The notes beneath the pieces are model-generated. The model did not search any database and was not told where the DNA came from. It was given only the letters and a program-made list of their open reading frames with translations. Both the position numbers and the translations under genes were made by a program. A stretch of 64,000 nucleotides of DNA from Bacteroidales bacterium (GTDB taxonomy: Bacteria > Bacteroidota > Bacteroidia > Bacteroidales > UBA932): positions 244,811-308,810 of the forward strand of contig JAFTBU010000049.1 of assembly GCA_017455065.1 (NCBI GenBank), in the 5' to 3' direction. Shown here one piece after another: positions 1 to 64,000 of this stretch (its first letter is position 1; each line of letters starts with the position of its first letter).

Positions 1-1299
1 TACACAAATGTCTTCGGGCTGAAGCCTGCGGCTGCCGCTACCATGTTTCTGGTCGTGCGCCTGGTGGACGTGCTTTGGGACCCCGTAGTGGGCACATTCG
101 TGGACAAGAGCAACCCCAAATGGGGAAAATACCGCTCCTGGCTCATACTCGGAGGCATACCGCTGGTAGCCCTCGCGATACTCTGCTTCTGGAACGGATT
201 CAGCGGCTCCCTGCTCTACGCCTACATCACCTATGTCGGCATGAGCATGTGCTACACCCTGGTGAACGTACCCTACGGAGCCCTCAACTCATCCCTTACG
301 CGTGACACCGACGAAATCACTGTCCTGACCTCCACCCGCATGTTCATGGCAAATCTGGGCGCCCTCTGCGTCAAGTCCCTTCCTATGATCATAGCCATTT
401 TCGCCCCCAAGGCCCTCAATCCCGAAACCGGGCTGCAGGAGACCGTCATCAACACCCCCGAAGCTGCTCCGGCATGGTTCATCACCATGACCATATTCGC
501 CGCCGTGGGCATGCTGCTGCTGGTTTTCTGCTTCTCCCAGTGCAAGGAAAAGGTCGTCATGGACGAGAAGGCCTCGGCCAATGTGAAAGTGAGCGACCTG
601 TGGATGGAATTCATACGCAACAAGCCCCTCAGGATCCTGGCTTTCTTCTTCATCACCGCATTCGCGATGATGAGCGTAGCCAACGCCGCGGACGCCTACT
701 TCATGACCTATAACATAGGCGCCACTCCCTTCATGACCACAGCGTTCATGTGGCTGGGCACCATCCCCGCCTTCATCTTCATGCCCCTCGTACCCGCCAT
801 CAAACGCAAAGTGGGCAAGAAAGGCATGTTCTACATCTTCCTGGGCACCGCCATCGCCGGCATGATCATGATGTACGCCTTCGTGAGCATCCCCGCCATA
901 AAGAGCCACTTCTGGATGCTGTGCGTAGCCCAGTTCATCAAGAGCACCGGCCTTATCGTAGCCACCGGCTACATGTGGGCCCTGGTCCCTGAAGTCGTAG
1001 CCTACGGAGAATACACCACCGGACGCCGCATCGCAGGCATAGTCAACGCCCTCACCGGCATCTTCTTCAAGGCCGGCATGGCCCTGGGCGGAGTGATCCC
1101 CGGCCTGGTCCTCGCCATCGTCGGATTCGACGCCGAGCTTCCCAAACAGACAGCGCTGGCCGAGCAGGGCATACTCTGGCTCGTCTGCGTCATCCCCGCG
1201 ATACTCCTGCTGCTCGCCATCTGGATCATAAGCAAATACGAGCTCAGCGACGAGAAGATGGACGAAATCAACAAAGCGATAGAAGAAAGATACGCATAA
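1..1299 (+). CDS. Sugar:cation symporter, GPH/MFS type (5' end missing)
   Basis: The reading frame is open from the first base, so the start lies outside the window; an internal ATG at 43 is not the true start. The protein is a polytopic membrane transporter. The segments around DVLWDPVVGTFVDKSNPKWG and WGKYRSW match the conserved loop after helix 2 of the glycoside-pentoside-hexuronide family. Later hydrophobic blocks and the GEYTTGRR motif near the C-terminal half fit the same family. It ends 12 bases before a GH43 gene and is followed by a GH67 gene. It is therefore inferred to import a xylo- or uronic-acid-containing oligosaccharide for cytoplasmic hydrolysis. The exact substrate cannot be read from sequence. 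Confidence 0.88.
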   Translation, partial: YTNVFGLKPAAAATMFLVVRLVDVLWDPVVGTFVDKSNPKWGKYRSWLILGGIPLVALAILCFWNGFSGSLLYAYITYVGMSMCYTLVNVPYGALNSSLTRDTDEITVLTSTRMFMANLGALCVKSLPMIIAIFAPKALNPETGLQETVINTPEAAPAWFITMTIFAAVGMLLLVFCFSQCKEKVVMDEKASANVKVSDLWMEFIRNKPLRILAFFFITAFAMMSVANAADAYFMTYNIGATPFMTTAFMWLGTIPAFIFMPLVPAIKRKVGKKGMFYIFLGTAIAGMIMMYAFVSIPAIKSHFWMLCVAQFIKSTGLIVATGYMWALVPEVVAYGEYTTGRRIAGIVNALTGIFFKAGMALGGVIPGLVLAIVGFDAELPKQTALAEQGILWLVCVIPAILLLLAIWIISKYELSDEKMDEINKAIEERYA

Positions 1300-1311
1300 C
1301 CACATAAGACC

Positions 1312-2307
1312 ATGGCAAAGAAAGTAAGCAAGAGATATCTCTTCCCCGCCGACTACATGGCGGACCCTTCCGTACACGTGTTCGACGGAAAGATATACAT
1401 CTACCCTTCCCATGACTGGGAGTCCGCCGCTCCTGACGACGATTTCGGCAGCGAGTACGACATGAAGGACTACCATGTGCTCAGCATCGAAGGCGACGAT
1501 CCCATGACCTCCCCCGTAAAGGACTGGGGCAACGCCCTGGACATCAAGGATGTCCCCTGGGCGCGCCGCCAGCTCTGGGACTGCGATGTCCAGAAAGGCA
1601 GGGACGGCCGCTACTACATGTATTTCCCGGCCAAGGACAAGACCGACATCTTCCGCTGCGGCGTGGCAGTCTCAGACTCCCCCACCGGCCCCTTCAAGGC
1701 ACTTCCGGACCCGGTCCGCGGCAGCTATTCGATAGATTACGCCATCCTGCACGATGACGACGGCGGGTACTACATGTACTTCGGCGGCATCTGGGGCGGT
1801 CAGCTCCAGCGCTATGAGGACAATCTCGCCAAGGACTGCGGCACATCCTACCCCGCAGACGGACAGCCCGCCATCCCCGCAAGGGTGGTGAAGCTCGGAG
1901 ACGACATGCTGCAGTTCGCCGAGGATCCCAAACCGGTCGTAATCCTGGACGAAGCCGGCAAGCCCATCGCCGTGGAAGACAACGAGCGCCGCTTCTTCGA
2001 AGCCAGCTGGATGCATAAATACAAAGGGAAATACTATTTCAGCTATTCCACCGGCGACACCCACAAGATCTGCTACGCAGTGGGTGACAACCCCTACGGA
2101 CCTTTCACCTACCGCGGCGTCATCCTGACCCCCGTGGTCGGCTGGACCACCCACCACGCCATCATCGAATGGAAAGGCAAGTGGTACCTCTTCCACCACG
2201 ACAGCTGCCCCTCCAAGGGCATCAACCGCCTCCGCAGCCTGAAGGTCTGCGAGCTCGAATACGATTCCGACGGCAACATTGTCACTATAGAAGGGACGGA
2301 TGAATAG
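1312..2307 (+). CDS. GH43 family glycoside hydrolase, cytoplasmic
   Basis: 331 residues with a five-bladed propeller GH43 pattern. The general base Asp18 sits in YMADPS, the pKa-modulating Asp142 in SIDYAILHDDDG, and the general acid Glu230 in RRFFEASWMHKYKG. GH43 enzymes are mostly beta-xylosidases and alpha-L-arabinofuranosidases. The N-terminus (MAKKVSKRYL) is not a signal peptide, so the protein should act in the cytoplasm on material imported by the upstream symporter. The gene starts 12 bases after the symporter and overlaps the next gene by 8 bases, so the three form one transcription unit. Substrate is uncertain: xylosidase is favoured because the neighbour is a glucuronidase. Confidence 0.88.
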   Translation: MAKKVSKRYLFPADYMADPSVHVFDGKIYIYPSHDWESAAPDDDFGSEYDMKDYHVLSIEGDDPMTSPVKDWGNALDIKDVPWARRQLWDCDVQKGRDGRYYMYFPAKDKTDIFRCGVAVSDSPTGPFKALPDPVRGSYSIDYAILHDDDGGYYMYFGGIWGGQLQRYEDNLAKDCGTSYPADGQPAIPARVVKLGDDMLQFAEDPKPVVILDEAGKPIAVEDNERRFFEASWMHKYKGKYYFSYSTGDTHKICYAVGDNPYGPFTYRGVILTPVVGWTTHHAIIEWKGKWYLFHHDSCPSKGINRLRSLKVCELEYDSDGNIVTIEGTDE

Positions 2308-3985
2308 ACGGATACTGCTGCTGTTGCCCCTGTTGCTTGCAGCGGCATGCACCGGGGCTTCCCAGGGACCGCTCTGGCTCGCTTCAGGGCCGCTGGAGCC
2401 CCAGGGGGAACCGTACTACGAGTACCGCATCCTCAACCATTGGGACAATCTCGACGACAGCGTGGAGAGAGGGTACGCCGGAGCTTCCATATGGAACTGG
2501 ACCGGTGACCTCCCCGTGGAAAGGATACACGAATACGGCCGCCTGAACCGCTCCATCGGCATCAACGGCAGCGTACTGAACAATGTCAACGCCAATCCCC
2601 GCATCCTCACCCCCGAATACCTCAAGAGGGTGGCGCAGATCGCCGACATATTGCGCGGATACGGGATACGCACCTACCTTTCCATAAACTTCGCCAGCCC
2701 CCAGGCGCTCAAGGAGCTGCCCACCGCCGATCCCCTGGACCCCGCGGTGGCGGGATGGTGGAAGGACAAGGTGGACGAAATCTACCGCAGCATTCCCGAT
2801 TTCGGAGGCTTCCTCGTGAAAGCCTCGTCCGAAGGGCAGCCGGGACCGCAGAATTTCGGCCGTAGCCACGCCGACGGGGCCAATATGCTCGCCGACGCCC
2901 TCAAGCCCCACGGTGGCATAGTGATGTGGAGGGCCTTCGTCTATTCGGCCACCAGCCCCGACAGGGCCAACCAGGCCGTGGAGGAGTTCCAGCCCCTGGA
3001 CGGAGCGTTCCGGGACAATGTGATAATCCAGGTCAAGAACGGACCGGTGGACTTCCAGCCCAGGGAGCCGGTGAGTCCCCTGCTGTTCAGCCTGGAGAAG
3101 ACCCCTTCGATGCCTGAGCTCCAGATCACCCAGGAATACCTGGGCCAGAGCCTGCACCTGACCTTCCTCGCCCCCATGTGGGAAGAGTTCTTCTCCACCC
3201 TGTTCTCCGATCCCGGCGGACGCCGAAACCGACTGGCCATAGCCGGCGTAGCCAACACCGGGCAGGAAGAGAGCTGGTGCGGACATGTCTTCTCCCAGGC
3301 CAACTGGTACGCCTTCGGGCGCCTCTCATGGGATCCGACACTTTCATCGGAGCAGATAGCCGACGAATGGATACGCCTCACCTTCCCCCGCCCCTGGTGG
3401 TGCGGCAGGAAGAGATTCGAGAAGGAATTCATCGCCCCCGTCAAGGAGATGATGCTCTCCTCCAGGGAAGCCTGCGTGGATTATGAGATGCCGCTCGGCC
3501 TGCACCACCTGTTCGACAGCACCCACTACGGCCCCGGTCCCTGGGAGAAATCCGTCAGGCCCGACTGGGAACCGGCATATTACCACAAGGCGGGAGCGGA
3601 CGGAATCGGTTTCGACAGGACCATGGCCACGGGCTCGGGCAACACCGCCCAGTATCCCGAACCGCTCAGGTCCCTCTACGAAAACCTGGAGACCTGCCCG
3701 GAAAACCTGCTCCTGTGGTTCCACCACCTGAGCTGGGACTACCGCATGAGCAGCGGGAAGACCCTCTGGGAGGAACTGTGCGCGCACTATGACCGCGGGG
3801 TCGCCGCTGTACAGGAATACATCCTCACCTGGGATTCCGTCAAGCCTTATGTGGACAAGGAAAGATGGGAAGATGTGCACAGACGCCTGCTCTTACAGGA
3901 AGAAAGTGCACGTGACTGGCACGACAAATGCATTGATTTTTTCAAAAATGCTTATTTTTGTTCTTCGACAAATATAAGCAAATGA
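2300..3985 (+). CDS. GH67 alpha-glucuronidase, short lipoprotein form
   Basis: 561 residues. A lipoprotein signal ends at Cys17 (LLLAAAC). The segment from about residue 43 (RILNHWDNLDDSVERGYAG) is the hallmark of GH67, which removes 4-O-methyl-glucuronic acid from xylo-oligosaccharides. The catalytic set is present: acid Glu178 (SSEGQPGP), and Asp251 (NGPVDFQPREP) and Glu279 (ITQEYLG). Their spacing equals that of E292, D365 and E393 in Cellvibrio GlcA67A as I recall it. Family members are usually around 700 residues with an N-terminal accessory domain. Here the catalytic barrel follows the signal almost directly, so roughly 115 N-terminal residues are missing, and the C-terminus is also shorter. 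The gene overlaps GH43 by 8 bases and the next gene by 4. Confidence 0.9.
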   Translation: MNRRILLLLPLLLAAACTGASQGPLWLASGPLEPQGEPYYEYRILNHWDNLDDSVERGYAGASIWNWTGDLPVERIHEYGRLNRSIGINGSVLNNVNANPRILTPEYLKRVAQIADILRGYGIRTYLSINFASPQALKELPTADPLDPAVAGWWKDKVDEIYRSIPDFGGFLVKASSEGQPGPQNFGRSHADGANMLADALKPHGGIVMWRAFVYSATSPDRANQAVEEFQPLDGAFRDNVIIQVKNGPVDFQPREPVSPLLFSLEKTPSMPELQITQEYLGQSLHLTFLAPMWEEFFSTLFSDPGGRRNRLAIAGVANTGQEESWCGHVFSQANWYAFGRLSWDPTLSSEQIADEWIRLTFPRPWWCGRKRFEKEFIAPVKEMMLSSREACVDYEMPLGLHHLFDSTHYGPGPWEKSVRPDWEPAYYHKAGADGIGFDRTMATGSGNTAQYPEPLRSLYENLETCPENLLLWFHHLSWDYRMSSGKTLWEELCAHYDRGVAAVQEYILTWDSVKPYVDKERWEDVHRRLLLQEESARDWHDKCIDFFKNAYFCSSTNISK

Positions 3986-6426
3986 GAAAACTGTTCCTCC
4001 TGTCAGCCCTGCTGGTATCAATTTCCGCATCAGCCCAATATCATTTCAGTCTCCCTAGCGTAAATCCTGAAGAGGATTCCCTTGCCATCGTAAGGGTACG
4101 CGCAAAGATGGATTCAATACGCCAGCACCGCCCGACCGTAGCCGTCGTGCTCGGAGGAGGCGGAGCCCGAGGCATGGCCCATCTGGGTGTGCTGCGTTAC
4201 ATTGAAGAGATGGGCATACCCGTCGACATGGTAGGCGGCACCAGCATGGGAGGACTCATCTCGGGACTCTATTCCCTGGGCTACGGAGCCGGATATCTGG
4301 ATTCGCTCGTACGTGCGATAGACTGGACCACGATGATGTCGGACAAGGTTCCCGACAGCTACCAGACTTACAAGATACGCAGGAACAAGGAGCGTTTCGC
4401 CATCACCATCCCATTCCACTACAACGAAGAGGACATGAGGCACAGGATAAGCAAGCAGCTCGCCTACGACAGGAACTATGAGCAGGGCGACACCCGTACC
4501 TCCGACATGGGTCAGGAGATGCTCTCCAAGATAGGAATGGGCCTCCCGGACGGATTCCTCTTCGGTTTCAATGTCCGCAACACCCTCAACTCCGTGTCCG
4601 TCGGATATCAGGATTCCATACGCTTCGATGAGCTGCCGGTGCCTTTCTTCTGCGTGGCCACCGACATGCTTTCCCTCAAGGAAAAGAACTGGACCTCCGG
4701 CAGTTTCGTGGATGCACTGCGCTCCACGATGGCCATTCCCGGGTACTTCCGCCCCGTGCGCGTCGGCGGTATGGTACTGGTGGACGGCGGTACCCGCAAC
4801 AATTTCCCCGTCGACCTGGCCAAGGCCATGGGTGCCGACATTGTCATAGGCTCCGAGATGCCTTCGGTGAGGACCCTCGCCGACCTGGAAGGTCTCGCCA
4901 ACCTCGCCATGCAGAACATCACCCTGATGTCCGCAGACATTTGCGAAGCCAACCGCAAGCTGACCGACATCCTCCTGCAGCATGAGCTGAAAGGCTACAC
5001 CATGCTGTCCTTCGATGCCAAGAGTGTCGATGACATCATCTCCCAGGGATATGCCATGGCGATCTCCAAAAAGGACGAATTCGAGGAGATAGCCCGCAGG
5101 GTGGGCGCCACCCCCAAGGCAGACAATGCCAAGGCTGAGGCCCCCAAGGGAGGCAGCGCCACCGACATTTTCAAGAAAAAAGTCAAGATAGCTGAAATCC
5201 TCTACGAAGGCGTGGAGCCCAAGGAGTCGGAATTCATCATAAACCGCGCCCTGCTTCCCCGCGACGGAATGTACGGCCGTGAAGAGATCGAAACCGTGCT
5301 GTCCGCCCTCTACGGCACCAGGGCCTTCGAGTCCGTGACCTATCACCTGTCCGGAGCACAGGAGCCCTACACCCTGGTATTCGAGTGCCAGAAAGGCCAG
5401 ACCCACGAGTTCGGCGCCGGAGTCCACCTGGACACCGACGAAGGCGTCTATGTAGATGCTTACCTGGGCCTGGGCACCCGCAAGCTTGCAGGTCCTAGAT
5501 TCGTCACCGAGCTGAAAGTAGGAAACATCACAGCCCTCAACCTGGATTTCTCATACAAACCCATGGGGCAGCTCCCTGTCTTCGGCGTCGCCATCAAGGG
5601 ATCTTCGAGACACTTCACCTACTGGCTCGGAGAGGATCACGCCAGCTACAACGGAATCAATTCCAGAGCAGAGCTCTATTTTGAAGATTCCAGGCTGGTG
5701 TTCGGCAATGTCAGGATGGGTGTCGCCGCAGAGATCGAGCCTTTCGAGGACTACGTGGACAATGAGATCCAGTGGAACGGCTGGGATTTCAAGAGCCACT
5801 GGCTGTCGACCTTCGCCCTCCTCCGCTACGACACTTTCAACGACAGCTATTTCCCTACCAATGGCTTCCGTCTGATGCTGGACACCCGCTATGTTTTCAG
5901 CGGCTATTCCACTTATATGGAAGACGATTGGACTTGGGAGGACAATCATTACGAAAGCAAAGTCTTACCTTACAGCGTAGGTCTTGCCAATGCCACGGCG
6001 GCATTTTCAATCGGGGAGAAATTCGTGGTCCAGCCTTCCCTGTATTTCGGCTGGCAGACCGAATTCCCCGGCCGCATGAATTTCATCCACAACCTGGCAG
6101 TGGGAGGGACCATGGCCAGCAGGTATGTCGATTATCAGCTGCCTTTCTTCGGGATTGCCACCGGCATGTATTCCTGCGGCAGCTTCGCGGCGACAGCCCA
6201 GCTGGACCTCCGCTACCGCATCAACCACAAGAACTTCCTGACCCTCAGGGGCGGATTGCTCCAGGCCAAGGATGTCTTCACCGATATATTCAAGACTAAG
6301 CCCAGCGCCTACGCCTTCGGACTGGAAATAGGACAGAAAACCATAGTCGGTCCCATGACCCTGGGACTTCAATGGTGTGATATGACCGGATTCAGCGCCG
6401 CGCTGTCTCTGGGATTCAATTTCTAG
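3982..6426 (+). CDS. Patatin-like phospholipase with POTRA and outer-membrane barrel
   Basis: The ATG at 3982 is chosen because it begins a normal signal peptide (MRKLFLLSALLVSISASAQ) and overlaps the previous stop in an ATGA arrangement; an ATG at 3958 is less likely. 814 residues. The patatin domain shows the oxyanion loop GGGGARG (about 58-64), nucleophile Ser88 in GTSMG, and Asp268 in VDGGTRNN. A POTRA-like segment follows at about 395-460 (VKIAEILYEGVEP). The rest is a BamA/TamA-like beta-barrel ending in an aromatic residue (GFNF). This is the PlpD type: a phospholipase attached to its own outer-membrane barrel. It is probably unrelated to sugar use despite the tight overlap with GH67. 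Convergent 4-base overlap with the next gene. Confidence 0.9.
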   Translation: MRKLFLLSALLVSISASAQYHFSLPSVNPEEDSLAIVRVRAKMDSIRQHRPTVAVVLGGGGARGMAHLGVLRYIEEMGIPVDMVGGTSMGGLISGLYSLGYGAGYLDSLVRAIDWTTMMSDKVPDSYQTYKIRRNKERFAITIPFHYNEEDMRHRISKQLAYDRNYEQGDTRTSDMGQEMLSKIGMGLPDGFLFGFNVRNTLNSVSVGYQDSIRFDELPVPFFCVATDMLSLKEKNWTSGSFVDALRSTMAIPGYFRPVRVGGMVLVDGGTRNNFPVDLAKAMGADIVIGSEMPSVRTLADLEGLANLAMQNITLMSADICEANRKLTDILLQHELKGYTMLSFDAKSVDDIISQGYAMAISKKDEFEEIARRVGATPKADNAKAEAPKGGSATDIFKKKVKIAEILYEGVEPKESEFIINRALLPRDGMYGREEIETVLSALYGTRAFESVTYHLSGAQEPYTLVFECQKGQTHEFGAGVHLDTDEGVYVDAYLGLGTRKLAGPRFVTELKVGNITALNLDFSYKPMGQLPVFGVAIKGSSRHFTYWLGEDHASYNGINSRAELYFEDSRLVFGNVRMGVAAEIEPFEDYVDNEIQWNGWDFKSHWLSTFALLRYDTFNDSYFPTNGFRLMLDTRYVFSGYSTYMEDDWTWEDNHYESKVLPYSVGLANATAAFSIGEKFVVQPSLYFGWQTEFPGRMNFIHNLAVGGTMASRYVDYQLPFFGIATGMYSCGSFAATAQLDLRYRINHKNFLTLRGGLLQAKDVFTDIFKTKPSAYAFGLEIGQKTIVGPMTLGLQWCDMTGFSAALSLGFNF

Positions 6427-7577
6427 AAACGCTTTCCTATACGCAGGGCGACCACCCAGCGGTAGAAATGTCCGTCGGTATCGACCCTTCCGCCATCACC
6501 CAGGGGAAGGTCGGTGTTGCCGTAGTATGAATAGGCGTCGGCCGTGGACGAGAGGTTGAATGACCACAGGTCATGTGAATACCCTATGCCGATTCGGGTC
6601 AGGAAATTGGCCCTGAGCGTTCCGTTCATGTAGCCTTTGTAGTACTGTTCGTACTGCTCGGTTTCCAGTGAATACGCGTAAGCCGTGGATGTGAACTGGT
6701 TGAAGAGGGTGACCATGGGCACCGCGGTCAGGTTCAGTGTGAGATTCCTCAGACCCTTTTCTTTATCGGCATGAGGCTGCCTGTGAAGGAAGACGAAATT
6801 GTGGGAATAACCCAGACCGAAGGAAACCTGGGCGTTTGACTGCCTGGCGATACCTCCGTTCCAGCCGACTATGTTCTCATCCTTTTCCAGGGTGAAATCG
6901 TTCAGGATCAGCTTCGTGCCGAAGATGAAACTGCCGGCGCTCCTGCGCTGGAAAATGTTGCCCTTGTAAGCTGCCGAATATGCGAAAGACCTGCGGTTGA
7001 AGGCATAGAACGCATCCAGGACCAGAGAGCGTATACGGCCCGGATTATCGGTGGTGCCTTTCGTGGCACTATAAGCCCATGAATCCGGTTCTCCTATAGT
7101 GAAGTCGTAATCCAGAAAATCGGAATGGTTGATATAATGGAGCTGGACAGCGTATCCGGCTGACATGAGATCCAATGACAAAGACCTTTCAGTGCCGTCG
7201 CTATGGAACTGGCGGTTCAGGGAAAGGGAGAGTTTGCCGTATCCCAACTGGATACCCGCGGCCTGGTCGACCTTCCTGGGAAGACCCATGGAAACGACTC
7301 CCGGCGATGTCTCTTCTATCACTTTGTATCCGTCGAAATAGGCGGACATCACGCTGAAACGGTTTTCAATCGCGAAACCTACCTGGTGGACATTACCGGT
7401 AAGCGCCACCGTCCAGCGGGGCTCAGGCTGGTAGATCGCTTCGGGATCGAGCTCCATGGAGGGACCGAAGAATTTGTCCAAGAAAGCGAGCTTTTTGCCG
7501 CTCTTCTCCTGTGCACCCGCAAAGGAGGAGGCCAGCAATATTGCAGCTGAGCAGAGAAGTGTCTTTACGATATTCAT
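6423..7577 (-). CDS. DUF4421 family protein, predicted outer-membrane or secreted
   Basis: 384 residues with an N-terminal signal peptide (SAAILLASSFAGAQ). The remainder is rich in alternating aromatic and polar residues, as in a beta-barrel, and ends in RIGKRF with the terminal Phe typical of outer-membrane proteins. I recognise the DUF4421 pattern seen in Bacteroidales, but no function is known to me. The gene is monocistronic: a good -7 box lies 15 bases upstream and its 3' end runs 4 bases into the convergent patatin gene. Confidence 0.7.
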   Translation of the reverse strand: MNIVKTLLCSAAILLASSFAGAQEKSGKKLAFLDKFFGPSMELDPEAIYQPEPRWTVALTGNVHQVGFAIENRFSVMSAYFDGYKVIEETSPGVVSMGLPRKVDQAAGIQLGYGKLSLSLNRQFHSDGTERSLSLDLMSAGYAVQLHYINHSDFLDYDFTIGEPDSWAYSATKGTTDNPGRIRSLVLDAFYAFNRRSFAYSAAYKGNIFQRRSAGSFIFGTKLILNDFTLEKDENIVGWNGGIARQSNAQVSFGLGYSHNFVFLHRQPHADKEKGLRNLTLNLTAVPMVTLFNQFTSTAYAYSLETEQYEQYYKGYMNGTLRANFLTRIGIGYSHDLWSFNLSSTADAYSYYGNTDLPLGDGGRVDTDGHFYRWVVALRIGKRF

Positions 7578-7592
7578 CTGGAATTATTTTCG

Positions 7593-7600
7593 CAAATGTA
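7593..7600 (-). promoter_or_regulatory. Bacteroidetes -7 box for the DUF4421 gene
   Basis: On the minus strand this reads TACATTTG, a perfect match to the TAnnTTTG box of the Bacteroidetes primary sigma factor, 15 bases before the ATG. The -33 region would fall inside the upstream terminator T-tract, so a promoter and a terminator are packed into 90 bases. Confidence 0.6.
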
Positions 7601-7612
7601 CCAAAAAAAATG

Positions 7613-7641
7613 AAAAAGGACGGCTGTTTTTGCAGCCGCCC
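7613..7641 (-). terminator. Rho-independent terminator of the hexuronate operon
   Basis: On the minus strand GGGCGGCTG and CAGCCGTCC form a 9-pair stem (one G-U) around a 6-base loop, followed by TTTTT. It lies just past the uxaE stop and so ends the kdgK-to-uxaE transcript. Confidence 0.85.
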
Positions 7642-7667
7642 TTCCACTTGGTCCAAATCAATGGAGA

Positions 7668-8813
7668 CTATTTGTCGAAAAGTCTCTTGACGTGCCTCTG
7701 GCAGATGTTCTCGGTGATCTGCTCTCCGATGACGTCAGTGTACTTCTCGAGAGCCGGCAGGAACTCGTTTGAGAGCTCAGCGGCGATCTTGTAGCTGACA
7801 TGGATGAGCTGACGGAAAGAAGGATTGTAGAGAGGCTCTGCCTGGTTGTGGCGCATGACCTTGGCATAGGTCTCAGCATCCCACTTCTCGACTTCCTCGG
7901 GTGAAGGAAGGGCCTTGACATCGACGTCGATGACGGTGGCGTAAGGCACGGTGAGCTCTTCCATACGGCCGAGAGCATTGACATAAATCTTCTTGGCAAG
8001 GGCGAGTCCTTCGGGAGCTGCGAGAGCGAGACCGATATTCTCCTCAAGCCAGGTGGTACCGGCGGTCTTGATGTGGATACCCTTGTCATACTTGCGGATC
8101 AGCTTGCCCATGATGGGGTAGATGCTGAACTTGTCGGAACCGGAGTGGATGGAGAGTTTGAGGTTCTCGGGGAGTCCGTATTCCTTGATGCACTCGTCGA
8201 TGACGATGAGATCCTGCTCGAATTCTTTCTCGAACTGGGCGAGGTCTCCGCGGTAGTCGACACCCTTGTTGAAACGTCCGGTGAACTTGGGAGCGATGGT
8301 CTGCAGAGGAATCTTCTCGGCAGCAAGCTCCTTGAGGATGTAGCGGAGCTCCTCGGGAGTCTGGGCGACATCCACCTCATCCATGGAAACCTCGGTCACG
8401 AAATTATCCACACCCTTCTTCTCGGCGATATGGCGGTATATCTTTCCTGCCTCTTTGATGGCGGGAAGGAACCTCTCCTCCATGGAGCCGGTCTTGCCGA
8501 TGTAGTCGGCTACGTCGATGGTGTAGAAATCTGAAGCCTCGATGAATTTGTCAACATTGGAAAGGTTGATATGGTCAGCGTCCACGAGATACTGTCCGGT
8601 GTAACCGAGAGCCTTGACGGCTGCATCGGCTTCCTTGCGGGTCTCCATGGGGACGGTGCCCACGATCTGGTGCTCACGGTTGGACTTGTTCCATACGGGC
8701 ACGAAATGTACTCCGAAAAGCTGCTCGGCCTCGATGAGAGCCTTCAGCTGGTTGATGCCTTCATGGGCGAAACGGTCGCCGATACCGAAGGAATATTTTC
8801 CTATTTTCATCAT
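7668..8813 (-). CDS. uxaE: Tagaturonate epimerase family protein
   Basis: 381 residues, no signal peptide, TIM-barrel-like. The blocks KYSFGIGDRFAHEG, LSIHSGSDKFSIYP and GIHIKTAGTTWLEE match my memory of the UxaE family, which in Thermotoga interconverts D-tagaturonate and D-fructuronate and so joins the galacturonate and glucuronate branches of hexuronate breakdown. Its position as the last gene of an operon with a 2-keto-3-deoxygluconate kinase supports this. It starts 19 bases after gnd and is followed by a terminator. ATG ATG offers two starts three bases apart. The family call is from pattern recognition and the exact reaction is inferred from it. Confidence 0.65.
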   Translation of the reverse strand: MMKIGKYSFGIGDRFAHEGINQLKALIEAEQLFGVHFVPVWNKSNREHQIVGTVPMETRKEADAAVKALGYTGQYLVDADHINLSNVDKFIEASDFYTIDVADYIGKTGSMEERFLPAIKEAGKIYRHIAEKKGVDNFVTEVSMDEVDVAQTPEELRYILKELAAEKIPLQTIAPKFTGRFNKGVDYRGDLAQFEKEFEQDLIVIDECIKEYGLPENLKLSIHSGSDKFSIYPIMGKLIRKYDKGIHIKTAGTTWLEENIGLALAAPEGLALAKKIYVNALGRMEELTVPYATVIDVDVKALPSPEEVEKWDAETYAKVMRHNQAEPLYNPSFRQLIHVSYKIAAELSNEFLPALEKYTDVIGEQITENICQRHVKRLFDK

Positions 8814-8832
8814 ATTGTCAGTGTTTTAATGT

Positions 8833-10290
8833 TTATGCGATGTAGGTACCTGCTACGGTGTCGCCGCCGTGACCGGTCCAGTTGGTATGGAAGAACTCTC
8901 CGCGAGGTTTGTCGGTGCGCTCATAGGTATGGGCTCCGAAGTAGTCGCGCTGAGCCTGCAGGAGGTTGGCGGGAAGCCTTTCGCTGCGGTAGCCATCATA
9001 GTACTCGAGGGCTGAGGTGAGGCAAGGTGCGGGCACTCCGTTCAGGACAGCCTGTGCGACGACGTTGCGCCAGCTCTGCTGGGCATCGGCGAGTTTGCCC
9101 TGGAAGTAAGAATCGAGCAGGAGGTTGGCCAGGTCGGGATTCTTGTCGAAAGCCTCTTTGATCTTGCCGAGGAAGACGCTGCGGATGATGCAGCCACCTC
9201 TCCACATGAGAGCGATTCCACCGTAGTTGAGGTTCCATCCGTACTCCTTGGCAGCAGCCTTCATGAGGGTGTAGCCCTGGGCGTAGGAAACGACCTTTGC
9301 TGAGAAGAGAGCCTTGCGGAGATCCTCAAGGAAGGCCTTGCGGTCACCGGTGTACTTGGCGGGCTTGGGGCCTGCGAGTATCTTGGAAGCCTCCACCCTT
9401 TCCTCTTTCTGTGCGGACAGGCAGCGTGCGAACACGGCCTCGCCGATGAGGGTCAGAGGAACTCCCTGGTCGAGGGAAGCGATGGCGGTCCACTTGCCGG
9501 TACCCTTCTGGCCGGCGGTGTCGAGGATATAGTCGAGCACATATTTGCCGTCCTCATCCTTCTTGGCGAGGATGTCACGGGTGATCTCGATGAGGTAGCT
9601 GTCCAGGTCGCCCTTGTTCCACTCGGCGAAGGTCTCGTGCATTTCCTCATTGGTCATGCCGAGCACATCCTTCATGATCTGGTAGCACTCGCAGATGAGC
9701 TGGATGTCACCGTACTCGATACCGTTGTGGACCATCTTCACGAAATGACCGGCTCCGTTCTCGCCTACCCAGTCGCAGCAGGGGGAACCGTCTTCGACCT
9801 TGGCGCAGATGCTCTGGAAGATGGGCTTCACGAAAGGCCATGCAGCGGGTGATCCGCCGGGCATCATAGAGGGGCCCTTGAGAGCGCCTTCCTCACCGCC
9901 GGAAACACCGGTGCCGATGTAAAGGAGGCCTTTGCTCTCGACATAAGCCGTACGGCGTGCGGTATCGGGGAAATGGGAGTTGCCGCCGTCGATGATGATG
10001 TCACCCTTGTCCAGAAGGGGGATGAGTTTCTCGATGAAGTCATCGACTGCCTGTCCCGCCTTGACCATGAGGAAAACGCGCCTGGGGGACTTGAGGGAAG
10101 CGACGAAGTCTTCGAGACTGTGGGCGCCGTAGAAATTCTTGCCGGCACCGCGTCCGTTGATGAATTTGTCAACCTTCTCCACTGTACGGTTGAACACACT
10201 TACATGGAAGCCTTTGCTTTCCATATTGAGGACCAGGTTCTCGCCCATGACGGCAAGTCCTACGAGTCCGATATCAGATACTGGCTGCAT
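8833..10290 (-). CDS. gnd: 6-phosphogluconate dehydrogenase, decarboxylating
   Basis: 485 residues, full length. The N-terminal Rossmann fold begins IGLVGLAVMGENLVLNM. The substrate motif IIDGGNSHFPDT is at about residues 100-110, and the catalytic Lys lies in GHFVKMVHNGIEYGD at about 183. It converts 6-phosphogluconate and NADP to ribulose-5-phosphate, CO2 and NADPH. It sits between pdxB and uxaE with short gaps (15 and 19 bases), so it is co-transcribed with hexuronate genes. That placement could supply NADPH and pentose phosphate when acidic sugars are the carbon source, but this is inference. No glucose-6-phosphate dehydrogenase gene lies in the window. Confidence 0.95.
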   Translation of the reverse strand: MQPVSDIGLVGLAVMGENLVLNMESKGFHVSVFNRTVEKVDKFINGRGAGKNFYGAHSLEDFVASLKSPRRVFLMVKAGQAVDDFIEKLIPLLDKGDIIIDGGNSHFPDTARRTAYVESKGLLYIGTGVSGGEEGALKGPSMMPGGSPAAWPFVKPIFQSICAKVEDGSPCCDWVGENGAGHFVKMVHNGIEYGDIQLICECYQIMKDVLGMTNEEMHETFAEWNKGDLDSYLIEITRDILAKKDEDGKYVLDYILDTAGQKGTGKWTAIASLDQGVPLTLIGEAVFARCLSAQKEERVEASKILAGPKPAKYTGDRKAFLEDLRKALFSAKVVSYAQGYTLMKAAAKEYGWNLNYGGIALMWRGGCIIRSVFLGKIKEAFDKNPDLANLLLDSYFQGKLADAQQSWRNVVAQAVLNGVPAPCLTSALEYYDGYRSERLPANLLQAQRDYFGAHTYERTDKPRGEFFHTNWTGHGGDTVAGTYIA

Positions 10291-10305
10291 AGATTTAATT
10301 ATTGG

Positions 10306-11442
10306 TTAATCGTTATTTGTTAATTTAAATCCTATCTTTTTCAAAATTTCCGCTTCCTGCGGAGTGCCTCCGACGAGCTTCAGGGTGAAAGCCGTGGGCT
10401 CGCGCCTCACCGGATAATCTCCGCGGAGCTTCTCGAATGTCTCGGGAGCGTTGCGGAGGTCGTCGGTGTCGGTCTGCACGTCGTAGGTGTAGAGTATGGC
10501 CTCCGTAAGCACTTCCTGCAGGCTCCTGCCCGTCGCATCGACGGTGAATGAAAGGTCCTGCCGGGGTGCGGGGACGCCGCTTGCTGTCCAATCTGTCAGC
10601 GGCAGCCCGAGCACGGAAGCGACGGTGCGGACGCTGCTCGTCGTACCGTTGGCCTTGCCGTCGGCACTGTAGCCGGCGATGTGGGGTGTGGCGTACTCCA
10701 GGAGGTTCATCAGTTCCCTGTCGATGTCGGGTTCATTCTCCCAGACATCCAGCACGGCGCCGCGGATGGCACCCTCCTTGAGGGCATCCCTGAGCGCGGC
10801 GTTGTCCACGACGGGGCCGCGGGAGGAGTTGAAAAGGAACTGCGAAGTTTTCAGGCGGGCGATGCGCTCACGGTCGAAAAGATGCCAGGTAGCATCCTCC
10901 CCTTCCTTGGTCAGGGGCACATGCAGGGTGATGATGTCGGCCTGCTCCATCAGGGTCTCCAGCGACACGAATGCCGCGGAGCCTTCCGTACGCTCGCGGG
11001 GAGGGTCGTTCAGCAGCACCTTCATCCCCAGCAGGGAGGCGATCTCGGCGACCTTGCTGCCGACATTGCCCACTCCCACGACACCTATGGTCATCGCGGA
11101 GAGGTCCAGGCCGTGGCGGCGGGCAAGGCTCACCAGCACCGAAGCGATATACTGCTTGACGGACCAGGAGTTGCATCCGGGGGCGTTGCGCCACACTATG
11201 CCGGCGTCTTCACACCACTGGGTGTCGATGTGGTCGTAGCCTATGGTAGCGGTGGCGATGACCTTGACCCGGGAGCCCTTCAGCAGGGACTCGTTGCAGA
11301 TGGTGCGGGTGCGGGTGATCACTGCATCCGCATCCTTCACCACCTCCGAGGTCGTCTTGGCACCGGGAAGGTACACCACCTGCGCGTAAGGCTCGAGGAC
11401 CCCGCGCAGGAATGGTATCTTATCGTCGCAAACTATCTTCAT
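10306..11442 (-). CDS. pdxB: 4-phosphoerythronate dehydrogenase (PdxB)
   Basis: 378 residues. D-isomer 2-hydroxyacid dehydrogenase fold with the NAD motif GVVGVGNVGSKVA (about 120-132), ATIGYDHID and NSSRGPVVDN. The last 90 residues resemble the PdxB-specific dimerisation domain, which separates it from plain hydroxyacid dehydrogenases. PdxB oxidises 4-phosphoerythronate on the pyridoxal-phosphate pathway. It starts 1 base after the LarA-like gene. A housekeeping cofactor gene inside a hexuronate operon is unusual; a related 2-hydroxyacid substrate from the sugar-acid pathway is possible but unsupported. Confidence 0.85.
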   Translation of the reverse strand: MKIVCDDKIPFLRGVLEPYAQVVYLPGAKTTSEVVKDADAVITRTRTICNESLLKGSRVKVIATATIGYDHIDTQWCEDAGIVWRNAPGCNSWSVKQYIASVLVSLARRHGLDLSAMTIGVVGVGNVGSKVAEIASLLGMKVLLNDPPRERTEGSAAFVSLETLMEQADIITLHVPLTKEGEDATWHLFDRERIARLKTSQFLFNSSRGPVVDNAALRDALKEGAIRGAVLDVWENEPDIDRELMNLLEYATPHIAGYSADGKANGTTSSVRTVASVLGLPLTDWTASGVPAPRQDLSFTVDATGRSLQEVLTEAILYTYDVQTDTDDLRNAPETFEKLRGDYPVRREPTAFTLKLVGGTPQEAEILKKIGFKLTNND

Positions 11443-11443
11443 C

Positions 11444-12721
11444 TCAGTCTTTGAAACGGGCGGGATAAGCCCAGAGGCCGAGGGCCGGATTGCTGATGTA
11501 GTAGACTTCCTCGCCGTTCACGGTGTTCCAGCCGTCCTTGAGCTGCTCCAGAGGATAGCGGGCGACCATCTCGTCGTAATGGCAATAGTTGAAGCCTACG
11601 GACTCTATCTCCTCGCGGGACATGCCGTCGCCGGGGCAATAGGTGATCTTGAAGCGGCCTTCGGAAGAACCGTGGATGAGGTGGGCGGAAGCGCCGAGGT
11701 TGGCCTGGAGGTCAGCGTTGGCGTTGGTGCACTCCAGGGTGTGGGGCGTGCCCTTGTAGCCGTATTTGCGGATGAGGCCGTCGATGGTCTTGTCCTCGCC
11801 GAATTCCTTGAGGCCGGGGGCAAGGACTATGAGCTCCGCGTTGTCGGCCAGGGCCATACGGGTGCGGTACACGGACTTGTTGCCGAGCCAGGTGCTCTTG
11901 AACTCCTCGGGGTCGAGGAATACGATGCACTTCTTGATCTCCTTCTCGACCATGATGAAGTTGGTCTCCAGGGAGAGGTCGGCGGCTTTCTGGAAGCACT
12001 CGAAATCGTCGCCTATGTACAGACCCCTGGTCACCATCTTGCCGGTGCTCTCATCCTTGGCCCTGACGGTCAGGACGTACACGATGGGAGCATCTTTGAG
12101 GTAGTTGACCTTGGCGTACTCGAACACGTCGCGGACGGGGCTCTTGGCACGGCCCATGATGCGCTCCATGCCGTAGCTGGCGCCGATGAAATGGCTCTTG
12201 TTGATGAAGTCCGAACCGCCTACGCCCACGAAGATGTTCTTGGTGTAGTTGGCCATGCCTATCACCTCGTGGGGCACCACCTGTCCGATGGACAGGATGA
12301 GGTCGAACGAAGGATCGAGCAGGAGCTTGTTGACCTGGGCGTTCATCTCATAGTCGAGCTTGCCTTCGGAGACTTTGCTTACGTACTCGCCGGGCACCTT
12401 GCCTATGGTGACGACGTCGTTGCGCCAGTCATGCACGCGGAATTTGTCTGCGGGCACGCTGCCGAACATGGTCTTGATCTGCTCGTCGGTCATGGGGCTG
12501 TGGGTACCGAGGGCGGGCATGATGTCGGTGAGGGTGTCGCCGTAATAGTCGTTGACCATCTCGGTGATCTCACCGGCGTAGGAATTGAATCGGGTGAAGT
12601 CGGGAGGAAGCGCCAGGACCCTCTTCTTGGGGCCCATGGCGTCGAATACCTGCTTGAGTATGGCTCTGGTATCATCAGCGGTGATGATATCGGTCTTGGA
12701 GCCTCTTTCAAAGTACATCAT
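11444..12721 (-). CDS. LarA-like (DUF2088) racemase/epimerase family protein
   Basis: 425 residues, cytoplasmic. The N-terminal LarA motifs are visible: DFTR at about 41-44, LGTHSPMT with His74, VVPHEVIG with His151, and NKSHFIG with His177. The last two are 26 residues apart, as are His174 and His200 of lactate racemase, which act in catalysis and nickel-pincer binding. The operon context (kdgK upstream, uxaE in the same unit) suggests a sugar-acid substrate such as a hexonate rather than lactate. The cofactor-making larB, larC and larE are not in the window, so they must be elsewhere or the protein is nickel-independent. Four bases separate it from kdgK. Confidence 0.75.
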   Translation of the reverse strand: MMYFERGSKTDIITADDTRAILKQVFDAMGPKKRVLALPPDFTRFNSYAGEITEMVNDYYGDTLTDIMPALGTHSPMTDEQIKTMFGSVPADKFRVHDWRNDVVTIGKVPGEYVSKVSEGKLDYEMNAQVNKLLLDPSFDLILSIGQVVPHEVIGMANYTKNIFVGVGGSDFINKSHFIGASYGMERIMGRAKSPVRDVFEYAKVNYLKDAPIVYVLTVRAKDESTGKMVTRGLYIGDDFECFQKAADLSLETNFIMVEKEIKKCIVFLDPEEFKSTWLGNKSVYRTRMALADNAELIVLAPGLKEFGEDKTIDGLIRKYGYKGTPHTLECTNANADLQANLGASAHLIHGSSEGRFKITYCPGDGMSREEIESVGFNYCHYDEMVARYPLEQLKDGWNTVNGEEVYYISNPALGLWAYPARFKD

Positions 12722-12725
12722 GGCT

Positions 12726-13805
12726 CTATCTCTTTACGCGTGCGTTACCTGCCCAGATGCTCCAAACCTGCTCCTCGTCTGCGGGCTGGCCGTAGTCGGT
12801 GAGGAAGGTGGTGGCGAGAGCGCCGGTAGCCCAGCCGAACTGGATCCACTTCTCAGGCTCCCAGCCCTTGAGGATGGCGTAGAGGAGACCGCCCACGAAA
12901 CCGTCGCCGCCGCCGATGCGGTCGAGGACATGGATTTCGCGAGGCTCCACCACATGCCAGTTGTCGCCTTCGAGCATGATGGCGCCCCAGTTGTGGCTGT
13001 TGGTGTTGTTGACCTGACGGAGGGTCGTAGCATAGACTTGTGCGTTGGGGTACTGTGCCTTCACGCGGCCGATCATCTCCTTGAAGCCGCTGATCTTGGA
13101 AGCGATATCCTTGCCGCCGGCCTCAGGTCCCTCGATGCCGAGGCAGAGCTGGAAGTCCTCCTCGTTGCCGATGAGGATGTCGGCGATGCTGCAGATCTCT
13201 GAGAATATGTCATGGAGCTCCTGCTCGCGGCCCTTCCAGAAGGAAGCGCGGTAGTTGAGGTCGAAGCTGATGCGGGTGCCGTATTTCTTGGCGGCGCGGG
13301 CGATCTCGAGGCAGAATTTGCTGGTCTCGGGGCTGAGTGCGCCGATGAGGCCGGAGAGGTGCACGATCTGGACGCCTTCCTTGCCGAAGATGCGGTCAAG
13401 GTCGAAGTCCTTCACATTGAGGGTACGTCCCACCTCGCCTGCACGGTCGTTCCATACGCGGGGTCCGCGGGAACCGTAGCCGCTGTCGGCGATATTGATC
13501 TGGTGACGGTATCCCCAAGGGCCTCCCTGAGGCACGTCGGGTCCCTCGAAATCCATTCCGCGGGAGCGGAGATTGGCCTTTATGAAAGCTGCGAAGGGGC
13601 TGCCCTCGACGAAAGTCGTCAGAACCTTGACGGGAAGTCCGAGATAAGATGACACGCTGGCGACATTGGTCTCGGCGCTGGTGGCCTGGAGATGGAGGAC
13701 GTCGCTGGAGTGGATAGGCTGTCCTGCTTCAGGAGTGACACGGAGTCCCATGCTGGTAGGGACGAGGAGGGCATACTTGCAACCCTGTTTCAATTTGATA
13801 TCCAT
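12726..13805 (-). CDS. kdgK: PfkB-family sugar kinase, likely 2-keto-3-deoxygluconate kinase
   Basis: 359 residues. The PfkB signature 2 is clear at about 295-306 (DRIGGGDGFVGG), with catalytic Asp301. The N-terminal half has an SAETNVASVSSYLGLP substrate-binding block. In a pectin locus such a kinase most likely phosphorylates 2-keto-3-deoxygluconate to KDPG for Entner-Doudoroff cleavage. The GH28 stop lies 36 bases upstream on the same strand, and no terminator is visible between them, so the kinase is probably transcribed from the GH28 promoter. A different ketose kinase activity cannot be excluded. Confidence 0.78.
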   Translation of the reverse strand: MDIKLKQGCKYALLVPTSMGLRVTPEAGQPIHSSDVLHLQATSAETNVASVSSYLGLPVKVLTTFVEGSPFAAFIKANLRSRGMDFEGPDVPQGGPWGYRHQINIADSGYGSRGPRVWNDRAGEVGRTLNVKDFDLDRIFGKEGVQIVHLSGLIGALSPETSKFCLEIARAAKKYGTRISFDLNYRASFWKGREQELHDIFSEICSIADILIGNEEDFQLCLGIEGPEAGGKDIASKISGFKEMIGRVKAQYPNAQVYATTLRQVNNTNSHNWGAIMLEGDNWHVVEPREIHVLDRIGGGDGFVGGLLYAILKGWEPEKWIQFGWATGALATTFLTDYGQPADEEQVWSIWAGNARVKR

Positions 13806-13841
13806 AATGCTTATTGTGGTTTTATAAGTTATTTCTCGTTT

Positions 13842-15254
13842 TTATCTGCCGGGGGCGAATCCGGAAATCTGCCTCATAGCGTTGGCACCGGTGCCGAATT
13901 TGTCGACGGTGATGCCCTCGGTGAAGAGGTTGCGCACGTTCACGCTGTTGTTGTAGAATTTGGTGACCTCACCCACATGGATGTCCTTGAGGAGGATTCC
14001 GTCCACGGGATCCCTCTCGTCGCCGCGTATCTCATACACGGCCTCGGCCACTTCAGCCCTGGCGCCGATGAGGTTGATGTTGCGTATGCGGGTGATGGCT
14101 GTCTCGAAGGTGGGGACGATATCCCTCCACTGGTAGAGCACGTCGGTGTCGATTTCGAAGACCCTCAGCATCCTGGTAGCGGAGACGTTCTGGACGGTGA
14201 TATCCTCGATGAATCCGCCGCGGCGGTGGTTGGTCTTGAGGTAGAAGAGCCTGTAGACCTGGTCGGAAGAATGGCAGTCATGCATATACACGCGCCTGAT
14301 GCCGCCGGACATCTCGCTGCCTATACCCAGCAGTGTGTGTCCCTGGACGATCTCGCAGTTGCGTACCACGACATCCTGGGTCGGGGTGGCGAGAGCCCAT
14401 GCATCCTGGTTGCGGCCGGCCTTCAGGACCACGGCGTCGTCGCCCTGGTTGAAGGTGCAGTCTTCCACGAGTATGTGCTGGGTCATTTCGATGTCGATAC
14501 CGTCGTTGTTGTGGCCGTGGGCATAGACGTCAAGCCCGTGCACCCAGCAATCCTTGCACATGTACAGATGGATGGTCCAGAAAGGACTGTCCTTGATGTG
14601 GAAGTCGGAAAGCTGGACATTGGTGCAGCGGTTGAAATGGATGAGGTGGGGCCTCATGTTGGCCTCGCCCTGCTCCATCCTGCGGTTCTCCACGGGCACC
14701 AGGGTGGTGGCCATGGCGTAGAGCTGGCGGGTGGCCTGGATATGGGCGTCGGGACGGGCGAACCAGGTTTCCCAGAAATCCATCTTGGGGTTGATGAGGC
14801 CGGGGCCCGATATGGCTATGTTCTCACATTCGAAAGCGTAGAGAAGGGGGGAATAGTTGAAGCACTCGGCACCTTCCCAGGAAGTCTGCACTGCGGGCAG
14901 GTAGAGCGCGGGATCGTCCTCGAAATTGAGCACTGCGCCTTCGCTGAGGAAGAGGTTGCAGTTGCTCTTGAAATGTATGGGGCCGCAGACCCAGGTGCCG
15001 GCAGGTACCACTACCCTGCCGCCGCCGGCTTTGTTGCAGGCTGCCATAGCCTTGGCGAAAGCCTCGGTGGTCGCCTTCACATTGCCCTGTTTGGCGCCGT
15101 ATTTTGTGATGGGGAAATCCTTTGCCGGGAAGACGTGCATCTCCAGCGGAGCGAAGCCATAGGGTGATTCAGGTGCAGTGACAGTCACATTCTGGGCGGC
15201 CGCAGCGAAGCCCAGGAGCGCGGCTGAAAGAAGAAAGGTTATCAGTTTTTTCAT
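13842..15254 (-). CDS. GH28 polygalacturonase-type hydrolase, secreted
   Basis: The start at 15254 gives a clean signal peptide (MKKLITFLLSAALLGFAAAAQ); the longer frame to 15275 adds seven unlikely residues. 470 residues, right-handed beta-helix. GH28 motifs: NNDGIDI, QGDDAVVLKAGRN and GHTLLGIGSE. The usual R-I-K-T motif reads F-Y-L-K-T, so the substrate-binding Arg is replaced by Tyr while Lys is kept. This suggests altered subsite preference, for instance exo-action on modified ends. It heads the hexuronate operon (next gene kdgK, 36 bases). The start codon is only 36 bases from the divergent GH43 start. Confidence 0.88.
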   Translation of the reverse strand: MKKLITFLLSAALLGFAAAAQNVTVTAPESPYGFAPLEMHVFPAKDFPITKYGAKQGNVKATTEAFAKAMAACNKAGGGRVVVPAGTWVCGPIHFKSNCNLFLSEGAVLNFEDDPALYLPAVQTSWEGAECFNYSPLLYAFECENIAISGPGLINPKMDFWETWFARPDAHIQATRQLYAMATTLVPVENRRMEQGEANMRPHLIHFNRCTNVQLSDFHIKDSPFWTIHLYMCKDCWVHGLDVYAHGHNNDGIDIEMTQHILVEDCTFNQGDDAVVLKAGRNQDAWALATPTQDVVVRNCEIVQGHTLLGIGSEMSGGIRRVYMHDCHSSDQVYRLFYLKTNHRRGGFIEDITVQNVSATRMLRVFEIDTDVLYQWRDIVPTFETAITRIRNINLIGARAEVAEAVYEIRGDERDPVDGILLKDIHVGEVTKFYNNSVNVRNLFTEGITVDKFGTGANAMRQISGFAPGR

Positions 15255-15290
15255 AAAATGACTATATTGTGGCAATATTTCATCAAAGTT

Positions 15291-16229
15291 ATGAAAAAAC
15301 TCTCTATTTTCCTATTGCCTGCGATGATTTCTTGCGCCCAGACATGGACCAATCCCATCATCACCGAAATCTACACTGCTGACCCTTCTGCACGCGTATT
15401 CGGAAACACTCTGTACATCTATCCGAGCCATGACAAGGATGACGCATTCACCTTCAACATGGAAGATTACTATGTGTTCAGCACCACTGACATGAAGAAC
15501 TTCAAGAACTGCGGGCTTGCGTTCGACGCCATCAAGGAAACTTCCTGGGCGCACGGCCAGGCCTGGGCCCCGGACTGCATCGAAAGGAACGGTAAATACT
15601 ACCTCTATTACCCGACCGACAAGAAGCATATAGGCGTGGCCGTGAGCGACTCCCCTACCGGTCCGTTCAAGGACGCCCTCGGCCATCCCCTGCTGAGCAT
15701 CGACTCCCCGGGAGTCTACTGCAACAGGGATTTCATCGACCCTTGCGTGTTCATAGACGATGACGGACAGGCCTACCTGTACGTCGGCCAGAATACCGTG
15801 TGCTGCGTCAAGCTCAACGAAGACATGATCTCCTACGAAGGGGAAGCCTTCATCATCGAGGGCTGCGACGAATTCTTCGAGGCCATCTGGATGCACAAAT
15901 ACCGCGGAAAATATTATCTCTCATACTCCAACGGCACCTGGAACGGCGAACAGCCCCAGATCGCCTATGCCATGTCCGACTCCCCCACCGGACCCTTCGA
16001 GTACAAGGGCATCATCCTGGATCCGGTCAGCAGCGGCACCAACCACCACAGCATCGTGAAGTACAAGGGCAAGTGGTACATCTTCTACCACAATGCCGAG
16101 CTGAGCCGCAGCCGCACTCCTGCCGGCCAAAGATACAGTACGGTCCGACGCAGTGTGTGCGTGGACCGTCTGTACTACAATCCCGACGGGACTATCAAAC
16201 CCGTCGTAATGACGGGAGCAGGCCGGTAA
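15291..16229 (+). CDS. GH43 family glycoside hydrolase, lipoprotein
   Basis: The start at 15291 (MKKLSIFLLPAMISC) gives a lipoprotein signal with Cys15; an upstream ATG at 15258 would bury it. 313 residues. Catalytic residues: Asp31 (YTADPSARVF), Asp150 (DFIDPCVFIDDDG) and Glu197 (CDEFFEAIWMHKYRG). Related in layout to the cytoplasmic GH43 at 1312 but exported. In this pectin setting it most likely removes arabinose or galactose/xylose from side chains; the subfamily cannot be named with certainty. It is monocistronic, with its 3' end 3 bases from the convergent GH28 stop. Confidence 0.88.
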   Translation: MKKLSIFLLPAMISCAQTWTNPIITEIYTADPSARVFGNTLYIYPSHDKDDAFTFNMEDYYVFSTTDMKNFKNCGLAFDAIKETSWAHGQAWAPDCIERNGKYYLYYPTDKKHIGVAVSDSPTGPFKDALGHPLLSIDSPGVYCNRDFIDPCVFIDDDGQAYLYVGQNTVCCVKLNEDMISYEGEAFIIEGCDEFFEAIWMHKYRGKYYLSYSNGTWNGEQPQIAYAMSDSPTGPFEYKGIILDPVSSGTNHHSIVKYKGKWYIFYHNAELSRSRTPAGQRYSTVRRSVCVDRLYYNPDGTIKPVVMTGAGR

Positions 16230-16232
16230 GAC

Positions 16233-17645
16233 CTACATATTGACAGTTTCGCCGTTTATGGTGCAATTCTCGAAGGTGACCCTCTGGTAGCCGCCCTGGA
16301 GGTTGTTGCCGTTGGCTACACCGTCGAAGCGGCAGTTCTTGATGTGGATGTCGCTGACATTCTCAGGATTTTCAAGACCTGCGATGACCAGGGAGTTGCG
16401 GGCCTTGGTGCAAGTCACGTTCTCGATGTTGATGTTGCGGACCGTGGGTATGAAACCGCGCTCTGCGACCTCACGGGGCTCGTAAAGCAGGTTGACGCTG
16501 ATGATGGCGCCGCCGCAGGTACCCACCTCGACATCCTTGAAGAAGATGTTCTCGATGACACCGCCGCGAGCGGTCGAAGTCTTGATACGGAGCACGACAT
16601 CCAGATGGGGGGAATCCATCTTGCAGTTGTAGACATAGAGATTGCGATAGCCGCCGGAGATCTCGGATCCGATGGTCACGCCGCCGTGGCCGTTGGCCAT
16701 GTTGCAGTTGCGCACCACGATGTTCTCACTGGGCCTTGCCCAACGTCTTCCGTCCACGTTGCGGCCGGACTTGATGGCGATGCAGTCGTCACCGGTGTTG
16801 AAGGTGCAATCCTCGATGAGTACGTTCTTGCAGGACTCGGGATCGCAGCCGTCACCGTTGGGACCGTTGTTGTCCACGGTCACTCCCCTTACGGTGAGAT
16901 CCTCGCAAAGCAGGGGATGAATCACCCAGAAGGGGGAACGGAGCAGGGTTATGCCCTCGATGAGGACGGTCTTGCAGAGGCAGAAGTTGATGGACTGGGG
17001 ACGAAGGGTGTTCTCGGGAGTGGTGACTCTCTCATAGACAGGCTTGGAAGCCTCACCCCACTTGAGCAGCTCGAGACGTGAAGGCAGGATGAACTCGGCC
17101 TTGGGATCGTCGTTCAGATAATGGCCGATACGCTCGTTGTACTGCTGCAGACGCCACCAGTTCTCGCGGGAAGCCTGGCCGTCGATGGTACCGTTGCCGG
17201 TGATGGCGATATTGGTCTCGCCGTAGGCATAGATGAGGGGATGTGCATTGTTGACATCGACACCCTCCCAGCGGGTACGCACTGCAGGGAAATACAGGTC
17301 CACATCGGTGAGGAACTTCAGGGTCGCATTGTCTGCGAGGTGGAGGTTCACGTTGCTCTTGAGAGTGATGGGGCCGGTGTACCAGTCTCCGTCGGGGACG
17401 AGGACGGTGCCGCCGCCTTCAAGGCTGGTGGTGAGGATCGCGAGGTTGATGGCCTCGTGGCAAGGCTTCTCGGGATCTCCGGGAACAGCGCCGAAATCGG
17501 TGATGGAAACGGTCCTGTCAGGGAAACTGACCTTGGTCATCTCCTTGACGATCTTATCGGCCTGCTTCCACGGGTCGGTGGGATTGGCCTGGGTGCACGC
17601 CGTAAAGAGCAATGCAGCCGCAGCGAAAAACAAGAGTTTCTTCAT
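16233..17645 (-). CDS. GH28 polygalacturonase, lipoprotein
   Basis: 470 residues with lipoprotein signal (AAAALLFTAC, Cys17). All canonical GH28 motifs are intact: NGDGCDPESC, NTGDDCIAIKSGRN, NGHGGVTIGSE and LRIKTS. It should therefore be an active inverting galacturonidase at the periplasmic face or cell surface. The N-terminal residues before the helix (about 20-45) are Lys/Asp-rich linker. It is the last gene of the CE8 - PL10-CE8 - GH28 unit, starting 15 bases after the fusion gene. Confidence 0.92.
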   Translation of the reverse strand: MKKLLFFAAAALLFTACTQANPTDPWKQADKIVKEMTKVSFPDRTVSITDFGAVPGDPEKPCHEAINLAILTTSLEGGGTVLVPDGDWYTGPITLKSNVNLHLADNATLKFLTDVDLYFPAVRTRWEGVDVNNAHPLIYAYGETNIAITGNGTIDGQASRENWWRLQQYNERIGHYLNDDPKAEFILPSRLELLKWGEASKPVYERVTTPENTLRPQSINFCLCKTVLIEGITLLRSPFWVIHPLLCEDLTVRGVTVDNNGPNGDGCDPESCKNVLIEDCTFNTGDDCIAIKSGRNVDGRRWARPSENIVVRNCNMANGHGGVTIGSEISGGYRNLYVYNCKMDSPHLDVVLRIKTSTARGGVIENIFFKDVEVGTCGGAIISVNLLYEPREVAERGFIPTVRNINIENVTCTKARNSLVIAGLENPENVSDIHIKNCRFDGVANGNNLQGGYQRVTFENCTINGETVNM

Positions 17646-17660
17646 ATGGATCTGAATTTA

Positions 17661-19808
17661 TTAATATTCCATGATGCCCCAGAGGTCGCGGAGTACCTGC
17701 TCGGGATCCCATTTCTCATTGAATGTCCAAAGGGCTGTGAACTCCCACTGCTCCCAAGGCTGGGGATGGGCCTCGGAAGTAGGGACCTTGTTCAGGTTGT
17801 TGGCAAGCCAGCCGGAGTGGCCTCCTTCACGGACATTGTTGTAGTAGATGTAGCGCTCACCCCAGACGCAGGGATCCAGCACCTGGTCGGAATATGCGTA
17901 GTGGATATTCTGGTCCAGGATGTTGGCGGACATGCGGCAGTTCAGGATGAAGAAGCTGGCATCGTGGTGGTAGCGGCCGAGCAGGGTCGGGCTGGCAGCG
18001 TCGAAGTTGGAGTCCTTGATGACGAATTTCTTGGTCTGGTCTCCGCGGCCGTCGTGCCATATCATGGCGCGGCCGTCGCCGTAGAAGTTGCAACGGGTGG
18101 CGAAGCACCATCCGCGAGGGCATACGAAGTCCACGCCGGGAGTGCTGACGTTCAGGTCGGCATGGTAGTACATGCCGTCGCCGCCGGGTGCCCAGAGTGA
18201 GAGGGCGTCATTGCCGGTGGAGTTGATGTTGCAATTGACAATGATGGTGCGGTCGGCCCTTCCCATCACCACCATGCGGTGCTGGATGGACTGGGGCATG
18301 TTGGGATTGGTGGGAGAAGCATCCATCTTGTTGGTGAAGGTGAAGCCGCTGATCACCAGGTCGGTGGCCTCGGCTGCGATGTTCACGATGGTGGTGCTGG
18401 CCCTGCGGCCGCCGGCTGCCTCGGCCATGGCCTTGGCGTCGTCGTCATTGATCTCGAAAATCACCTTTTCGCGGTCCTCGCCCACGAGCAGGATGCTAGG
18501 CTTGTTGACATTGAAAGTCTGGTGATAGGTACCTGCCAGTACGAGGATCTTGAAATATCCGTTGGCGGTGGCGGGAGCCTTGTCGATAGCTGCCTGCACG
18601 CTCTCGCCGGGCTTCACGACCACATCGAAGTCCTTGGGGTTCATCACGTGCTTGCGGAAGAGCTGGTAGACTCCGGTCTCGTTGCCGCCCTTTGAGGCGA
18701 GGTCGATCTTGGACTTGTACCTGGGATCGTTGGCCTTGATCCACTCGGCGTACTTGGGATAGAGGGCGGCTGCGTTGGAATTGTACCAGCTGTAGCCGTT
18801 GCGCCTCTCACGTCCTATCTGGGAGAGATACCTGCGGGGCAGGCCGTCACGGTCGCAGACATAGGGTTCGCAATGCGCCAGGTCGTAGAAACGGGCCCAG
18901 ATGGGCTGGGCTGCGGGATCCTCGACCAGGCGGGTGTTGCGCTCGCCGTCGATCATGCCTCTCTCGAGACGGTATCCGGTGATCTTGTAGGTGTCGAACC
19001 ACTTCATGGCTCCGTGGATGGCGGCCTTGATCCTCTTGTCGGGATTGGGCAGGCTCATCAGGAAGTCCACGATGCGGGCGCTCTCCATGGAGCAGTAGGA
19101 AGGCAACTCGAAAGCGCGGCCTCCGGTAGGCTGGAGGGTGACGGGATCATGCTGCTGGCACCATACGGTAGGCTGCTTCTTCACTATGATCTGGCACTTC
19201 AGCAGGCAGTCGAGGCCCTTGTCGTAGGCATTCTGGACGCGGGCTTTCAGTTCATCGCTCACCAGGGCTCCGTCGTAAGGGGCCTGGCCGTCCAGGATGG
19301 AACGGAACATGGTGAGCATGTTGATGATGTTGTTGTCGTTGAAGGTGATCTGCACCTGGTAGTGTGAAGGGTTGGGCCAGAACTGGGGCCAGCCACCGTT
19401 TTCATACTGTCCCATGAGCAGGTACTCGAGACCTTTGACGAAGCCTTCCTTGTACTTGGCATCGCCCGTAGCCTTGAAGACATTGGCCAGATGAGTCATC
19501 TGGCTCGTGGTGGCGTTGTTGTCCACAGTGGAATCGTCGGTGCGCTGCTTGTCGCGGAGCACCTGTGCCTTCTGCATCTCCGTCAGGGGCGCAGACATAT
19601 TGGTATTCTTGGGCCAGCCGCCGGTGACTCTCTGGTAGAGAAGCATCTGGTCGGCAGTCAGGATGGCCTGGGGTGATGAATAATTGACAGGACCAGCCGC
19701 TCCGCGGACCTGAGGTGCCTGGCGCTGGGGAGCGGCGCCCTGGGGAGGCTGTGCACCTGCGACGAGGGTCAGCAGGGCAAGCGCAAGGATGATGATTGGT
19801 TTCTTCAT
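17661..19808 (-). CDS. PL10 pectate lyase fused to CE8 pectin methylesterase
   Basis: 715 residues with signal peptide (LALALLTLVAGAQ). After a Pro/Gln linker, residues about 45-385 are a PL10 alpha/alpha-toroid lyase: VTGGWPKNTNM, NGGWPQFWPNPSHYQ and ITFNDNNIINML carry the catalytic-region signature. Residues about 400-715 are a CE8 beta-helix (VVVKPGESVQAAIDKAP, NDALSLWAPGGDG, GVDFVCPRGWCF). One chain can thus remove methyl esters and cut the exposed galacturonan by beta-elimination, giving unsaturated ends for KdgF. Middle gene of a three-gene unit, 20 bases after the CE8 gene. Confidence 0.92.
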   Translation of the reverse strand: MKKPIIILALALLTLVAGAQPPQGAAPQRQAPQVRGAAGPVNYSSPQAILTADQMLLYQRVTGGWPKNTNMSAPLTEMQKAQVLRDKQRTDDSTVDNNATTSQMTHLANVFKATGDAKYKEGFVKGLEYLLMGQYENGGWPQFWPNPSHYQVQITFNDNNIINMLTMFRSILDGQAPYDGALVSDELKARVQNAYDKGLDCLLKCQIIVKKQPTVWCQQHDPVTLQPTGGRAFELPSYCSMESARIVDFLMSLPNPDKRIKAAIHGAMKWFDTYKITGYRLERGMIDGERNTRLVEDPAAQPIWARFYDLAHCEPYVCDRDGLPRRYLSQIGRERRNGYSWYNSNAAALYPKYAEWIKANDPRYKSKIDLASKGGNETGVYQLFRKHVMNPKDFDVVVKPGESVQAAIDKAPATANGYFKILVLAGTYHQTFNVNKPSILLVGEDREKVIFEINDDDAKAMAEAAGGRRASTTIVNIAAEATDLVISGFTFTNKMDASPTNPNMPQSIQHRMVVMGRADRTIIVNCNINSTGNDALSLWAPGGDGMYYHADLNVSTPGVDFVCPRGWCFATRCNFYGDGRAMIWHDGRGDQTKKFVIKDSNFDAASPTLLGRYHHDASFFILNCRMSANILDQNIHYAYSDQVLDPCVWGERYIYYNNVREGGHSGWLANNLNKVPTSEAHPQPWEQWEFTALWTFNEKWDPEQVLRDLWGIMEY

Positions 19809-19828
19809 TGATATCTGTATTATCGGGA

Positions 19829-21325
19829 TTATCTTCTGGGATCCCAGCCGTTCAGCACATAGGCGGGATTGCGGTAGTTCCTGAGTATCTCAGCGTCCTT
19901 CTCGGCGTCAAGCTGACGGGAAAGAGGGTCGCGCTGTGACACGTCCACGGGAAGTCCGGTGTCGGCGTCGCGGGTATTGAACTCGAGCATGGTCTGGCTT
20001 TCCATGCCGATATGGCTCCAGCCCTTGGGATTCAGGCCGCGGACGAGGCAGTCGATGACGACGAGCTCAGCATCGGGATAGCCCATGTGAGGCTGGGTGT
20101 TGGTGCGGCCATAGTCGAACATGCCCTGCTTGGCCTCCATGAGGCACTCCACGAACACGTCGCCGTGGGAAGGCTTGAAGTTGCGGACCCAGGACATGGG
20201 ACCGCCGCCGTTCAGGATGTGGCAGCGATATGCAAACACAGCTCCGCGTCCGAGCATGGAGTCACCTGCACCGTCGAGCTTGCAGCCCTCGAGGTAGATG
20301 GTTCCGTTGAGCTGCCATGCATCACCGGTGCCCACGAGGCAGGAACGGTAGATGGCGATGCGCTCGCCGTTGACCAGTATGCCCTCTGCCTGTCCCCAGA
20401 CGTCGGTGGCGATGTACATGTCCTCGATGGTGATGTCGCGGCAGTTGTCCACGGTGAAGGCGGCGCGCCTTGAAGGGAAGGTGCCGGCCATCTCATTGGT
20501 CTTGTAGTTGGTGGGATGGGGGTTGAAGACTTCACTGTTGGCATAATGGACTATGGTGCGGTCCATGCCTTCGCCGCGGATCACGACGTTGGACTTGTTG
20601 CGGAAGTAGACGATCTCTTCGTATTCACCGCGGGCGACCTGGATGACGGTGCGCTCCTTGCTCCAGTCGGGGATGTAGTCCAATGCTCCCTGGACGGTGT
20701 TGAAGTCGCCGGTACCGTTGCAGTTGACCATCAGGAAATGAGGGTCCTTGGGGCCTTCAGCCTTGGTCTTGAATTTCCACTCGTTCTTGCGGACGCCGCG
20801 GAAATTGCCGCTCTTGATGACACCGTTGTCGATGGTGACATAGTACTCGTGGCCGTACTCCAGCATGTTGTTGTGGAGGTAGATGATGGCGGTGGTGTCA
20901 CGCACGAGTATGGGATAGAAGTGGAAACCGTCGGTGAAGCCGCCGATGATGGTCAGCTGATACTCGGTGTTCGAGGTGGGGTCGGCTCCGCATGAAGGGG
21001 TGCCGGGGACGGTGTTCTTGTTGGTGGGGATGGTCGTACGGCTGTAGTCGTACGGGGTCTTCATGTAGTCGCACTCAGGTCCGTACTGGCGGCCTCTGGT
21101 GGGTCCTGCGGGGATGCTCAGGTCGAGCTGGTCGACGAGTTCGTTCGTAGCAGCATCATAGACGCGCACGAAGCCTTTGTCTCCGAGGGTGGGTGCCTCA
21201 GAGAAGGTCAGTACGAGATGGGTGTCGGGATTTACATTGTCGGCTCCTTTGGCAGGGAAATATGCCGGGCCGGCCTGGGCGGCTGCCATCATAGGCAGGG
21301 CCATAAGCAACAGTTTGAGTAACAT
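19829..21325 (-). CDS. CE8 pectin methylesterase with N-terminal Ig-like domain
   Basis: The start at 21325 is chosen because it opens a signal peptide (MLLKLLLMALPMMAAAQ); the frame extends 14 residues further without one. 498 residues. Residues about 20-190 form an Ig-like, bacterial surface-type domain (NPDTHLVLTFSEAPTLG). The CE8 helix follows (GTGDFNTVQGALDYIPD, GTFPSRRAAFTVDNC, GAGDSMLGRGAVFAYRC). It de-esterifies homogalacturonan. Paralogue of the next gene upstream. It has its own perfect -7 box about 45 bases before the ATG and leads the PL10-CE8 and GH28 genes. Confidence 0.92.
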   Translation of the reverse strand: MLLKLLLMALPMMAAAQAGPAYFPAKGADNVNPDTHLVLTFSEAPTLGDKGFVRVYDAATNELVDQLDLSIPAGPTRGRQYGPECDYMKTPYDYSRTTIPTNKNTVPGTPSCGADPTSNTEYQLTIIGGFTDGFHFYPILVRDTTAIIYLHNNMLEYGHEYYVTIDNGVIKSGNFRGVRKNEWKFKTKAEGPKDPHFLMVNCNGTGDFNTVQGALDYIPDWSKERTVIQVARGEYEEIVYFRNKSNVVIRGEGMDRTIVHYANSEVFNPHPTNYKTNEMAGTFPSRRAAFTVDNCRDITIEDMYIATDVWGQAEGILVNGERIAIYRSCLVGTGDAWQLNGTIYLEGCKLDGAGDSMLGRGAVFAYRCHILNGGGPMSWVRNFKPSHGDVFVECLMEAKQGMFDYGRTNTQPHMGYPDAELVVIDCLVRGLNPKGWSHIGMESQTMLEFNTRDADTGLPVDVSQRDPLSRQLDAEKDAEILRNYRNPAYVLNGWDPRR

Positions 21326-21368
21326 AGCTACAATTATATGGTTAATATTGGACAATTCGACATGCATT

Positions 21369-21376
21369 CAAAGTTA
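21369..21376 (-). promoter_or_regulatory. -7 box for the CE8 - PL10/CE8 - GH28 unit
   Basis: Minus strand reads TAACTTTG, a full match to TAnnTTTG, in the 105-base gap between the two CE8 genes. It gives a leader of roughly 40 bases. Confidence 0.5.
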
Positions 21377-21430
21377 GCAAAAATTATCCGCATTACCACA
21401 CACATGATCCCCTATTTTTTCCACTCCGGA

Positions 21431-22975
21431 TCAGTTCACCCGGGAATCGGGCTTCCAGCCGTCGAGCACCCAGGCAGGGTTGCGGTAGCTGGCGATGAGC
21501 CCGGCGTCGCGCACGGCATCCAGCTGGCGCGAACGCTTGTTGCGCCCGGAATAATCCACGGGAGCACCTGTGTCGAGATCCCTGGTATTGAACTCATACA
21601 TGCGCTGGGTAGGCTGTGCGATCAGGCTCCATCCCAGAGGGTTGAAATTCTTGGTCTTGCAATCGATCACCACGAACTCCGCAGCAGGGTAAGGCAGAGC
21701 CGTATTCTTCGCGGCATCTTCATTGGTGCCGGTGCGGGTCCAGTCTGCGGGACGATCGCTCGTACTCTCGAAACTGCACTCCACGAAGACGTCGCCGTGG
21801 TGTCCTTCGGTATTGCGGACATAGGAGAATGCTCCGCCTTCATTGCGCAGGGCGCAGCGGTATCCGAACACGGTGCCGCGGCCCAGGAAGGTGTCTCCCC
21901 CGCCGTCCACCTCGCAGGATTCCATGTAGATGCGTCCGTTGGCCTGGACGGCGTCACCCGAGCCGATGATATGGACTCCGTAGAGGGCGATCTTGTCGCC
22001 GTTTATAAGGATACCCTCGGCCTGTCCGCGAAGGTCGGTGGCTATGGTCATGTCGTAGATGCTGATGTCGTTGCAATTGTCCAGCATGAACGCGGCGCGT
22101 CTCGAAGGGAAGGTGCCCGGCCATTCGTTGGTCTTGAGCAGGAGCGGATGGGGGTTGAAGACTTCATTGTTGGGATAATGCACCTTCGTCGCCTCCTTTC
22201 CGGCGCCGACGAGCTTGATATTGCTCTTGTTACGGGTATAGACAATCTCCTCGTAGTCCCCCGCCGCCACCGTCACCACGGTCTCGCGGTCGGTGAAATC
22301 GGGGATGAAATCGAAGGCTCCCTGCACGGTGCTGAAATCCCCGGTGCCGTCGGCAGCGACGGTGAGGTTCCAGGGGTCGCGGGGACCGGACTTCTTGGTG
22401 GAGAATGCCCAGGTCTTGCCGGCTATGCCCTCGAAACCTTCGCACACGATGGCCTCCGGGTCAATGGTGATATAGTACTTGTGACCGTACTCGAGCATGT
22501 TGTTGTGCAGGTAGATGGTGGCCACATTGCCATGGATGATGACAGGGTGGAAATGGAACGCGTCGGTGAATCCTCCGATGATGTTCAGCTGATAATCGGG
22601 AGGCGTCGGCTCAGCCTGGGGGCAGGACGGGGTGCCGGGGACGGTGTTGCGGTTGGTCGCCATCTCAGTGCGGCTGTAGTCGTACGGGACCCTCAGGTAG
22701 TCGCACTCGGGGCCGTAGGAGCGCCCGCGGGTGGGGCCGGCTGGGATGCTCAGGTCGAGCTGGTCCACGAGTTCGCCCGAAGCGGCGTCGAAGACCTTGA
22801 TGAAGCCGGAGTTGCCGACGGTCGGAGTACCGTCGAAACTCAGGATGAGGTGGGTGTCAATATTGACGTTTTTCGCTCCCTGAGAAGGGAAGAGGCTGAC
22901 TCCCTCGGGAGCCGAAGGCTTGCACGCAGCCAGCAGGAACAGCGCGGCGACGGCGGCAAATGACAATTTTTTCAT
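21431..22975 (-). CDS. CE8 pectin methylesterase with Ig-like domain, lipoprotein
   Basis: 514 residues, lipoprotein signal (AALFLLAAC, Cys18). Same layout as the CE8 downstream: Ig-like region NIDTHLILSFDGTPTVG, then a CE8 helix with GTGDFSTVQGAFDFIPD and GGGDTFLGRGTVFGYRC. Long stretches, including QLDLSIPAGPTRGR and the GTPSC block, are nearly identical in the two, so this is a tandem duplication. The copies differ in anchoring: this one is a lipoprotein, the other has a cleavable signal without Cys. They may work at different sites or on different methylation patterns. Confidence 0.92.
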   Translation of the reverse strand: MKKLSFAAVAALFLLAACKPSAPEGVSLFPSQGAKNVNIDTHLILSFDGTPTVGNSGFIKVFDAASGELVDQLDLSIPAGPTRGRSYGPECDYLRVPYDYSRTEMATNRNTVPGTPSCPQAEPTPPDYQLNIIGGFTDAFHFHPVIIHGNVATIYLHNNMLEYGHKYYITIDPEAIVCEGFEGIAGKTWAFSTKKSGPRDPWNLTVAADGTGDFSTVQGAFDFIPDFTDRETVVTVAAGDYEEIVYTRNKSNIKLVGAGKEATKVHYPNNEVFNPHPLLLKTNEWPGTFPSRRAAFMLDNCNDISIYDMTIATDLRGQAEGILINGDKIALYGVHIIGSGDAVQANGRIYMESCEVDGGGDTFLGRGTVFGYRCALRNEGGAFSYVRNTEGHHGDVFVECSFESTSDRPADWTRTGTNEDAAKNTALPYPAAEFVVIDCKTKNFNPLGWSLIAQPTQRMYEFNTRDLDTGAPVDYSGRNKRSRQLDAVRDAGLIASYRNPAWVLDGWKPDSRVN

Positions 22976-22995
22976 GGTACAATGGATTGGTTCCG

Positions 22996-23003
22996 TAAAT
23001 ATA
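22996..23003 (-). promoter_or_regulatory. Probable -7 box for the lipoprotein CE8 gene
   Basis: Minus strand reads TATATTTA followed by CGGA. The same TATATTTACGGA string precedes the second SusC gene (33977-33984), suggesting a shared box of the form TAnnTTT(G/A). It lies directly after the SusD terminator. Confidence 0.4.
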
Positions 23004-23005
23004 AC

Positions 23006-23033
23006 AAAAAAGGAGCCGCATTGCTGCGGCTCC
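23006..23033 (-). terminator. Rho-independent terminator after SusC/D pair 1
   Basis: Minus strand: a 9-pair perfect stem GGAGCCGCA / TGCGGCTCC with a 4-base loop, then TTTTTT. It separates the SusC/D transcript from the CE8 gene downstream. Confidence 0.9.
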
Positions 23034-23061
23034 CCAAAAAGATGAAGATAAGGGATATCTG

Positions 23062-25227
23062 TTAATATCCGGGATTCTGCATTGCGTTCTTCTCCTCAGT
23101 GGTCAGAGGCTTGCCATCCTTGGTGATATTGTCCAGGAAAGTCTGGGGGATGGGGCGCACATAGTGGACCGCCGGGTCGAAGCTTCCGCCGTAGGCACTC
23201 TCATAAGCCCTGCCGTTGAAGTAGTCGACCGACTTGCCGGCCACGTCCTTCATCTGCTTGCTGTAAGCGGTGTCGTTGAAGTACAGACGCTTCTCGAGAG
23301 TCTTGGTACGGGAAAGATCCTGCCAACGGATGAGCTCGCCGTACATCTCGCGGGACTTCTCGTCGAGGAGGAAGCAAAGGGCCTTGTCATAATCGGAAGT
23401 ATAGCCGAGTTTGCTCATGATGGCCTGGTCCTCCTTGGGGTATGAAGCCTTGGTCACGAGAGGAAGGCTGGACGCGGTAGCGTTCTTTGCGGCACGGACT
23501 GCGGGATCGTCCCAACCACCGATGGAATAGTAGTAGCTGTTCTGAGGATAGTAAGAGCAGTTGTGGTCCAGACCCTTGAGGTCCTTGCGGAAGATATTTC
23601 CGAAGTAGGCCTGGCCGCCGTCCACATAGTGGTCGCGCTCTTCGCCTGCCTTGAACTGGGCGCGCTCGCGGATGGGCTGGATGGCAGCGAGACCTTCGTC
23701 GATCTTGCCCTGGCGGATCAGAGCCTCAGCCTTGAAGAAGTAGTCTTCAGCGGAACGGGCGTTGACCACGTCACGGTAGCTACCGTTTGCGAATGCAGGG
23801 GTGGCACCGTCTATGAACTTGCTGATGGAGCAGTACAGACGCTCATCCTGACGGGGGATGAGGCAGGTTCCGATAGGCTCGTCGCTTCCGCCGGGCTCAT
23901 CGTAGACCAGCAGGGATGCAATGGCGGGGATGTACTTGCCGGTACGGTAGTCGATGCGGCTGTACGGAGTCTTGGGCACACCGTTGTAGGTCTTCACGAC
24001 CTCGTCCTTGTAGTACTTCTGGCCATAGTCCTCACGGTTGATGATGAACATGGTGCTGAGGTACTCGCCCTCGTCGCTGGGGAAATACTCTCCGGCTATG
24101 ACTTTGGTGTTGTCACCGAGGGTGAGGGTGCTCTTGGCACGGCCGGTATTGGTGACGCAGCTGTTGACGGCGAAGGTCATACGGATGGACTTCCAGATAC
24201 GGGAGTCGTTCTCCAGGTCGTACAGATAGTAGCAGTAGCGGGGGCTGGGTTTCATACGCTGGTAAGGACGGCCGCCGGGCACGTCACGTTTCATCAGCGC
24301 GAAAGCCTCATACCAGGGGATGTACATCTGATAATAGTCGGCTCCGACGATCATTGCGGCGGTCTCATAACCGGTGTTACCCATAGCCAGCACTATCTCG
24401 GTGTTGGTCTCGGTGATGGAGCTGTCGTACTCGGTGAAGTTGTTGAACAGGTCGTTGTACTCTGAGACGAGAGGATGGGCGGCGATCACGATGTCGGCAT
24501 ACTTGATGCACTCCTTGAGGTCCTCTTCACGATACTTGGCGTTCCAGTCGTTGTTGATCTCGGAAGCCCTCCAGAGGTGGGCCTTTGCGAGATAGTGGGC
24601 TGCAGCATATTTGGTGAAGTGGTTGGTCACAGCCTGCCTTGCATCACCTGTAAGCATACCGTAGGCAGCCTCGAGATCGGGGATGATGAGGTTGTACACC
24701 TCTTCGCGGGTCTGGCGGCTGAACTCACGCTCAGGCTCGGTGACGGGCTTCGTAACCAGAGGGACATCGCCGAACTGGCTGACCAGGAACAGGTAGCAGA
24801 AAGCGCGGGTGAAATAGGCATAACCGAGGGTCTCGTTCTTCAGGGCCGATCCTTCCAGGACGTCCGCCTTGGCGATGATAGTGTTGGCCCTGCCTATCCA
24901 CTGATAATAGAGATCGAACATTCCGGCAGTGGAGTTAGGGCTGATACGGGCGTCGTAGGAGTTCCAAACTTCACCCTGGGTATCGCTACCGGCAGTCATT
25001 TCGTCGGTACCGTTCTGGATGTAGTTCCAGGAGGCACGTGCGTAGTAGTCCTGAAGGACACCTGTCAGACCGTGGGCCATGGAATTCAGGCCCTCTGGAG
25101 TATTGAGGTAGTCGGACGAAGCCGCATCCCTTTTAGTCTCCTTAAGGAATTCGTCTGTGCAGGAGGTAGCCAGCAGCAGAGCTGCCGCCATAAGCGAATA
25201 CGCTATAGTTTTTATCATAGTTTTCAT
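23062..25227 (-). CDS. SusD-like nutrient-binding lipoprotein (pair 1)
   Basis: 721 residues, lipoprotein signal ending LLLATSC. RagB/SusD family: an N-terminal DEFLKET start and TPR-like helices, and the C-terminal end (YVRPIPQTFLDN) typical of the family. It binds glycan at the cell surface and delivers it to the SusC channel encoded 14 bases upstream. It is longer than many SusD proteins. Near twin of the SusD at 28591: the first 25 residues after Cys and the last 30 are almost the same. The locus suggests a pectic oligosaccharide ligand, but ligand identity is not visible. Confidence 0.95.
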   Translation of the reverse strand: MKTMIKTIAYSLMAAALLLATSCTDEFLKETKRDAASSDYLNTPEGLNSMAHGLTGVLQDYYARASWNYIQNGTDEMTAGSDTQGEVWNSYDARISPNSTAGMFDLYYQWIGRANTIIAKADVLEGSALKNETLGYAYFTRAFCYLFLVSQFGDVPLVTKPVTEPEREFSRQTREEVYNLIIPDLEAAYGMLTGDARQAVTNHFTKYAAAHYLAKAHLWRASEINNDWNAKYREEDLKECIKYADIVIAAHPLVSEYNDLFNNFTEYDSSITETNTEIVLAMGNTGYETAAMIVGADYYQMYIPWYEAFALMKRDVPGGRPYQRMKPSPRYCYYLYDLENDSRIWKSIRMTFAVNSCVTNTGRAKSTLTLGDNTKVIAGEYFPSDEGEYLSTMFIINREDYGQKYYKDEVVKTYNGVPKTPYSRIDYRTGKYIPAIASLLVYDEPGGSDEPIGTCLIPRQDERLYCSISKFIDGATPAFANGSYRDVVNARSAEDYFFKAEALIRQGKIDEGLAAIQPIRERAQFKAGEERDHYVDGGQAYFGNIFRKDLKGLDHNCSYYPQNSYYYSIGGWDDPAVRAAKNATASSLPLVTKASYPKEDQAIMSKLGYTSDYDKALCFLLDEKSREMYGELIRWQDLSRTKTLEKRLYFNDTAYSKQMKDVAGKSVDYFNGRAYESAYGGSFDPAVHYVRPIPQTFLDNITKDGKPLTTEEKNAMQNPGY

Positions 25228-25241
25228 ATCGAATGCCTTCT

Positions 25242-28200
25242 TTAGAATCCAACATTGAGACTGAACACAAGACCCTTGTTGTAGGAGAGGCCGCCAGTAT
25301 CGCCGTCACGCCAGAACGCGCCCTGATAGATGGAGAACGGGTTCTTCAGCTGGACGGACACCTTGAGAGAACTGAGTTTGACCTTGCGGACAATATCAGA
25401 AGGGACATTGTATCCGATAGCGATCTGACGCACCTTGAACCATGAACCGTCACGGTAGAAGAGGTAGCCGCAGTAAGCGTCGCCGCTGCCGGAAGTCTGG
25501 TAACGAGGCTTGTTGAAGGCCTTGGGATCCTTGTTGTTCTCGTTCCAGTAGTTGAGGCTGTAGGTAGCGCTTCGGGCGCCCTGGCCGTTACCGGTGTTGA
25601 TAAGGAAGCCGAAGTTACCGTACATGAAAATCTGCATCTCCCAGTTCTTGTAACGCAGGGTGTTGTTGAAGCCGAGGTTCCACAGAGGTGAGGAGTTGCC
25701 GAGGATCTTCATATCGTTGTTGGCGTCGATCTTATAGTCTCCGTTCTGGTCTATGACCTTGGTATAACCAGGCTGGAAGTTGTGGCGGTTGGCGTTGAAC
25801 TTGGCCATTTCCTCGAGGTCTTCGGGAGAATCGGTCCAGAGGCCGTCGGTCTCATAGCCGTAGTTGACGCTGATAGGATAGCCGATGAACAGACGGGATG
25901 ACACCATGTCTTCCTTGCCCTTCTGGAGTTCGATGATCTTCTGGGTGTTGTAGCCGAGACTGATCGTAGAACGCCATGAGAAGTTCCTGGTCTGGATGTT
26001 GGTGGAGTTCAGAGTGAAGTCGAAACCATAGTTGGTCACCTTTCCGACGTTGTCGCTGGTGCCTGAGTATCCTGAAGCGGAAGGCAGCTGGACGGAGAAG
26101 ATAAGGCCGTTGGTGTTGTTCTTATAGACATCGAAGACTCCGGAAATACGGCCGTGCAGGATGGCGAAGTCGATACCGGCATTCATCTGGGTCGTGGTCT
26201 CCCAACCGATGGAGTTGTTGGACAGGGTGGTCGGGATGATGTAGGTGGTCTCAGGTTCAGAACCGAAGTCCACGGTACGCGAAGTCAGCAGGTTCTTGGT
26301 GCTGTAAGTACCGACGGAATAGTTGCCGGTCTTACCCCAACCGAGCCTGAGTTTGAGCTGGCTGAATATGTCCTGACCTTTCATGAACGGCTCCTGGTCT
26401 ATCCTCCAACCGAGGGCGACTGAAGGGAATCCATGCCATTTGTGACCTTCGCCGAGCTGTGAAGCACCGTCATAACGGTAGGACAGGGTGACGAGATAGC
26501 GGTTCTTGTAGTTGTAGGCTACGCGGGCCATGTAAGAAGCCATCTGGGTCTCGGTGAGGGAGTTGTAGGACGGGCTGTTGAGCACGCTGACGGACTTGGG
26601 GTCAAGTCCCCAGTAAGCCTGGGAGAGTCCGAGTGCTACACCGGTACCGCTCATGGAATAGAGCTGGGTGCTCATGGAAGCCATGGCCTCCTGAAGCAGG
26701 GTCACATCCACGCTGTGGTCACCAAAGACGCGGCTGTAAGAAATGATGTTGTCCAAAGTCCAGGAGAAGTTCTTGCTGGCGTTGGAGCTCACATAGTCGG
26801 TACCCTGGGACATACGGTTGGCGCATTCTGCGGACAGGTAGCGATAGCCCTGCCTGAAGGACATCTGAGGACCGAAGGTGGTCTTGAAGGTGAGGCCCTT
26901 GAGGGCATCCCAGATCTTTTCGAAATTGAACTGGGTGTAGAAGGTACCCGAGAAGTTCATGTTGAGGTTGCGGATGTCGGAGTTGCCGACCTCACCGATC
27001 ACGGTAGCGACTATTTCGTCGGCACCCGGATAGATGACCCTGGAGCCGTCCTCATTGTAAGGAACTGCATATCTGTAGAATGCACGGCCTTTCTCGTGGA
27101 GGGATGCTGCATAGCTGTTGCCACCTACGCCGTTGCCGCCGTCGATACCGTAGAGCTGCTCGGAGTAGCGGGCGTTGATGGAACCTCCCATTGAGAACCA
27201 GTCGACAGGGGTGACGTCCACGCTGGTGCGGAAGGTGTAGCGCTTGAAGTCCTGTCCGATGTTGGTACCCTGGTTGTCAAGGAAACCCATGGAGGTGTAG
27301 GCGCGGACACGGTCGTTACCGTAGCTGGCAGAGAGGGTGTGCTCCTGGGAAACACCGATGCGGTCGGTAAACTGGGTCCAATCGGTGTCGATGACCTTGG
27401 AGCCGTCCCAATGGAGTTTGGACTGGTCATAGTTGCCTGACGCCCAGTCGGCATAGCTGATGCCCCAACCGCGGAGGATGTTGGCCCAGCTGGCAGGGTC
27501 GACGGTAGGACCGCCGTAGAGCAGGGTCTCGGCATCACCGGCGATCGTAGGCTCGTCGGCGCGGGGACCGGAGCCTGCATAGTACTTAGCCCAACGGCGC
27601 CACTGGATGGCTTCCTGAGCGGTCATCGTGGGCAGCACATCGTAGATCTTTTCCAATGTGACATTGGTGGTGTAATTCAGGGTGAAGCGTCCGCTGTAAC
27701 CTTTCTTGGTGGTCACGAGCACGACACCGTTACCGCCCTGGGCACCGTAGATAGCCGTTGCGGAAGCGTCCTTGAGGATTTCGATGGATTCGATATCCTG
27801 AGGGTTGAGCATGTCGAGGCCGACACTGCGGGAAATGACACCGTCGATCACGATCAGAGGGCTCGAGCTCGCATAGATGGAGTTGCGGCCACGGATCTGG
27901 ATGGATCCTGTCGAACCAGGACGGAGACCTGCGGTGGAAACGGAAACACCGGCTGCCTTACCCTGCAGAGCTTCGATGGCGTTGTTGACAGGGTTCGCGG
28001 TGAGTTCCTGCGCGGTGACTGAAACCATGGCTCCGGTAACGTCGCTCTTACGCATCGTACCGTAACCGACGACCACAGTTTCTTCCAGGAGAGTAACGTC
28101 CTCATCGAGGACTACACGGAGATTGTTTGCAGCATTGACCTCCTTGGTCACATATCCTACGCAGGATATTTCAAGTCTGGTTCCGGCTGCGACTGCAAGA

Positions 28201-28406
28201 GAGAACGTACCGTCATTGTTGGAAACAGTACCGTTGGTCGTTCCTTTGACCATGATACCCGCTCCGATGATCGGTTCTCCATTCGCATCGACGACTTTGC
28301 CGGTCAGTGCATTCTGGGCCGAAGCGTTGAGCACAGACAACGACAAAGCCACGATTGCCAAAAGCAAACTCATCGCATTTTGGCAAACATGACACAGTCT
28401 CTTCAT
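25242..28406 (-). CDS. SusC-like TonB-dependent outer-membrane transporter (pair 1)
   Basis: 1054 residues. Signal peptide to about residue 30 (LSVLNASAQ), a carboxypeptidase-like beta-sandwich at about 33-105 (LTGKVVDANGEPIIGAG), then a plug (EETVVVGYGTMRKSDVTGAM; IRGRNSIYASSSPLIVIDGV) and a 22-strand barrel ending in GLVFSLNVGF. It imports glycan together with the SusD lid. It has no FecR-interacting N-terminal STN domain, so control by an anti-sigma factor is not indicated. The neighbouring AraC-type sensor is the likely regulator. It is preceded by the SusD pair-2 terminator and its own promoter. Confidence 0.97.
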   Translation of the reverse strand: MKRLCHVCQNAMSLLLAIVALSLSVLNASAQNALTGKVVDANGEPIIGAGIMVKGTTNGTVSNNDGTFSLAVAAGTRLEISCVGYVTKEVNAANNLRVVLDEDVTLLEETVVVGYGTMRKSDVTGAMVSVTAQELTANPVNNAIEALQGKAAGVSVSTAGLRPGSTGSIQIRGRNSIYASSSPLIVIDGVISRSVGLDMLNPQDIESIEILKDASATAIYGAQGGNGVVLVTTKKGYSGRFTLNYTTNVTLEKIYDVLPTMTAQEAIQWRRWAKYYAGSGPRADEPTIAGDAETLLYGGPTVDPASWANILRGWGISYADWASGNYDQSKLHWDGSKVIDTDWTQFTDRIGVSQEHTLSASYGNDRVRAYTSMGFLDNQGTNIGQDFKRYTFRTSVDVTPVDWFSMGGSINARYSEQLYGIDGGNGVGGNSYAASLHEKGRAFYRYAVPYNEDGSRVIYPGADEIVATVIGEVGNSDIRNLNMNFSGTFYTQFNFEKIWDALKGLTFKTTFGPQMSFRQGYRYLSAECANRMSQGTDYVSSNASKNFSWTLDNIISYSRVFGDHSVDVTLLQEAMASMSTQLYSMSGTGVALGLSQAYWGLDPKSVSVLNSPSYNSLTETQMASYMARVAYNYKNRYLVTLSYRYDGASQLGEGHKWHGFPSVALGWRIDQEPFMKGQDIFSQLKLRLGWGKTGNYSVGTYSTKNLLTSRTVDFGSEPETTYIIPTTLSNNSIGWETTTQMNAGIDFAILHGRISGVFDVYKNNTNGLIFSVQLPSASGYSGTSDNVGKVTNYGFDFTLNSTNIQTRNFSWRSTISLGYNTQKIIELQKGKEDMVSSRLFIGYPISVNYGYETDGLWTDSPEDLEEMAKFNANRHNFQPGYTKVIDQNGDYKIDANNDMKILGNSSPLWNLGFNNTLRYKNWEMQIFMYGNFGFLINTGNGQGARSATYSLNYWNENNKDPKAFNKPRYQTSGSGDAYCGYLFYRDGSWFKVRQIAIGYNVPSDIVRKVKLSSLKVSVQLKNPFSIYQGAFWRDGDTGGLSYNKGLVFSLNVGF

Positions 28407-28451
28407 AATTAGTTATATTAGGTTAATAAAAAAGTGGCAGCGAATGCGGTG

Positions 28452-28459
28452 TAAAGTTA
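28452..28459 (-). promoter_or_regulatory. Probable -7 box for SusC/D pair 1
   Basis: Minus strand reads TAACTTTA, one base from TAnnTTTG, 46 bases before the SusC start. It lies between the pair-2 terminator and the gene, so pair 1 can be transcribed separately. Confidence 0.4.
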
Positions 28460-28522
28460 GAAAAAATTTTCTTCCATTCGCATAGCATCCGAAGAAATTT
28501 TATTAACAATCCCCCACTTTAT

Positions 28523-28561
28523 AAAAAAAAGAGGAAGCCGGCGCATAAGTTGCCGGCTTCC
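28523..28561 (-). terminator. Rho-independent terminator after SusC/D pair 2
   Basis: Minus strand: 10-pair perfect stem GGAAGCCGGC / GCCGGCTTCC with a 9-base loop, then TCTTTTTTTT. Confidence 0.92.
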
Positions 28562-28590
28562 CTAAAAAAGATTAAGATCAGGGATATCTG

Positions 28591-30750
28591 TTAATATCCA
28601 GGATTCTGCATGGCGTTCTTCTCCTCAGTGGTCAGAGGCTTGCCATCCTTGGTGATGTTGTCCAGGAAGGTCTGGGGGATGGGACGCAAATAGTGCTTTG
28701 CAGGATCGAATTTGCCGCCATACTGGCTTTCATACTGATTCCCATTGAAATAATCTACAGTCTTGCCTGCAACATCAGTCATGACCTTGCTGTTGACCGT
28801 ATCGTTGAAGTACAGGCGCTTCTCAAGAGTCTTGGTACGGGCCAGATCCTGCCAGCGCACGAGCTCTCCGTACATCTCACGGGACTTTTCGTTGAGGATG
28901 AAGCACAGGGCCCTGTCGAACTCGCTGGTATAGCCAAGGGCGTCGATCACATACATATCCTCTTTGGGATAGGATGAAGATGTCACCAGAGGAAGGACGG
29001 ATGCAGTAGCATTCTTGGCTTCACGGAAAGCGGGATCATCCCAGCCGCCGATTGAATAATAGTAGCTGTTCTGAGGATAGTACGAGCAGTTGTGGTCGAG
29101 ACCTGAGAGGGCGGATTTGAACTGGTTGCTGAAGTAAGCCTGTCCTCCGTCCACATAATGGTCGCGTGCTTCTCCAGCCTTGAACTGGGCGCGCTCGCGG
29201 ATCGGCTGGACCGCGGCGAGACCTGCATTGGTATTACCCTGCCTGATGAGAGCCTCTGCCTTGAAGAAGTAATCTTCTGCAGACCTGGCGACGACGACAT
29301 CGCGGAAACTACCATTGGTGAACTCAGGGGTGGCACCGTCGATGTACTTGCTGATCGCGCAGTACAGACGCTCATCCTGACGGGGGATGAGGCAGGTACC
29401 GATAGGATCATCGCTTCCACCCGGTTCATCATAGACCAGAAGGGCGGCGAGAGCGGGGATATACTTGCCGGTACGGTAGTCTATCCTGCTATAAGGTTTT
29501 GCAGGAGTGCCGTTGTACTGCTTGATGACCTCGTCCTTGTAATACTTCTGACCGTAGTCTGCACGGTTGATGACGAACATGGTGCTGAGGTACTGACCCT
29601 CATCGCTGGGGAAGTAATCCTTGGCAATAGCCGTCTCACCGTTGCCGAGATTCAGGGTCACGGTGGATCCGATGGTCGCGCACTTGTTGACGGCGAAGGT
29701 CATACGCCAGGACTTCCACAGACGGGAGTCGTTCTCCAGGTCATAGATATAATATGCATACCTGGGAGAAGGTTTCATACGCTGGTAAGGACGGCCTCCG
29801 GGGATATCACGTTTCATGAGCGCGAAATTCTCGTACCAGGGGATATACATCTGGTAATAGTCTCCGCCATAGATACGGCCAAGGGCTTCGTTGGCGGAAT
29901 TGCCCATTGCGAGAAGTATTTCGGAATTGGTCTCGGTGATGGAGGTATCGTACTCCGTGAAGTTGTTGAACAGGTCGTTGTACTCGGCCACGATAGGGTG
30001 GGCGGCGATCACGATGTCGGCATACTTGATGCACTCCTTGAGGTCGTTCTCACGGTAGTTGGTGTTCCAGTCGCTGTTGATCTCGGAAGCTCTCCAGAGA
30101 TGTGCCTTGGCGAGATAATGGGCGGCGGTGAACTTGTCCAGCTTGTTGCGTTTCACCACGGAAACATCAGATGTGAGCATGCTGTATGCTGCCTCCAGGT
30201 CAATGAATATCTGTTCGTAAACCTTTTCCCTGCTTGCACGCACGAATTCGCGCTCAGGACCACCGGAAGGTTCGGTGACCAGAGGGACATCACCGAACTG
30301 GCTGACGAGGAACAGATAGCAGAATGCACGGAAGAAGTGCGCGGTTCCGAGGGTTTCGTTCTTCAACGACGAACCTTCAACCGATGCTTCCCTGGCAAGT
30401 ACGACATTGCAGCGGCCGATCCAATAATAGTAAGGATCCCACAGACCTGCGGAGGAGCCGGAATTGATCCTGGCATCATATGAATTCCAGGCCTCACCCT
30501 GAGTATCACTACCAGCGGTTATCTCGTCGGTACCGGTCTGGATATAATTCCATGTGGCACGGCCGAAGTAATCCTGGAGCACACCATAAAGGCTCTCTGA
30601 CATGGAATACAATCCTTCCGGAGTATCCAGATAGTCAGAAGAAGCGGCATCCCTCTTGGTCTCCTTGAGGAATGAGTCAGTACAGGATGTAGAGAACAGC
30701 AGGGCTCCCGACATCAACACAGACATTATAGTTTTGAATATTGTTTTCAT
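28591..30750 (-). CDS. SusD-like nutrient-binding lipoprotein (pair 2)
   Basis: The start at 30750 (MKTIFKTIMSV) aligns with its paralogue; a start at 30762 would add four residues. 719 residues. Lipoprotein signal SGALLFSTSC. Same architecture as the pair-1 SusD with strong similarity throughout (for example RDAASSDYL, YYPQNSYYYSIGGWDDP). It differs most in the middle third, where ligand contacts are expected, so the two pairs may take up related but different pectic fragments. It starts 15 bases after its SusC. Confidence 0.95.
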   Translation of the reverse strand: MKTIFKTIMSVLMSGALLFSTSCTDSFLKETKRDAASSDYLDTPEGLYSMSESLYGVLQDYFGRATWNYIQTGTDEITAGSDTQGEAWNSYDARINSGSSAGLWDPYYYWIGRCNVVLAREASVEGSSLKNETLGTAHFFRAFCYLFLVSQFGDVPLVTEPSGGPEREFVRASREKVYEQIFIDLEAAYSMLTSDVSVVKRNKLDKFTAAHYLAKAHLWRASEINSDWNTNYRENDLKECIKYADIVIAAHPIVAEYNDLFNNFTEYDTSITETNSEILLAMGNSANEALGRIYGGDYYQMYIPWYENFALMKRDIPGGRPYQRMKPSPRYAYYIYDLENDSRLWKSWRMTFAVNKCATIGSTVTLNLGNGETAIAKDYFPSDEGQYLSTMFVINRADYGQKYYKDEVIKQYNGTPAKPYSRIDYRTGKYIPALAALLVYDEPGGSDDPIGTCLIPRQDERLYCAISKYIDGATPEFTNGSFRDVVVARSAEDYFFKAEALIRQGNTNAGLAAVQPIRERAQFKAGEARDHYVDGGQAYFSNQFKSALSGLDHNCSYYPQNSYYYSIGGWDDPAFREAKNATASVLPLVTSSSYPKEDMYVIDALGYTSEFDRALCFILNEKSREMYGELVRWQDLARTKTLEKRLYFNDTVNSKVMTDVAGKTVDYFNGNQYESQYGGKFDPAKHYLRPIPQTFLDNITKDGKPLTTEEKNAMQNPGY

Positions 30751-30765
30751 ATCGATTGCCATTGT

Positions 30766-33700
30766 TTAGAATCCAAGATTAAGACCAAACACAAGGCCTC
30801 GGTTGAACATCATGCTGCCCGTATCTCCGTCACGCCAGAACGCGCCCTGATAGATCGAGAACGGGTTCTTGAGCTGTACCGTAACCTTGAGTGAACTGAT
30901 ATTGATCGCCTGAAGCACATTGCGGGGGACATTATATCCGAGTGCGATCTGACGAACTTTGAACCATGAACCGTCGCGATAGAACAGATATCCGCAATAG
31001 GAATCTCCACTACCGGAAGTCTGATAACGAGGCTTGTTGAAGGTCGTGACATCCTTGTTGTTTTCATTCCAGTAGTCGTGACCCCAGGTAGCGTTACGGG
31101 CGCCCTGTCCGTCACCGTAGTTGAGCAGGAAGCCGAAGTTACCGTACATGAAGATCTGCATCTCCCAATTCTTCCAACGGAGGGTGTTGTTGAAACCGAG
31201 GTTCCAAAGAGGTGAGGAGTTGCCCATGATCTTCATATCATTGTTCTCGTCGATCTTGTAGTCTCCGTTCTGGTCTATGACCTTGGTATAACCGGGCTGG
31301 AAACTGTGGCCTTTCGCGTTGAACTCAGCCATTTCGGCCAGATCCTCCGGGGAATCGCTCCACAGGCCGTCCGTTTCGTAACCGTAAAGCACGCTGATCG
31401 GCTGGCCGATGAAAAGACGTCTTGCAACCATGTCTTCCTGGCCCTTCTGGAGCTCGATGATCTTCTGGGTGTTGTAGCCGAGGCTGATGGTCGAACGCCA
31501 TGAGAAATTCCTGGTGTTTATATTGGTCGAATTCAAGGTCAGGTCGAAACCGCGGTTGACCACCTTGCCGACATTGTCGTCGGTTCCGGAATAACCGGAT
31601 ACGGTAGGCAGCGACACGCTGAAGATCAGACCGTTGGTCTTGTTCCTGTAGATATCGAACACACCGGATACGCGGCCTTTGAACAATGAGAAGTCGAGAC
31701 CGACATTGAACTGGGAAGTGGTTTCCCAGCCGATGGACTGGTTGGCGTAAGTCGTAGGCGTGGTGTAGGTCGTGGTAGGAGCGTTACCGAAGTCGATAAT
31801 ACGTGAGGACAGCAGGTCCTTGGTACTGTAGTTGGCGACGGAATAGTTACCGGTCAGACCCCAACCGAGGCGGAGTTTGAGCTGGCTGAATATGTCCTGG
31901 CCCTTCATGAAAGGCTCCTGGTCGATCCTCCAACCGAGTGCCACTGAAGGGAAGCCCTGCCATTTGTGACCCTCACCGAGCTGTGAAGCACCGTCATAAC
32001 GGTAGGACAGAGTCAGGAGGTAACGGTTCTTGTAGTTGTAAGCGACTCGGGCCATGTAAGAAGCCAGCTGGTTTTCGGTCAGCGAGTTGTATGAAGGATT
32101 GTCAAGGGTGCTGACGGAGCTGGGGGTCAGACCCCAGTACAGCTGGGCCATACCCAGGGCGACGCCCTGACCGCTCATTGAATACATCGTGGTGTTCATC
32201 CTGTACATCGCCTCCTGGAGGAGGGTGACGTCCACGGAGTGGTCGCCGAATGCGCGGCTGTAGGAAACGATATTGTCCAGAGTCCAGGAGAAACTGCGGG
32301 TACCGCTGGAGCTCACATAGTCAGAGCCCTGGGAATAACGGTTTGCACCTTCTTTCGACAGGTAGCGGTAGCGGTTGCGGAATCCGGTCTGGGGACCGAA
32401 GGTGGTCTTGAAGGTAAGGCCTTCGAGCGGAGCCCAGATCTTGTCGAAATTGAGCTGTGCGAAGAAAGTACCGGAAAGGTCGGTGGAAAGGTTGCGGATA
32501 TCCGACAGACCGACCTCACCGATGATGGTAGGAGTACCTTCGTCGGAGCCGGGATAGATCACGCGGGTGCCATCCTCATAGAAAGGAACTGCATAGTGGT
32601 AGATCTGACGGCCTTTCTCGTGCAGGGATCCGGGGGCGGAGTTACCGCCGACGGCATTGTTCCCATCGATACCGTAAATCTGTTCTGAGTAGCGGACGTT
32701 TATGGAGCCGCCCATTCCGAACCAGGGAACAGGGGTGACCTCAACACTGGTACGGAAGGTATAACGCTGGAAACTCTGGCCGATATTGGTACCCTGATTG
32801 TCCAGGTAACCGACTGAGGTATATGCCCTTACACGGTCATTTCCGTAGCTGGCGGAGAGGGAGTGTTCCTGAGAGACACCGATACGGTCGGAGAACTGGG
32901 TCCAGTCGGTGTCGATCACCTTGGAGCCATCCCACTTGAGATCGGCCTGGTTCCAGTTGCCGGAAGCCCACTGTGCATAAGTAAGGCCCCAGCCGCGGAG
33001 GATGTTGGACCAGGTGGCTGTATCCCATGACACACCGCCGTACAGCAGGGTCGCTTCGTCATTGGCCACCGTAGGCTCGTCAGCGCGAGGGCCGGTTCCG
33101 GCATAATACTTCGCCCAACGACGCCAGTTGATAGCCTGCTCGGCAGTCATCATAGGCTGGACGTCATATATCTTCTCGAGGGAGATGTTGGTGTTGTAAT
33201 TCAGGGTGAAGCGTCCGTTGTAACCACGCTTCGTAGTGACCAGGACGACACCGTTACCACCCTGGGCGCCGTAGATAGCGGTGGCGGAAGCATCCTTGAG
33301 GATGTCCACAGACTCGATATCCTGAGGGTTCAGCATATCGAGACCGACACTTCTGGACACGACACCGTCGATGACGATCAGAGGATCGGAGCTGGCGGAG
33401 ATGGAGTTGCGGCCTCGGATCTGGATCGAACCGGTAGAACCGGGACGGACACCGGCAGAAGAGACCACGACACCCGCAGCCTTACCCTGGAGGGCTTCGA
33501 TGGCGTTGTTGACAGGGTTGGAGTTCAGTTCATCTGACGAGACGGAGACCATGGCACCGGTAACGTCGCTCTTGCGCATCGTACCGTAACCGACGACCAC
33601 AGTTTCTTCAAGGAGAGTGACGTCCTCGTCGAGGACTACGCGGAGATTGTTTGCCGCGGCCACTTCACGGGTCGTGTATCCCACGCAGGATACTTCGAGC

Positions 33701-33930
33701 GTCGTGCCGGGTGCCACTGCGATGCTGAAGGTACCATCGGTGTTGGTCACAGTACCACGTGTAGTTCCCTTCACGAGGACACCGGCGCCGATGATAGGTT
33801 CACCGTTTGCGTCAACGACCGTGCCGCTGAGAGTATTCTGGGCGAGAGCCTGGAACACGCCGAGAGACATAGCCAAGACCACCATGAGCACATTAAGCGC
33901 CCATGGACATGCATGAAACAGTCTTTTCAT
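30766..33930 (-). CDS. SusC-like TonB-dependent outer-membrane transporter (pair 2)
   Basis: 1054 residues, exactly the length of the pair-1 SusC, and alignable to it with almost no gaps. Signal peptide to LGVFQALAQ, a beta-sandwich LSGTVVDANGEPIIGAG, plug EETVVVGYGTMRKSDVTGAM and a barrel ending in GLVFGLNLGF. First gene of the two-gene unit; a probable -7 box lies 47 bases upstream. The divergent gene is the AraC-type sensor, so the 174-base gap is the natural place for its operator. Confidence 0.97.
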   Translation of the reverse strand: MKRLFHACPWALNVLMVVLAMSLGVFQALAQNTLSGTVVDANGEPIIGAGVLVKGTTRGTVTNTDGTFSIAVAPGTTLEVSCVGYTTREVAAANNLRVVLDEDVTLLEETVVVGYGTMRKSDVTGAMVSVSSDELNSNPVNNAIEALQGKAAGVVVSSAGVRPGSTGSIQIRGRNSISASSDPLIVIDGVVSRSVGLDMLNPQDIESVDILKDASATAIYGAQGGNGVVLVTTKRGYNGRFTLNYNTNISLEKIYDVQPMMTAEQAINWRRWAKYYAGTGPRADEPTVANDEATLLYGGVSWDTATWSNILRGWGLTYAQWASGNWNQADLKWDGSKVIDTDWTQFSDRIGVSQEHSLSASYGNDRVRAYTSVGYLDNQGTNIGQSFQRYTFRTSVEVTPVPWFGMGGSINVRYSEQIYGIDGNNAVGGNSAPGSLHEKGRQIYHYAVPFYEDGTRVIYPGSDEGTPTIIGEVGLSDIRNLSTDLSGTFFAQLNFDKIWAPLEGLTFKTTFGPQTGFRNRYRYLSKEGANRYSQGSDYVSSSGTRSFSWTLDNIVSYSRAFGDHSVDVTLLQEAMYRMNTTMYSMSGQGVALGMAQLYWGLTPSSVSTLDNPSYNSLTENQLASYMARVAYNYKNRYLLTLSYRYDGASQLGEGHKWQGFPSVALGWRIDQEPFMKGQDIFSQLKLRLGWGLTGNYSVANYSTKDLLSSRIIDFGNAPTTTYTTPTTYANQSIGWETTSQFNVGLDFSLFKGRVSGVFDIYRNKTNGLIFSVSLPTVSGYSGTDDNVGKVVNRGFDLTLNSTNINTRNFSWRSTISLGYNTQKIIELQKGQEDMVARRLFIGQPISVLYGYETDGLWSDSPEDLAEMAEFNAKGHSFQPGYTKVIDQNGDYKIDENNDMKIMGNSSPLWNLGFNNTLRWKNWEMQIFMYGNFGFLLNYGDGQGARNATWGHDYWNENNKDVTTFNKPRYQTSGSGDSYCGYLFYRDGSWFKVRQIALGYNVPRNVLQAINISSLKVTVQLKNPFSIYQGAFWRDGDTGSMMFNRGLVFGLNLGF

Positions 33931-33976
33931 TTGGCATTTATTATTAGGTTAATAGTGATGGCTGGTTAAGTCTCCG

Positions 33977-33984
33977 TAAATATA
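33977..33984 (-). promoter_or_regulatory. Probable -7 box for SusC/D pair 2
   Basis: Minus strand reads TATATTTA followed by CGGA, the same string found before the lipoprotein CE8 gene. Leader of about 40 bases. Confidence 0.45.
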
Positions 33985-34089
33985 AGAATTTTTTTATTCA
34001 TCCGTACATGGGAGCAGGAAATTTTTCAAAAACATTCGGGCAATAAAATAAAGAATTTTAATAACCATACATATAAATAAAAAAATGAC

Positions 34090-34097
34090 TATATTTG
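34090..34097 (+). promoter_or_regulatory. -7 box of the propeller/AraC regulator
   Basis: TATATTTG, a perfect -7 box, with only 7 bases between it and the ATG at 34105. Transcription would begin at or within a few bases of the start codon, giving a leaderless or nearly leaderless mRNA. Confidence 0.6.
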
Positions 34098-34104
34098 ATG
34101 TTCC

Positions 34105-36966
34105 ATGTCCTTCAAGAAAATCATTATACTTTCGTTCCTGATTTCTTGCCTCTGCCGCACCGCCGCGGCCGAAGAACTGAGGGTTTTCACCAATATTACA
34201 GACCGCTATCATCTGGACGGGGCTGTAGCCAGCGGCATATGCCAGGACACGACGGGGAGGATATGGTTTTCGACCAGGTTGGGATTCACCGTCTACGACG
34301 GAGCCGGTTTCACCAGGCTCACCGGCAAGGGCAATTACTACACAGGCATAGTCTGCGACAGGTTCAACCGCATCTGGGGTCTGGACCTCGCGGGAGGTCT
34401 CTCCCGCACCGACCGCAGCGGAAGGAGGATCGACCCTGTCCCCTCCTGCCCCGAAGTGGTGAAAGACATCTTCAGGACTCCGGAAGGCCACGTCTTCATA
34501 GTGGACGGGAGCAATTCTGTCTTCCAGATCCAGTTCAACACGCAAGGCGAGGTCACCGGCGCCGTCCCCTTCCTTTCCACGGCGGAGGGGACCGTCATAT
34601 ACGGCATAACCGGCGACGGATATGGCAATGTGTGGACAATGACCTCGTCCGGTCTGTACCAGGACATCTCCAAGGTCAGCGAGTTGCCTGTGTTCTGCGC
34701 CACCCCGGTCCGGGACGGAATGGCCTTCGGTTCTTCGGAGGGAAGGGTGCTCTATTGGACCGAAGAAGGAATGAGGATGCGCAGCATCCCCGACAATGGC
34801 GACGTCACCTCCATCCTCGCCCTGCCCATTTCCGGAGATCTCCTGGCCATCTCGGACGGAAGCAGGATATCAGTCACCCGCCGCAGGGACTCCAGGAGCG
34901 TCTCCTTCGATTCTTATCAAAGCGGCCCGCTGCAAATCCACCGGTCTCCCGGCGGTCAGGTATGGATATACTCCGAAAACGGCGGTCTGACGGAATTCCT
35001 TCCCCGCACCCTGAGGACCAAGGCATTTTACGACAGCTCCACCCAGTCAGGATGGGACGAAGAGAAGAACATACGCAGCATATTCTCCGACAGCCAGGGC
35101 CATCTGTGGTTCAACTCATCCACGGGCTCCCTGGTGAAAGTCACCTTCTACGACTCCCCTTTCTCCATCCTGTCCCTCTCCTCCGACCCCAGCTACGGAA
35201 ACAGCCCCAGATCCTTCCTCAAGATGCAGGACGGCTCTTTCATCGTGGGGACGATAGACGGGTGGGGCTATGTCCTGGACAAGGATTTCAACACGACCTA
35301 CTCACGCCAATTCAGCCTGCAGATCCACACCATGATCCAGACTCACGACGGCTCCCTCTGGATAGGGACCGACGGAGGTGGCCTCTTCGAATTCAGTTCC
35401 GGAAAGGAACGCGACTACGCTAACCTTTCCAATTCTGTAAAAAGGTACCAAAGAGACCCTGACGAATTCTATGGCATAAACTGCAACCACATACACCACC
35501 TCTGCGAGAACATGGCCGACCACAGGCTGTGGATAGCCTCTTCGGACGGCGGCATCTCATATGTGGACCTCAACACCACGGAAAGGGATTTCATAAACAA
35601 GAACAACCGCCTCATCTTCCCCACCGAAGTCTCCAATGTGCTCCGGCACGTCACCATAGGTCCCAACGGCTGGCTCTATGCCGGAGGGATACTGGGGCTG
35701 TTCGTTTGTCCCAACCCTACCGACGAGCCTGAGAGCATCAGGTTCAACCAAGTGGAGACACTGGCCAACAACGATGTGAAAAGCGTCTTCTTCACCTCCG
35801 ACGGCAACATGTACGCATGTGCATCCGGCAAAGGCCTCCTCTGCTTCGGGACGGCCTACGAAGGAAACCGGTTCAAGACTCTCACCAAGGCCGACGGCCT
35901 GCTTTCGGACTTCGTCCTGGCGGCAGTGGAAGACAAGAAGGGGGACATCTGGGTGGCCAGTGAAGCCGGTCTCAACAGATACCGCCCCTCGGACGGCACC
36001 ATAAGGAGTTTCATCTTTTCAGACAAAGGCGACTATGCGACTTTCAACGAAGGCATGGGCTTCTGCGACGCCGACGGCACAGTGTATTTCAGCACCAGCC
36101 GCGGACTTCTGCATTTCAATCCCGACAAAGTGAAAGAAAGCGGCTTCGTCCCCAAGCTCCTGGCAAAGGTCTCCGTATCGGGAGCGGCTGCGGAGCCTGA
36201 TGGCGACGGATACATCAAAGGCCGTCCGGGAGACAAGGTCAGAGTGAATTTCGTAGCCGTGGACCTGGAGAATCCCGAGCGCATCAGATACAGCTACAGG
36301 CTGCTCGGAGGCAGCGGCGAATGGACGGACACCGGCAGCACCGGTTCCGTGGAGCTGTCCCTGGACAAACCGGGCAGATACACCCTGCAGATACGTTCCA
36401 CAAACAGCGAAGGTGCCATCTGTGACAATGTCAGGAGCTTCCGATTCAGGATATCCTACCCTGCCAGGAACGTCATCCTCCAATTGGCAGCGGTGCTGGC
36501 CTTTCTGCTGGTGATCGCCGCCACCATCCTGGGCTTTGTCAGGATGCGCCGCCTCAGAAGGGCCTCCCTGGCCGAAGCGGCGGACTCCCCCGGCGACGGC
36601 ATGACCGACGAAGACCGCGCATTCACCGGTAAGCTGAACGCCTACCTGCAGGAGCATATGGATGACAGCGCCATCGATGTCCAAGCCATGGTGTCCCACA
36701 TGAACATGGGCCGGTCCGCATTCTACGACAAGGTCCGCGACACCTATGGAAAAACACCCACCGAACTTCTGAAAGAACTGCGCTTCGACAAAGCGGCGGA
36801 ACTTCTGAAGTCCGGTGGATATACGGTTTCCCAGGTCGCCTACATGACCGGGTTCAACGATTCGCGGTATTTCAGCACGGTATTCAAATCCCGCTTCGGG
36901 ATGACTCCGACCCAATACCGCAAGGAATTCGGCATCAAGGATTCACGGACACGTGATAACGGATGA
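34105..36966 (+). CDS. Membrane sensor: periplasmic propeller, one TM helix, AraC DNA-binding domain, no kinase
   Basis: 953 residues. Signal or anchor at the N-terminus (KKIIILSFLISCLCRTAAA). Residues about 25-670 hold repeated Reg_prop blades (SGICQDTTGRIWFST; IRSIFSDSQGHLWFNSS; GSLWIGTDGGGLFEF). About 690-780 is a Y_Y_Y-type Ig domain. A single TM helix lies at 789-813, and an AraC HTH pair at about 840-945 (TVSQVAYMTGFNDSRYFSTV). This is the layout of a hybrid two-component system with HisKA, HATPase and receiver domains removed: only about 25 residues link TM to HTH. It presumably binds a pectic fragment in the periplasm and acts on DNA while membrane-bound. Its 3' end overlaps the PL10 gene by 32 bases. 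Confidence 0.92.
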   Translation: MSFKKIIILSFLISCLCRTAAAEELRVFTNITDRYHLDGAVASGICQDTTGRIWFSTRLGFTVYDGAGFTRLTGKGNYYTGIVCDRFNRIWGLDLAGGLSRTDRSGRRIDPVPSCPEVVKDIFRTPEGHVFIVDGSNSVFQIQFNTQGEVTGAVPFLSTAEGTVIYGITGDGYGNVWTMTSSGLYQDISKVSELPVFCATPVRDGMAFGSSEGRVLYWTEEGMRMRSIPDNGDVTSILALPISGDLLAISDGSRISVTRRRDSRSVSFDSYQSGPLQIHRSPGGQVWIYSENGGLTEFLPRTLRTKAFYDSSTQSGWDEEKNIRSIFSDSQGHLWFNSSTGSLVKVTFYDSPFSILSLSSDPSYGNSPRSFLKMQDGSFIVGTIDGWGYVLDKDFNTTYSRQFSLQIHTMIQTHDGSLWIGTDGGGLFEFSSGKERDYANLSNSVKRYQRDPDEFYGINCNHIHHLCENMADHRLWIASSDGGISYVDLNTTERDFINKNNRLIFPTEVSNVLRHVTIGPNGWLYAGGILGLFVCPNPTDEPESIRFNQVETLANNDVKSVFFTSDGNMYACASGKGLLCFGTAYEGNRFKTLTKADGLLSDFVLAAVEDKKGDIWVASEAGLNRYRPSDGTIRSFIFSDKGDYATFNEGMGFCDADGTVYFSTSRGLLHFNPDKVKESGFVPKLLAKVSVSGAAAEPDGDGYIKGRPGDKVRVNFVAVDLENPERIRYSYRLLGGSGEWTDTGSTGSVELSLDKPGRYTLQIRSTNSEGAICDNVRSFRFRISYPARNVILQLAAVLAFLLVIAATILGFVRMRRLRRASLAEAADSPGDGMTDEDRAFTGKLNAYLQEHMDDSAIDVQAMVSHMNMGRSAFYDKVRDTYGKTPTELLKELRFDKAAELLKSGGYTVSQVAYMTGFNDSRYFSTVFKSRFGMTPTQYRKEFGIKDSRTRDNG

Positions 36967-38548
36967 GCGCGCTTATCTTGTTGATGAAATCCCTGGTGGT
37001 TATTCCGAGCTCGTCGCTCTCATAGCATGAAGTATCGTACTGGTCACCCACATTGGTGCTGCAGTACTTGGTCTCCGTGCTGGGAGTGGTATCCTCGTAG
37101 GGCTGGTAGGGATTGGAGGTGTTGCGGATGGAGGTGAGCCAGTAGCCTTCCTTTTTCATGGTGGAAATGGCGTCGGACGCATCTGCGGCGAGGGTCGCGG
37201 GATCCGTCGTCCTGCCCACTCCTGCCAGATAATAGGTGGCGAGAGGATGGTTTCCGGTGGAAAGCAGGGGTGAATCCTTGGTCAGTTCCTCCACGGGCGT
37301 GGCGAGTATCCTCTCATACTGGTCGCGGACCGCCTTCAGATTGATCATGGGCGAGAAATTTCCGTAGTGGACTATGGTGTTGGTGATGTCCTGGTCCACA
37401 TAGTAATGGCCGTTCTGGACATTGGAACCCATGCGGTGCACGTACTGGGGCTTCTCGGTGATGGGATTGAAGAAAAGGGGCACGTAGAACCTGTCATAGC
37501 CGTCTATCCACTCACGCCCGGTCTTCTCCACTTCTTCCTTCGAAAGCTTCTGGCCTTCCAGGTACTTGAAGGCGGCGGGGATGCCGGTGAGGAAACGGGT
37601 GTCTCCGGTGAGGGAATAGAAATGCATCAGCTGGCGGCACATGGCGAGGGTGGTATGGCTGCTCAGCGCCAGGGGCTCGTAGGAACGGGCTGCGGCGGGT
37701 TTCAGGTCATCCACGGTGTACTGGTCGGACCAGCCCGCATAAGGCTCGCCTTGCTGGAGCAGCACGACGCAGTACATTGCCCTGAGGACGGCTTCCTTGA
37801 GATTCTGGGATCCCAGCACCTGGTAGCACTGGATCAGGAAATCGGTGCACTGAGGGATGACGTCGTCATTGAGGGTGATGAAGGAAGAATAGTCCTTGTT
37901 GCCGCGGAAAGGATGGTCGTAGCGGAGGGGATACCTCTGCGGCCAGCCGCCGATGGGGTACTGGCTCTCGAGCACGAATTTGATGGCCTTGTCCAGGCAG
38001 GGACGGTACTTCGGGTCGAACTTCTCGGCATAGATGCGGAGGATGAATTTGGCGGCGTCGGTGGTGGAAGAATCGTCGAAGGTGGCATTGCCGTAGTAGT
38101 GCTGGAACTCCTCGAGCCTCCAGCCGTTCTTTCCCACGGTATTGTACCAATCCTTCAGCGAACCCTCGCCCGCGAAGTCGTAGCAATAGTTCCAGCCGCC
38201 GCAGTCGAGCTGCCCCCAAATGAGGGAGGCGGCCACCCTTTCGGCGCACTCGTAGTAGTACTCATCCCCCGTGGCGTGATAGGCGTCCAGGAGGATGTTG
38301 CCGACCTGGGGAGTACCGGACTGCACCCAGGCCATGGTGCGGAGGGCCTCCATCTCCCCCCACTGGCGTGAGAGGTCGGGAAGGTAGGCCCACACGAAAC
38401 CGCCGTTGTAACCTACGGTGTTCATCATGTAGTCGGTGGCGGTTTTCATGGTCTTGAGGACCTGCTCGTCAAGTTTCTTGTCCTTGGGAGCTGCAATGGC
38501 ACCGATGCAGAGCACCAGTGCCATTGAGATTGAGAGAAGTTTTTTCAT
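36935..38548 (-). CDS. PL10-family pectate lyase (copy A)
   Basis: The start at 38548 opens a signal peptide (MKKLLSISMALVLCIGAIAA); the 29 residues upstream are not signal-like. 537 residues. Pectate lyase (PL10-like) alpha/alpha toroid: WVQSGTPQVGNILLDAYHA, CGGWNYCYDFAG, GGWPQRYPLRYDHP and ITLNDDVIPQC. These match the GGWPQ and (T/F)NDDA-type motifs of the family. It cleaves de-esterified galacturonan by beta-elimination. Second gene of a two-gene unit with its paralogue 17 bases upstream. It extends 32 bases antisense into the 3' end of the regulator gene. Confidence 0.85.
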   Translation of the reverse strand: MKKLLSISMALVLCIGAIAAPKDKKLDEQVLKTMKTATDYMMNTVGYNGGFVWAYLPDLSRQWGEMEALRTMAWVQSGTPQVGNILLDAYHATGDEYYYECAERVAASLIWGQLDCGGWNYCYDFAGEGSLKDWYNTVGKNGWRLEEFQHYYGNATFDDSSTTDAAKFILRIYAEKFDPKYRPCLDKAIKFVLESQYPIGGWPQRYPLRYDHPFRGNKDYSSFITLNDDVIPQCTDFLIQCYQVLGSQNLKEAVLRAMYCVVLLQQGEPYAGWSDQYTVDDLKPAAARSYEPLALSSHTTLAMCRQLMHFYSLTGDTRFLTGIPAAFKYLEGQKLSKEEVEKTGREWIDGYDRFYVPLFFNPITEKPQYVHRMGSNVQNGHYYVDQDITNTIVHYGNFSPMINLKAVRDQYERILATPVEELTKDSPLLSTGNHPLATYYLAGVGRTTDPATLAADASDAISTMKKEGYWLTSIRNTSNPYQPYEDTTPSTETKYCSTNVGDQYDTSCYESDELGITTRDFINKISALIRYHVSVNP

Positions 38549-38565
38549 AAATCCAGGTGTGATTG

Positions 38566-40218
38566 TTACTTGACTGAAAGATGATACCTGATCAGTGTGC
38601 CCATCTTGTTGATGTAATCGCTGGTGGAGATGCACATTATGCTGGGATCGGTGTTGCTGTGAGGTGAGGTGTCGAACTCGTCGCCCACGTTGGAGGACTG
38701 ATATTTGGTCTCATTGCTGGGAGTCGTATCTTCGTACGGCTTGTAAGGATTGGAAGTGCTCCTCAGGGGGCTGAGCCAGCATCCTTCGGGAGTGAGGGCG
38801 GAGATCACCTGCTGAGCCTGGTCCTCGAGGGACATGGGCTGGAAGCCGCCGAAGCCTGCGGGAACCCTGCCGCCACCCTGCTGGCCCATCCTGACGGTGT
38901 AGTACTCGTTGAGACGGTGCTCACCGGTGGAGAAGAGGGGTGAATCCTTGGTCAGTTCCTCGACGGGGACTTTCTTGATCTGCTCGTACTGGTCCCTGAT
39001 GGCCTTGATGTTGACATTGGACAGGGAGCTGTAGTGGCCTATGGTGTTGGTGATGTTCTGGTCCACATAGTAGTGTCCGTTCTGGACGTTGGAACCCACG
39101 CGGTGGATGTACTGGGGGATGCCGGTCTCAGGGTTGATGAACCTGGGAGCCATGAAGGAATCCATGCTGTCGGTCCACTGGCGGCCGAGTTTCTCATACT
39201 CGGACTTGGGGAGTTTCTGGGTCTCGAGATACTTCAGGGCGGCGGGGATGCCGGCGAGGAAGCGGCTGTCACCGGTGAGGGTGTAGAAATGCATCAGCTG
39301 GCGGCACATGGACTGGGTGGTGTTGTTGGAAATGCCGCGGGGCTCGTAGGAACGGCCGTTGCCGGGCTTGAGGTCCTGGACGGTGTACTGGTCGGACCAG
39401 CCTGCGTAGGGCTCGCCCTGCTGGAGCAGGATGACGCAGTACATCGCCCTCATGACAGCGTCCTTGATATTCTGGGTGCCGAGCACCTGGTAGCACTGGA
39501 CGAGGAAGTCGATGCACTGGGGGATGACGTCGTCATTGAGAGTGATATAGGAAGAATAGTCTTTCTGTCCGCGGAAAGGATGGTCGTACATCAGAGGATA
39601 CCTCTGGGGCCAGCCGCCGATAGGATACTGGCTCTCGAGCACGAAGTTGATGACCTTGTCCAGCGAGGGGCGGAACTTGGGATCGAACTTCTCGGCGTAC
39701 ATCCTGAGGATGAACTTGGCGGCGTCGGTGGTGGAGGAATCATCGAAGGTGGCGTTGCCGTAGTAGTGCTGGAACTCTTCGAGCCTCCAGCCGTTCTTGC
39801 CGACGGTGTTGTACCAATCCTTCAGCGAGCCTTCACCTGCGAAGTCGAAGCAATAGTTCCAGCCGCCGCAATCCTGCTGGCCCCAGATGAGGGCGTTGGC
39901 GACTTTCTCGGCTGCCTGGTAATAATACTCATCGCCGGTGGCGTGATAGGCGTCAAGCAGGAGCTGTCCCACCTGAGGGGTACCGGACTGCACCCATGCC
40001 ATGGTCCTCTTGGCCTCCATCTCACCCCACTCGCGGGAGAAGTCGGGGAGGTAGGTCCAAACGAAGCCGCCGTTGTAGCTGACAGTGTTCAGCATGTATT
40101 CGGTGGCGGTCTTCATGGTCTTAAGGACTTGCTCATCAAGTTTTTGTGCCTTTTTGGTCGCTGCTCCGGCACCGAGGCAGATCAGGAAACTAGTTGCTAT
40201 TAAAAAAAACTTTTTCAT
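38566..40218 (-). CDS. PL10-family pectate lyase (copy B)
   Basis: 550 residues, signal peptide (LIATSFLICLGAGA). Closely similar to copy A over its length (KLDEQVLKTMKTAT, GEGSLKDWYNTVGKNGWRL, GGWPQRYPLMYDHP), so a recent tandem duplication. The copies differ mainly in the C-terminal third: copy B has an extra Gly/Gln-rich stretch (RMGQQGGGRVPAGFGGF) around residue 440. Different product lengths or substrates are possible. It is divergent from the KdgF-like gene across 49 bases that hold both promoters. Confidence 0.85.
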   Translation of the reverse strand: MKKFFLIATSFLICLGAGAATKKAQKLDEQVLKTMKTATEYMLNTVSYNGGFVWTYLPDFSREWGEMEAKRTMAWVQSGTPQVGQLLLDAYHATGDEYYYQAAEKVANALIWGQQDCGGWNYCFDFAGEGSLKDWYNTVGKNGWRLEEFQHYYGNATFDDSSTTDAAKFILRMYAEKFDPKFRPSLDKVINFVLESQYPIGGWPQRYPLMYDHPFRGQKDYSSYITLNDDVIPQCIDFLVQCYQVLGTQNIKDAVMRAMYCVILLQQGEPYAGWSDQYTVQDLKPGNGRSYEPRGISNNTTQSMCRQLMHFYTLTGDSRFLAGIPAALKYLETQKLPKSEYEKLGRQWTDSMDSFMAPRFINPETGIPQYIHRVGSNVQNGHYYVDQNITNTIGHYSSLSNVNIKAIRDQYEQIKKVPVEELTKDSPLFSTGEHRLNEYYTVRMGQQGGGRVPAGFGGFQPMSLEDQAQQVISALTPEGCWLSPLRSTSNPYKPYEDTTPSNETKYQSSNVGDEFDTSPHSNTDPSIMCISTSDYINKMGTLIRYHLSVK

Positions 40219-40267
40219 ATTTTTGTGTGTTGGAATGAATTTTCAATCCTAAATTTTCATAAACATT

Positions 40268-40723
40268 ATGACCAAAACAATTAAATTCCTTGCGTTGATC
40301 GCATTGGTTGCTCCTCTTATGGCAGCTTGCAACTGTAATGCGTCCCAGAACACTGAAGAAACTACAACAGAACAAGTTATGACACAACAGAGCGGTAATT
40401 TCATCTTCGCCGACGAGACCGAGTGGCATGATGCCGGTGGCGGAGTCGAAAGGCAGATTCTCGGTTACAATGACAACATCATGATGGTCAAGGTCAAATT
40501 TGACAAGGGCGAGGTCGGTGCGATGCACAGTCATCCTCACACCCAGGTCACCTACGTTGCCTCCGGAGTTTTCGAATTCACTGTCGGTGACGTCACCAAG
40601 ATTGTCAAGGCAGGCGATGCTCTCTACAAGCAGCCGAACATCCCTCATGGTTGCGTTTGCCTCGAAGAAGGCATCCTCATCGATTGTTTCAATCCCATGA
40701 GAGACACCTTCCTCGAGAAATAA
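40268..40723 (+). CDS. kdgF: KdgF-type cupin with lipoprotein signal
   Basis: 151 residues. The cupin domain (about 48-140) fits KdgF, which linearises 4,5-unsaturated galacturonate released by pectate lyases: EWHDAGGGVERQILGY, then metal ligands His87, His89 and Gln93 (HSHPHTQVTY) and His127 (NIPHGCVC). KdgF proteins are normally about 110 residues and cytoplasmic. This one has 21 N-terminal residues forming a lipoprotein signal (ALVAPLMAAC, Cys21) and a Thr/Glu-rich linker, so it should be anchored in an envelope membrane. It stands alone between the PL10 pair and a convergent gene 1 base away. Confidence 0.85.
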   Translation: MTKTIKFLALIALVAPLMAACNCNASQNTEETTTEQVMTQQSGNFIFADETEWHDAGGGVERQILGYNDNIMMVKVKFDKGEVGAMHSHPHTQVTYVASGVFEFTVGDVTKIVKAGDALYKQPNIPHGCVCLEEGILIDCFNPMRDTFLEK

Positions 40724-40724
40724 A

Positions 40725-43196
40725 CTATTGCCACTGTACCTTCACGGAGTGGAACATCATTCTGCTCTCACCCGCACAGGTACTGGTATGCTGAGCCCCG
40801 AAGCCTCCGAAGGTGTTCGGGGTTATTTTTGCGCTCAGGTCGACCTTCTCGTGGAGGTTGGGATCCTTGATGGGATCGGCGGGACGCCAGGGGCTCTCGA
40901 CGTGGGCGGTGAAAGTGTCACCCTTGATGGCCATGTCCACTACGGTTCCGGTGTGGAAGCAGTAGGATGACACGGGCTCGGAGATGGCCTGGATGTGTCC
41001 GTTGGTGTATTTCACGAGCAGGAAGTCCACTGCGTCGGCGTACTTGGTGGTACGGATGATGCGGAGGGCGTAACCGGTCAGGGACTCGGTGTCGAACTTG
41101 ATGAACAGGTCGAGATACTGGCCGCGGGCGCTGGCGAAGCCCTGTCCTGCGAGCTTGGAAGGATCTATCTCCCACCTCTCGGACATGTCACCGTACTTGG
41201 CGGGCATGGGGGTGTAGCGCATGCGGGCGCCCTGCTGTATGGTCAGCAGACCCAGGCCTACAGCTCCGTTGATACCCTCACCGTACATCCAGTAAGGCTG
41301 CTCGAGGTTGACCCTCCACTGATATTCGGCGGTATCCTCGGGCTTGTTGCCGTCGAGAGTCCAGAATCCGGGCTTGACGAGCAGCTGGTTGTCTGTCGGC
41401 ATGTCGGAGAAATCGGTCTCGTAGGTCTTGGCCGCAGGGATGCGGGACTTGGCGACCTTGGAAGAAGACACAGCGGTCCTGGCGGGACCGGCCTCGCACC
41501 TGAGGTGCCTGGGGCTCACGCTTGCCATGAGATAGTAGCCGGCGTCACCGGGACGGTACTTGTACACAGCCGAGCCCTTGCTCACAGGGATGGCGTTGGC
41601 GCCGTTGCGGGAAGTGCAGCGGTACCATACTATATCGGAAAGGTCCTTGCGGCCCTGAAGGTCGAGGTCATAGACCACCTCTGCCTGGGTGGCGCCGAGT
41701 TTCACGACGGGTGCGGACAGGAAGGCGGGAGCTTCCACGAAGTCGGGACGCACGGTCAGGTCGACAGCGCACTCGAGTCCGGCGTCGGTGTAAGCGATCA
41801 CGGTGAAATGCTGGGTGGCATCATCGTGGTTGGTGGCAGTCACGGTGATGCTCTTTCCGGAATCGGCGGAGAGCTTGACATATTTCTCGTAGCCGGGCTG
41901 TACTTTCCAGCGCACGGTCTGGTTGTCGAGGGCGTAGCCCAGATGGCGGTAGACGGTGGAGGTGAGCTTCAGGGGAGCTGCACCGGTCTGGATGTCGGCG
42001 ACGACGCGGTCGATCAGCAGGCAGGTGGCAATGCTGCCGTAGTCCCTGCCGTCACGTTTTCCGAGCTCTTCCACGACGGGCCTGATGCCCTGGGGGTCCC
42101 AGTTGTCCTCGCCGCGGAGGAGGTTGAAGGTGTTGTAGAGCACGGCTCCGTCATTGTCGATGAGGCGGTAGGCGGCGAGGGTCGGGCTCTGGTCGAGGGT
42201 CACGACATTGTAGGGCTTGGCAGCGCCGATGACGACGGGATGGCCGTCCATCTTGACATTGTACTGATAGCACCTGAGCCACTCGGTAGGCCTCTGGGTC
42301 CATCCGGGATAGACCGGACGGCCGTGGGTGGTGTGGTAGCGGCTGTCGATGATCTCGAAACGGCCGACACCCTTACTGAAGCACTGGGCATCCTCGGCGT
42401 GCATCACATTGAAGTCGCAGTCGAGCAGGGCGGTGCCGTACTGGCTGGCGCCGCCGAAAGGCAGCTGGCCCCAGAATTCGAAGTCGCAGCCCAGATACAC
42501 GGCGTTGCCGTTGAGAGCGTCATCGGTGCTCTCGAAGTGGCAGTTCACGAAGAGGGCGCGCCTGGTACCCAGGAGCGGGGACATGTTCAGACGGCTGACG
42601 AAACGCACGTTCTCGCAATAGACCCTGTCGCCGCGGCAGTTGGCCACGTGAGCCTGGGTGATGGCGGAGTTGCGCTTGGGACGGCCGAGCTCGGGTTTGT
42701 AAGGGAACACGAGGTCGATGTTGCAGAAGTTGCCGAGAGTCAGGTCGCGGGCTTCGAAACCGTCACCGGTGAAATCGAAGACCACGAAGTTTCCGTTGGA
42801 ACCCTGGCTCTGTCCGCGGGCGCCGCAAAGCACGACATCCATCGCATTGCCGGTCATACCGTACATATGGAGGTACTGGCACTTGACATAGATGCCGATG
42901 GGGGCTCCGCGGTTGCCTCTCACCTCAGGATCGTCGGGGTCGTCGACCCAGTACACCCAAGGTGCGATATAGAGCCTCATAGGCTCCTCAGGGGTACCGT
43001 CGTTGAGTTTCTCGACAGCTTCGTTGAAGGTCCTGAAAATGTAGGGGGACTGAGGTGCCTCCGTGAGAGAACCGTCGATGTAGTAAGCATGAGGTCCGAG
43101 TTCGATGGTCTCACCCTTGTACGTGATGGTCTGGGCGGAAGCGGCGATGCCGATTCCAAGAATCAGCAGGCCTGTCAGGAGTTTTTTGATATTCAT
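40725..43196 (-). CDS. Large secreted beta-helix protein, pectin-lyase fold, function unknown
   Basis: The start at 43196 gives a signal peptide (MNIKKLLTGLLILGIGIAASAQ); the 30 residues before it are not coding-like. 823 residues. About 25-430 reads as a right-handed beta-helix (VLCGARGQSQGSNGNFVVF, RRALFVNCHFESTDDALNG) with similarity to CE8-like folds but without a motif set I can assign. About 430-600 are Ig-like repeats (KLTSTVYRHLGYAL; VVKLGATQAEVVYDLD). About 620-823 is a concanavalin-like domain (TDFSDMPTDNQLLVKPGFW; LDLFIKFDTESLTGYALRI). The position points to pectin; it could be an unassigned esterase or lyase. Its -7 box is at 43232. Confidence 0.75.
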   Translation of the reverse strand: MNIKKLLTGLLILGIGIAASAQTITYKGETIELGPHAYYIDGSLTEAPQSPYIFRTFNEAVEKLNDGTPEEPMRLYIAPWVYWVDDPDDPEVRGNRGAPIGIYVKCQYLHMYGMTGNAMDVVLCGARGQSQGSNGNFVVFDFTGDGFEARDLTLGNFCNIDLVFPYKPELGRPKRNSAITQAHVANCRGDRVYCENVRFVSRLNMSPLLGTRRALFVNCHFESTDDALNGNAVYLGCDFEFWGQLPFGGASQYGTALLDCDFNVMHAEDAQCFSKGVGRFEIIDSRYHTTHGRPVYPGWTQRPTEWLRCYQYNVKMDGHPVVIGAAKPYNVVTLDQSPTLAAYRLIDNDGAVLYNTFNLLRGEDNWDPQGIRPVVEELGKRDGRDYGSIATCLLIDRVVADIQTGAAPLKLTSTVYRHLGYALDNQTVRWKVQPGYEKYVKLSADSGKSITVTATNHDDATQHFTVIAYTDAGLECAVDLTVRPDFVEAPAFLSAPVVKLGATQAEVVYDLDLQGRKDLSDIVWYRCTSRNGANAIPVSKGSAVYKYRPGDAGYYLMASVSPRHLRCEAGPARTAVSSSKVAKSRIPAAKTYETDFSDMPTDNQLLVKPGFWTLDGNKPEDTAEYQWRVNLEQPYWMYGEGINGAVGLGLLTIQQGARMRYTPMPAKYGDMSERWEIDPSKLAGQGFASARGQYLDLFIKFDTESLTGYALRIIRTTKYADAVDFLLVKYTNGHIQAISEPVSSYCFHTGTVVDMAIKGDTFTAHVESPWRPADPIKDPNLHEKVDLSAKITPNTFGGFGAQHTSTCAGESRMMFHSVKVQWQ

Positions 43197-43231
43197 AAGG
43201 TTAATATTGGTTTCAGTTTGGCAAAATCGTT

Positions 43232-43239
43232 CAAATTTA
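43232..43239 (-). promoter_or_regulatory. -7 box for the 823-residue beta-helix gene
   Basis: Minus strand reads TAAATTTG, a perfect TAnnTTTG, 36 bases before the ATG at 43196, in the 96-base divergent gap. Confidence 0.5.
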
Positions 43240-43261
43240 ACAATTTTTGAATAAATAATGC

Positions 43262-43269
43262 TATCTTTA
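43262..43269 (+). promoter_or_regulatory. Probable -7 box for the GH28-GH54-rhamnose operon
   Basis: TATCTTTA, one base from TAnnTTTG, 23 bases before the GH28 start. No terminator is visible from here to 55292, so it could drive eight genes. Confidence 0.4.
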
Positions 43270-43292
43270 TGGTGTAAAATAACCACACGCTC

Positions 43293-44636
43293 ATGAAAAA
43301 GACAACCCTGATCTTCCTTGCTTTTCTGATGCTCATCCCTTCATTCGGAGCCAGAAAGAACACCAAGACCCACATCCCCACTTTCCCTGACGGCACAGTC
43401 ATCTCAGACTGGTTCAAAGAAGGAGACGGCGTGAAGCTCGAAAACCTCGGCAAGCAGTACAGCCTGGCCGATTTCGGCATCGCCAGCGAGCCCGACCTGG
43501 TGCAGACCGCACGCATCCAGGCAGTCATCGACAAATGCGCCGAGGACGGCGGCGGAGTGGTGGTGGTGCCTGAAGGCATATACAAGAGCGGCGCCCTGTT
43601 CCTGAAGAAAGGCACCAACATGTACCTGTGCCGCGGCGCCGTCCTCCTTGGCAGCGAGGATATCTCGGACTTCCCCGTCATGATGACCCGTATCGAAGGT
43701 CAGATCTGCCCCTACTTCCCCGCCCTGGTCAACATCCTCGACCTTGACGGTATCACCCTCGCGGGCGAAGGCATCATCGACGGCAACGGTTCCCCCTACT
43801 GGAGGGCCTTCCGCATCCGCAGGCAGTGGAATCCCGCCTGCACCAACAAGGACGAGCAGAGGCCCCGCCTCGTGCACGTCGCCAACAGCAAGAACATCGA
43901 AATCAACGGTCTCAGCCTCCAGAATTCCCCGTTCTGGACCTGCCACATCTACAAATCCGAATTCGTCAAGCTCATAGGTCTGAGGGTCTTCTCCCCCGTC
44001 GCCCCCATCAGGTCCGCCAGCGCCGACGGCATCGACCTCGATGTCTGCAGCAATGTCTATGTCAAGGGCTGCCGCATCACAGTCAATGACGACTCCATCT
44101 GCTTCAAGGGCGGCAAGGGTCCCTACGCGGACCAGGATCCCGCCAACGGCATCAACGAAAACATTCTCATAGAGGAATGCTTCTTCGACCGCTCCACCGG
44201 CAGCACCGTCACCTGCGGCAGCGAGTCCGTGCACACCCGCAACGTCCTGGTGCGCAACTGCACCATCGACCACGGCCGCACCCTGCTCCTGCTGAAGATG
44301 CGTCCCGACACTCCGCAGAACTATGAGTACATCACCCTCGACGGCATAAAAGGCTCCGGTGCAGGCGTGTTCAGCGTCAGCAGGTGGACCCAGTTCTTCG
44401 ACCTCCAGGGCCGCGAGGATAAGCCCATGTCCTACGGCAGCAACATCATCATAAAGAACATCGAGCTGGAAGCTGCCAGTTTCATCTCCGGAAGGGCCGT
44501 GGACGAGGAGTACCTGGTCGACGGAGTCACTTTCGAAAATGTCAATGTGAACGCCCAGAACCCCGACTGGGACCGCGCCCTCATAAAGAACGCCGTCTTC
44601 AAGAACGTCACCCTGAACGGCAGCAAAGTTGAATAG
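43293..44636 (+). CDS. Divergent GH28 hydrolase, secreted
   Basis: 447 residues, signal peptide (LIFLAFLMLIPSFGA). A GH28 beta-helix, but the active-site motifs differ from galacturonases: NxD-G is S-A-D245-G-I-D248, GDD is N-D266-D267, the His of GHG is Gly (TGSTVTCGSE, about 302-311), and RIK reads L-L-K. The acids remain, so activity is plausible, but the galacturonate-binding residues have changed. Rhamnogalacturonan-active members of GH28 lack the same motifs, and its operon carries rhamnose genes, so a rhamnogalacturonan hydrolase or rhamnosidase-like role is the best guess. Confidence 0.82.
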   Translation: MKKTTLIFLAFLMLIPSFGARKNTKTHIPTFPDGTVISDWFKEGDGVKLENLGKQYSLADFGIASEPDLVQTARIQAVIDKCAEDGGGVVVVPEGIYKSGALFLKKGTNMYLCRGAVLLGSEDISDFPVMMTRIEGQICPYFPALVNILDLDGITLAGEGIIDGNGSPYWRAFRIRRQWNPACTNKDEQRPRLVHVANSKNIEINGLSLQNSPFWTCHIYKSEFVKLIGLRVFSPVAPIRSASADGIDLDVCSNVYVKGCRITVNDDSICFKGGKGPYADQDPANGINENILIEECFFDRSTGSTVTCGSESVHTRNVLVRNCTIDHGRTLLLLKMRPDTPQNYEYITLDGIKGSGAGVFSVSRWTQFFDLQGREDKPMSYGSNIIIKNIELEAASFISGRAVDEEYLVDGVTFENVNVNAQNPDWDRALIKNAVFKNVTLNGSKVE

Positions 44637-44650
44637 TGACACCTTTTTAT

Positions 44651-47413
44651 ATGAAAAAACTGTTTTATCTCTGTGCGGCCGTACTCATGGCAGCCGCATG
44701 CACCCAGGCCCCGCAGACCAGCGGCCCCGTGCTTGAAAGGCCCCTCGGCCCCTGCGACATCTACGCCCAGGCAGGCATCCAGTGCGCAGCTGCGCACAGC
44801 ACCACCCGTGCTCTCTATGCCGCCTACGACGGTCCCCTGTACCAGGTGATGCGCCAGTCCGACGGCAAGACCCTCAACATCGGAGTGGTCAAGCCTACGG
44901 CCACAGATCCGGGCGGATATGCCGATGCAGCAGCCCAGGATGCATTCTGCAAGGACACCTACTGCTGGATCACGGTCATCTACGACCAGTCCGATTTCGC
45001 CAACCATCTCTACCAGGCACCGCGCGGAGGCTTCCTCGGCCCCGCCCTCGGAGGATTCAACAACATCCCCCTGGCCGACTGGGCGCCCGTGTCCCTCAAC
45101 GGGCACAAAGTTTACGGAGTCTATATCGCCCCCGGCATGGGCATGAGGCAGAACGACACCCGCGGCACCGCCATCAACGACCAGGCGGAAGGCCAGTACT
45201 GGGTGATCGCCGGCAACCACTACAACGACGGCTGCTGCTTCGACTATGGCAATGCTGAGACCGATTCCCGCGATGACGGCGACGGCACCATGGAGACCAC
45301 CTACTACGGCAACTCCACCGGCTGGTACCGCGGTCCGGGCGAAGGCCCCTGGATCATGACCGACCAGGAGAACAACCTCGTGGGCTGCGTCAACGACGAC
45401 CCCCGCGACAGGTATTGCCCCGACATGCCCACCATCCACTATCGCTTCGTCACCGCCACCGCCGACGGTGAGCCCCATCACTGGAGGTCCATGGGCGGCA
45501 ACGCACAGGAAGACACCCTCTTCGTCATCTACGACGGAGGACGCATACGCAACGACCGCAGCAGCTACGACCCCATGCGCAAGCAGGGAGCCATCCTGCT
45601 GGGCAACGGAGGTGACAACAGCAACGGCTCCCAGGGCACCTTCTACGAGGGTGCGATGACCATCGCCGGCACCTTCCCCTCCATCGAGCTGAACCAGGCC
45701 ATCCAGGCCAATATCGTCGCCGCAGGCTATGACGTGCAGACCTTCCAGGTCGCCGCCGCCGGCCGCCTCGACACCCCCAACGGGCTCCAGACATTCGCGC
45801 CCAATTCCACCGGCAAGGTCTCCGCAAGGTTCGTCAACACCTCCGGAGCCACCATCACCGACCTGGTGCTTTCCATCAAAGCCCCCAAGGGCTGGACCGT
45901 CGCTGACAACGACAGGGCCGTCAATTACGACGTAGCCCCCGGCCAGACCGTCGTGCAGGATTTCGACGTGACCTCCGCCAAGAAGCCCTTCAACGGTGAC
46001 CTCGTCGCCGTCGCGACCTGGACCGGCAAGGACGGAAAGGTCCGCGAGACCGCTGTGGAGAAGGTCCGCAATGTGGTCCCCGTCAAGATCAACGAGTTCC
46101 GCGTCACCGCCTCCGGAGACAACAACACCGATTCCTTCATAGAGCTTTACAACGCTTCCGACAAGGATGCCGACCTCTCCGGCTGGACCCTCACACAGCA
46201 TGCCATCAACATGCCCGCATTCTCCGAGATCAGGATCCCGGCCCGCACCATCCTGCCTCCGGGAGGCCACTATGTGCTCGGCCTCGCCGCATCGGGACTC
46301 GCAGTGCCCGCTGCCAAGGGCGACGCCGCCATCTTTGTCCGCCAGGCCGCCGGCTTCAAGCCCGGTGACGAGATCACCATAGGCACGGAAGTGCGCAAGG
46401 TCACCGCCGTCAAGGCCCCCGAGGCCCCCGTGGCGGCCACCACCATCTGGCAGCCCATCCCCGACGGTCCCGTGATCACCCTGCCCGCCGGCAGCACCAA
46501 CGTCCCCGTCGTCAGCACCAACGGATTCAAGGCCGGTGACAAGATGGCGATAGGCTACGGCGCCCACTACCCCGACGTGGCCGGCACCATTGAAAAATAC
46601 GAAGTGGTCACCGTGACCGCCGTAGGCAAGCCCGGCACCCAGGCTTGGCTCGCCGGCGACGCCACCATCGGCTCCACCAACATCAAAGTCTCCTCCACCG
46701 CCAACATCTCCGTGGGCGACCTCATCCGCATAGGTTACGACCGTCCCGGCGACGGACTCGAAGTGGTCCAGGTGACCAAGGTCGGCACCCCTTCTTCGGA
46801 GAGACCTTCCCGCGGTCCCATGCCTCTGGACAAACAGGGAGAAGGCCTGGAGATCAAGACCCCTCTGCGCTACAACCATGTGGCCAACACTCCTTTCACC
46901 TGCCTGGGCAGCGGTATCTCATTCGAGCCGGCCACCAGGCAGGAGCACATGAGCAACGAGCCCGTGCTTCCTCTCGCCTATGTGATCGAGCTTGACAAGC
47001 CTCTGGGCAGCGCCCATCCCATAGACGCACCGGTACATATGCAGGGCAATGTCCTCGCCGGATTCCAGGGTGAGGCGGACCAGCTCTTCGGCGGTCCCGC
47101 CCTCTCCATGCAGGCCGGCAGCATGGTGCTGCGCAATCTCGACGGCGTGGTCGTGGATGCCCTCAACTACGGCAAGATCGTAGATCCCTGGTCTTCAGAA
47201 GGTTACCACGGTGAGTCCGGCCACGGCAAGAGCGGCAGTTTCGTCAGCATCCCCACCTACAGGTGGTTCCGTTTCGGCAACGCCACTCCTCCTCCCATGC
47301 CTGAGATCTTCGGCGCCGCCAGGAAGACCGACGGTCTGGACAGCGACGACAACCTCCAGGATTTCGTAGCGGTGAGCGACCGCGCAAAGTCCACTCCCGG
47401 CGCCAGCAACTAG
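44651..47413 (+). CDS. GH54 alpha-L-arabinofuranosidase with NEW3-like and lamin-tail domains, lipoprotein
   Basis: The start at 44651 gives a lipoprotein signal (VLMAAAC, Cys17). 920 residues. About 32-360 is a GH54 catalytic domain of the fungal AbfB type: GPCDIYAQAGIQCAAAHS, CCFDYGNAETDSRD, and nucleophile Glu240 (WIMTDQENNL) and acid/base Asp322 (GNGGDNSNGSQGTFYEG) at the spacing of Aspergillus AbfB. Six cysteines match its three disulfides: C35-C45, C100-C105 and vicinal C195-C196. About 375-455 is a NEW3-like beta domain, about 460-540 a lamin-tail domain (KINEFRVTASGDNN). The rest is unassigned. The fungal CBM42 is absent. It releases arabinose from pectic arabinan. Three bases precede a disulfide-forming enzyme gene. 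Confidence 0.92.
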   Translation: MKKLFYLCAAVLMAAACTQAPQTSGPVLERPLGPCDIYAQAGIQCAAAHSTTRALYAAYDGPLYQVMRQSDGKTLNIGVVKPTATDPGGYADAAAQDAFCKDTYCWITVIYDQSDFANHLYQAPRGGFLGPALGGFNNIPLADWAPVSLNGHKVYGVYIAPGMGMRQNDTRGTAINDQAEGQYWVIAGNHYNDGCCFDYGNAETDSRDDGDGTMETTYYGNSTGWYRGPGEGPWIMTDQENNLVGCVNDDPRDRYCPDMPTIHYRFVTATADGEPHHWRSMGGNAQEDTLFVIYDGGRIRNDRSSYDPMRKQGAILLGNGGDNSNGSQGTFYEGAMTIAGTFPSIELNQAIQANIVAAGYDVQTFQVAAAGRLDTPNGLQTFAPNSTGKVSARFVNTSGATITDLVLSIKAPKGWTVADNDRAVNYDVAPGQTVVQDFDVTSAKKPFNGDLVAVATWTGKDGKVRETAVEKVRNVVPVKINEFRVTASGDNNTDSFIELYNASDKDADLSGWTLTQHAINMPAFSEIRIPARTILPPGGHYVLGLAASGLAVPAAKGDAAIFVRQAAGFKPGDEITIGTEVRKVTAVKAPEAPVAATTIWQPIPDGPVITLPAGSTNVPVVSTNGFKAGDKMAIGYGAHYPDVAGTIEKYEVVTVTAVGKPGTQAWLAGDATIGSTNIKVSSTANISVGDLIRIGYDRPGDGLEVVQVTKVGTPSSERPSRGPMPLDKQGEGLEIKTPLRYNHVANTPFTCLGSGISFEPATRQEHMSNEPVLPLAYVIELDKPLGSAHPIDAPVHMQGNVLAGFQGEADQLFGGPALSMQAGSMVLRNLDGVVVDALNYGKIVDPWSSEGYHGESGHGKSGSFVSIPTYRWFRFGNATPPPMPEIFGAARKTDGLDSDDNLQDFVAVSDRAKSTPGASN

Positions 47414-47416
47414 CCG

Positions 47417-48580
47417 ATGGAAGGGAAAGGACACAATCTTTGGCTGAAGGTCACCGCGGCACTGTCCGCAGTGGCCTTCGGTCTTTGTCTGTGGATGGCC
47501 GTCGCTACCTTTTCGGGGGCCGGGATGCCCGGCTGCAGCGCCTCCGGGGGCTGCGGCAGCGCACTTTCCAGCCGCTGGGCCATGGTGCTCGGCGTCATCC
47601 CCGTAAGCGCTTTGGCTGCAGGCCTTTACCTGGTACTTACGGCAATATTGGCAGTCCTGGCGCTTGACGCCGCCAAAGGCAGGGAGAAGCTGCTCTGGGC
47701 AGCCGCGACCATATTGTCAGGGGCCATCGCCGGCAGCGCCGCATGGTTCCTGGGAGTGCTGGCCTTCGAACTCCATACACTCTGTATCTTCTGCCTGGCG
47801 GCCCACGTCGCGGGCCTCTCGGCCGCTGCAGGGGTGCTCCTGCTCGGAGCCAGGCTCAATCCCGCAGGCAGGCGCACCGCGGCATTCTTCTGCGGCATAG
47901 CCCTGGCGGGCTGCCTCGCCGCCTTGCAGCTCGGGGGCATCGGCGGGGATTCCCGCCGCGGCGGGACCACCCGCGACCCGCTGCCCTATGCCGCCCTGGA
48001 CTGCACCCCCTGCATAGGCAACCCCGACGCCGAACACGTCCTGGAACTGCTGTTCGACTACCGCTGCTCCCATTGCCGCGACTTGCATCCCCTGATACGG
48101 GAAGTCGTGGAGCGCAGCGGCGGCCGCCTCGCCGTCCTGCTCTGCCCCACCCCCCTTTCCACCGCCTGCAACCCCTATGTCAGGGCCACCGTGGACCTGT
48201 ACAAAGGCTCCTGCGAATTGGCACAAATTGCACTCGCGATATGGAAGGTGGATAAAGATATTTTTACTATATTTGATGACTGGCTCTTCGCCTGTGAAGA
48301 AGACGCCTGGACCCCCAGGGAGCCCGAAGAAGCCATGCGGTATGCATCCTCCCTCGTAGGAGAGGAAAGGCTCCGCGAGGCGCTCTCGGATGCGACCGTC
48401 CGGCAGAGCATAGCGCTGTACTGCGAGCTTTTCGGAAGGACATTCAGCTCCGGCGGCGGGGGCATACCCAGGATTATCTGCGGATCAGGATGGATCATGC
48501 CGGAAGCCACGGATGCCGACGGACTGGAAGCTGAGCTTTCGGAAGCCTTCGGACTGGGGCTTGACCATGACCGACTATAA
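47417..48580 (+). CDS. VKOR-thioredoxin fusion, disulfide-bond forming enzyme
   Basis: 387 residues. About 10-175 has four to five TM helices of the vitamin K epoxide reductase family, with loop cysteines C40 and C46 (GMPGCSASGGCGSALSS) and the quinone-site pair C123-C126 (HTLCIFCLAAH). About 195-387 is a DsbA/thioredoxin-like domain with active pair C217-C220 (FDYRCSHCRDLHP) plus C196 and C199. Such fusions oxidise thiols of exported proteins and pass electrons to quinone. The gene begins 3 bases after GH54, a six-cysteine exported enzyme, so a dedicated folding partner is inferred. The start fits the spacing to the GH54 stop. Confidence 0.9.
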   Translation: MEGKGHNLWLKVTAALSAVAFGLCLWMAVATFSGAGMPGCSASGGCGSALSSRWAMVLGVIPVSALAAGLYLVLTAILAVLALDAAKGREKLLWAAATILSGAIAGSAAWFLGVLAFELHTLCIFCLAAHVAGLSAAAGVLLLGARLNPAGRRTAAFFCGIALAGCLAALQLGGIGGDSRRGGTTRDPLPYAALDCTPCIGNPDAEHVLELLFDYRCSHCRDLHPLIREVVERSGGRLAVLLCPTPLSTACNPYVRATVDLYKGSCELAQIALAIWKVDKDIFTIFDDWLFACEEDAWTPREPEEAMRYASSLVGEERLREALSDATVRQSIALYCELFGRTFSSGGGGIPRIICGSGWIMPEATDADGLEAELSEAFGLGLDHDRL

Positions 48581-48591
48581 CACATAACCCG

Positions 48592-50955
48592 ATGACACGG
48601 AAACTGATAGCTTTGTTGGCGGGCCTGCTCTGCCTGAGTGCGGCCGCACAGGAACTCCGCCACGACGAACTGCTCAACCTCAACTGGCAATTCAAATACG
48701 ACGGAGGCATCTGGAGAAGGGTCGACCTTCCCCACGACTTCCAGCTGGAGCGTCCCTGGGACCCCAAAGCCAGCCCCGCCAGAGGATACAAGGAGATGGG
48801 CAACGCACGCTATGACAAGGAGCTCTACGCCGATCCCTCATGGCAGGGCCGCAAGGTCATACTCGACCTGGACGGCGTGATGGCCTACGGTGACGTGTGT
48901 GTCAACGGGGAAAAGATCGCCGACATCGAATACGGCTACCTGGGCCGCGACGTGGACCTCACCAGGCATCTCAAATACGGAGCCGGCAACACCATCACCA
49001 TCCATGCATCCACCGGCGAGGCCTTCGGGCAGAGGTGGTACACCGGTGGAGGTCTCTTCAGGGACGTGCACCTGGTGGTCAAGGACAGCGTCTCCATCGC
49101 CAGGCACGGCATCTATGTCACCACTCCCGTAGTCGAGAACGGCAGGGCCAAGGTCCATGTCCAGGTGACCATGGAAGGCCTGCGCAAGGACAAGGTGGCT
49201 GGGCTCAGCGCCAGGATCTACGACCCCTACGGACGGCTCGTGGGGCAGAGCAGCTGCAGCACCCCGTCCAGGGCCCGCCTCGAGTACATCGAAGTGGAAA
49301 TGCCCGACATCGACATCATCGACCCCATGCTCTGGTCCTGCGAGGAGCCCCATCTCTATTCGGTGGAAGTCACCGTGACCAGGGACGGCGTCCCCGTGGA
49401 CAGGCTCAGCGACCAGTTCGGCATACGCACCATCGAATTCTCCCCCGAATACGGCTTCAAGCTCAACGGCAAGAAGGTTTTCCTGAAAGGGGTCGCCGGG
49501 CACCACGACCTCGGAGCAGTGGGCGTGGCAGCCTACGACAGGTCCATCGAAAGATATTTCAAGAGGCTCAAGGAGTTCGGCTTCAACCATGTGCGCACCT
49601 CGCACAACCCCTACTCCCGCAACTTCATCAAACTGGCCGATAAATACGGCATCCTGATCGTGGACGAATACTGCGACAAATGGAGCCGCAACGTCTTCTG
49701 GCCCGGGTCCACTTCGTTCTTCGACAGCTGGCCCAAGGACATCCCGGAGTGGATCAAGCGTGACCGCAACAGCCCCTCCGTCATCATGTGGAGCCTCGGA
49801 AACGAGCTCCAGCACAACAGCCAGTACTACGGCTACGCCACCGACGACTGGGGCGTGACCACCTACAAGATACTGGACGTCATGGTCAAGCGTTACGACT
49901 ACACCCGTCCCACCACCGTGGCCATGTTCCCCAGCAGGGCCGACGCTTCGCGCAACGACCCCGATTTCAACACCAACCCCAATCCCCCCGAGTTGTCCCT
50001 TGTCACCCCCGTCGCCAGCTACAACTACCAGTATCCGGCCTACAAGAGGTATCTGAGCATCCACCCCGACCTGGTCATATACCAGAGCGAGGCGGCCACC
50101 AGGGAGCTCGGCAACGCCTACTACGGCATGAACTACGACACCATGGTCGGTCTCGCCTACTGGGGCGCAGTGGAGTACTGGGGCGAATCCGACGGATGGC
50201 CCAAGAAAGGCTGGAGCTACTCCTTCTTCAACCATTCCCTCGAGCCCTATCCCCAGGCCTACCTGATCAAGAGCATCTTCTCCGACGAGCCCGTCGTGAG
50301 GATAGCCATAGCCGACGGGGACAATGTCAGCGTCGAGTGGAACGACGTGATGGTGGGCAAGGCTTCGATGTCTTCGCACTGGAACTACAAGCGTAACACC
50401 CGCCACGACGTCTATGTGTACAGCAACGCCGAGGAAGTGGAGCTCCAGGTCAACGGCAGGTCCCTGGGGCGCAAGAAGAATGTCCTCACCGGTGAGACCG
50501 GGCGCAACATCCTCTGCTGGCCCTCTGTCAACTACGGCAGCGGCGGACGCATCATCGCCATCGCCCGCAACGGCGGCAAGGAGGTGGCCCGCCACCGCAT
50601 CGAGACCACAGGCAACGCAGTGGCCCTGAAGATGGTGCCGGAAAATCCCGACGACTGGAAGGGGGACGGCATCGACCTGCAGTACGTCAAGGTCTACGCC
50701 GTGGACAGCCGCGGCCGCACCGTCCAGACCAAGAACGGCCTGGTGCGCTTCAGCTGCAGCGGCGGAGCCAGGATACACGCCCTGGACGACGGTGACAACT
50801 TCACCGACAAGATCTACACCCAGGGTAACGAAATACAGATGAAAAACGGTTTCTGCATGGCCATCCTCAGGTCCTACGACATGAAGTCTTCCGTGACCGT
50901 AACGGCTTCGATGGCGGGACTCAAGGGTGCCAGCGCCAACTTTAAAACACAATAG
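48592..50955 (+). CDS. GH2 glycoside hydrolase, secreted
   Basis: 787 residues with signal peptide (IALLAGLLCLSAAAQ). Standard GH2 order: sugar-binding sandwich (about 25-165, WYTGGGLFRDVHL), Ig-like middle domain (170-285), and TIM barrel (290-590) with acid/base Glu405 (MWSLGNELQ) and nucleophile Glu500 (YQSEAAT). A C-terminal DUF4982-like beta domain follows. Most likely a beta-galactosidase acting on galactan side chains of rhamnogalacturonan; beta-glucuronidase is the alternative. Sits between the VKOR fusion (11 bases) and rhaB (1 base). Confidence 0.92.
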   Translation: MTRKLIALLAGLLCLSAAAQELRHDELLNLNWQFKYDGGIWRRVDLPHDFQLERPWDPKASPARGYKEMGNARYDKELYADPSWQGRKVILDLDGVMAYGDVCVNGEKIADIEYGYLGRDVDLTRHLKYGAGNTITIHASTGEAFGQRWYTGGGLFRDVHLVVKDSVSIARHGIYVTTPVVENGRAKVHVQVTMEGLRKDKVAGLSARIYDPYGRLVGQSSCSTPSRARLEYIEVEMPDIDIIDPMLWSCEEPHLYSVEVTVTRDGVPVDRLSDQFGIRTIEFSPEYGFKLNGKKVFLKGVAGHHDLGAVGVAAYDRSIERYFKRLKEFGFNHVRTSHNPYSRNFIKLADKYGILIVDEYCDKWSRNVFWPGSTSFFDSWPKDIPEWIKRDRNSPSVIMWSLGNELQHNSQYYGYATDDWGVTTYKILDVMVKRYDYTRPTTVAMFPSRADASRNDPDFNTNPNPPELSLVTPVASYNYQYPAYKRYLSIHPDLVIYQSEAATRELGNAYYGMNYDTMVGLAYWGAVEYWGESDGWPKKGWSYSFFNHSLEPYPQAYLIKSIFSDEPVVRIAIADGDNVSVEWNDVMVGKASMSSHWNYKRNTRHDVYVYSNAEEVELQVNGRSLGRKKNVLTGETGRNILCWPSVNYGSGGRIIAIARNGGKEVARHRIETTGNAVALKMVPENPDDWKGDGIDLQYVKVYAVDSRGRTVQTKNGLVRFSCSGGARIHALDDGDNFTDKIYTQGNEIQMKNGFCMAILRSYDMKSSVTVTASMAGLKGASANFKTQ

Positions 50956-50956
50956 C

Positions 50957-52378
50957 ATGGAAAAGATAAATTATCTGGCAGTGGACCTCGGGGCCACAAG
51001 CGGCAGGACCATCGTAGCCTCTTTCGACGGAAAGAGGGTGGAGATGCGCGAGCTCACCCGTTTCAAGAATCCGATGATCCCCATCGGCGGGCACCTGTTC
51101 TGGGATCTCCCCCACCTTTACAGAGAAATCGTCGAGGCCCTCAAGCAGGTAACCGAGGAGAATATCAAGATCACTTCCATAGGCATAGATTCCTGGGGCT
51201 GCGATTTCGCTTTCTTCGGCAAGGACGGGCAGCTGCTGGGACTCCCCTACTGCTACCGCGACCCCCACACCGACGGAGCCATCGAGCGCTACATGACGAT
51301 GCACGACAAGCGCGAGGTCTATGACAAGACCGGCATCCAGTTCATGGAGTTCAACTCCCTGTTCCAGCTGGACACCCTGCGCCACAACGGCTGCACCGCG
51401 TTCCAGAACGCCGACAAGATACTCTTCATCCCCGATGCGCTCATCTACATGCTCACCGGCAAGGCCATCTGCGAATACACCGTGGCATCCACCTCGCAGA
51501 TGCTCAACCCCGTGACCGGCGACCTGGACAAGGACCTGCTCATGTCCATAGGACTCAAGCGGGAGCAGTTCGGTCCCATGACCCAGCCCGGCACCGTGAT
51601 CGGGCCTCTCACCGAGCAGCTCCAGGAAGTCACCGGCCTCGGCCCTGACGTGAAGGTGGTGGCCATAGCGGCCCACGACACCGCGTCGGCTGTCGCCGCT
51701 GTCCCCGCCAAAGACCAGGAGTACGCCTACCTGAGCTGCGGCACCTGGTCCCTGATGGGCATCGAATCCCCGACTCCCATCATCACCGACGAGAGTTTCA
51801 AGCAGAATTTCACCAACGAGGGAGGCATCGAAGGCACCACCCGTTTCCTGAAAAACATCTGCGGTCTGTGGATCTTCGAGCAGTGCCGTCCCGAATTCAA
51901 GGACGTCCCCTCTGAGATAGGCCCTCTCACCGCACTTTGCGAGACCACCCGTTTCGCCTCCATCATCAACCCCGACGACCCGGCATTCGCACACCCTTCA
52001 TCCATGTGCAAGGCCATCGACGAATACTGCGAGCGCACCGGACAGATCGCCCCGCGCACTCCCGCCGAATACATACGCTGCATCTACAAATCCCTCGCAC
52101 ACCGCTACGCCGCCATCATTGACACGCTGCGCAGCATGTCCCCCGTGGAGATCAAATGCCTGCACGTGATAGGCGGAGGCTCCCTCAACAAATACCTCAT
52201 GCAGATGACCGCCGACGAGCTGCAGATGCCCGTCATCTGCGGTCCTACCGAAGGCACCGCCCTCGGCAACGTCCTCATGCAGGTCAAGGCCCAGGGCCTG
52301 GTGGAGAGCCTGCCCGAGATGCGCAGCATAGTAGCAAATTCCGTAGACCTGAAAATTTATAACCCAAATAACGACTGA
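50957..52378 (+). CDS. rhaB: Rhamnulokinase
   Basis: 473 residues. FGGY kinase: the N-terminal phosphate motif YLAVDLGATSGRTIVASFDG and rhamnulokinase-type HLFWDLPHLYREI, C-terminal VIGGGSLNKYLMQMTADEL. It phosphorylates L-rhamnulose to L-rhamnulose-1-phosphate. The start is the ATG one base after the GH2 stop. Followed in 3 bases by the isomerase. The aldolase that should split the product is not in the window. Confidence 0.96.
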   Translation: MEKINYLAVDLGATSGRTIVASFDGKRVEMRELTRFKNPMIPIGGHLFWDLPHLYREIVEALKQVTEENIKITSIGIDSWGCDFAFFGKDGQLLGLPYCYRDPHTDGAIERYMTMHDKREVYDKTGIQFMEFNSLFQLDTLRHNGCTAFQNADKILFIPDALIYMLTGKAICEYTVASTSQMLNPVTGDLDKDLLMSIGLKREQFGPMTQPGTVIGPLTEQLQEVTGLGPDVKVVAIAAHDTASAVAAVPAKDQEYAYLSCGTWSLMGIESPTPIITDESFKQNFTNEGGIEGTTRFLKNICGLWIFEQCRPEFKDVPSEIGPLTALCETTRFASIINPDDPAFAHPSSMCKAIDEYCERTGQIAPRTPAEYIRCIYKSLAHRYAAIIDTLRSMSPVEIKCLHVIGGGSLNKYLMQMTADELQMPVICGPTEGTALGNVLMQVKAQGLVESLPEMRSIVANSVDLKIYNPNND

Positions 52379-52381
52379 ACA

Positions 52382-53680
52382 ATGGAAGAGAACATCATCA
52401 ACAAAGGCGTCCAGATCGCCAAGGGTCTCGCCAATGAGGCCCGCATCCGCGCCGCTTATGAAATCGCCAAGGACCGCTATGCAGCCATAGGTGTCGACAC
52501 CGACAAGGCCGTGGAAACCCTTGAGAAGACCCCTATTTCCCTGCATTGCTGGCAGACCGACGACGTGATCGGTTTCGAGAGCGCCGCAGGCCTCTCCGGC
52601 GGCATCCAGACCACCGGCAACTATCCCGGAAGGGCCCGCAATATAGACGAGGTGCGCGCTGACGTCAAGTTTGCCAAGAGCCTGCTCGCCGGAAACCACC
52701 GCCTCAACCTCCACGAAATCTACGGCGACTTCGGCGGACAGTTCGTGGACCGCGACCAGTGCGAAGTGAAACATTTCCAGAGCTGGATCGACTGGGCCAA
52801 GGAGAACAACATGAAGCTCGATTTCAACTCCACCTCCTTCGGTCATCCCAAGAGCGGCGACCTTTCCCTCGCCAACCCCGATCCCGCCATCCGCAATTTC
52901 TGGATCGAGCACACCAAGCGCTGCCGCCGCATCGCAGACGCCATGGGCAAGGCCCAGGGCGACCCCTGTATCATGAATATCTGGGTGCATGACGGTTCCA
53001 AGGACCAGACCGTGGAGCGCAAGCGCTACCGCGAGATCTTCGCAGAGGCCCTCGACGAGATCCTCAAGGAAGACCTTCCCGGCATGAAGACCTGCCTCGA
53101 GGCCAAGCTGTTCGGCATCGGACTCGAGAGCTACACCGTGGGCAGCCACGACTTCGTGGCCGGCTACTGCGCCACCCGCAAACTCATGTACACCCTCGAC
53201 ACCGGCCACTACGAGATGACCGAGAATGTCTCCGACATGGTGGCTTCCCTGCTGCTCTTCGTCCCCGAGCTCATGCTGCACGTATCCCGCCCCATCCGCT
53301 GGGACTCCGACCACGTGACCATCATGAACGACCAGACCCTCGACCTCTTCAAGGAGATCGTCAGGGCAGGAGCGCTGGACCGCAGCCACATCGGACTCGA
53401 CTACTTCGACGCCGCCATCAACCGTATCGGCGCCTATGTCATCGGTACCCGCGCCACCCAGAAGTGCGTGCTGAGCGCCCTGCTCGAGCCCCTCAAGACC
53501 CTGCGCGAGTATGAGGACAGCGGCCGCGGATTCCAGAGGCTGGCCCTGCTCGAAGAAGCCAAGACCCTTCCTTTCGGCGCCGTGTTCGACTGGTTCAACC
53601 TCAAGAACGACGTCCCCGTGGGAGTCGATTTCATCCCCGAGATCGAAAAGTACGAAAGGGAAGTCACATCCAAGAGATAA
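52382..53680 (+). CDS. rhaA: L-rhamnose isomerase
   Basis: 432 residues, TIM barrel. Family blocks: ISLHCWQTDDVIGFE, NLHEIYGDFGGQFVDRDQ, SYTVGSHDFVAGYC, and VSRPIRWDSDHV with metal-binding Asp and His near residues 300-305. It interconverts L-rhamnose and L-rhamnulose in the cytoplasm. Lies between kinase and transporter in the classical B-A-T order. Confidence 0.96.
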   Translation: MEENIINKGVQIAKGLANEARIRAAYEIAKDRYAAIGVDTDKAVETLEKTPISLHCWQTDDVIGFESAAGLSGGIQTTGNYPGRARNIDEVRADVKFAKSLLAGNHRLNLHEIYGDFGGQFVDRDQCEVKHFQSWIDWAKENNMKLDFNSTSFGHPKSGDLSLANPDPAIRNFWIEHTKRCRRIADAMGKAQGDPCIMNIWVHDGSKDQTVERKRYREIFAEALDEILKEDLPGMKTCLEAKLFGIGLESYTVGSHDFVAGYCATRKLMYTLDTGHYEMTENVSDMVASLLLFVPELMLHVSRPIRWDSDHVTIMNDQTLDLFKEIVRAGALDRSHIGLDYFDAAINRIGAYVIGTRATQKCVLSALLEPLKTLREYEDSGRGFQRLALLEEAKTLPFGAVFDWFNLKNDVPVGVDFIPEIEKYEREVTSKR

Positions 53681-53689
53681 TACGCCGCC

Positions 53690-54727
53690 ATGGGTACTTC
53701 AATCATACTCGGCCTGCTGATCATAGCCATCGGAGCGTTCTGCCAGTCCAGCAGCTACGTCCCGATCAACAAGATCAAGAACTGGTCCTGGGAGTCGTAC
53801 TGGATCATCCAGGGAGTTTTCGCCTGGTTGATCCTGCCCTTCCTGGGCATGCTGCTCGCAGTCCCCGCCGGGCACACGGTGGGTGAACTCTTCTCCTCCG
53901 CCAGCTCATTCAACATCTGGATGACCATCCTGTTCGGAGTGCTCTGGGGTGTGGGCGGACTGACCTTCGGCCTGAGCATGCGCTACCTGGGAGTGGCCCT
54001 CGGCCAGAGCATCGCGCTGGGCACCTGCGCAGGCCTCGGCACCGTCATGGGTCCGGGCCTGCTGAACATGTTCTTCCCCGAGATGCACGCCCTCGAGTCC
54101 CTGACCTTCTCGGTCATACTCGGAGTGGTGGTGACCTTGATAGGCATAGCCATCATAGGCGTCGCCGGAGGCATGAAATCGGCGACTCTCAGCGAGGAAG
54201 AGAAAAAGAAAGCCGTCAAGGACTTCAACTTCCCCAAGGGCATAGTGATCGCCCTGCTCGCCGGCTTCATGAGCGGCTGCTTCAATGTCGGCCTCGAGTT
54301 CGGCAAGGACATCAACTTCCCCGAGACCGGAGAGATGTTCAGGACCCTGCCCGCCACCTTCCTGGTGACCCTCGGAGGCTTCTGCACCAATGCAATCTAC
54401 TGCCTGTGGCAGAACCACAAGAACAAGACCTGGGGCGACTACGCCAAGAAAGAAGTCTGGGTCAACAACCTGCTCTTCTGCTTCCTGGCCGGAGCCCTCT
54501 GGTACAGCCAGTTCTTCGGGCTGTCCCTGGGCCGTTCCTTCTTCGAGAAGGGTGGCACCATGGATGTCCTGGCATTCTGCATACTGATGGCTTTCAACGT
54601 GACCTTCTCCAATGTCTGGGGTATCATCCTCAAGGAATGGAAAGGCTGCTCCAAGAAGACCATCGCCGTGCTTGTGTGCGGACTTATCATACTGGTATTC
54701 AGCACCTTCCTTCCCCAACTCATCTGA
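53690..54727 (+). CDS. rhaT: L-rhamnose/H+ symporter
   Basis: 345 residues with about ten hydrophobic helices. RhaT family marks: FCQSSSYVPINKIKNWSWES near the N-terminus and WGVGGLTFGLSMRYLGVALG in the first half. It imports free rhamnose released in the periplasm across the inner membrane. It begins 9 bases after rhaA. Confidence 0.95.
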   Translation: MGTSIILGLLIIAIGAFCQSSSYVPINKIKNWSWESYWIIQGVFAWLILPFLGMLLAVPAGHTVGELFSSASSFNIWMTILFGVLWGVGGLTFGLSMRYLGVALGQSIALGTCAGLGTVMGPGLLNMFFPEMHALESLTFSVILGVVVTLIGIAIIGVAGGMKSATLSEEEKKKAVKDFNFPKGIVIALLAGFMSGCFNVGLEFGKDINFPETGEMFRTLPATFLVTLGGFCTNAIYCLWQNHKNKTWGDYAKKEVWVNNLLFCFLAGALWYSQFFGLSLGRSFFEKGGTMDVLAFCILMAFNVTFSNVWGIILKEWKGCSKKTIAVLVCGLIILVFSTFLPQLI

Positions 54728-54728
54728 T

Positions 54729-55292
54729 GTGAAGGTACTGTTCATACACGGATTGGCATCATCAGGGGCGTACAAGGCCGCAAGTTCGCTGCGGATCCTT
54801 CTGCGTCCCTGCGATGTCATTGCCCCCGACGTCCCCATCGAGCCGGACGCCGCCCTCGCGCTTCTGCGGGGCTTATGCCGCGACGAGTCCCCCGACCTCA
54901 TCGTGGGGCACTCACTCGGCGGCTTCTGGGCACAGCAGCTCAGGGGATACCGCCGCATTCTCATAAATCCCGACTTCCACGTCGCCGTCCTCATGCGCTA
55001 CCTCGAAGGGGAGCAGAAATACCTCTCCCCCCGCAGGGACGGCGCCACGACCTTCACCATCACCGATGCCATCGCCGGCGCCTACGCGGAGCTGGAGAAA
55101 CGGCAGTTCGACGGCATCGACGACGCCGACAGGGCACTTGTCACCGGGATGTTCGCACAGCAGGACGAACTGGTGAGGGATTCCCCGACCTTCCTCAAGC
55201 ATTATCCCGGAAGGGCCGTCTTCTATCCCGGAGGTCACATGCCCACCTACCCGGAGCTCAAAAATTTTCTGGTTCCGCTGGTAACTCGCTGA
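54729..55292 (+). CDS. Small alpha/beta hydrolase, YqiA-like
   Basis: The start is GTG at 54729, one base after the rhaT stop; the ATG at 54727 is out of frame and hits a stop at once. The upstream extension of this frame lies inside rhaT and is not coding. 187 residues: FIHGLASSG, nucleophile Ser in GHSLGG (about 58-63), catalytic His in YPGGHMPTYPE near the C-terminus. Size and motifs fit the YqiA/UPF0227 esterase group. Cytoplasmic, end of the rhamnose operon. Its substrate is unknown; removing an acyl group from imported sugars is one possibility. Confidence 0.8.
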   Translation: MKVLFIHGLASSGAYKAASSLRILLRPCDVIAPDVPIEPDAALALLRGLCRDESPDLIVGHSLGGFWAQQLRGYRRILINPDFHVAVLMRYLEGEQKYLSPRRDGATTFTITDAIAGAYAELEKRQFDGIDDADRALVTGMFAQQDELVRDSPTFLKHYPGRAVFYPGGHMPTYPELKNFLVPLVTR

Positions 55293-55310
55293 TTTTTCGC
55301 ACTTTTTTCG

Positions 55311-55318
55311 TACATTTG
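55311..55318 (+). promoter_or_regulatory. -7 box for the DUF4954-SIS unit
   Basis: TACATTTG, a perfect -7 match, 26 bases before the ATG, after T-rich sequence that may hold the -33 element. It marks a new transcription unit outside the pectin locus. Confidence 0.6.
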
Positions 55319-55344
55319 CAGACTAAAAAGAAACTGACCTGAAT

Positions 55345-57549
55345 ATGGAGAGAGTTACAGTCCTGTCAAATGATGATCTTTACAATTGCTGGTTGGACCC
55401 CAAATACATCCCTTCCGGCAAGGACAAATACTATCTTCGCAACCGCCAGGTACGCACCCCAAAAGGCGGATGGAGGCATCTGAGAAGCGACGAGATAGAG
55501 CGTCTGGTGAAAAATGACAACACCGCCGCCAGCTGGGACAACGTACTCGTGACTTCCGAGTTCGACCCGACCATGATCATAGGCAACCACTTCTACGGAT
55601 TCGTCCGCATAGGAAGGGTCACCAACAACGGGCTGCAGTTCCATGACCTCAGGCTCCCCATGGGCATCACCAACAGTTCCATCCATTCCTGCGACATCGG
55701 GGACGACTGCGCCATCCACAACGTCAACTACCTCTCCCACTACATCATCGGCAACCGCTGCATGCTGTTCAATGTGGACGAGATGAGCACCACCGACCAC
55801 TCCAAGTTCGGAAACGGCGTGATCAAGGAGGGCGAGAGCGAATCCGTCAGGGTCAAGATGGAGGTGATGAACGAGACTGGCTGCCGCGCCATCTATCCTT
55901 TCGACGGCATGACCACGGCCGACGCCTACATGTGGGCCAAATACATTGACGACAAGCCTCTCCAGGAGAGACTCCGCCAGATCACCCAGGAAAGCGTGGA
56001 CAGCCACAGGGGCTACTACGGCACCGTGGGTGAGGGCTGCGTCATCAAGAACTCCTCCATCATCAAGGATGTTAAGATCGGAGCCGCCTGCTACATCAAG
56101 GGCGCCAGCAAGCTCAAGAACATCACCATCAATTCTTCCGAAGCCGAGCCTTCGCAGATAGGCGAGAACGTCATCCTGGTCAACGGTATCGCAGGCTACG
56201 GCTGCCACATCTTCTATTCCTGCACCGCCATCAAGTTCGTGATCGGCAACAACAGCAATCTCAAGTACGGAGCCCGCCTGATCGATTCGTTCCTGGGCGA
56301 CAACTCCACCATCTCCTGCTGCGAGGTCCTCAACAACCTCATCTTCCCCGCCCACGAGCAGCACCACAACAACTCCTTCCTCATCGCCTCCGTGACGATG
56401 GGACAGACCAACATGGCCGCAGGCGCCACCATAGGTTCGAACCACAACAGCCGCACCAACGACAATGAAGTGGTGGCGGGACGCGGATTCTGGCCGGGCC
56501 TCTGCACCAGCATCAAGCATTCCAGCAAGTTCGCTTCGTTCGTCCTCCTGAGCAAGGCGGACTACCCTGCCGAGCTCAACATACCGCTCCCCTTCTCCCT
56601 GCTCAGCAACGACATGGCCAAGGACGAGCTCATAGTTTCTCCCGCCTTCTGGTGGAGGCACAACATGTACGCCCTCACCAGGAACACCTGGAAATACAAG
56701 GCCAGGGACAAACGCATCACCAAGACTCAGAACATAGAATTCGACACCTTCGCCCCCGACAGCATGGAAGAGACCATCCACGCCCGGGAACTGCTGGAAC
56801 TCTGGACCGGCAAGGCATGGTATCGCAAAGAAAATAAAGACTGTTCCAACCTCAGCGAAAAGCAGCTTCGGGCTAAAGGGTACGAGTTGCTCAACGGGGA
56901 CTCCGGCATAGCAGGCTCTCTGGAGGTAATCGGCGAGGGCATGGAAAAAAGCAAGAGGACAGTACGGATACGCAAGCCTTTCGAGGCCTATCACGCCTAT
57001 GGCGACATGCTCGTGCATTACGCCATGACCAATGTGATGGCCTATCTCGAAGCCAATCCGTCCGAGACCCTCTCTTCCATGTCAGCAAGCCTCAAGAGCC
57101 GCCGTCAGACCGAGTGGGTGAACCTTGGAGGACAGCTTATGACCGCCGGCGAATTCGACCGCATCAGGGCCGACATCCGCGACGGCAAGCTCAAATCCTG
57201 GAAAGACATCCACAAACGTTACAATGACATCTGGAGACGCTACCCCGCTGACAAACTCCGTCACGCCTATCTCTCGCTCTGTTACGTTTTCGGGCTGGGC
57301 AGCATGACCGGCGAGGCCTGGCAGCAGGCCATCGACAGCGAGATCCGCATTCAGAACTTCATCTGCGACGAGGTCCGCAGGACCCGCCAGAAAGACCACG
57401 ACAATCCCTTCCGCCAGGCCACCTACCGCAACGCCGAAGAGATGGAGGCAGCCATCGGGTCCGTGGACACCAACAGTTTCGTCCTCAAGATCGAAGACGA
57501 CACACGCAATAACCTGAAGCGTCTCGAAGATTTACGATCAAGAATTTAA
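55345..57549 (+). CDS. DUF4954 family protein, left-handed beta-helix
   Basis: 734 residues, cytoplasmic. About 70-400 carries isoleucine- and glycine-spaced hexapeptide-type repeats (SIHSCDIGDDCAIHNVNY, VKIGAACYIKGASKLKN), as in acyl- and nucleotidyl-transferases. The C-terminal 250 residues are helical and charged. I recognise it as DUF4954, widespread in Bacteroidales, without an assigned function. The SIS-domain gene follows in 10 bases, pointing to sugar-phosphate metabolism. Confidence 0.75.
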   Translation: MERVTVLSNDDLYNCWLDPKYIPSGKDKYYLRNRQVRTPKGGWRHLRSDEIERLVKNDNTAASWDNVLVTSEFDPTMIIGNHFYGFVRIGRVTNNGLQFHDLRLPMGITNSSIHSCDIGDDCAIHNVNYLSHYIIGNRCMLFNVDEMSTTDHSKFGNGVIKEGESESVRVKMEVMNETGCRAIYPFDGMTTADAYMWAKYIDDKPLQERLRQITQESVDSHRGYYGTVGEGCVIKNSSIIKDVKIGAACYIKGASKLKNITINSSEAEPSQIGENVILVNGIAGYGCHIFYSCTAIKFVIGNNSNLKYGARLIDSFLGDNSTISCCEVLNNLIFPAHEQHHNNSFLIASVTMGQTNMAAGATIGSNHNSRTNDNEVVAGRGFWPGLCTSIKHSSKFASFVLLSKADYPAELNIPLPFSLLSNDMAKDELIVSPAFWWRHNMYALTRNTWKYKARDKRITKTQNIEFDTFAPDSMEETIHARELLELWTGKAWYRKENKDCSNLSEKQLRAKGYELLNGDSGIAGSLEVIGEGMEKSKRTVRIRKPFEAYHAYGDMLVHYAMTNVMAYLEANPSETLSSMSASLKSRRQTEWVNLGGQLMTAGEFDRIRADIRDGKLKSWKDIHKRYNDIWRRYPADKLRHAYLSLCYVFGLGSMTGEAWQQAIDSEIRIQNFICDEVRRTRQKDHDNPFRQATYRNAEEMEAAIGSVDTNSFVLKIEDDTRNNLKRLEDLRSRI

Positions 57550-57559
57550 ACGACTTAAA

Positions 57560-58570
57560 ATGAACCTTAAAGACAAGAAATACTCCCAGTACTATCTCGT
57601 ACAGGAAATGATGGGCACGGTGGATACCGTCCGCAAGTTCAACCCCGCCGATTCCAAATTCGTCGCCGACTCGGCTGCGAAGAAAGGCGCCATCTTCTTC
57701 TCCGGTGAAGGCTCCAGCCGTATCATGCCCGCCAAGAACGCAAGGCGCAAGGCTATGCAGTGGGGTCTGAAGACCAATGTCCAGAACGACGGCTCTCACC
57801 AGGGCATGGAATATGACCTCAGCGGCTATACCGTTCTTCTCGATTCCAATTCCGGACGCACCAAGGAGACCCTTCTCCTCGCCCAGGAACTCAAGGCCAA
57901 GGGACACGGCGACGTGTTCTCCCTCAGCGCCAATCCCGACACTCCCCTCGAGCAGGCCTGTGTCAAGGGACATGTACTCAAATGTGGCTGGGAAGAGGCC
58001 GTAGCCGCCACCAAGAGCGTCGTGGAGCAGGGACTGTTCTGCGAGTCCATCATGTGGCACCTTGCAGGCAAGGACATGGCTCCCGCCCTCAAGGGTCTCG
58101 CCGAGAAGGTTGAGACCGCCCTCACCCTGGACGTCCCCGCGGAGATCGTGGAATGGGTCAAGGGTGCACACACCATCTATTTCGGCGGCATGAACGACGG
58201 CGTGGCCGAAGAGCTCACCCTCAAGACCAATGAGATCACCCGCCGCAAGAGCGATTTCCTCGAGGGCACCTATGCAGTGCACGGCATCGAGGAGGTCATG
58301 CAGGAAGGCGACATCGTATTCCTCGTGAACCCTATCGAGAGCGAATATGACAAATTCCTCAAGGTGTTCGCAGGTGCCAAGGTCCACGTGGTGGCCATCG
58401 ACACCAAGTCCACTCCTTTCGAGAAGACCATCATCGTCCCCGAGGCCGGTGAGATGCAGCCCTATGTGTATCTCTGCGCAGGATGGAACATCCTCGTGGA
58501 GGTCGGCGTATCCGACGGCATCAACCTCGACAAGCCTGAAAGGGCCCGCAAGGTAGGTAACGAGATGTAA
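57560..58570 (+). CDS. SIS-domain sugar isomerase-like protein
   Basis: 336 residues with two SIS domains. The phosphosugar-binding motif is visible as IFFSGEGSSRIMPAKNARR (about 44-62) and LLDSNSGRTKETLLLAQEL (about 93-111). Similar to the GlmS isomerase half and AgaS-like proteins, but no amidotransferase domain is present. Likely a ketose/aldose-phosphate amino-sugar isomerase or deaminase. Paired with DUF4954 in one unit. Confidence 0.8.
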   Translation: MNLKDKKYSQYYLVQEMMGTVDTVRKFNPADSKFVADSAAKKGAIFFSGEGSSRIMPAKNARRKAMQWGLKTNVQNDGSHQGMEYDLSGYTVLLDSNSGRTKETLLLAQELKAKGHGDVFSLSANPDTPLEQACVKGHVLKCGWEEAVAATKSVVEQGLFCESIMWHLAGKDMAPALKGLAEKVETALTLDVPAEIVEWVKGAHTIYFGGMNDGVAEELTLKTNEITRRKSDFLEGTYAVHGIEEVMQEGDIVFLVNPIESEYDKFLKVFAGAKVHVVAIDTKSTPFEKTIIVPEAGEMQPYVYLCAGWNILVEVGVSDGINLDKPERARKVGNEM

Positions 58571-58576
58571 TACGGG

Positions 58577-58597
58577 ACGGAGGCTATCTCCGTTTCT
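58577..58597 (+). terminator. Weak terminator for the SIS unit
   Basis: ACGGAG / CTCCGT 6-pair stem with a 5-base loop, followed by TTCTTT. It overlaps the last codons of the convergent umuD. Confidence 0.4.
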
Positions 58598-59024
58598 TTA
58601 TGACGTAGGTAACGACTCCCCAGACGGTGAAGTCGTTACCTTCTTCTATATGGATAGGCTTGTACTTCGGATTCGAGGGGATGAGCCATATATCCTTGCG
58701 GTGCAGGATATTGTAGGAAGTCCTGGCTTTGGGAGCTTCCCTGGAAGGTTTGCCGGGGTCCTTGAAAGAGATGAACTTGAGGGTGAATTCCCCGTCCACG
58801 AAACACACGCACATATCGCCCTCCTCGGGCTCCAGGGACTTGTCTATCACCAGCACGTCCCCTTCCTCCACGCCGGCGTCCAGCATGGAATCCCCCACCA
58901 CCCTTGCGTAGAAGGTGGCCAGCGGATGTTTCACAAGTTCCTTGTTGAGATCTATGAAACCCGAGAGATAGTCTTGCGCGGGCGAAGGGAAGCCTGCGTG
59001 TACGGTTACTTCTATTTCACTCAT
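58584..59024 (-). CDS. umuD: UmuD-like self-cleaving S24 peptidase
   Basis: The start at 59024 is in an ATGA overlap with the upstream M28 stop; the longer frame to 59321 is a shadow of that gene. 146 residues. Cleavage site Ala10-Gly11 (VHAGFPSPAQDY), Ser46 (VGDSMLDAG) and Lys83 (EFTLKFI). The spacings of 36 and 37 residues equal those of E. coli UmuD (C24, S60, K97). It would be trimmed by RecA filaments and serve an error-prone polymerase. No umuC follows: the next gene downstream is convergent. Confidence 0.9.
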   Translation of the reverse strand: MSEIEVTVHAGFPSPAQDYLSGFIDLNKELVKHPLATFYARVVGDSMLDAGVEEGDVLVIDKSLEPEEGDMCVCFVDGEFTLKFISFKDPGKPSREAPKARTSYNILHRKDIWLIPSNPKYKPIHIEEGNDFTVWGVVTYVIKKRR

Positions 59025-59893
59025 AATGACAAGAGCCAGTCGGAGATGAGCCGGGCCCTGAGGCACAGGAGCCTGTAGTCCAGGGTGGAGGCGGTGTCGC
59101 TCTCTTTGTTTGTATGGTCGGTGATGCCGGAGGTGAACATGACTGCGGGGATGCCGTGGGAGACGAACACTTTCTGGTCGCTCACCTTGCGGTAAAAGAA
59201 ATCGGTGAAGTCCCGGCTGCCGTAATAGTCGTAGTAGAGTCTCAGGTCGGTGGCTTTGTTGGCCTTTTCCAGCCCCACCTCGTAGGGAGTGCCTCCCAGG
59301 GCGATGAGATAATCGGGCCAATAGCTGCTCACCGGTGCAAGCGAGCTGCCGACGGTGTCGAGATTGACCGCGAGGCGGACGCGGCGGTAGCCGTAAAGCG
59401 CCTGGGCCCCGGAAAGGCCGGACATGTGCCCGTCGAGGGCGGCGAAAAGATAATTGGCACGGGGACGGGCGGCGGCGATGCGGGAAGCTGCCGCCAGGAG
59501 TGCCGCGACGCCGGAGGCATTGGCATCAGCCCCGGGATACATCCTGCCGGAGAGCACCCCGAGTCCGTCGTAGTAGGCGCAGACGAGGATGTAACGGTCC
59601 GAAGAGTAATCCCCGCGATACTCGGCAATGACGTTGCGGGCGATGCTCCCCTCGGCGTCGAAGGTCTGCAGCCGAGGCTCGAGCCCCGCTTCCCTGAAGC
59701 GCCGCAGCAGGAAGAAGGCCGACTCGGCCGCTCCCCTGGTGCCGGTGCCCCTTCCCTGGCAGAATTCTCCGGAGAGGAATTCAACGTCCTGCCTCAGGGA
59801 GGTCTCGGTGAGCGCGGGCTGTGCCGGGAGGTCCAGGGGCAGGAGCAGGGCCAGGAAAATCAATATTTTGGAGCGGAGAATCAAGTTCGGCAC
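59021..59893 (-). CDS. Degenerate M28-family peptidase-like protein, probably inactive
   Basis: 290 residues, GTG start, signal peptide (ILIFLALLLPLDLPAQ). M28 fold: VEFLSGEFCQGRGTGTRG at the front, NLDTVGSS with Asp179 and DHTNKESDT with a His kept. Compared with Streptomyces aminopeptidase, the zinc His is Tyr107 (CAYYDGLG), the bridging Asp is Ala124 (GADANASG), and the catalytic Glu and its zinc-binding neighbour are His156 and Met157 (DGHMSGLSG). Most zinc ligands are therefore gone. It may bind peptides or use another chemistry. Overlaps umuD by 4 bases. Confidence 0.75.
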   Translation of the reverse strand: MPNLILRSKILIFLALLLPLDLPAQPALTETSLRQDVEFLSGEFCQGRGTGTRGAAESAFFLLRRFREAGLEPRLQTFDAEGSIARNVIAEYRGDYSSDRYILVCAYYDGLGVLSGRMYPGADANASGVAALLAAASRIAAARPRANYLFAALDGHMSGLSGAQALYGYRRVRLAVNLDTVGSSLAPVSSYWPDYLIALGGTPYEVGLEKANKATDLRLYYDYYGSRDFTDFFYRKVSDQKVFVSHGIPAVMFTSGITDHTNKESDTASTLDYRLLCLRARLISDWLLSL

Positions 59894-59903
59894 AATAAAT
59901 GAT

Positions 59904-59911
59904 TATATTTG
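59904..59911 (+). promoter_or_regulatory. -7 box for the TPR - MBL unit
   Basis: TATATTTG, perfect match, 15 bases before the GTG at 59927, in a 33-base gap between divergent GTG starts. Confidence 0.6.
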
Positions 59912-59926
59912 TGAGATGCAAAAATA

Positions 59927-61918
59927 GTGAAAAAGTTTCTCGTTTCCATATTGCTGATGATCATCGCGGCCTCCTGCCCCGGGCAGTGGGACAAGGGGGT
60001 GTTTTCCATGCGCGGAAGGATGGCCCTCCAGGATGGGAAATACGCCCTGGCTATCGAGAACTTCAACGTGCTGACCTCCCTGGACACCACGGATTACTGG
60101 AGCTATTTTTACCGCGGCATCGCCAAATACAATCTCGGAGACATCAGGGGCGCCCAGAGCGATTTCGACCGCTCGGTGCAGCTCAACCCCGTCTTCACCA
60201 ACGGCTACCACTACCGCGCCATCACCCAGAGCCGTTTCGGGATGTACGACGAAGCTTTCGCCGACTTCAGCAAGGCGCTGGAACTCAGGCCTGATTTTCC
60301 GGGCATCTATTTCAGCCGCGGAGTCTGCAATTTCCTGGCCCGCCGCTTCGAGGACGCGGTCGGGGATTTCGACAAATACATACGCTCCGAGCAGAAAGAT
60401 CCCTCGGCCTACCTCAACCGCGGAGCTTCCTACCTCTTCCTCGGAGACACGCTGAAGGCCCTCCACGACTACAACTACGCCATCTCTCTAGACCGTTTCG
60501 AGCCGGAAGGCTATGTCAGGCGCGGCCGTGTGCTGGCTTCGCAGGAAAAGTTCGAGGATGCCATAAAAGACATGGACCAGGCCATCAACCTGGACAGCAC
60601 CAACACTTTCGCCTATTTCAACAGGGCCTTGATGTACTACGAGACCCGCGACTACAACGCCGCGATGTCTGACTTGAACCGGGTGCTGAAGGATGAGCCG
60701 GGCAACGCCCTGACCCTCTACAACAGGAGTCTCATAAGTGCCCAGGTGGGGGATTTCGAGTCGGCCATAGCCGATATGGACCATGTGATAAACATCAATC
60801 CGGGCAATGTGCTGGCCTACTACAACAGGGCGGCTTTCTTCGTGGAGACCGGCCGCTACCTCAACGCCCTGGATGATTATACCAAGGCCATAGACCTGTA
60901 CCCGGATTTCGCCAAGGCCTACCTCAACAGGGCATATGTCGAGAACCTGCTGGGGCGCAATGTCGCCTCGAAGCGCGACTACGACACCGCCCAGCGGAAG
61001 GTGCGCGAGTACCGCGCCCGCAACGCCAGCGAAGAGCAGATGTTCGCCGACACCACCCGGAGCTACAATTCCCTGATCGCCCTGGACGCCGACTTCGCCA
61101 AGAAGGATTTCGACAACGAACTCCTGCAGCACCGCGACATTGACATACGCCTCAAGCCTCTCTACAGGATGGCCCTCGCGAGCGACAGGCAGGGTACGGG
61201 GCTGCTGATTTCCAGGCAGTTCGAAAACGCCCTCCTGGAAAGGTTCATCTCCTACGCCCCCGTCCCAGTCGCGGTTTCCAATGTCCCCATGAGCGATGCC
61301 AGGGATTTCGGCTACCAGACTGCGGCGGCCACCCAGTCCGAGACTTTCTTCATAAAGGGTCTGCAGGAAGTGGCGGCCAAGCAGTACAGCCAGGCCCTCA
61401 GTTACTTCGACCAGGCGGTACGCCAGGCGACGGAAGATGTCTCCAAGGACAGGTACGCCCGCTTCTACAGGGCTTTCTACCTGATGAACAGAGCCGTGCT
61501 CAAGGCTGAGATGATAGATTTCATCGCCTCCATAGACAACAATGTCCAGATGCTGACCATGGATGACCAGGGCGCCACCAGGGCGAGGGTCAGCGACCAT
61601 TTCGACCGGACCTACGACTATTCGGACGCCCTCGCCGACATGGAGGAGGCCGTTTCGATATTGCCCGAGATCCCCTACATCCATTTCAACCTCGGCAACC
61701 TCTACTGTCTCTCTTCGGACATGATCAAGTCCATCGACAGCTACGACGAGGCCATACGGCTGTACCCTTACATGGGGGATGCCTATTACAACCGCGGCCT
61801 GGTCCTCATCTATCTGAAAGACAAGGAGAAAGGCTGCATAGATCTCTCGCGTGCGGGAGAGCTCGGGGTCAGCGACGCCTACAGCGTCATCAGCAAATAT
61901 TGCGAAGAGGATGATTAG
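59927..61918 (+). CDS. Tetratricopeptide-repeat protein, exported
   Basis: 663 residues, GTG start, with N-terminal signal (SILLMIIAAS). About ten TPR units from residue 25 to 360 (for example YFYRGIAKYNLGDIRGAQSDF, AYYNRAAFFVETGRYLNAL), a less regular helical region at 370-480, and two or three more TPR units to the end. A scaffold or binding protein, probably periplasmic or membrane-attached. Partners are unknown. It overlaps the next gene by 8 bases. Confidence 0.88.
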   Translation: MKKFLVSILLMIIAASCPGQWDKGVFSMRGRMALQDGKYALAIENFNVLTSLDTTDYWSYFYRGIAKYNLGDIRGAQSDFDRSVQLNPVFTNGYHYRAITQSRFGMYDEAFADFSKALELRPDFPGIYFSRGVCNFLARRFEDAVGDFDKYIRSEQKDPSAYLNRGASYLFLGDTLKALHDYNYAISLDRFEPEGYVRRGRVLASQEKFEDAIKDMDQAINLDSTNTFAYFNRALMYYETRDYNAAMSDLNRVLKDEPGNALTLYNRSLISAQVGDFESAIADMDHVININPGNVLAYYNRAAFFVETGRYLNALDDYTKAIDLYPDFAKAYLNRAYVENLLGRNVASKRDYDTAQRKVREYRARNASEEQMFADTTRSYNSLIALDADFAKKDFDNELLQHRDIDIRLKPLYRMALASDRQGTGLLISRQFENALLERFISYAPVPVAVSNVPMSDARDFGYQTAAATQSETFFIKGLQEVAAKQYSQALSYFDQAVRQATEDVSKDRYARFYRAFYLMNRAVLKAEMIDFIASIDNNVQMLTMDDQGATRARVSDHFDRTYDYSDALADMEEAVSILPEIPYIHFNLGNLYCLSSDMIKSIDSYDEAIRLYPYMGDAYYNRGLVLIYLKDKEKGCIDLSRAGELGVSDAYSVISKYCEEDD

Positions 61919-62750
61919 GTTCAAGTCTTTTTCTTCCGGAAGCTGCGGCAACTGCTATTTCCTCGGGTCTTTCGCCGAGGACGGCAGTTGCTCCCATGGA
62001 GTGGTCATAGACACCGGGGTGAGCCTGAGGCGTATGAAGAAGGAGCTCGAAAGGGAGTCCCTGGGGACCGGGGCCTTCAGCGCCATACTCGTAACCCACG
62101 ACCACATGGACCACGTGCGTTCGCTGGGCTCGTGGTGCAAGCATCTCAAGAAGCCCGTCTGGGCCACCTACACCCTGCACGGGGCCCTCATCCACAACTA
62201 CATGGTCCATCCATGGATAAACGACTGCCGCAGGGTCCTGAAGGAAGACGACTGGAACGAGATCATCCCCGGACATGTCAGCGTCCGCCCCTTCATCGTC
62301 CCCCACGATGCCACCCAGACTTGCGGTTACGCGATAGTGATCGACGGCTACAGGTTCGTGATCATGACGGACATAGGCCGCATGACCCCGGAGGCTCTGT
62401 CCTACGCTTACAATGCCGGGACCGTGGTGGTAGAGTCCAACTACGACCCGGACATGCTCATCCACGGGAGTTACCCCTACCTGCTCAAGAGGCGCATCAT
62501 GGATGGCAACGGGCATCTGAGCAATCCTGAGTGCGCCGAGGCCATAAAGCAGTTCATGCATCCGGGGCTGAGGCATATCTTCCTCTGCCACCTCTCCGAG
62601 CACAACAACACTCCCGAGCTCGCCCTCGAGAGCGCCCGCGGCGCCTTGTCCGAATGGCTGGAAGCCCATCCCCTGCCCGACCCCTCCCTGACCCCCTGGA
62701 TCGTCGCCCTCCCCCGCGAAACCCCCTCCCAACTCTTCACCCTCGACTGA
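61911..62750 (+). CDS. MBL-fold metallohydrolase, YycJ/WalJ-like
   Basis: The start at 61911 (MIRFKSFSSGSCGNCYFLGS) is chosen; the upstream ATG at 61851 lies inside the TPR gene. 279 residues. The metal motif HDHMDH (about 59-64) and later His in IVPHDATQT and FLCHLSEHNN complete two zinc sites. The SSGSxGNC start is typical of the YycJ group of exonuclease-like metallo-beta-lactamase proteins. Cytoplasmic; nuclease activity is inferred from the family. Confidence 0.88.
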   Translation: MIRFKSFSSGSCGNCYFLGSFAEDGSCSHGVVIDTGVSLRRMKKELERESLGTGAFSAILVTHDHMDHVRSLGSWCKHLKKPVWATYTLHGALIHNYMVHPWINDCRRVLKEDDWNEIIPGHVSVRPFIVPHDATQTCGYAIVIDGYRFVIMTDIGRMTPEALSYAYNAGTVVVESNYDPDMLIHGSYPYLLKRRIMDGNGHLSNPECAEAIKQFMHPGLRHIFLCHLSEHNNTPELALESARGALSEWLEAHPLPDPSLTPWIVALPRETPSQLFTLD

Positions 62751-62871
62751 CCTTACCTGCTTCTCCGCCGGTGCCATGGCGGGTGCGGCCCCGCACCGCA
62801 TTTCAGAAAAGGGCGCGGACTCCTCGAAAACAAAGCACGGCTTTCCCGTGGGCGACCCCGGCGATTATGAA
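62751..62871. other. Non-coding stretch after the MBL gene
   Basis: No credible gene. It holds a short GC hairpin at 62782-62797 (GGTGCGG / CCGCACC) without a T-tract, which may still slow transcription. Confidence 0.4.
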
Positions 62872-63008
62872 ATTCGTCAGCCCGGCGACCATGGCATCTA
62901 CGGCCCTCCAGACGGGTTCCGGTGGGCTGACGCCCCCAATTAGGCCTCGTCAGCCCGGGCACCCTTGCTTCCAGGCACTTCTGTTGAGGGTTCGCCGGGC
63001 TGACGAAT
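62872..63008 (+). repeat. Hairpin pair 1, stem CGTCAGCCC
   Basis: Stems 62876-62884 / 62924-62932 (9 pairs, 39-base loop) and 62948-62958 / 62995-63005 (11 pairs, 36-base loop) share CGTCAGCCC. The outer arms 62872-62888 and 62992-63008 are a perfect 17-base inverted repeat. Confidence 0.85.
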
Positions 63009-63039
63009 GTCGAAATGTACGGCTGAGCCCTGTGGCCGC

Positions 63040-63194
63040 CAACCCGAAATTCAGAAGGCAACTCCACCTGCCTTCCAGGGCCCTCCAGGGGGTATTGGCT
63101 TGCCTTCTGCACCCATTTGGTCCTCGGAAGGCAAGCCGACCCTGCTTGCAGAGGCTTCTGTTGGGGGTCCGGCGTACCTCTGAATTTCGGGTTG
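63040..63194 (+). repeat. Hairpin pair 2, stem CAGAAGGCAA
   Basis: Stem 63052-63061 / 63100-63109 (10 pairs, 38-base loop). The motif returns inverted at 63127-63137. The outer arms 63040-63055 and 63179-63194 are a perfect 16-base inverted repeat that includes GAAATTC / GAATTTC. The second loop holds GGGGGT at about 63163-63168. Confidence 0.85.
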
Positions 63195-63223
63195 CCCGTT
63201 GGAACCTCAAACACAGAAAAGCA

Positions 63224-63363
63224 AAATTCACCTGGAAAAGTAAAGTGCCACAGAACGCATTGTAGGGCAGGTTGGAGTTCCAGGCGAGGCGATTTCGCCT
63301 CACCTGGAAGACAAGGATGCCTCCCAGGCCTCTGCAGAGGGGGTCGCTCTTCCAGGTGAATTT
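63224..63363 (+). repeat. Hairpin pair 3, stem CACCTGGAA
   Basis: Stem 63300-63311 / 63348-63359 is 12 perfect pairs around a 36-base loop. The outer arms 63224-63237 and 63350-63363 are a perfect 14-base inverted repeat. A further hairpin joins 63280-63292 with 63295-63307 (12 of 13 pairs). Confidence 0.85.
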
Positions 63364-63387
63364 CGGGTTGAACCTTAATGCACATCA

Positions 63388-63512
63388 CGGGAGCAGGGGG
63401 ATGCCACTGAGTGCACTCCAGGGGGTGGTAGCGCTCCAGGTCTCGAGTCGGAGCCGACACCGGGAGCACGGTGGTGCCCTACAGTGCACTCTGGGAGGGG
63501 GTCGCGCTCCCG
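63388..63512 (+). repeat. Hairpin pair 4, stem CGGGAGC
   Basis: Stem 63461-63467 / 63506-63512 (7 pairs, 38-base loop). A weaker 5-pair partner lies at 63390-63394 / 63433-63437 with a 38-base loop. The two loops are direct repeats around AGTGCACTC and GGGGGT. Confidence 0.75.
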
Positions 63513-63593
63513 CCCCGTTCATTAACGGCCGTACCGGTAAAGCAGCGCCCTAAGGTGATGGCCGCGGCCGTACCGGCACGAAAAGCTAGAAAA

Positions 63594-63653
63594 TCGATGG
63601 CGGAGCGCACCCCCAGCAGACACGCCTACAAGCGCGGTCAACTCCGCCATCGA
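63594..63653 (-). repeat. Hairpin 5, reversed orientation
   Basis: Perfect 12-pair stem TCGATGGCGGAG / CTCCGCCATCGA with a 36-base loop. The loop matches the family only when read on the minus strand (GCTTGTAGG, then GCTGGGGGT). Confidence 0.8.
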
Positions 63654-63711
63654 CCCCTTTTTGGCCTCGCTGGCTGGACCTACCTGTCCCAGAGTGCCCT
63701 GGAAGGCCGAT

Positions 63712-63769
63712 TCACTCAGCCATCGAATTTCACGTTCAGGCTACCTGGGGGAAAGACGTGGCTGATTGA
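63712..63769 (+). repeat. Hairpin 6
   Basis: Stem 63712-63722 / 63759-63769 pairs at 10 of 11 positions with a 36-base loop holding CAGGCTACCTGGGGG. The boundary word GAATTTC lies just inside the left arm. Confidence 0.7.
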
Positions 63770-63771
63770 GG

Positions 63772-63803
63772 CCGCCGCCGCAATATACGCCCTGCGGCGG
63801 CGG
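63772..63803 (+). repeat. GC-rich hairpin next to the IS end
   Basis: Perfect 11-pair stem CCGCCGCCGCA / TGCGGCGGCGG with a 10-base loop. The loop is unlike the others, so it may be a separate element. Confidence 0.6.
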
Positions 63804-63878
63804 GGGTTGCGGCACCACCGCCGCGCGATGGCGAGGCGCGGCGGTTACGGGCGGGCTGCGGTGGACTCTGGGGTGAAG
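63804..63878. other. Short GC-rich non-coding spacer before the IS
   Basis: Compositionally biased sequence with CCGCCGCG-like runs and no gene, ending at the insertion-sequence terminus. Confidence 0.4.
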
Positions 63879-64000
63879 TGACCCCCAAAAGTTGGACGGT
63901 TTATTCTTGTTAAGAAGCTTGAGATTGGAACTGAGTCCGGTACTGCACCGGGCTCTTTCCTTTTAGCCTCAGTTTGATTCTATCGTTATTGTAGTACCGG
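63879..64000 (-). mobile_element. One end of an IS3-family insertion sequence (truncated by the window)
   Basis: The terminus TGACCCCCAAAAGTTGGACG is the typical end of IS3/IS150-group elements, followed inwards by the 3' end of a transposase. The rest lies beyond the window, so the target duplication cannot be checked. Confidence 0.85.
63910..64000 (-). CDS. IS3-family transposase, C-terminal end only
   Basis: Minus-strand frame ending at TAA (63910-63912). The last 29 residues read RYYNNDRIKLRLKG, then KSPVQYRTQFQ, matching the conserved tail of the IS3 OrfB integrase (YN..RI...L.G.SPV.YR). The start is outside the window. Confidence 0.85.
   Translation of the reverse strand, partial: RYYNNDRIKLRLKGKSPVQYRTQFQSQAS

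Follow-up and report, generated by a model that had tools for sequence, protein, structure and literature searches.

What is the hairpin array near the end of this Bacteroidales sequence, and why do its stems change from one hairpin to the next while their pairing is preserved? The window analysed here is a stretch of 64,000 nt at the end of contig C34, in an assembly of 2.1 Mb (64 contigs, 96.7% complete). An initial annotation had described a hairpin array with covarying stems, and had considered a tandem structured RNA, sites for a single-strand-acting transposase or recombinase, or a REPIN-like element. Our results indicate that the array very probably consists of miniature, non-autonomous REPIN-like elements from five families, of the kind that adjoins RAYT-like HuH/Y1 genes.

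Five double units in the window

The array spans positions 62862-63740, 3' of an open reading frame (ORF) that ends at 62750, and consists of five units (U1-U5) of 155-165 nt each. Every unit comprises two hairpins on the same strand, 72-73 nt apart, with a common stem. A single stem word is used four times in alternating orientation, which gives the arm pattern a, a', a, a'. The five double units hold ten hairpins in total, part of them imperfect, and the weakest unit is U2, with a degraded last arm.

The coordinates of the units are given without strand. U1 (62862-63016; stem CGTCAGCCC; period 73 nt) has its arms at 62875-62883, 62924-62932, 62948-62956 and 62997-63005. U2 (63036-63200; stem CAGAAGGCAA; period 73 nt) has the termini CAACCCGAAATTC / GAATTTCGGGTTG and contains inverted repeat I9 (63040-63055 and 63179-63194, 100%); its register was set by hand and its last arm by construction, the automatic parse having chosen another register. 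U3 (63208-63372; stem CACCTGGAA) has a period of 72 nt and hairpins at 63228-63287 and 63300-63359. U4 (63374-63530; stem CGGGAGC; period 73 nt) has direct halves at 63388-63437 and 63461-63510 that are 76% identical. U5 (63584-63740; stem TCGATGGCGGAG; period 73 nt) has arms at 63594-63605, 63642-63653, about 63667-63675 and about 63718-63726.

A strict finder that required stems of 9 or more and allowed one mismatch, applied to positions 62700-63900, returned seven hairpins with stems of 9-12 and loops of 36-40 nt, at 62875-62932, 62947-63006, 63050-63111, 63228-63287, 63300-63359, 63594-63653 and 63712-63769. Four hairpins fall below this limit and are visible only with mismatches: the second of U2, the second of U5 and the two of U4, which have 7-nt arms. 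The last of the seven (63712-63769) was rejected as part of the array; in it, the 3' arm of U5 has its partner beyond the unit. A reading as a simple tandem repeat was also rejected, with two weak rows only.

A strict test for four-arm words (k=7) found two matches in the window, U1 and U3, and none in 20 dinucleotide shuffles. In a mismatch-tolerant scan with fixed geometry, U1, U3, U5, U4 and U2 ranked first to fifth within the 64 kb (scores 54 of a possible 54, 51, 47, 44 and 39), and the next two candidates in the window scored 37. This bears out the hairpin array of the initial annotation. What our analysis adds is that the stem is common to the two hairpins of a unit and that the units belong to separate multi-copy families.

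Copies in the genome and the outer repeats

The array region gave 57 BLAST matches in its own assembly. U1 has 10 distinct copies of at least 75% of its length in own-genome stretches, the window copy counted, and the same genome holds 14 copies of U2, 5 of U3, 15 of U4 and 14 of U5. U1-U5 are separate multi-copy repeat families with a common spacing, each with a stem of its own. Hence the earlier observation, that pairing is preserved as stems change, is true between families; the window shows it because five of them stand next to one another there.

Pieces of U1-U5 occur in 25 of 38 examined stretches, all 25 of which had been chosen for matches to the units; the 13 chosen for an outer repeat or a RAYT are without such pieces. 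The order U1-U2-(U3)-U4-U5 is held in 12 of the 17 stretches with at least two unit types, with one unit flipped in two of these 12. In L019, L031 and L033 the order is held by position, with U5 flipped, and in L020 and L028 it is not kept. Single units also lie inverted inside otherwise collinear composites, U2 at 4228-4378 of L010 and U1 at 446-597 of L015; in the latter the interior of U1 is inverted and the outer arms are unflipped.

On the right, the array is followed by a GC-rich outer repeat (OR) at 63768-63873 on the plus strand, which has 47 matches or pieces in its own genome. At other loci a further OR copy lies in inverted orientation to the left of the units, and at five stretches (L012, L013, L016, L018 and L028) inverted ORs stand on both sides of the unit series. 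The OR is interrupted by the end of an insertion sequence (63880-64000, without strand), which we take to be IS3-like or of the IS3 family, and the contig ends there. The same insertion sequence end recurs in L021 and L032. Because it interrupts the right OR, its place beside the array looks incidental, as had been supposed from the start.

Six OR copies carry an extra stretch of ~120 bp at one place, OR positions 57-68 (L010 3475-3595; L016 3438-3558; L028 3293-3413; L032 2401-2521 and 3164-3284; L087 1191-1311). In L016 this stretch appears, by eye, to be partly palindromic. Perhaps it represents a further layer of nested repeats.

Matches are frequent within about 1.5 kb of contig ends (C34, C12, C35, C44, C50, C63, C5, C24, C45 and others). 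Therefore, the repeats probably break the assembly, and their true copy number may be higher.

RAYT-like genes and their flanking units

In G015, a genome of the same genus, U4-like units stand on both sides of a Y1 transposase-like gene. The encoded protein has three relatives in the genome of the window, on contigs C28, C4 and C53. The RAYT-like gene G000:C28:30109-31032 lies between two U4-type units that are in direct orientation and 90% alike, and the U4 of the window matches these two units at 77-78% over 152-158 nt (E 6e-27 and 1e-29). Judged by this similarity, U4 is of the same family as the units flanking the C28 gene. The RAYT-like gene on C4 has a four-arm unit with a different stem upstream, and the one on C53 (G000:C53:10957-11754) has an OR copy about 110 bp downstream.

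The proteins carry a HuH motif and one catalytic tyrosine, the features by which RAYT / TnpA-REP proteins are recognised. H66, H68 and Y125 are invariant in 22 proteins; among 32 proteins, the histidine columns are kept in 31 and 32 and the tyrosine in 32, in a count in which L075 was read on the wrong strand. The proteins are about 300-310 aa long, with a HuH-Y distance of about 60 and the motifs [NT]H[VIL]H and Y[VTI]xxN. Pfam Y1_Tnp (PF01797) matched 8 of the 22 at E 0.01, with the G015 protein above the cut-off, and none of the three own-genome proteins at E 0.001. NCBIfam REP_Tyr_transpos matched 15 of the 22 at E 0.01, and two of its scores, 35.9 and 23.6, lie far under the cut-off of 80. 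A search of PDB sequences with the RAYT-like protein gave no match up to E 1. Going by these profile matches, the family is a divergent one.

Four-arm units are common beside such genes in related genomes. Exact four-arm words (k=6) gave 18 matches in 12 of 32 RAYT loci, compared with 3 in 640 shuffled loci. In the first set (L055-L076, at least 42% identity to the query RAYT; flanks up to 1.5 kb), a unit scoring at least 36 was present at 18 of 22 loci, the threshold having been taken from the set's own null of 320 shuffled flanks (99th percentile 35, maximum 38). Among more distant RAYTs (L077-L086), a unit was found at 3 of 10. The second set consists of the best 80 of 136 relatives in GTDB genomes, less 15 repeats of genes already used, which an exact 60-nt test removed and which leaves 65 loci, with near copies remaining. 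All its titles give Bacteroidales, Bacteroidia or a Candidatus name (two Candidatus Cryptobacteroides, one Candidatus Cacconaster), and many are from the rumen or other gut sites.

At a preset threshold of 37, a four-arm unit lay within 700 bp at 48 of the 65 second-set loci, and on both sides at 21. Units were found in 69 of 127 flanks (34 of 63 upstream, 35 of 64 downstream), compared with 1 of 468 shuffled flanks. The loci are not all independent, falling into 31 stem families, and the unit and stem counts include L163, which is a plain tandem repeat, and L178, which was read in the wrong register. Both were excluded from the sets for unit orientation, for G-T and A-C families and for the RAYT-stem correlation; L163 is among the 21 two-sided loci. 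By the scan, 17 of the 65 second-set and 4 of the 22 first-set loci were without a unit, and one of the latter, L059, has off-register units. The initial annotation had suggested looking for copies next to a common gene such as a Y1/HUH transposase, and such units are indeed there: U4-type ones at the C28 gene, and four-arm units of the same geometry at most second-set loci.

The units on the two flanks of a gene tend to share their stem. Stem identity averages 9.7 of 11 within a locus and 5.6 between loci, and agreement of at least 9 of 11 occurs at 17 of 21 two-sided loci compared with 25 of 420 comparisons between loci; at the other 4 of 21 the flank stems are less alike. At 18 of 21 loci, the similarity of the two flanking units is higher in direct than in inverted orientation. 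Orientation relative to the gene agreed with the consensus in 20 of 29 cases, and random flips reached up to 22, so that no bias is established. Because the stems on either side of a gene mostly agree and vary from gene to gene, the "covarying stems" are separate families, each apparently going with a transposase of its own.

A common stem was found in 88% of 17 RAYT pairs above 80% identity, in 39% of 33 pairs at 70-80% and in 1% of 396 pairs at 60-70%. At lower identity the values were 4% of 304 (55-60%), 8% of 226 (50-55%) and 3% of 59 (below 50%). Over 46 loci, RAYT and stem similarity gave an overall Spearman coefficient of 0.01 and a Mantel r of 0.20, which 7 of 2000 permutations reached. 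The RAYT-stem signal lies in the close pairs. The distant RAYT of L079 (39% identity to the query) lies between 198-nt direct repeats at 1166-1363 and 2550-2747, which are 87% alike. Other RAYT branches in the genus may have flanking repeats of their own.

The array itself appears, on the genomes compared, to be specific to its own lineage, because no whole-unit match to U1, U2 or U5 was found in 114 loci (112 RAYT loci, plus the array of G022 and one more stretch from the G015 locus) and no unit above the null level (scores 31-36) at the loci of the best 11 relatives of the gene upstream of the array. At none of the 114 loci do the flanks of a RAYT show a unit-length match to U1, U2, U3 or U5; for U3 there is a match to the G022 array, at 69% over 144 nt, and to RAYT flanks in pieces only. 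Any match at E 0.01 was present in 32 of 400 same-genus genomes, the own genome counted, and the longest outside it were U3-like (68-70% over about 141 nt, in G022, G281, G197 and G256). Absence is weak evidence here, with two candidates scored per same-genus genome in the 400-genome search and four in another. In other same-genus genomes, a unit scoring at least 38 stood at 6 of 17 further loci found via weak array matches. As to empty sites, the closest of 300 sampled same-genus genomes were 73-74% identical at two loci, which is too distant. The G022 array (contig C27; L051 2245-2904) has three units, starting at 2245, 2445 and 2770, with a stem near ATTCACCT; by eye, its ORFs include no RAYT-like one.

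Pairing, drift and the nature of the elements

The geometry of the units is nearly constant. We parsed 34 of 35 regions (five from the window, and 30 from RAYT-like gene flanks and one array), with paired arms allowed to be 35-75 nt apart and hairpins 12-50 nt apart; the first-set regions were hand-picked from repeat-bearing flanks, and L064a, cut short, was left unparsed. The period is 72 or 73 nt in 32 of the 34 units, with both loops of equal length; the exceptions are both L059 units, with 71 and 72. Loops measure 34-46 nt. Among about 290 pairing registers, only the three expected ones stand out in both sets, at 0.82-0.87 compared with at most 0.43 elsewhere (first set, 20 families) and at 0.76-0.84 compared with at most 0.46 (second set, 31 families).

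The stems alone are compatible with direct and with inverted order of the hairpins. As direct repeats, the loops have a mean identity of 0.41 at offset 73 (20 families) and of 0.19-0.32 at the remaining offsets between 64 and 83; as inverted repeats they reach 0.35 vs 0.36 shuffled in the first set and 0.37 vs 0.33 in the second. Outer and inner arms pair at 77-84% (37-40% shuffled), which is partly built in by the selection of units. The termini (66-78%, 50-61% shuffled) and the central spacer (59-62%, 43-46% shuffled) also pair and covary; they lie mostly outside the 9-nt windows used to pick units, and the shuffle null is likewise unaffected by the picking. The same arms serve two folds, T1 (two hairpins) and T2 (an outer stem plus an inner hairpin). 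T2 pairing reaches into the termini and spacer; T1 is without outward extension. Inward of T1 hairpin 1 there was nothing in the first set and 0.37 vs 0.30 in the second (reached by 1 of 200 shuffles), and loop-loop pairing was absent from the first set and slight in the second (0.37 vs 0.33). The consensus of 20 or of 31 families has no GT[AG]G columns at the hairpin foot; GGTGGTAG, with a GTAG foot, was seen only in U4 and the G015 units.

A functional RNA, or a single fixed strand, would be expected to tolerate G-T above A-C. In T2 pairing G-T and A-C numbered 26 vs 23 (29 families) and 65 vs 75 (66 units), and in the window's five units 3 and 6; on the gene strand in T1 pairing, G-T was slightly higher (34 vs 24 and 77 vs 67). 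Two-sided compensations in U1-U5 amount to 6, 10, 0, 0 and 0 cells, compared with 15, 38, 1, 13 and 19 other changed cells; with changes mostly uncompensated, a single family covarying inside the genome was rejected. Within families, arms and loops vary to a similar degree in U1-U3, and in U4 and U5 the arms vary less; the termini are the best-conserved part of the own-genome families. Because compensations within families are few and G-T is not clearly above A-C, these results argue against an RNA role, and the pattern fits mobile units that fold on movement and then drift better than an RNA in service. A structured RNA, or an RNA-level element such as a transcript-end stabiliser with its fold under selection, is therefore very improbable. 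It would agree with the strong folding predicted for both array strands, with the position 3' of an ORF and with the small G-T surplus in T1, but it leaves the linkage to transposase genes unexplained. Moreover, no Rfam family reached its gathering score within the window, on which ground a single RNA family was rejected, and the tandem structured RNA proposed earlier finds no support.

An alternative explanation might be that the ORs and U1-U5 together form a single fold-back, MITE-like element that was spread whole by another transposase, the link of U4 to a RAYT being a leftover of its origin. The kept unit order in multi-unit stretches, the inverted ORs on both sides at five of them and the OR close to the C53 gene are in line with this. 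However, single units and ORs are also found apart, the copies vary in the units they contain and the composite lacks sharp ends, and we regard this explanation as rather unlikely. Hardly any credence is due to tyrosine-recombinase attachment sites or integron-like cassettes: attC sites too act as folded single strands (PMC8266576, in its accessible text), but the gene linked to the units here encodes a HuH/Y1 protein and not a tyrosine recombinase. REPIN-like elements, or sites of a single-strand-acting transposase, are thus the best-supported of the readings first put forward, given the linkage to Y1 (RAYT-like) genes here and in relatives. What the data show are their architecture, repetition and linkage, and the matching stems on both flanks of most genes with two units.

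From these features we infer single-strand recognition, a cleavage site, mobilisation and spread as a composite. In the mechanism that we consider most likely, the DNA would become single-stranded, for instance on the lagging-strand template, and the cognate transposase would read the stem word and the fixed spacing. It would cut near the conserved termini, such as CAACCCGAAATTC / GAATTTCGGGTTG, and the unit would be copied or moved. The stem word would differ by transposase lineage and, on divergence, be replaced jointly in all four arms. U4 would belong to the C28 transposase of its own genome. Possibly, U1, U2, U3 and U5 are relics of, or passengers on, earlier systems, and may have spread as a composite bounded by ORs. 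The units may have gathered singly before the composite spread, or the composite may move by way of its ORs.

The ends of IS200/IS605 elements are same-strand hairpins bound by a Y1 transposase, and our units resemble them in having same-strand hairpins. They differ from such ends, as far as described in the accessible text of PMC8266576, in that the unit is without a gene and both hairpins lie within 165 nt. Parallels also come from the REPIN / RAYT systems (REPtrons) of Proteobacteria (PMC3116915, PMC3686654, PMC8266576; REPIN definition in PMC6006769). As in the parts of these sources available to us, multi-copy non-coding palindromic doublets flank a Y1 HuH gene and recur (counted here in the own genome only), and REP type tracks transposase type. 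Unlike REPINs as described there, our units have loops of 34-46 nt, a period of 72-73 nt and direct rather than inverted hairpins, and they lack GT[AG]G as a general foot. A general foot of this kind and two REPs in inverted order were both looked for and not found, for which reason the array is not a strict REPIN, and it most likely belongs with the RAYT/REPIN kind by its probable way of working.

TnpAY1 subclass 2.6 is mostly from Bacteroidetes, and its genes have on their flanks 'atypical secondary structures' that lack GT[AG]G and have copies elsewhere in the genome (PMC6006769, accessible text). Our units share these properties. The proteins differ from the table in that source, which for subclass 2.6 gives a median of 179 aa, a HuH-Y distance of 82 and the motifs NH[LIV]H and YIH[QN]NP, so that the proteins described here depart from the subclass in length, spacing and motifs. 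TIRtrons (TIRYT) have terminal inverted repeats as flanks, some with a GGGGWSAS motif (PMC3733652, accessible text). They are alike in that RAYT-like genes lie between long, partly self-complementary repeats, some of them multi-copy, and unlike in that the flanks here are mostly direct copies of a four-arm unit. In the accessible text of PMC6006769, PMC3733652 and PMC8266576 we found no description of the long loops, direct hairpins and ruler, and a literature search whose scope lay mainly outside subscription journals and papers' supplements found nothing closer.

With less than even confidence, we tentatively propose a distinct Y1 branch in Bacteroidales, whose target would be a fourfold stem word on a 72-73 nt ruler that is rewritten as a unit whenever the enzyme diverges. 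One genome would then hold several address codes, and the array would be five of these, four of them orphaned. The RAYT loci offer dozens of natural transposase-target pairs. Identity between the enzymes is mostly 45-70%, and their stems are largely unrelated at a constant geometry. Such pairs allow direct study of the way in which a folded single strand is read by a HuH transposase, and of joint change in enzyme and target. They may also give concrete form to the 'atypical secondary structures' reported beside Bacteroidetes RAYTs in the accessible text of PMC6006769.
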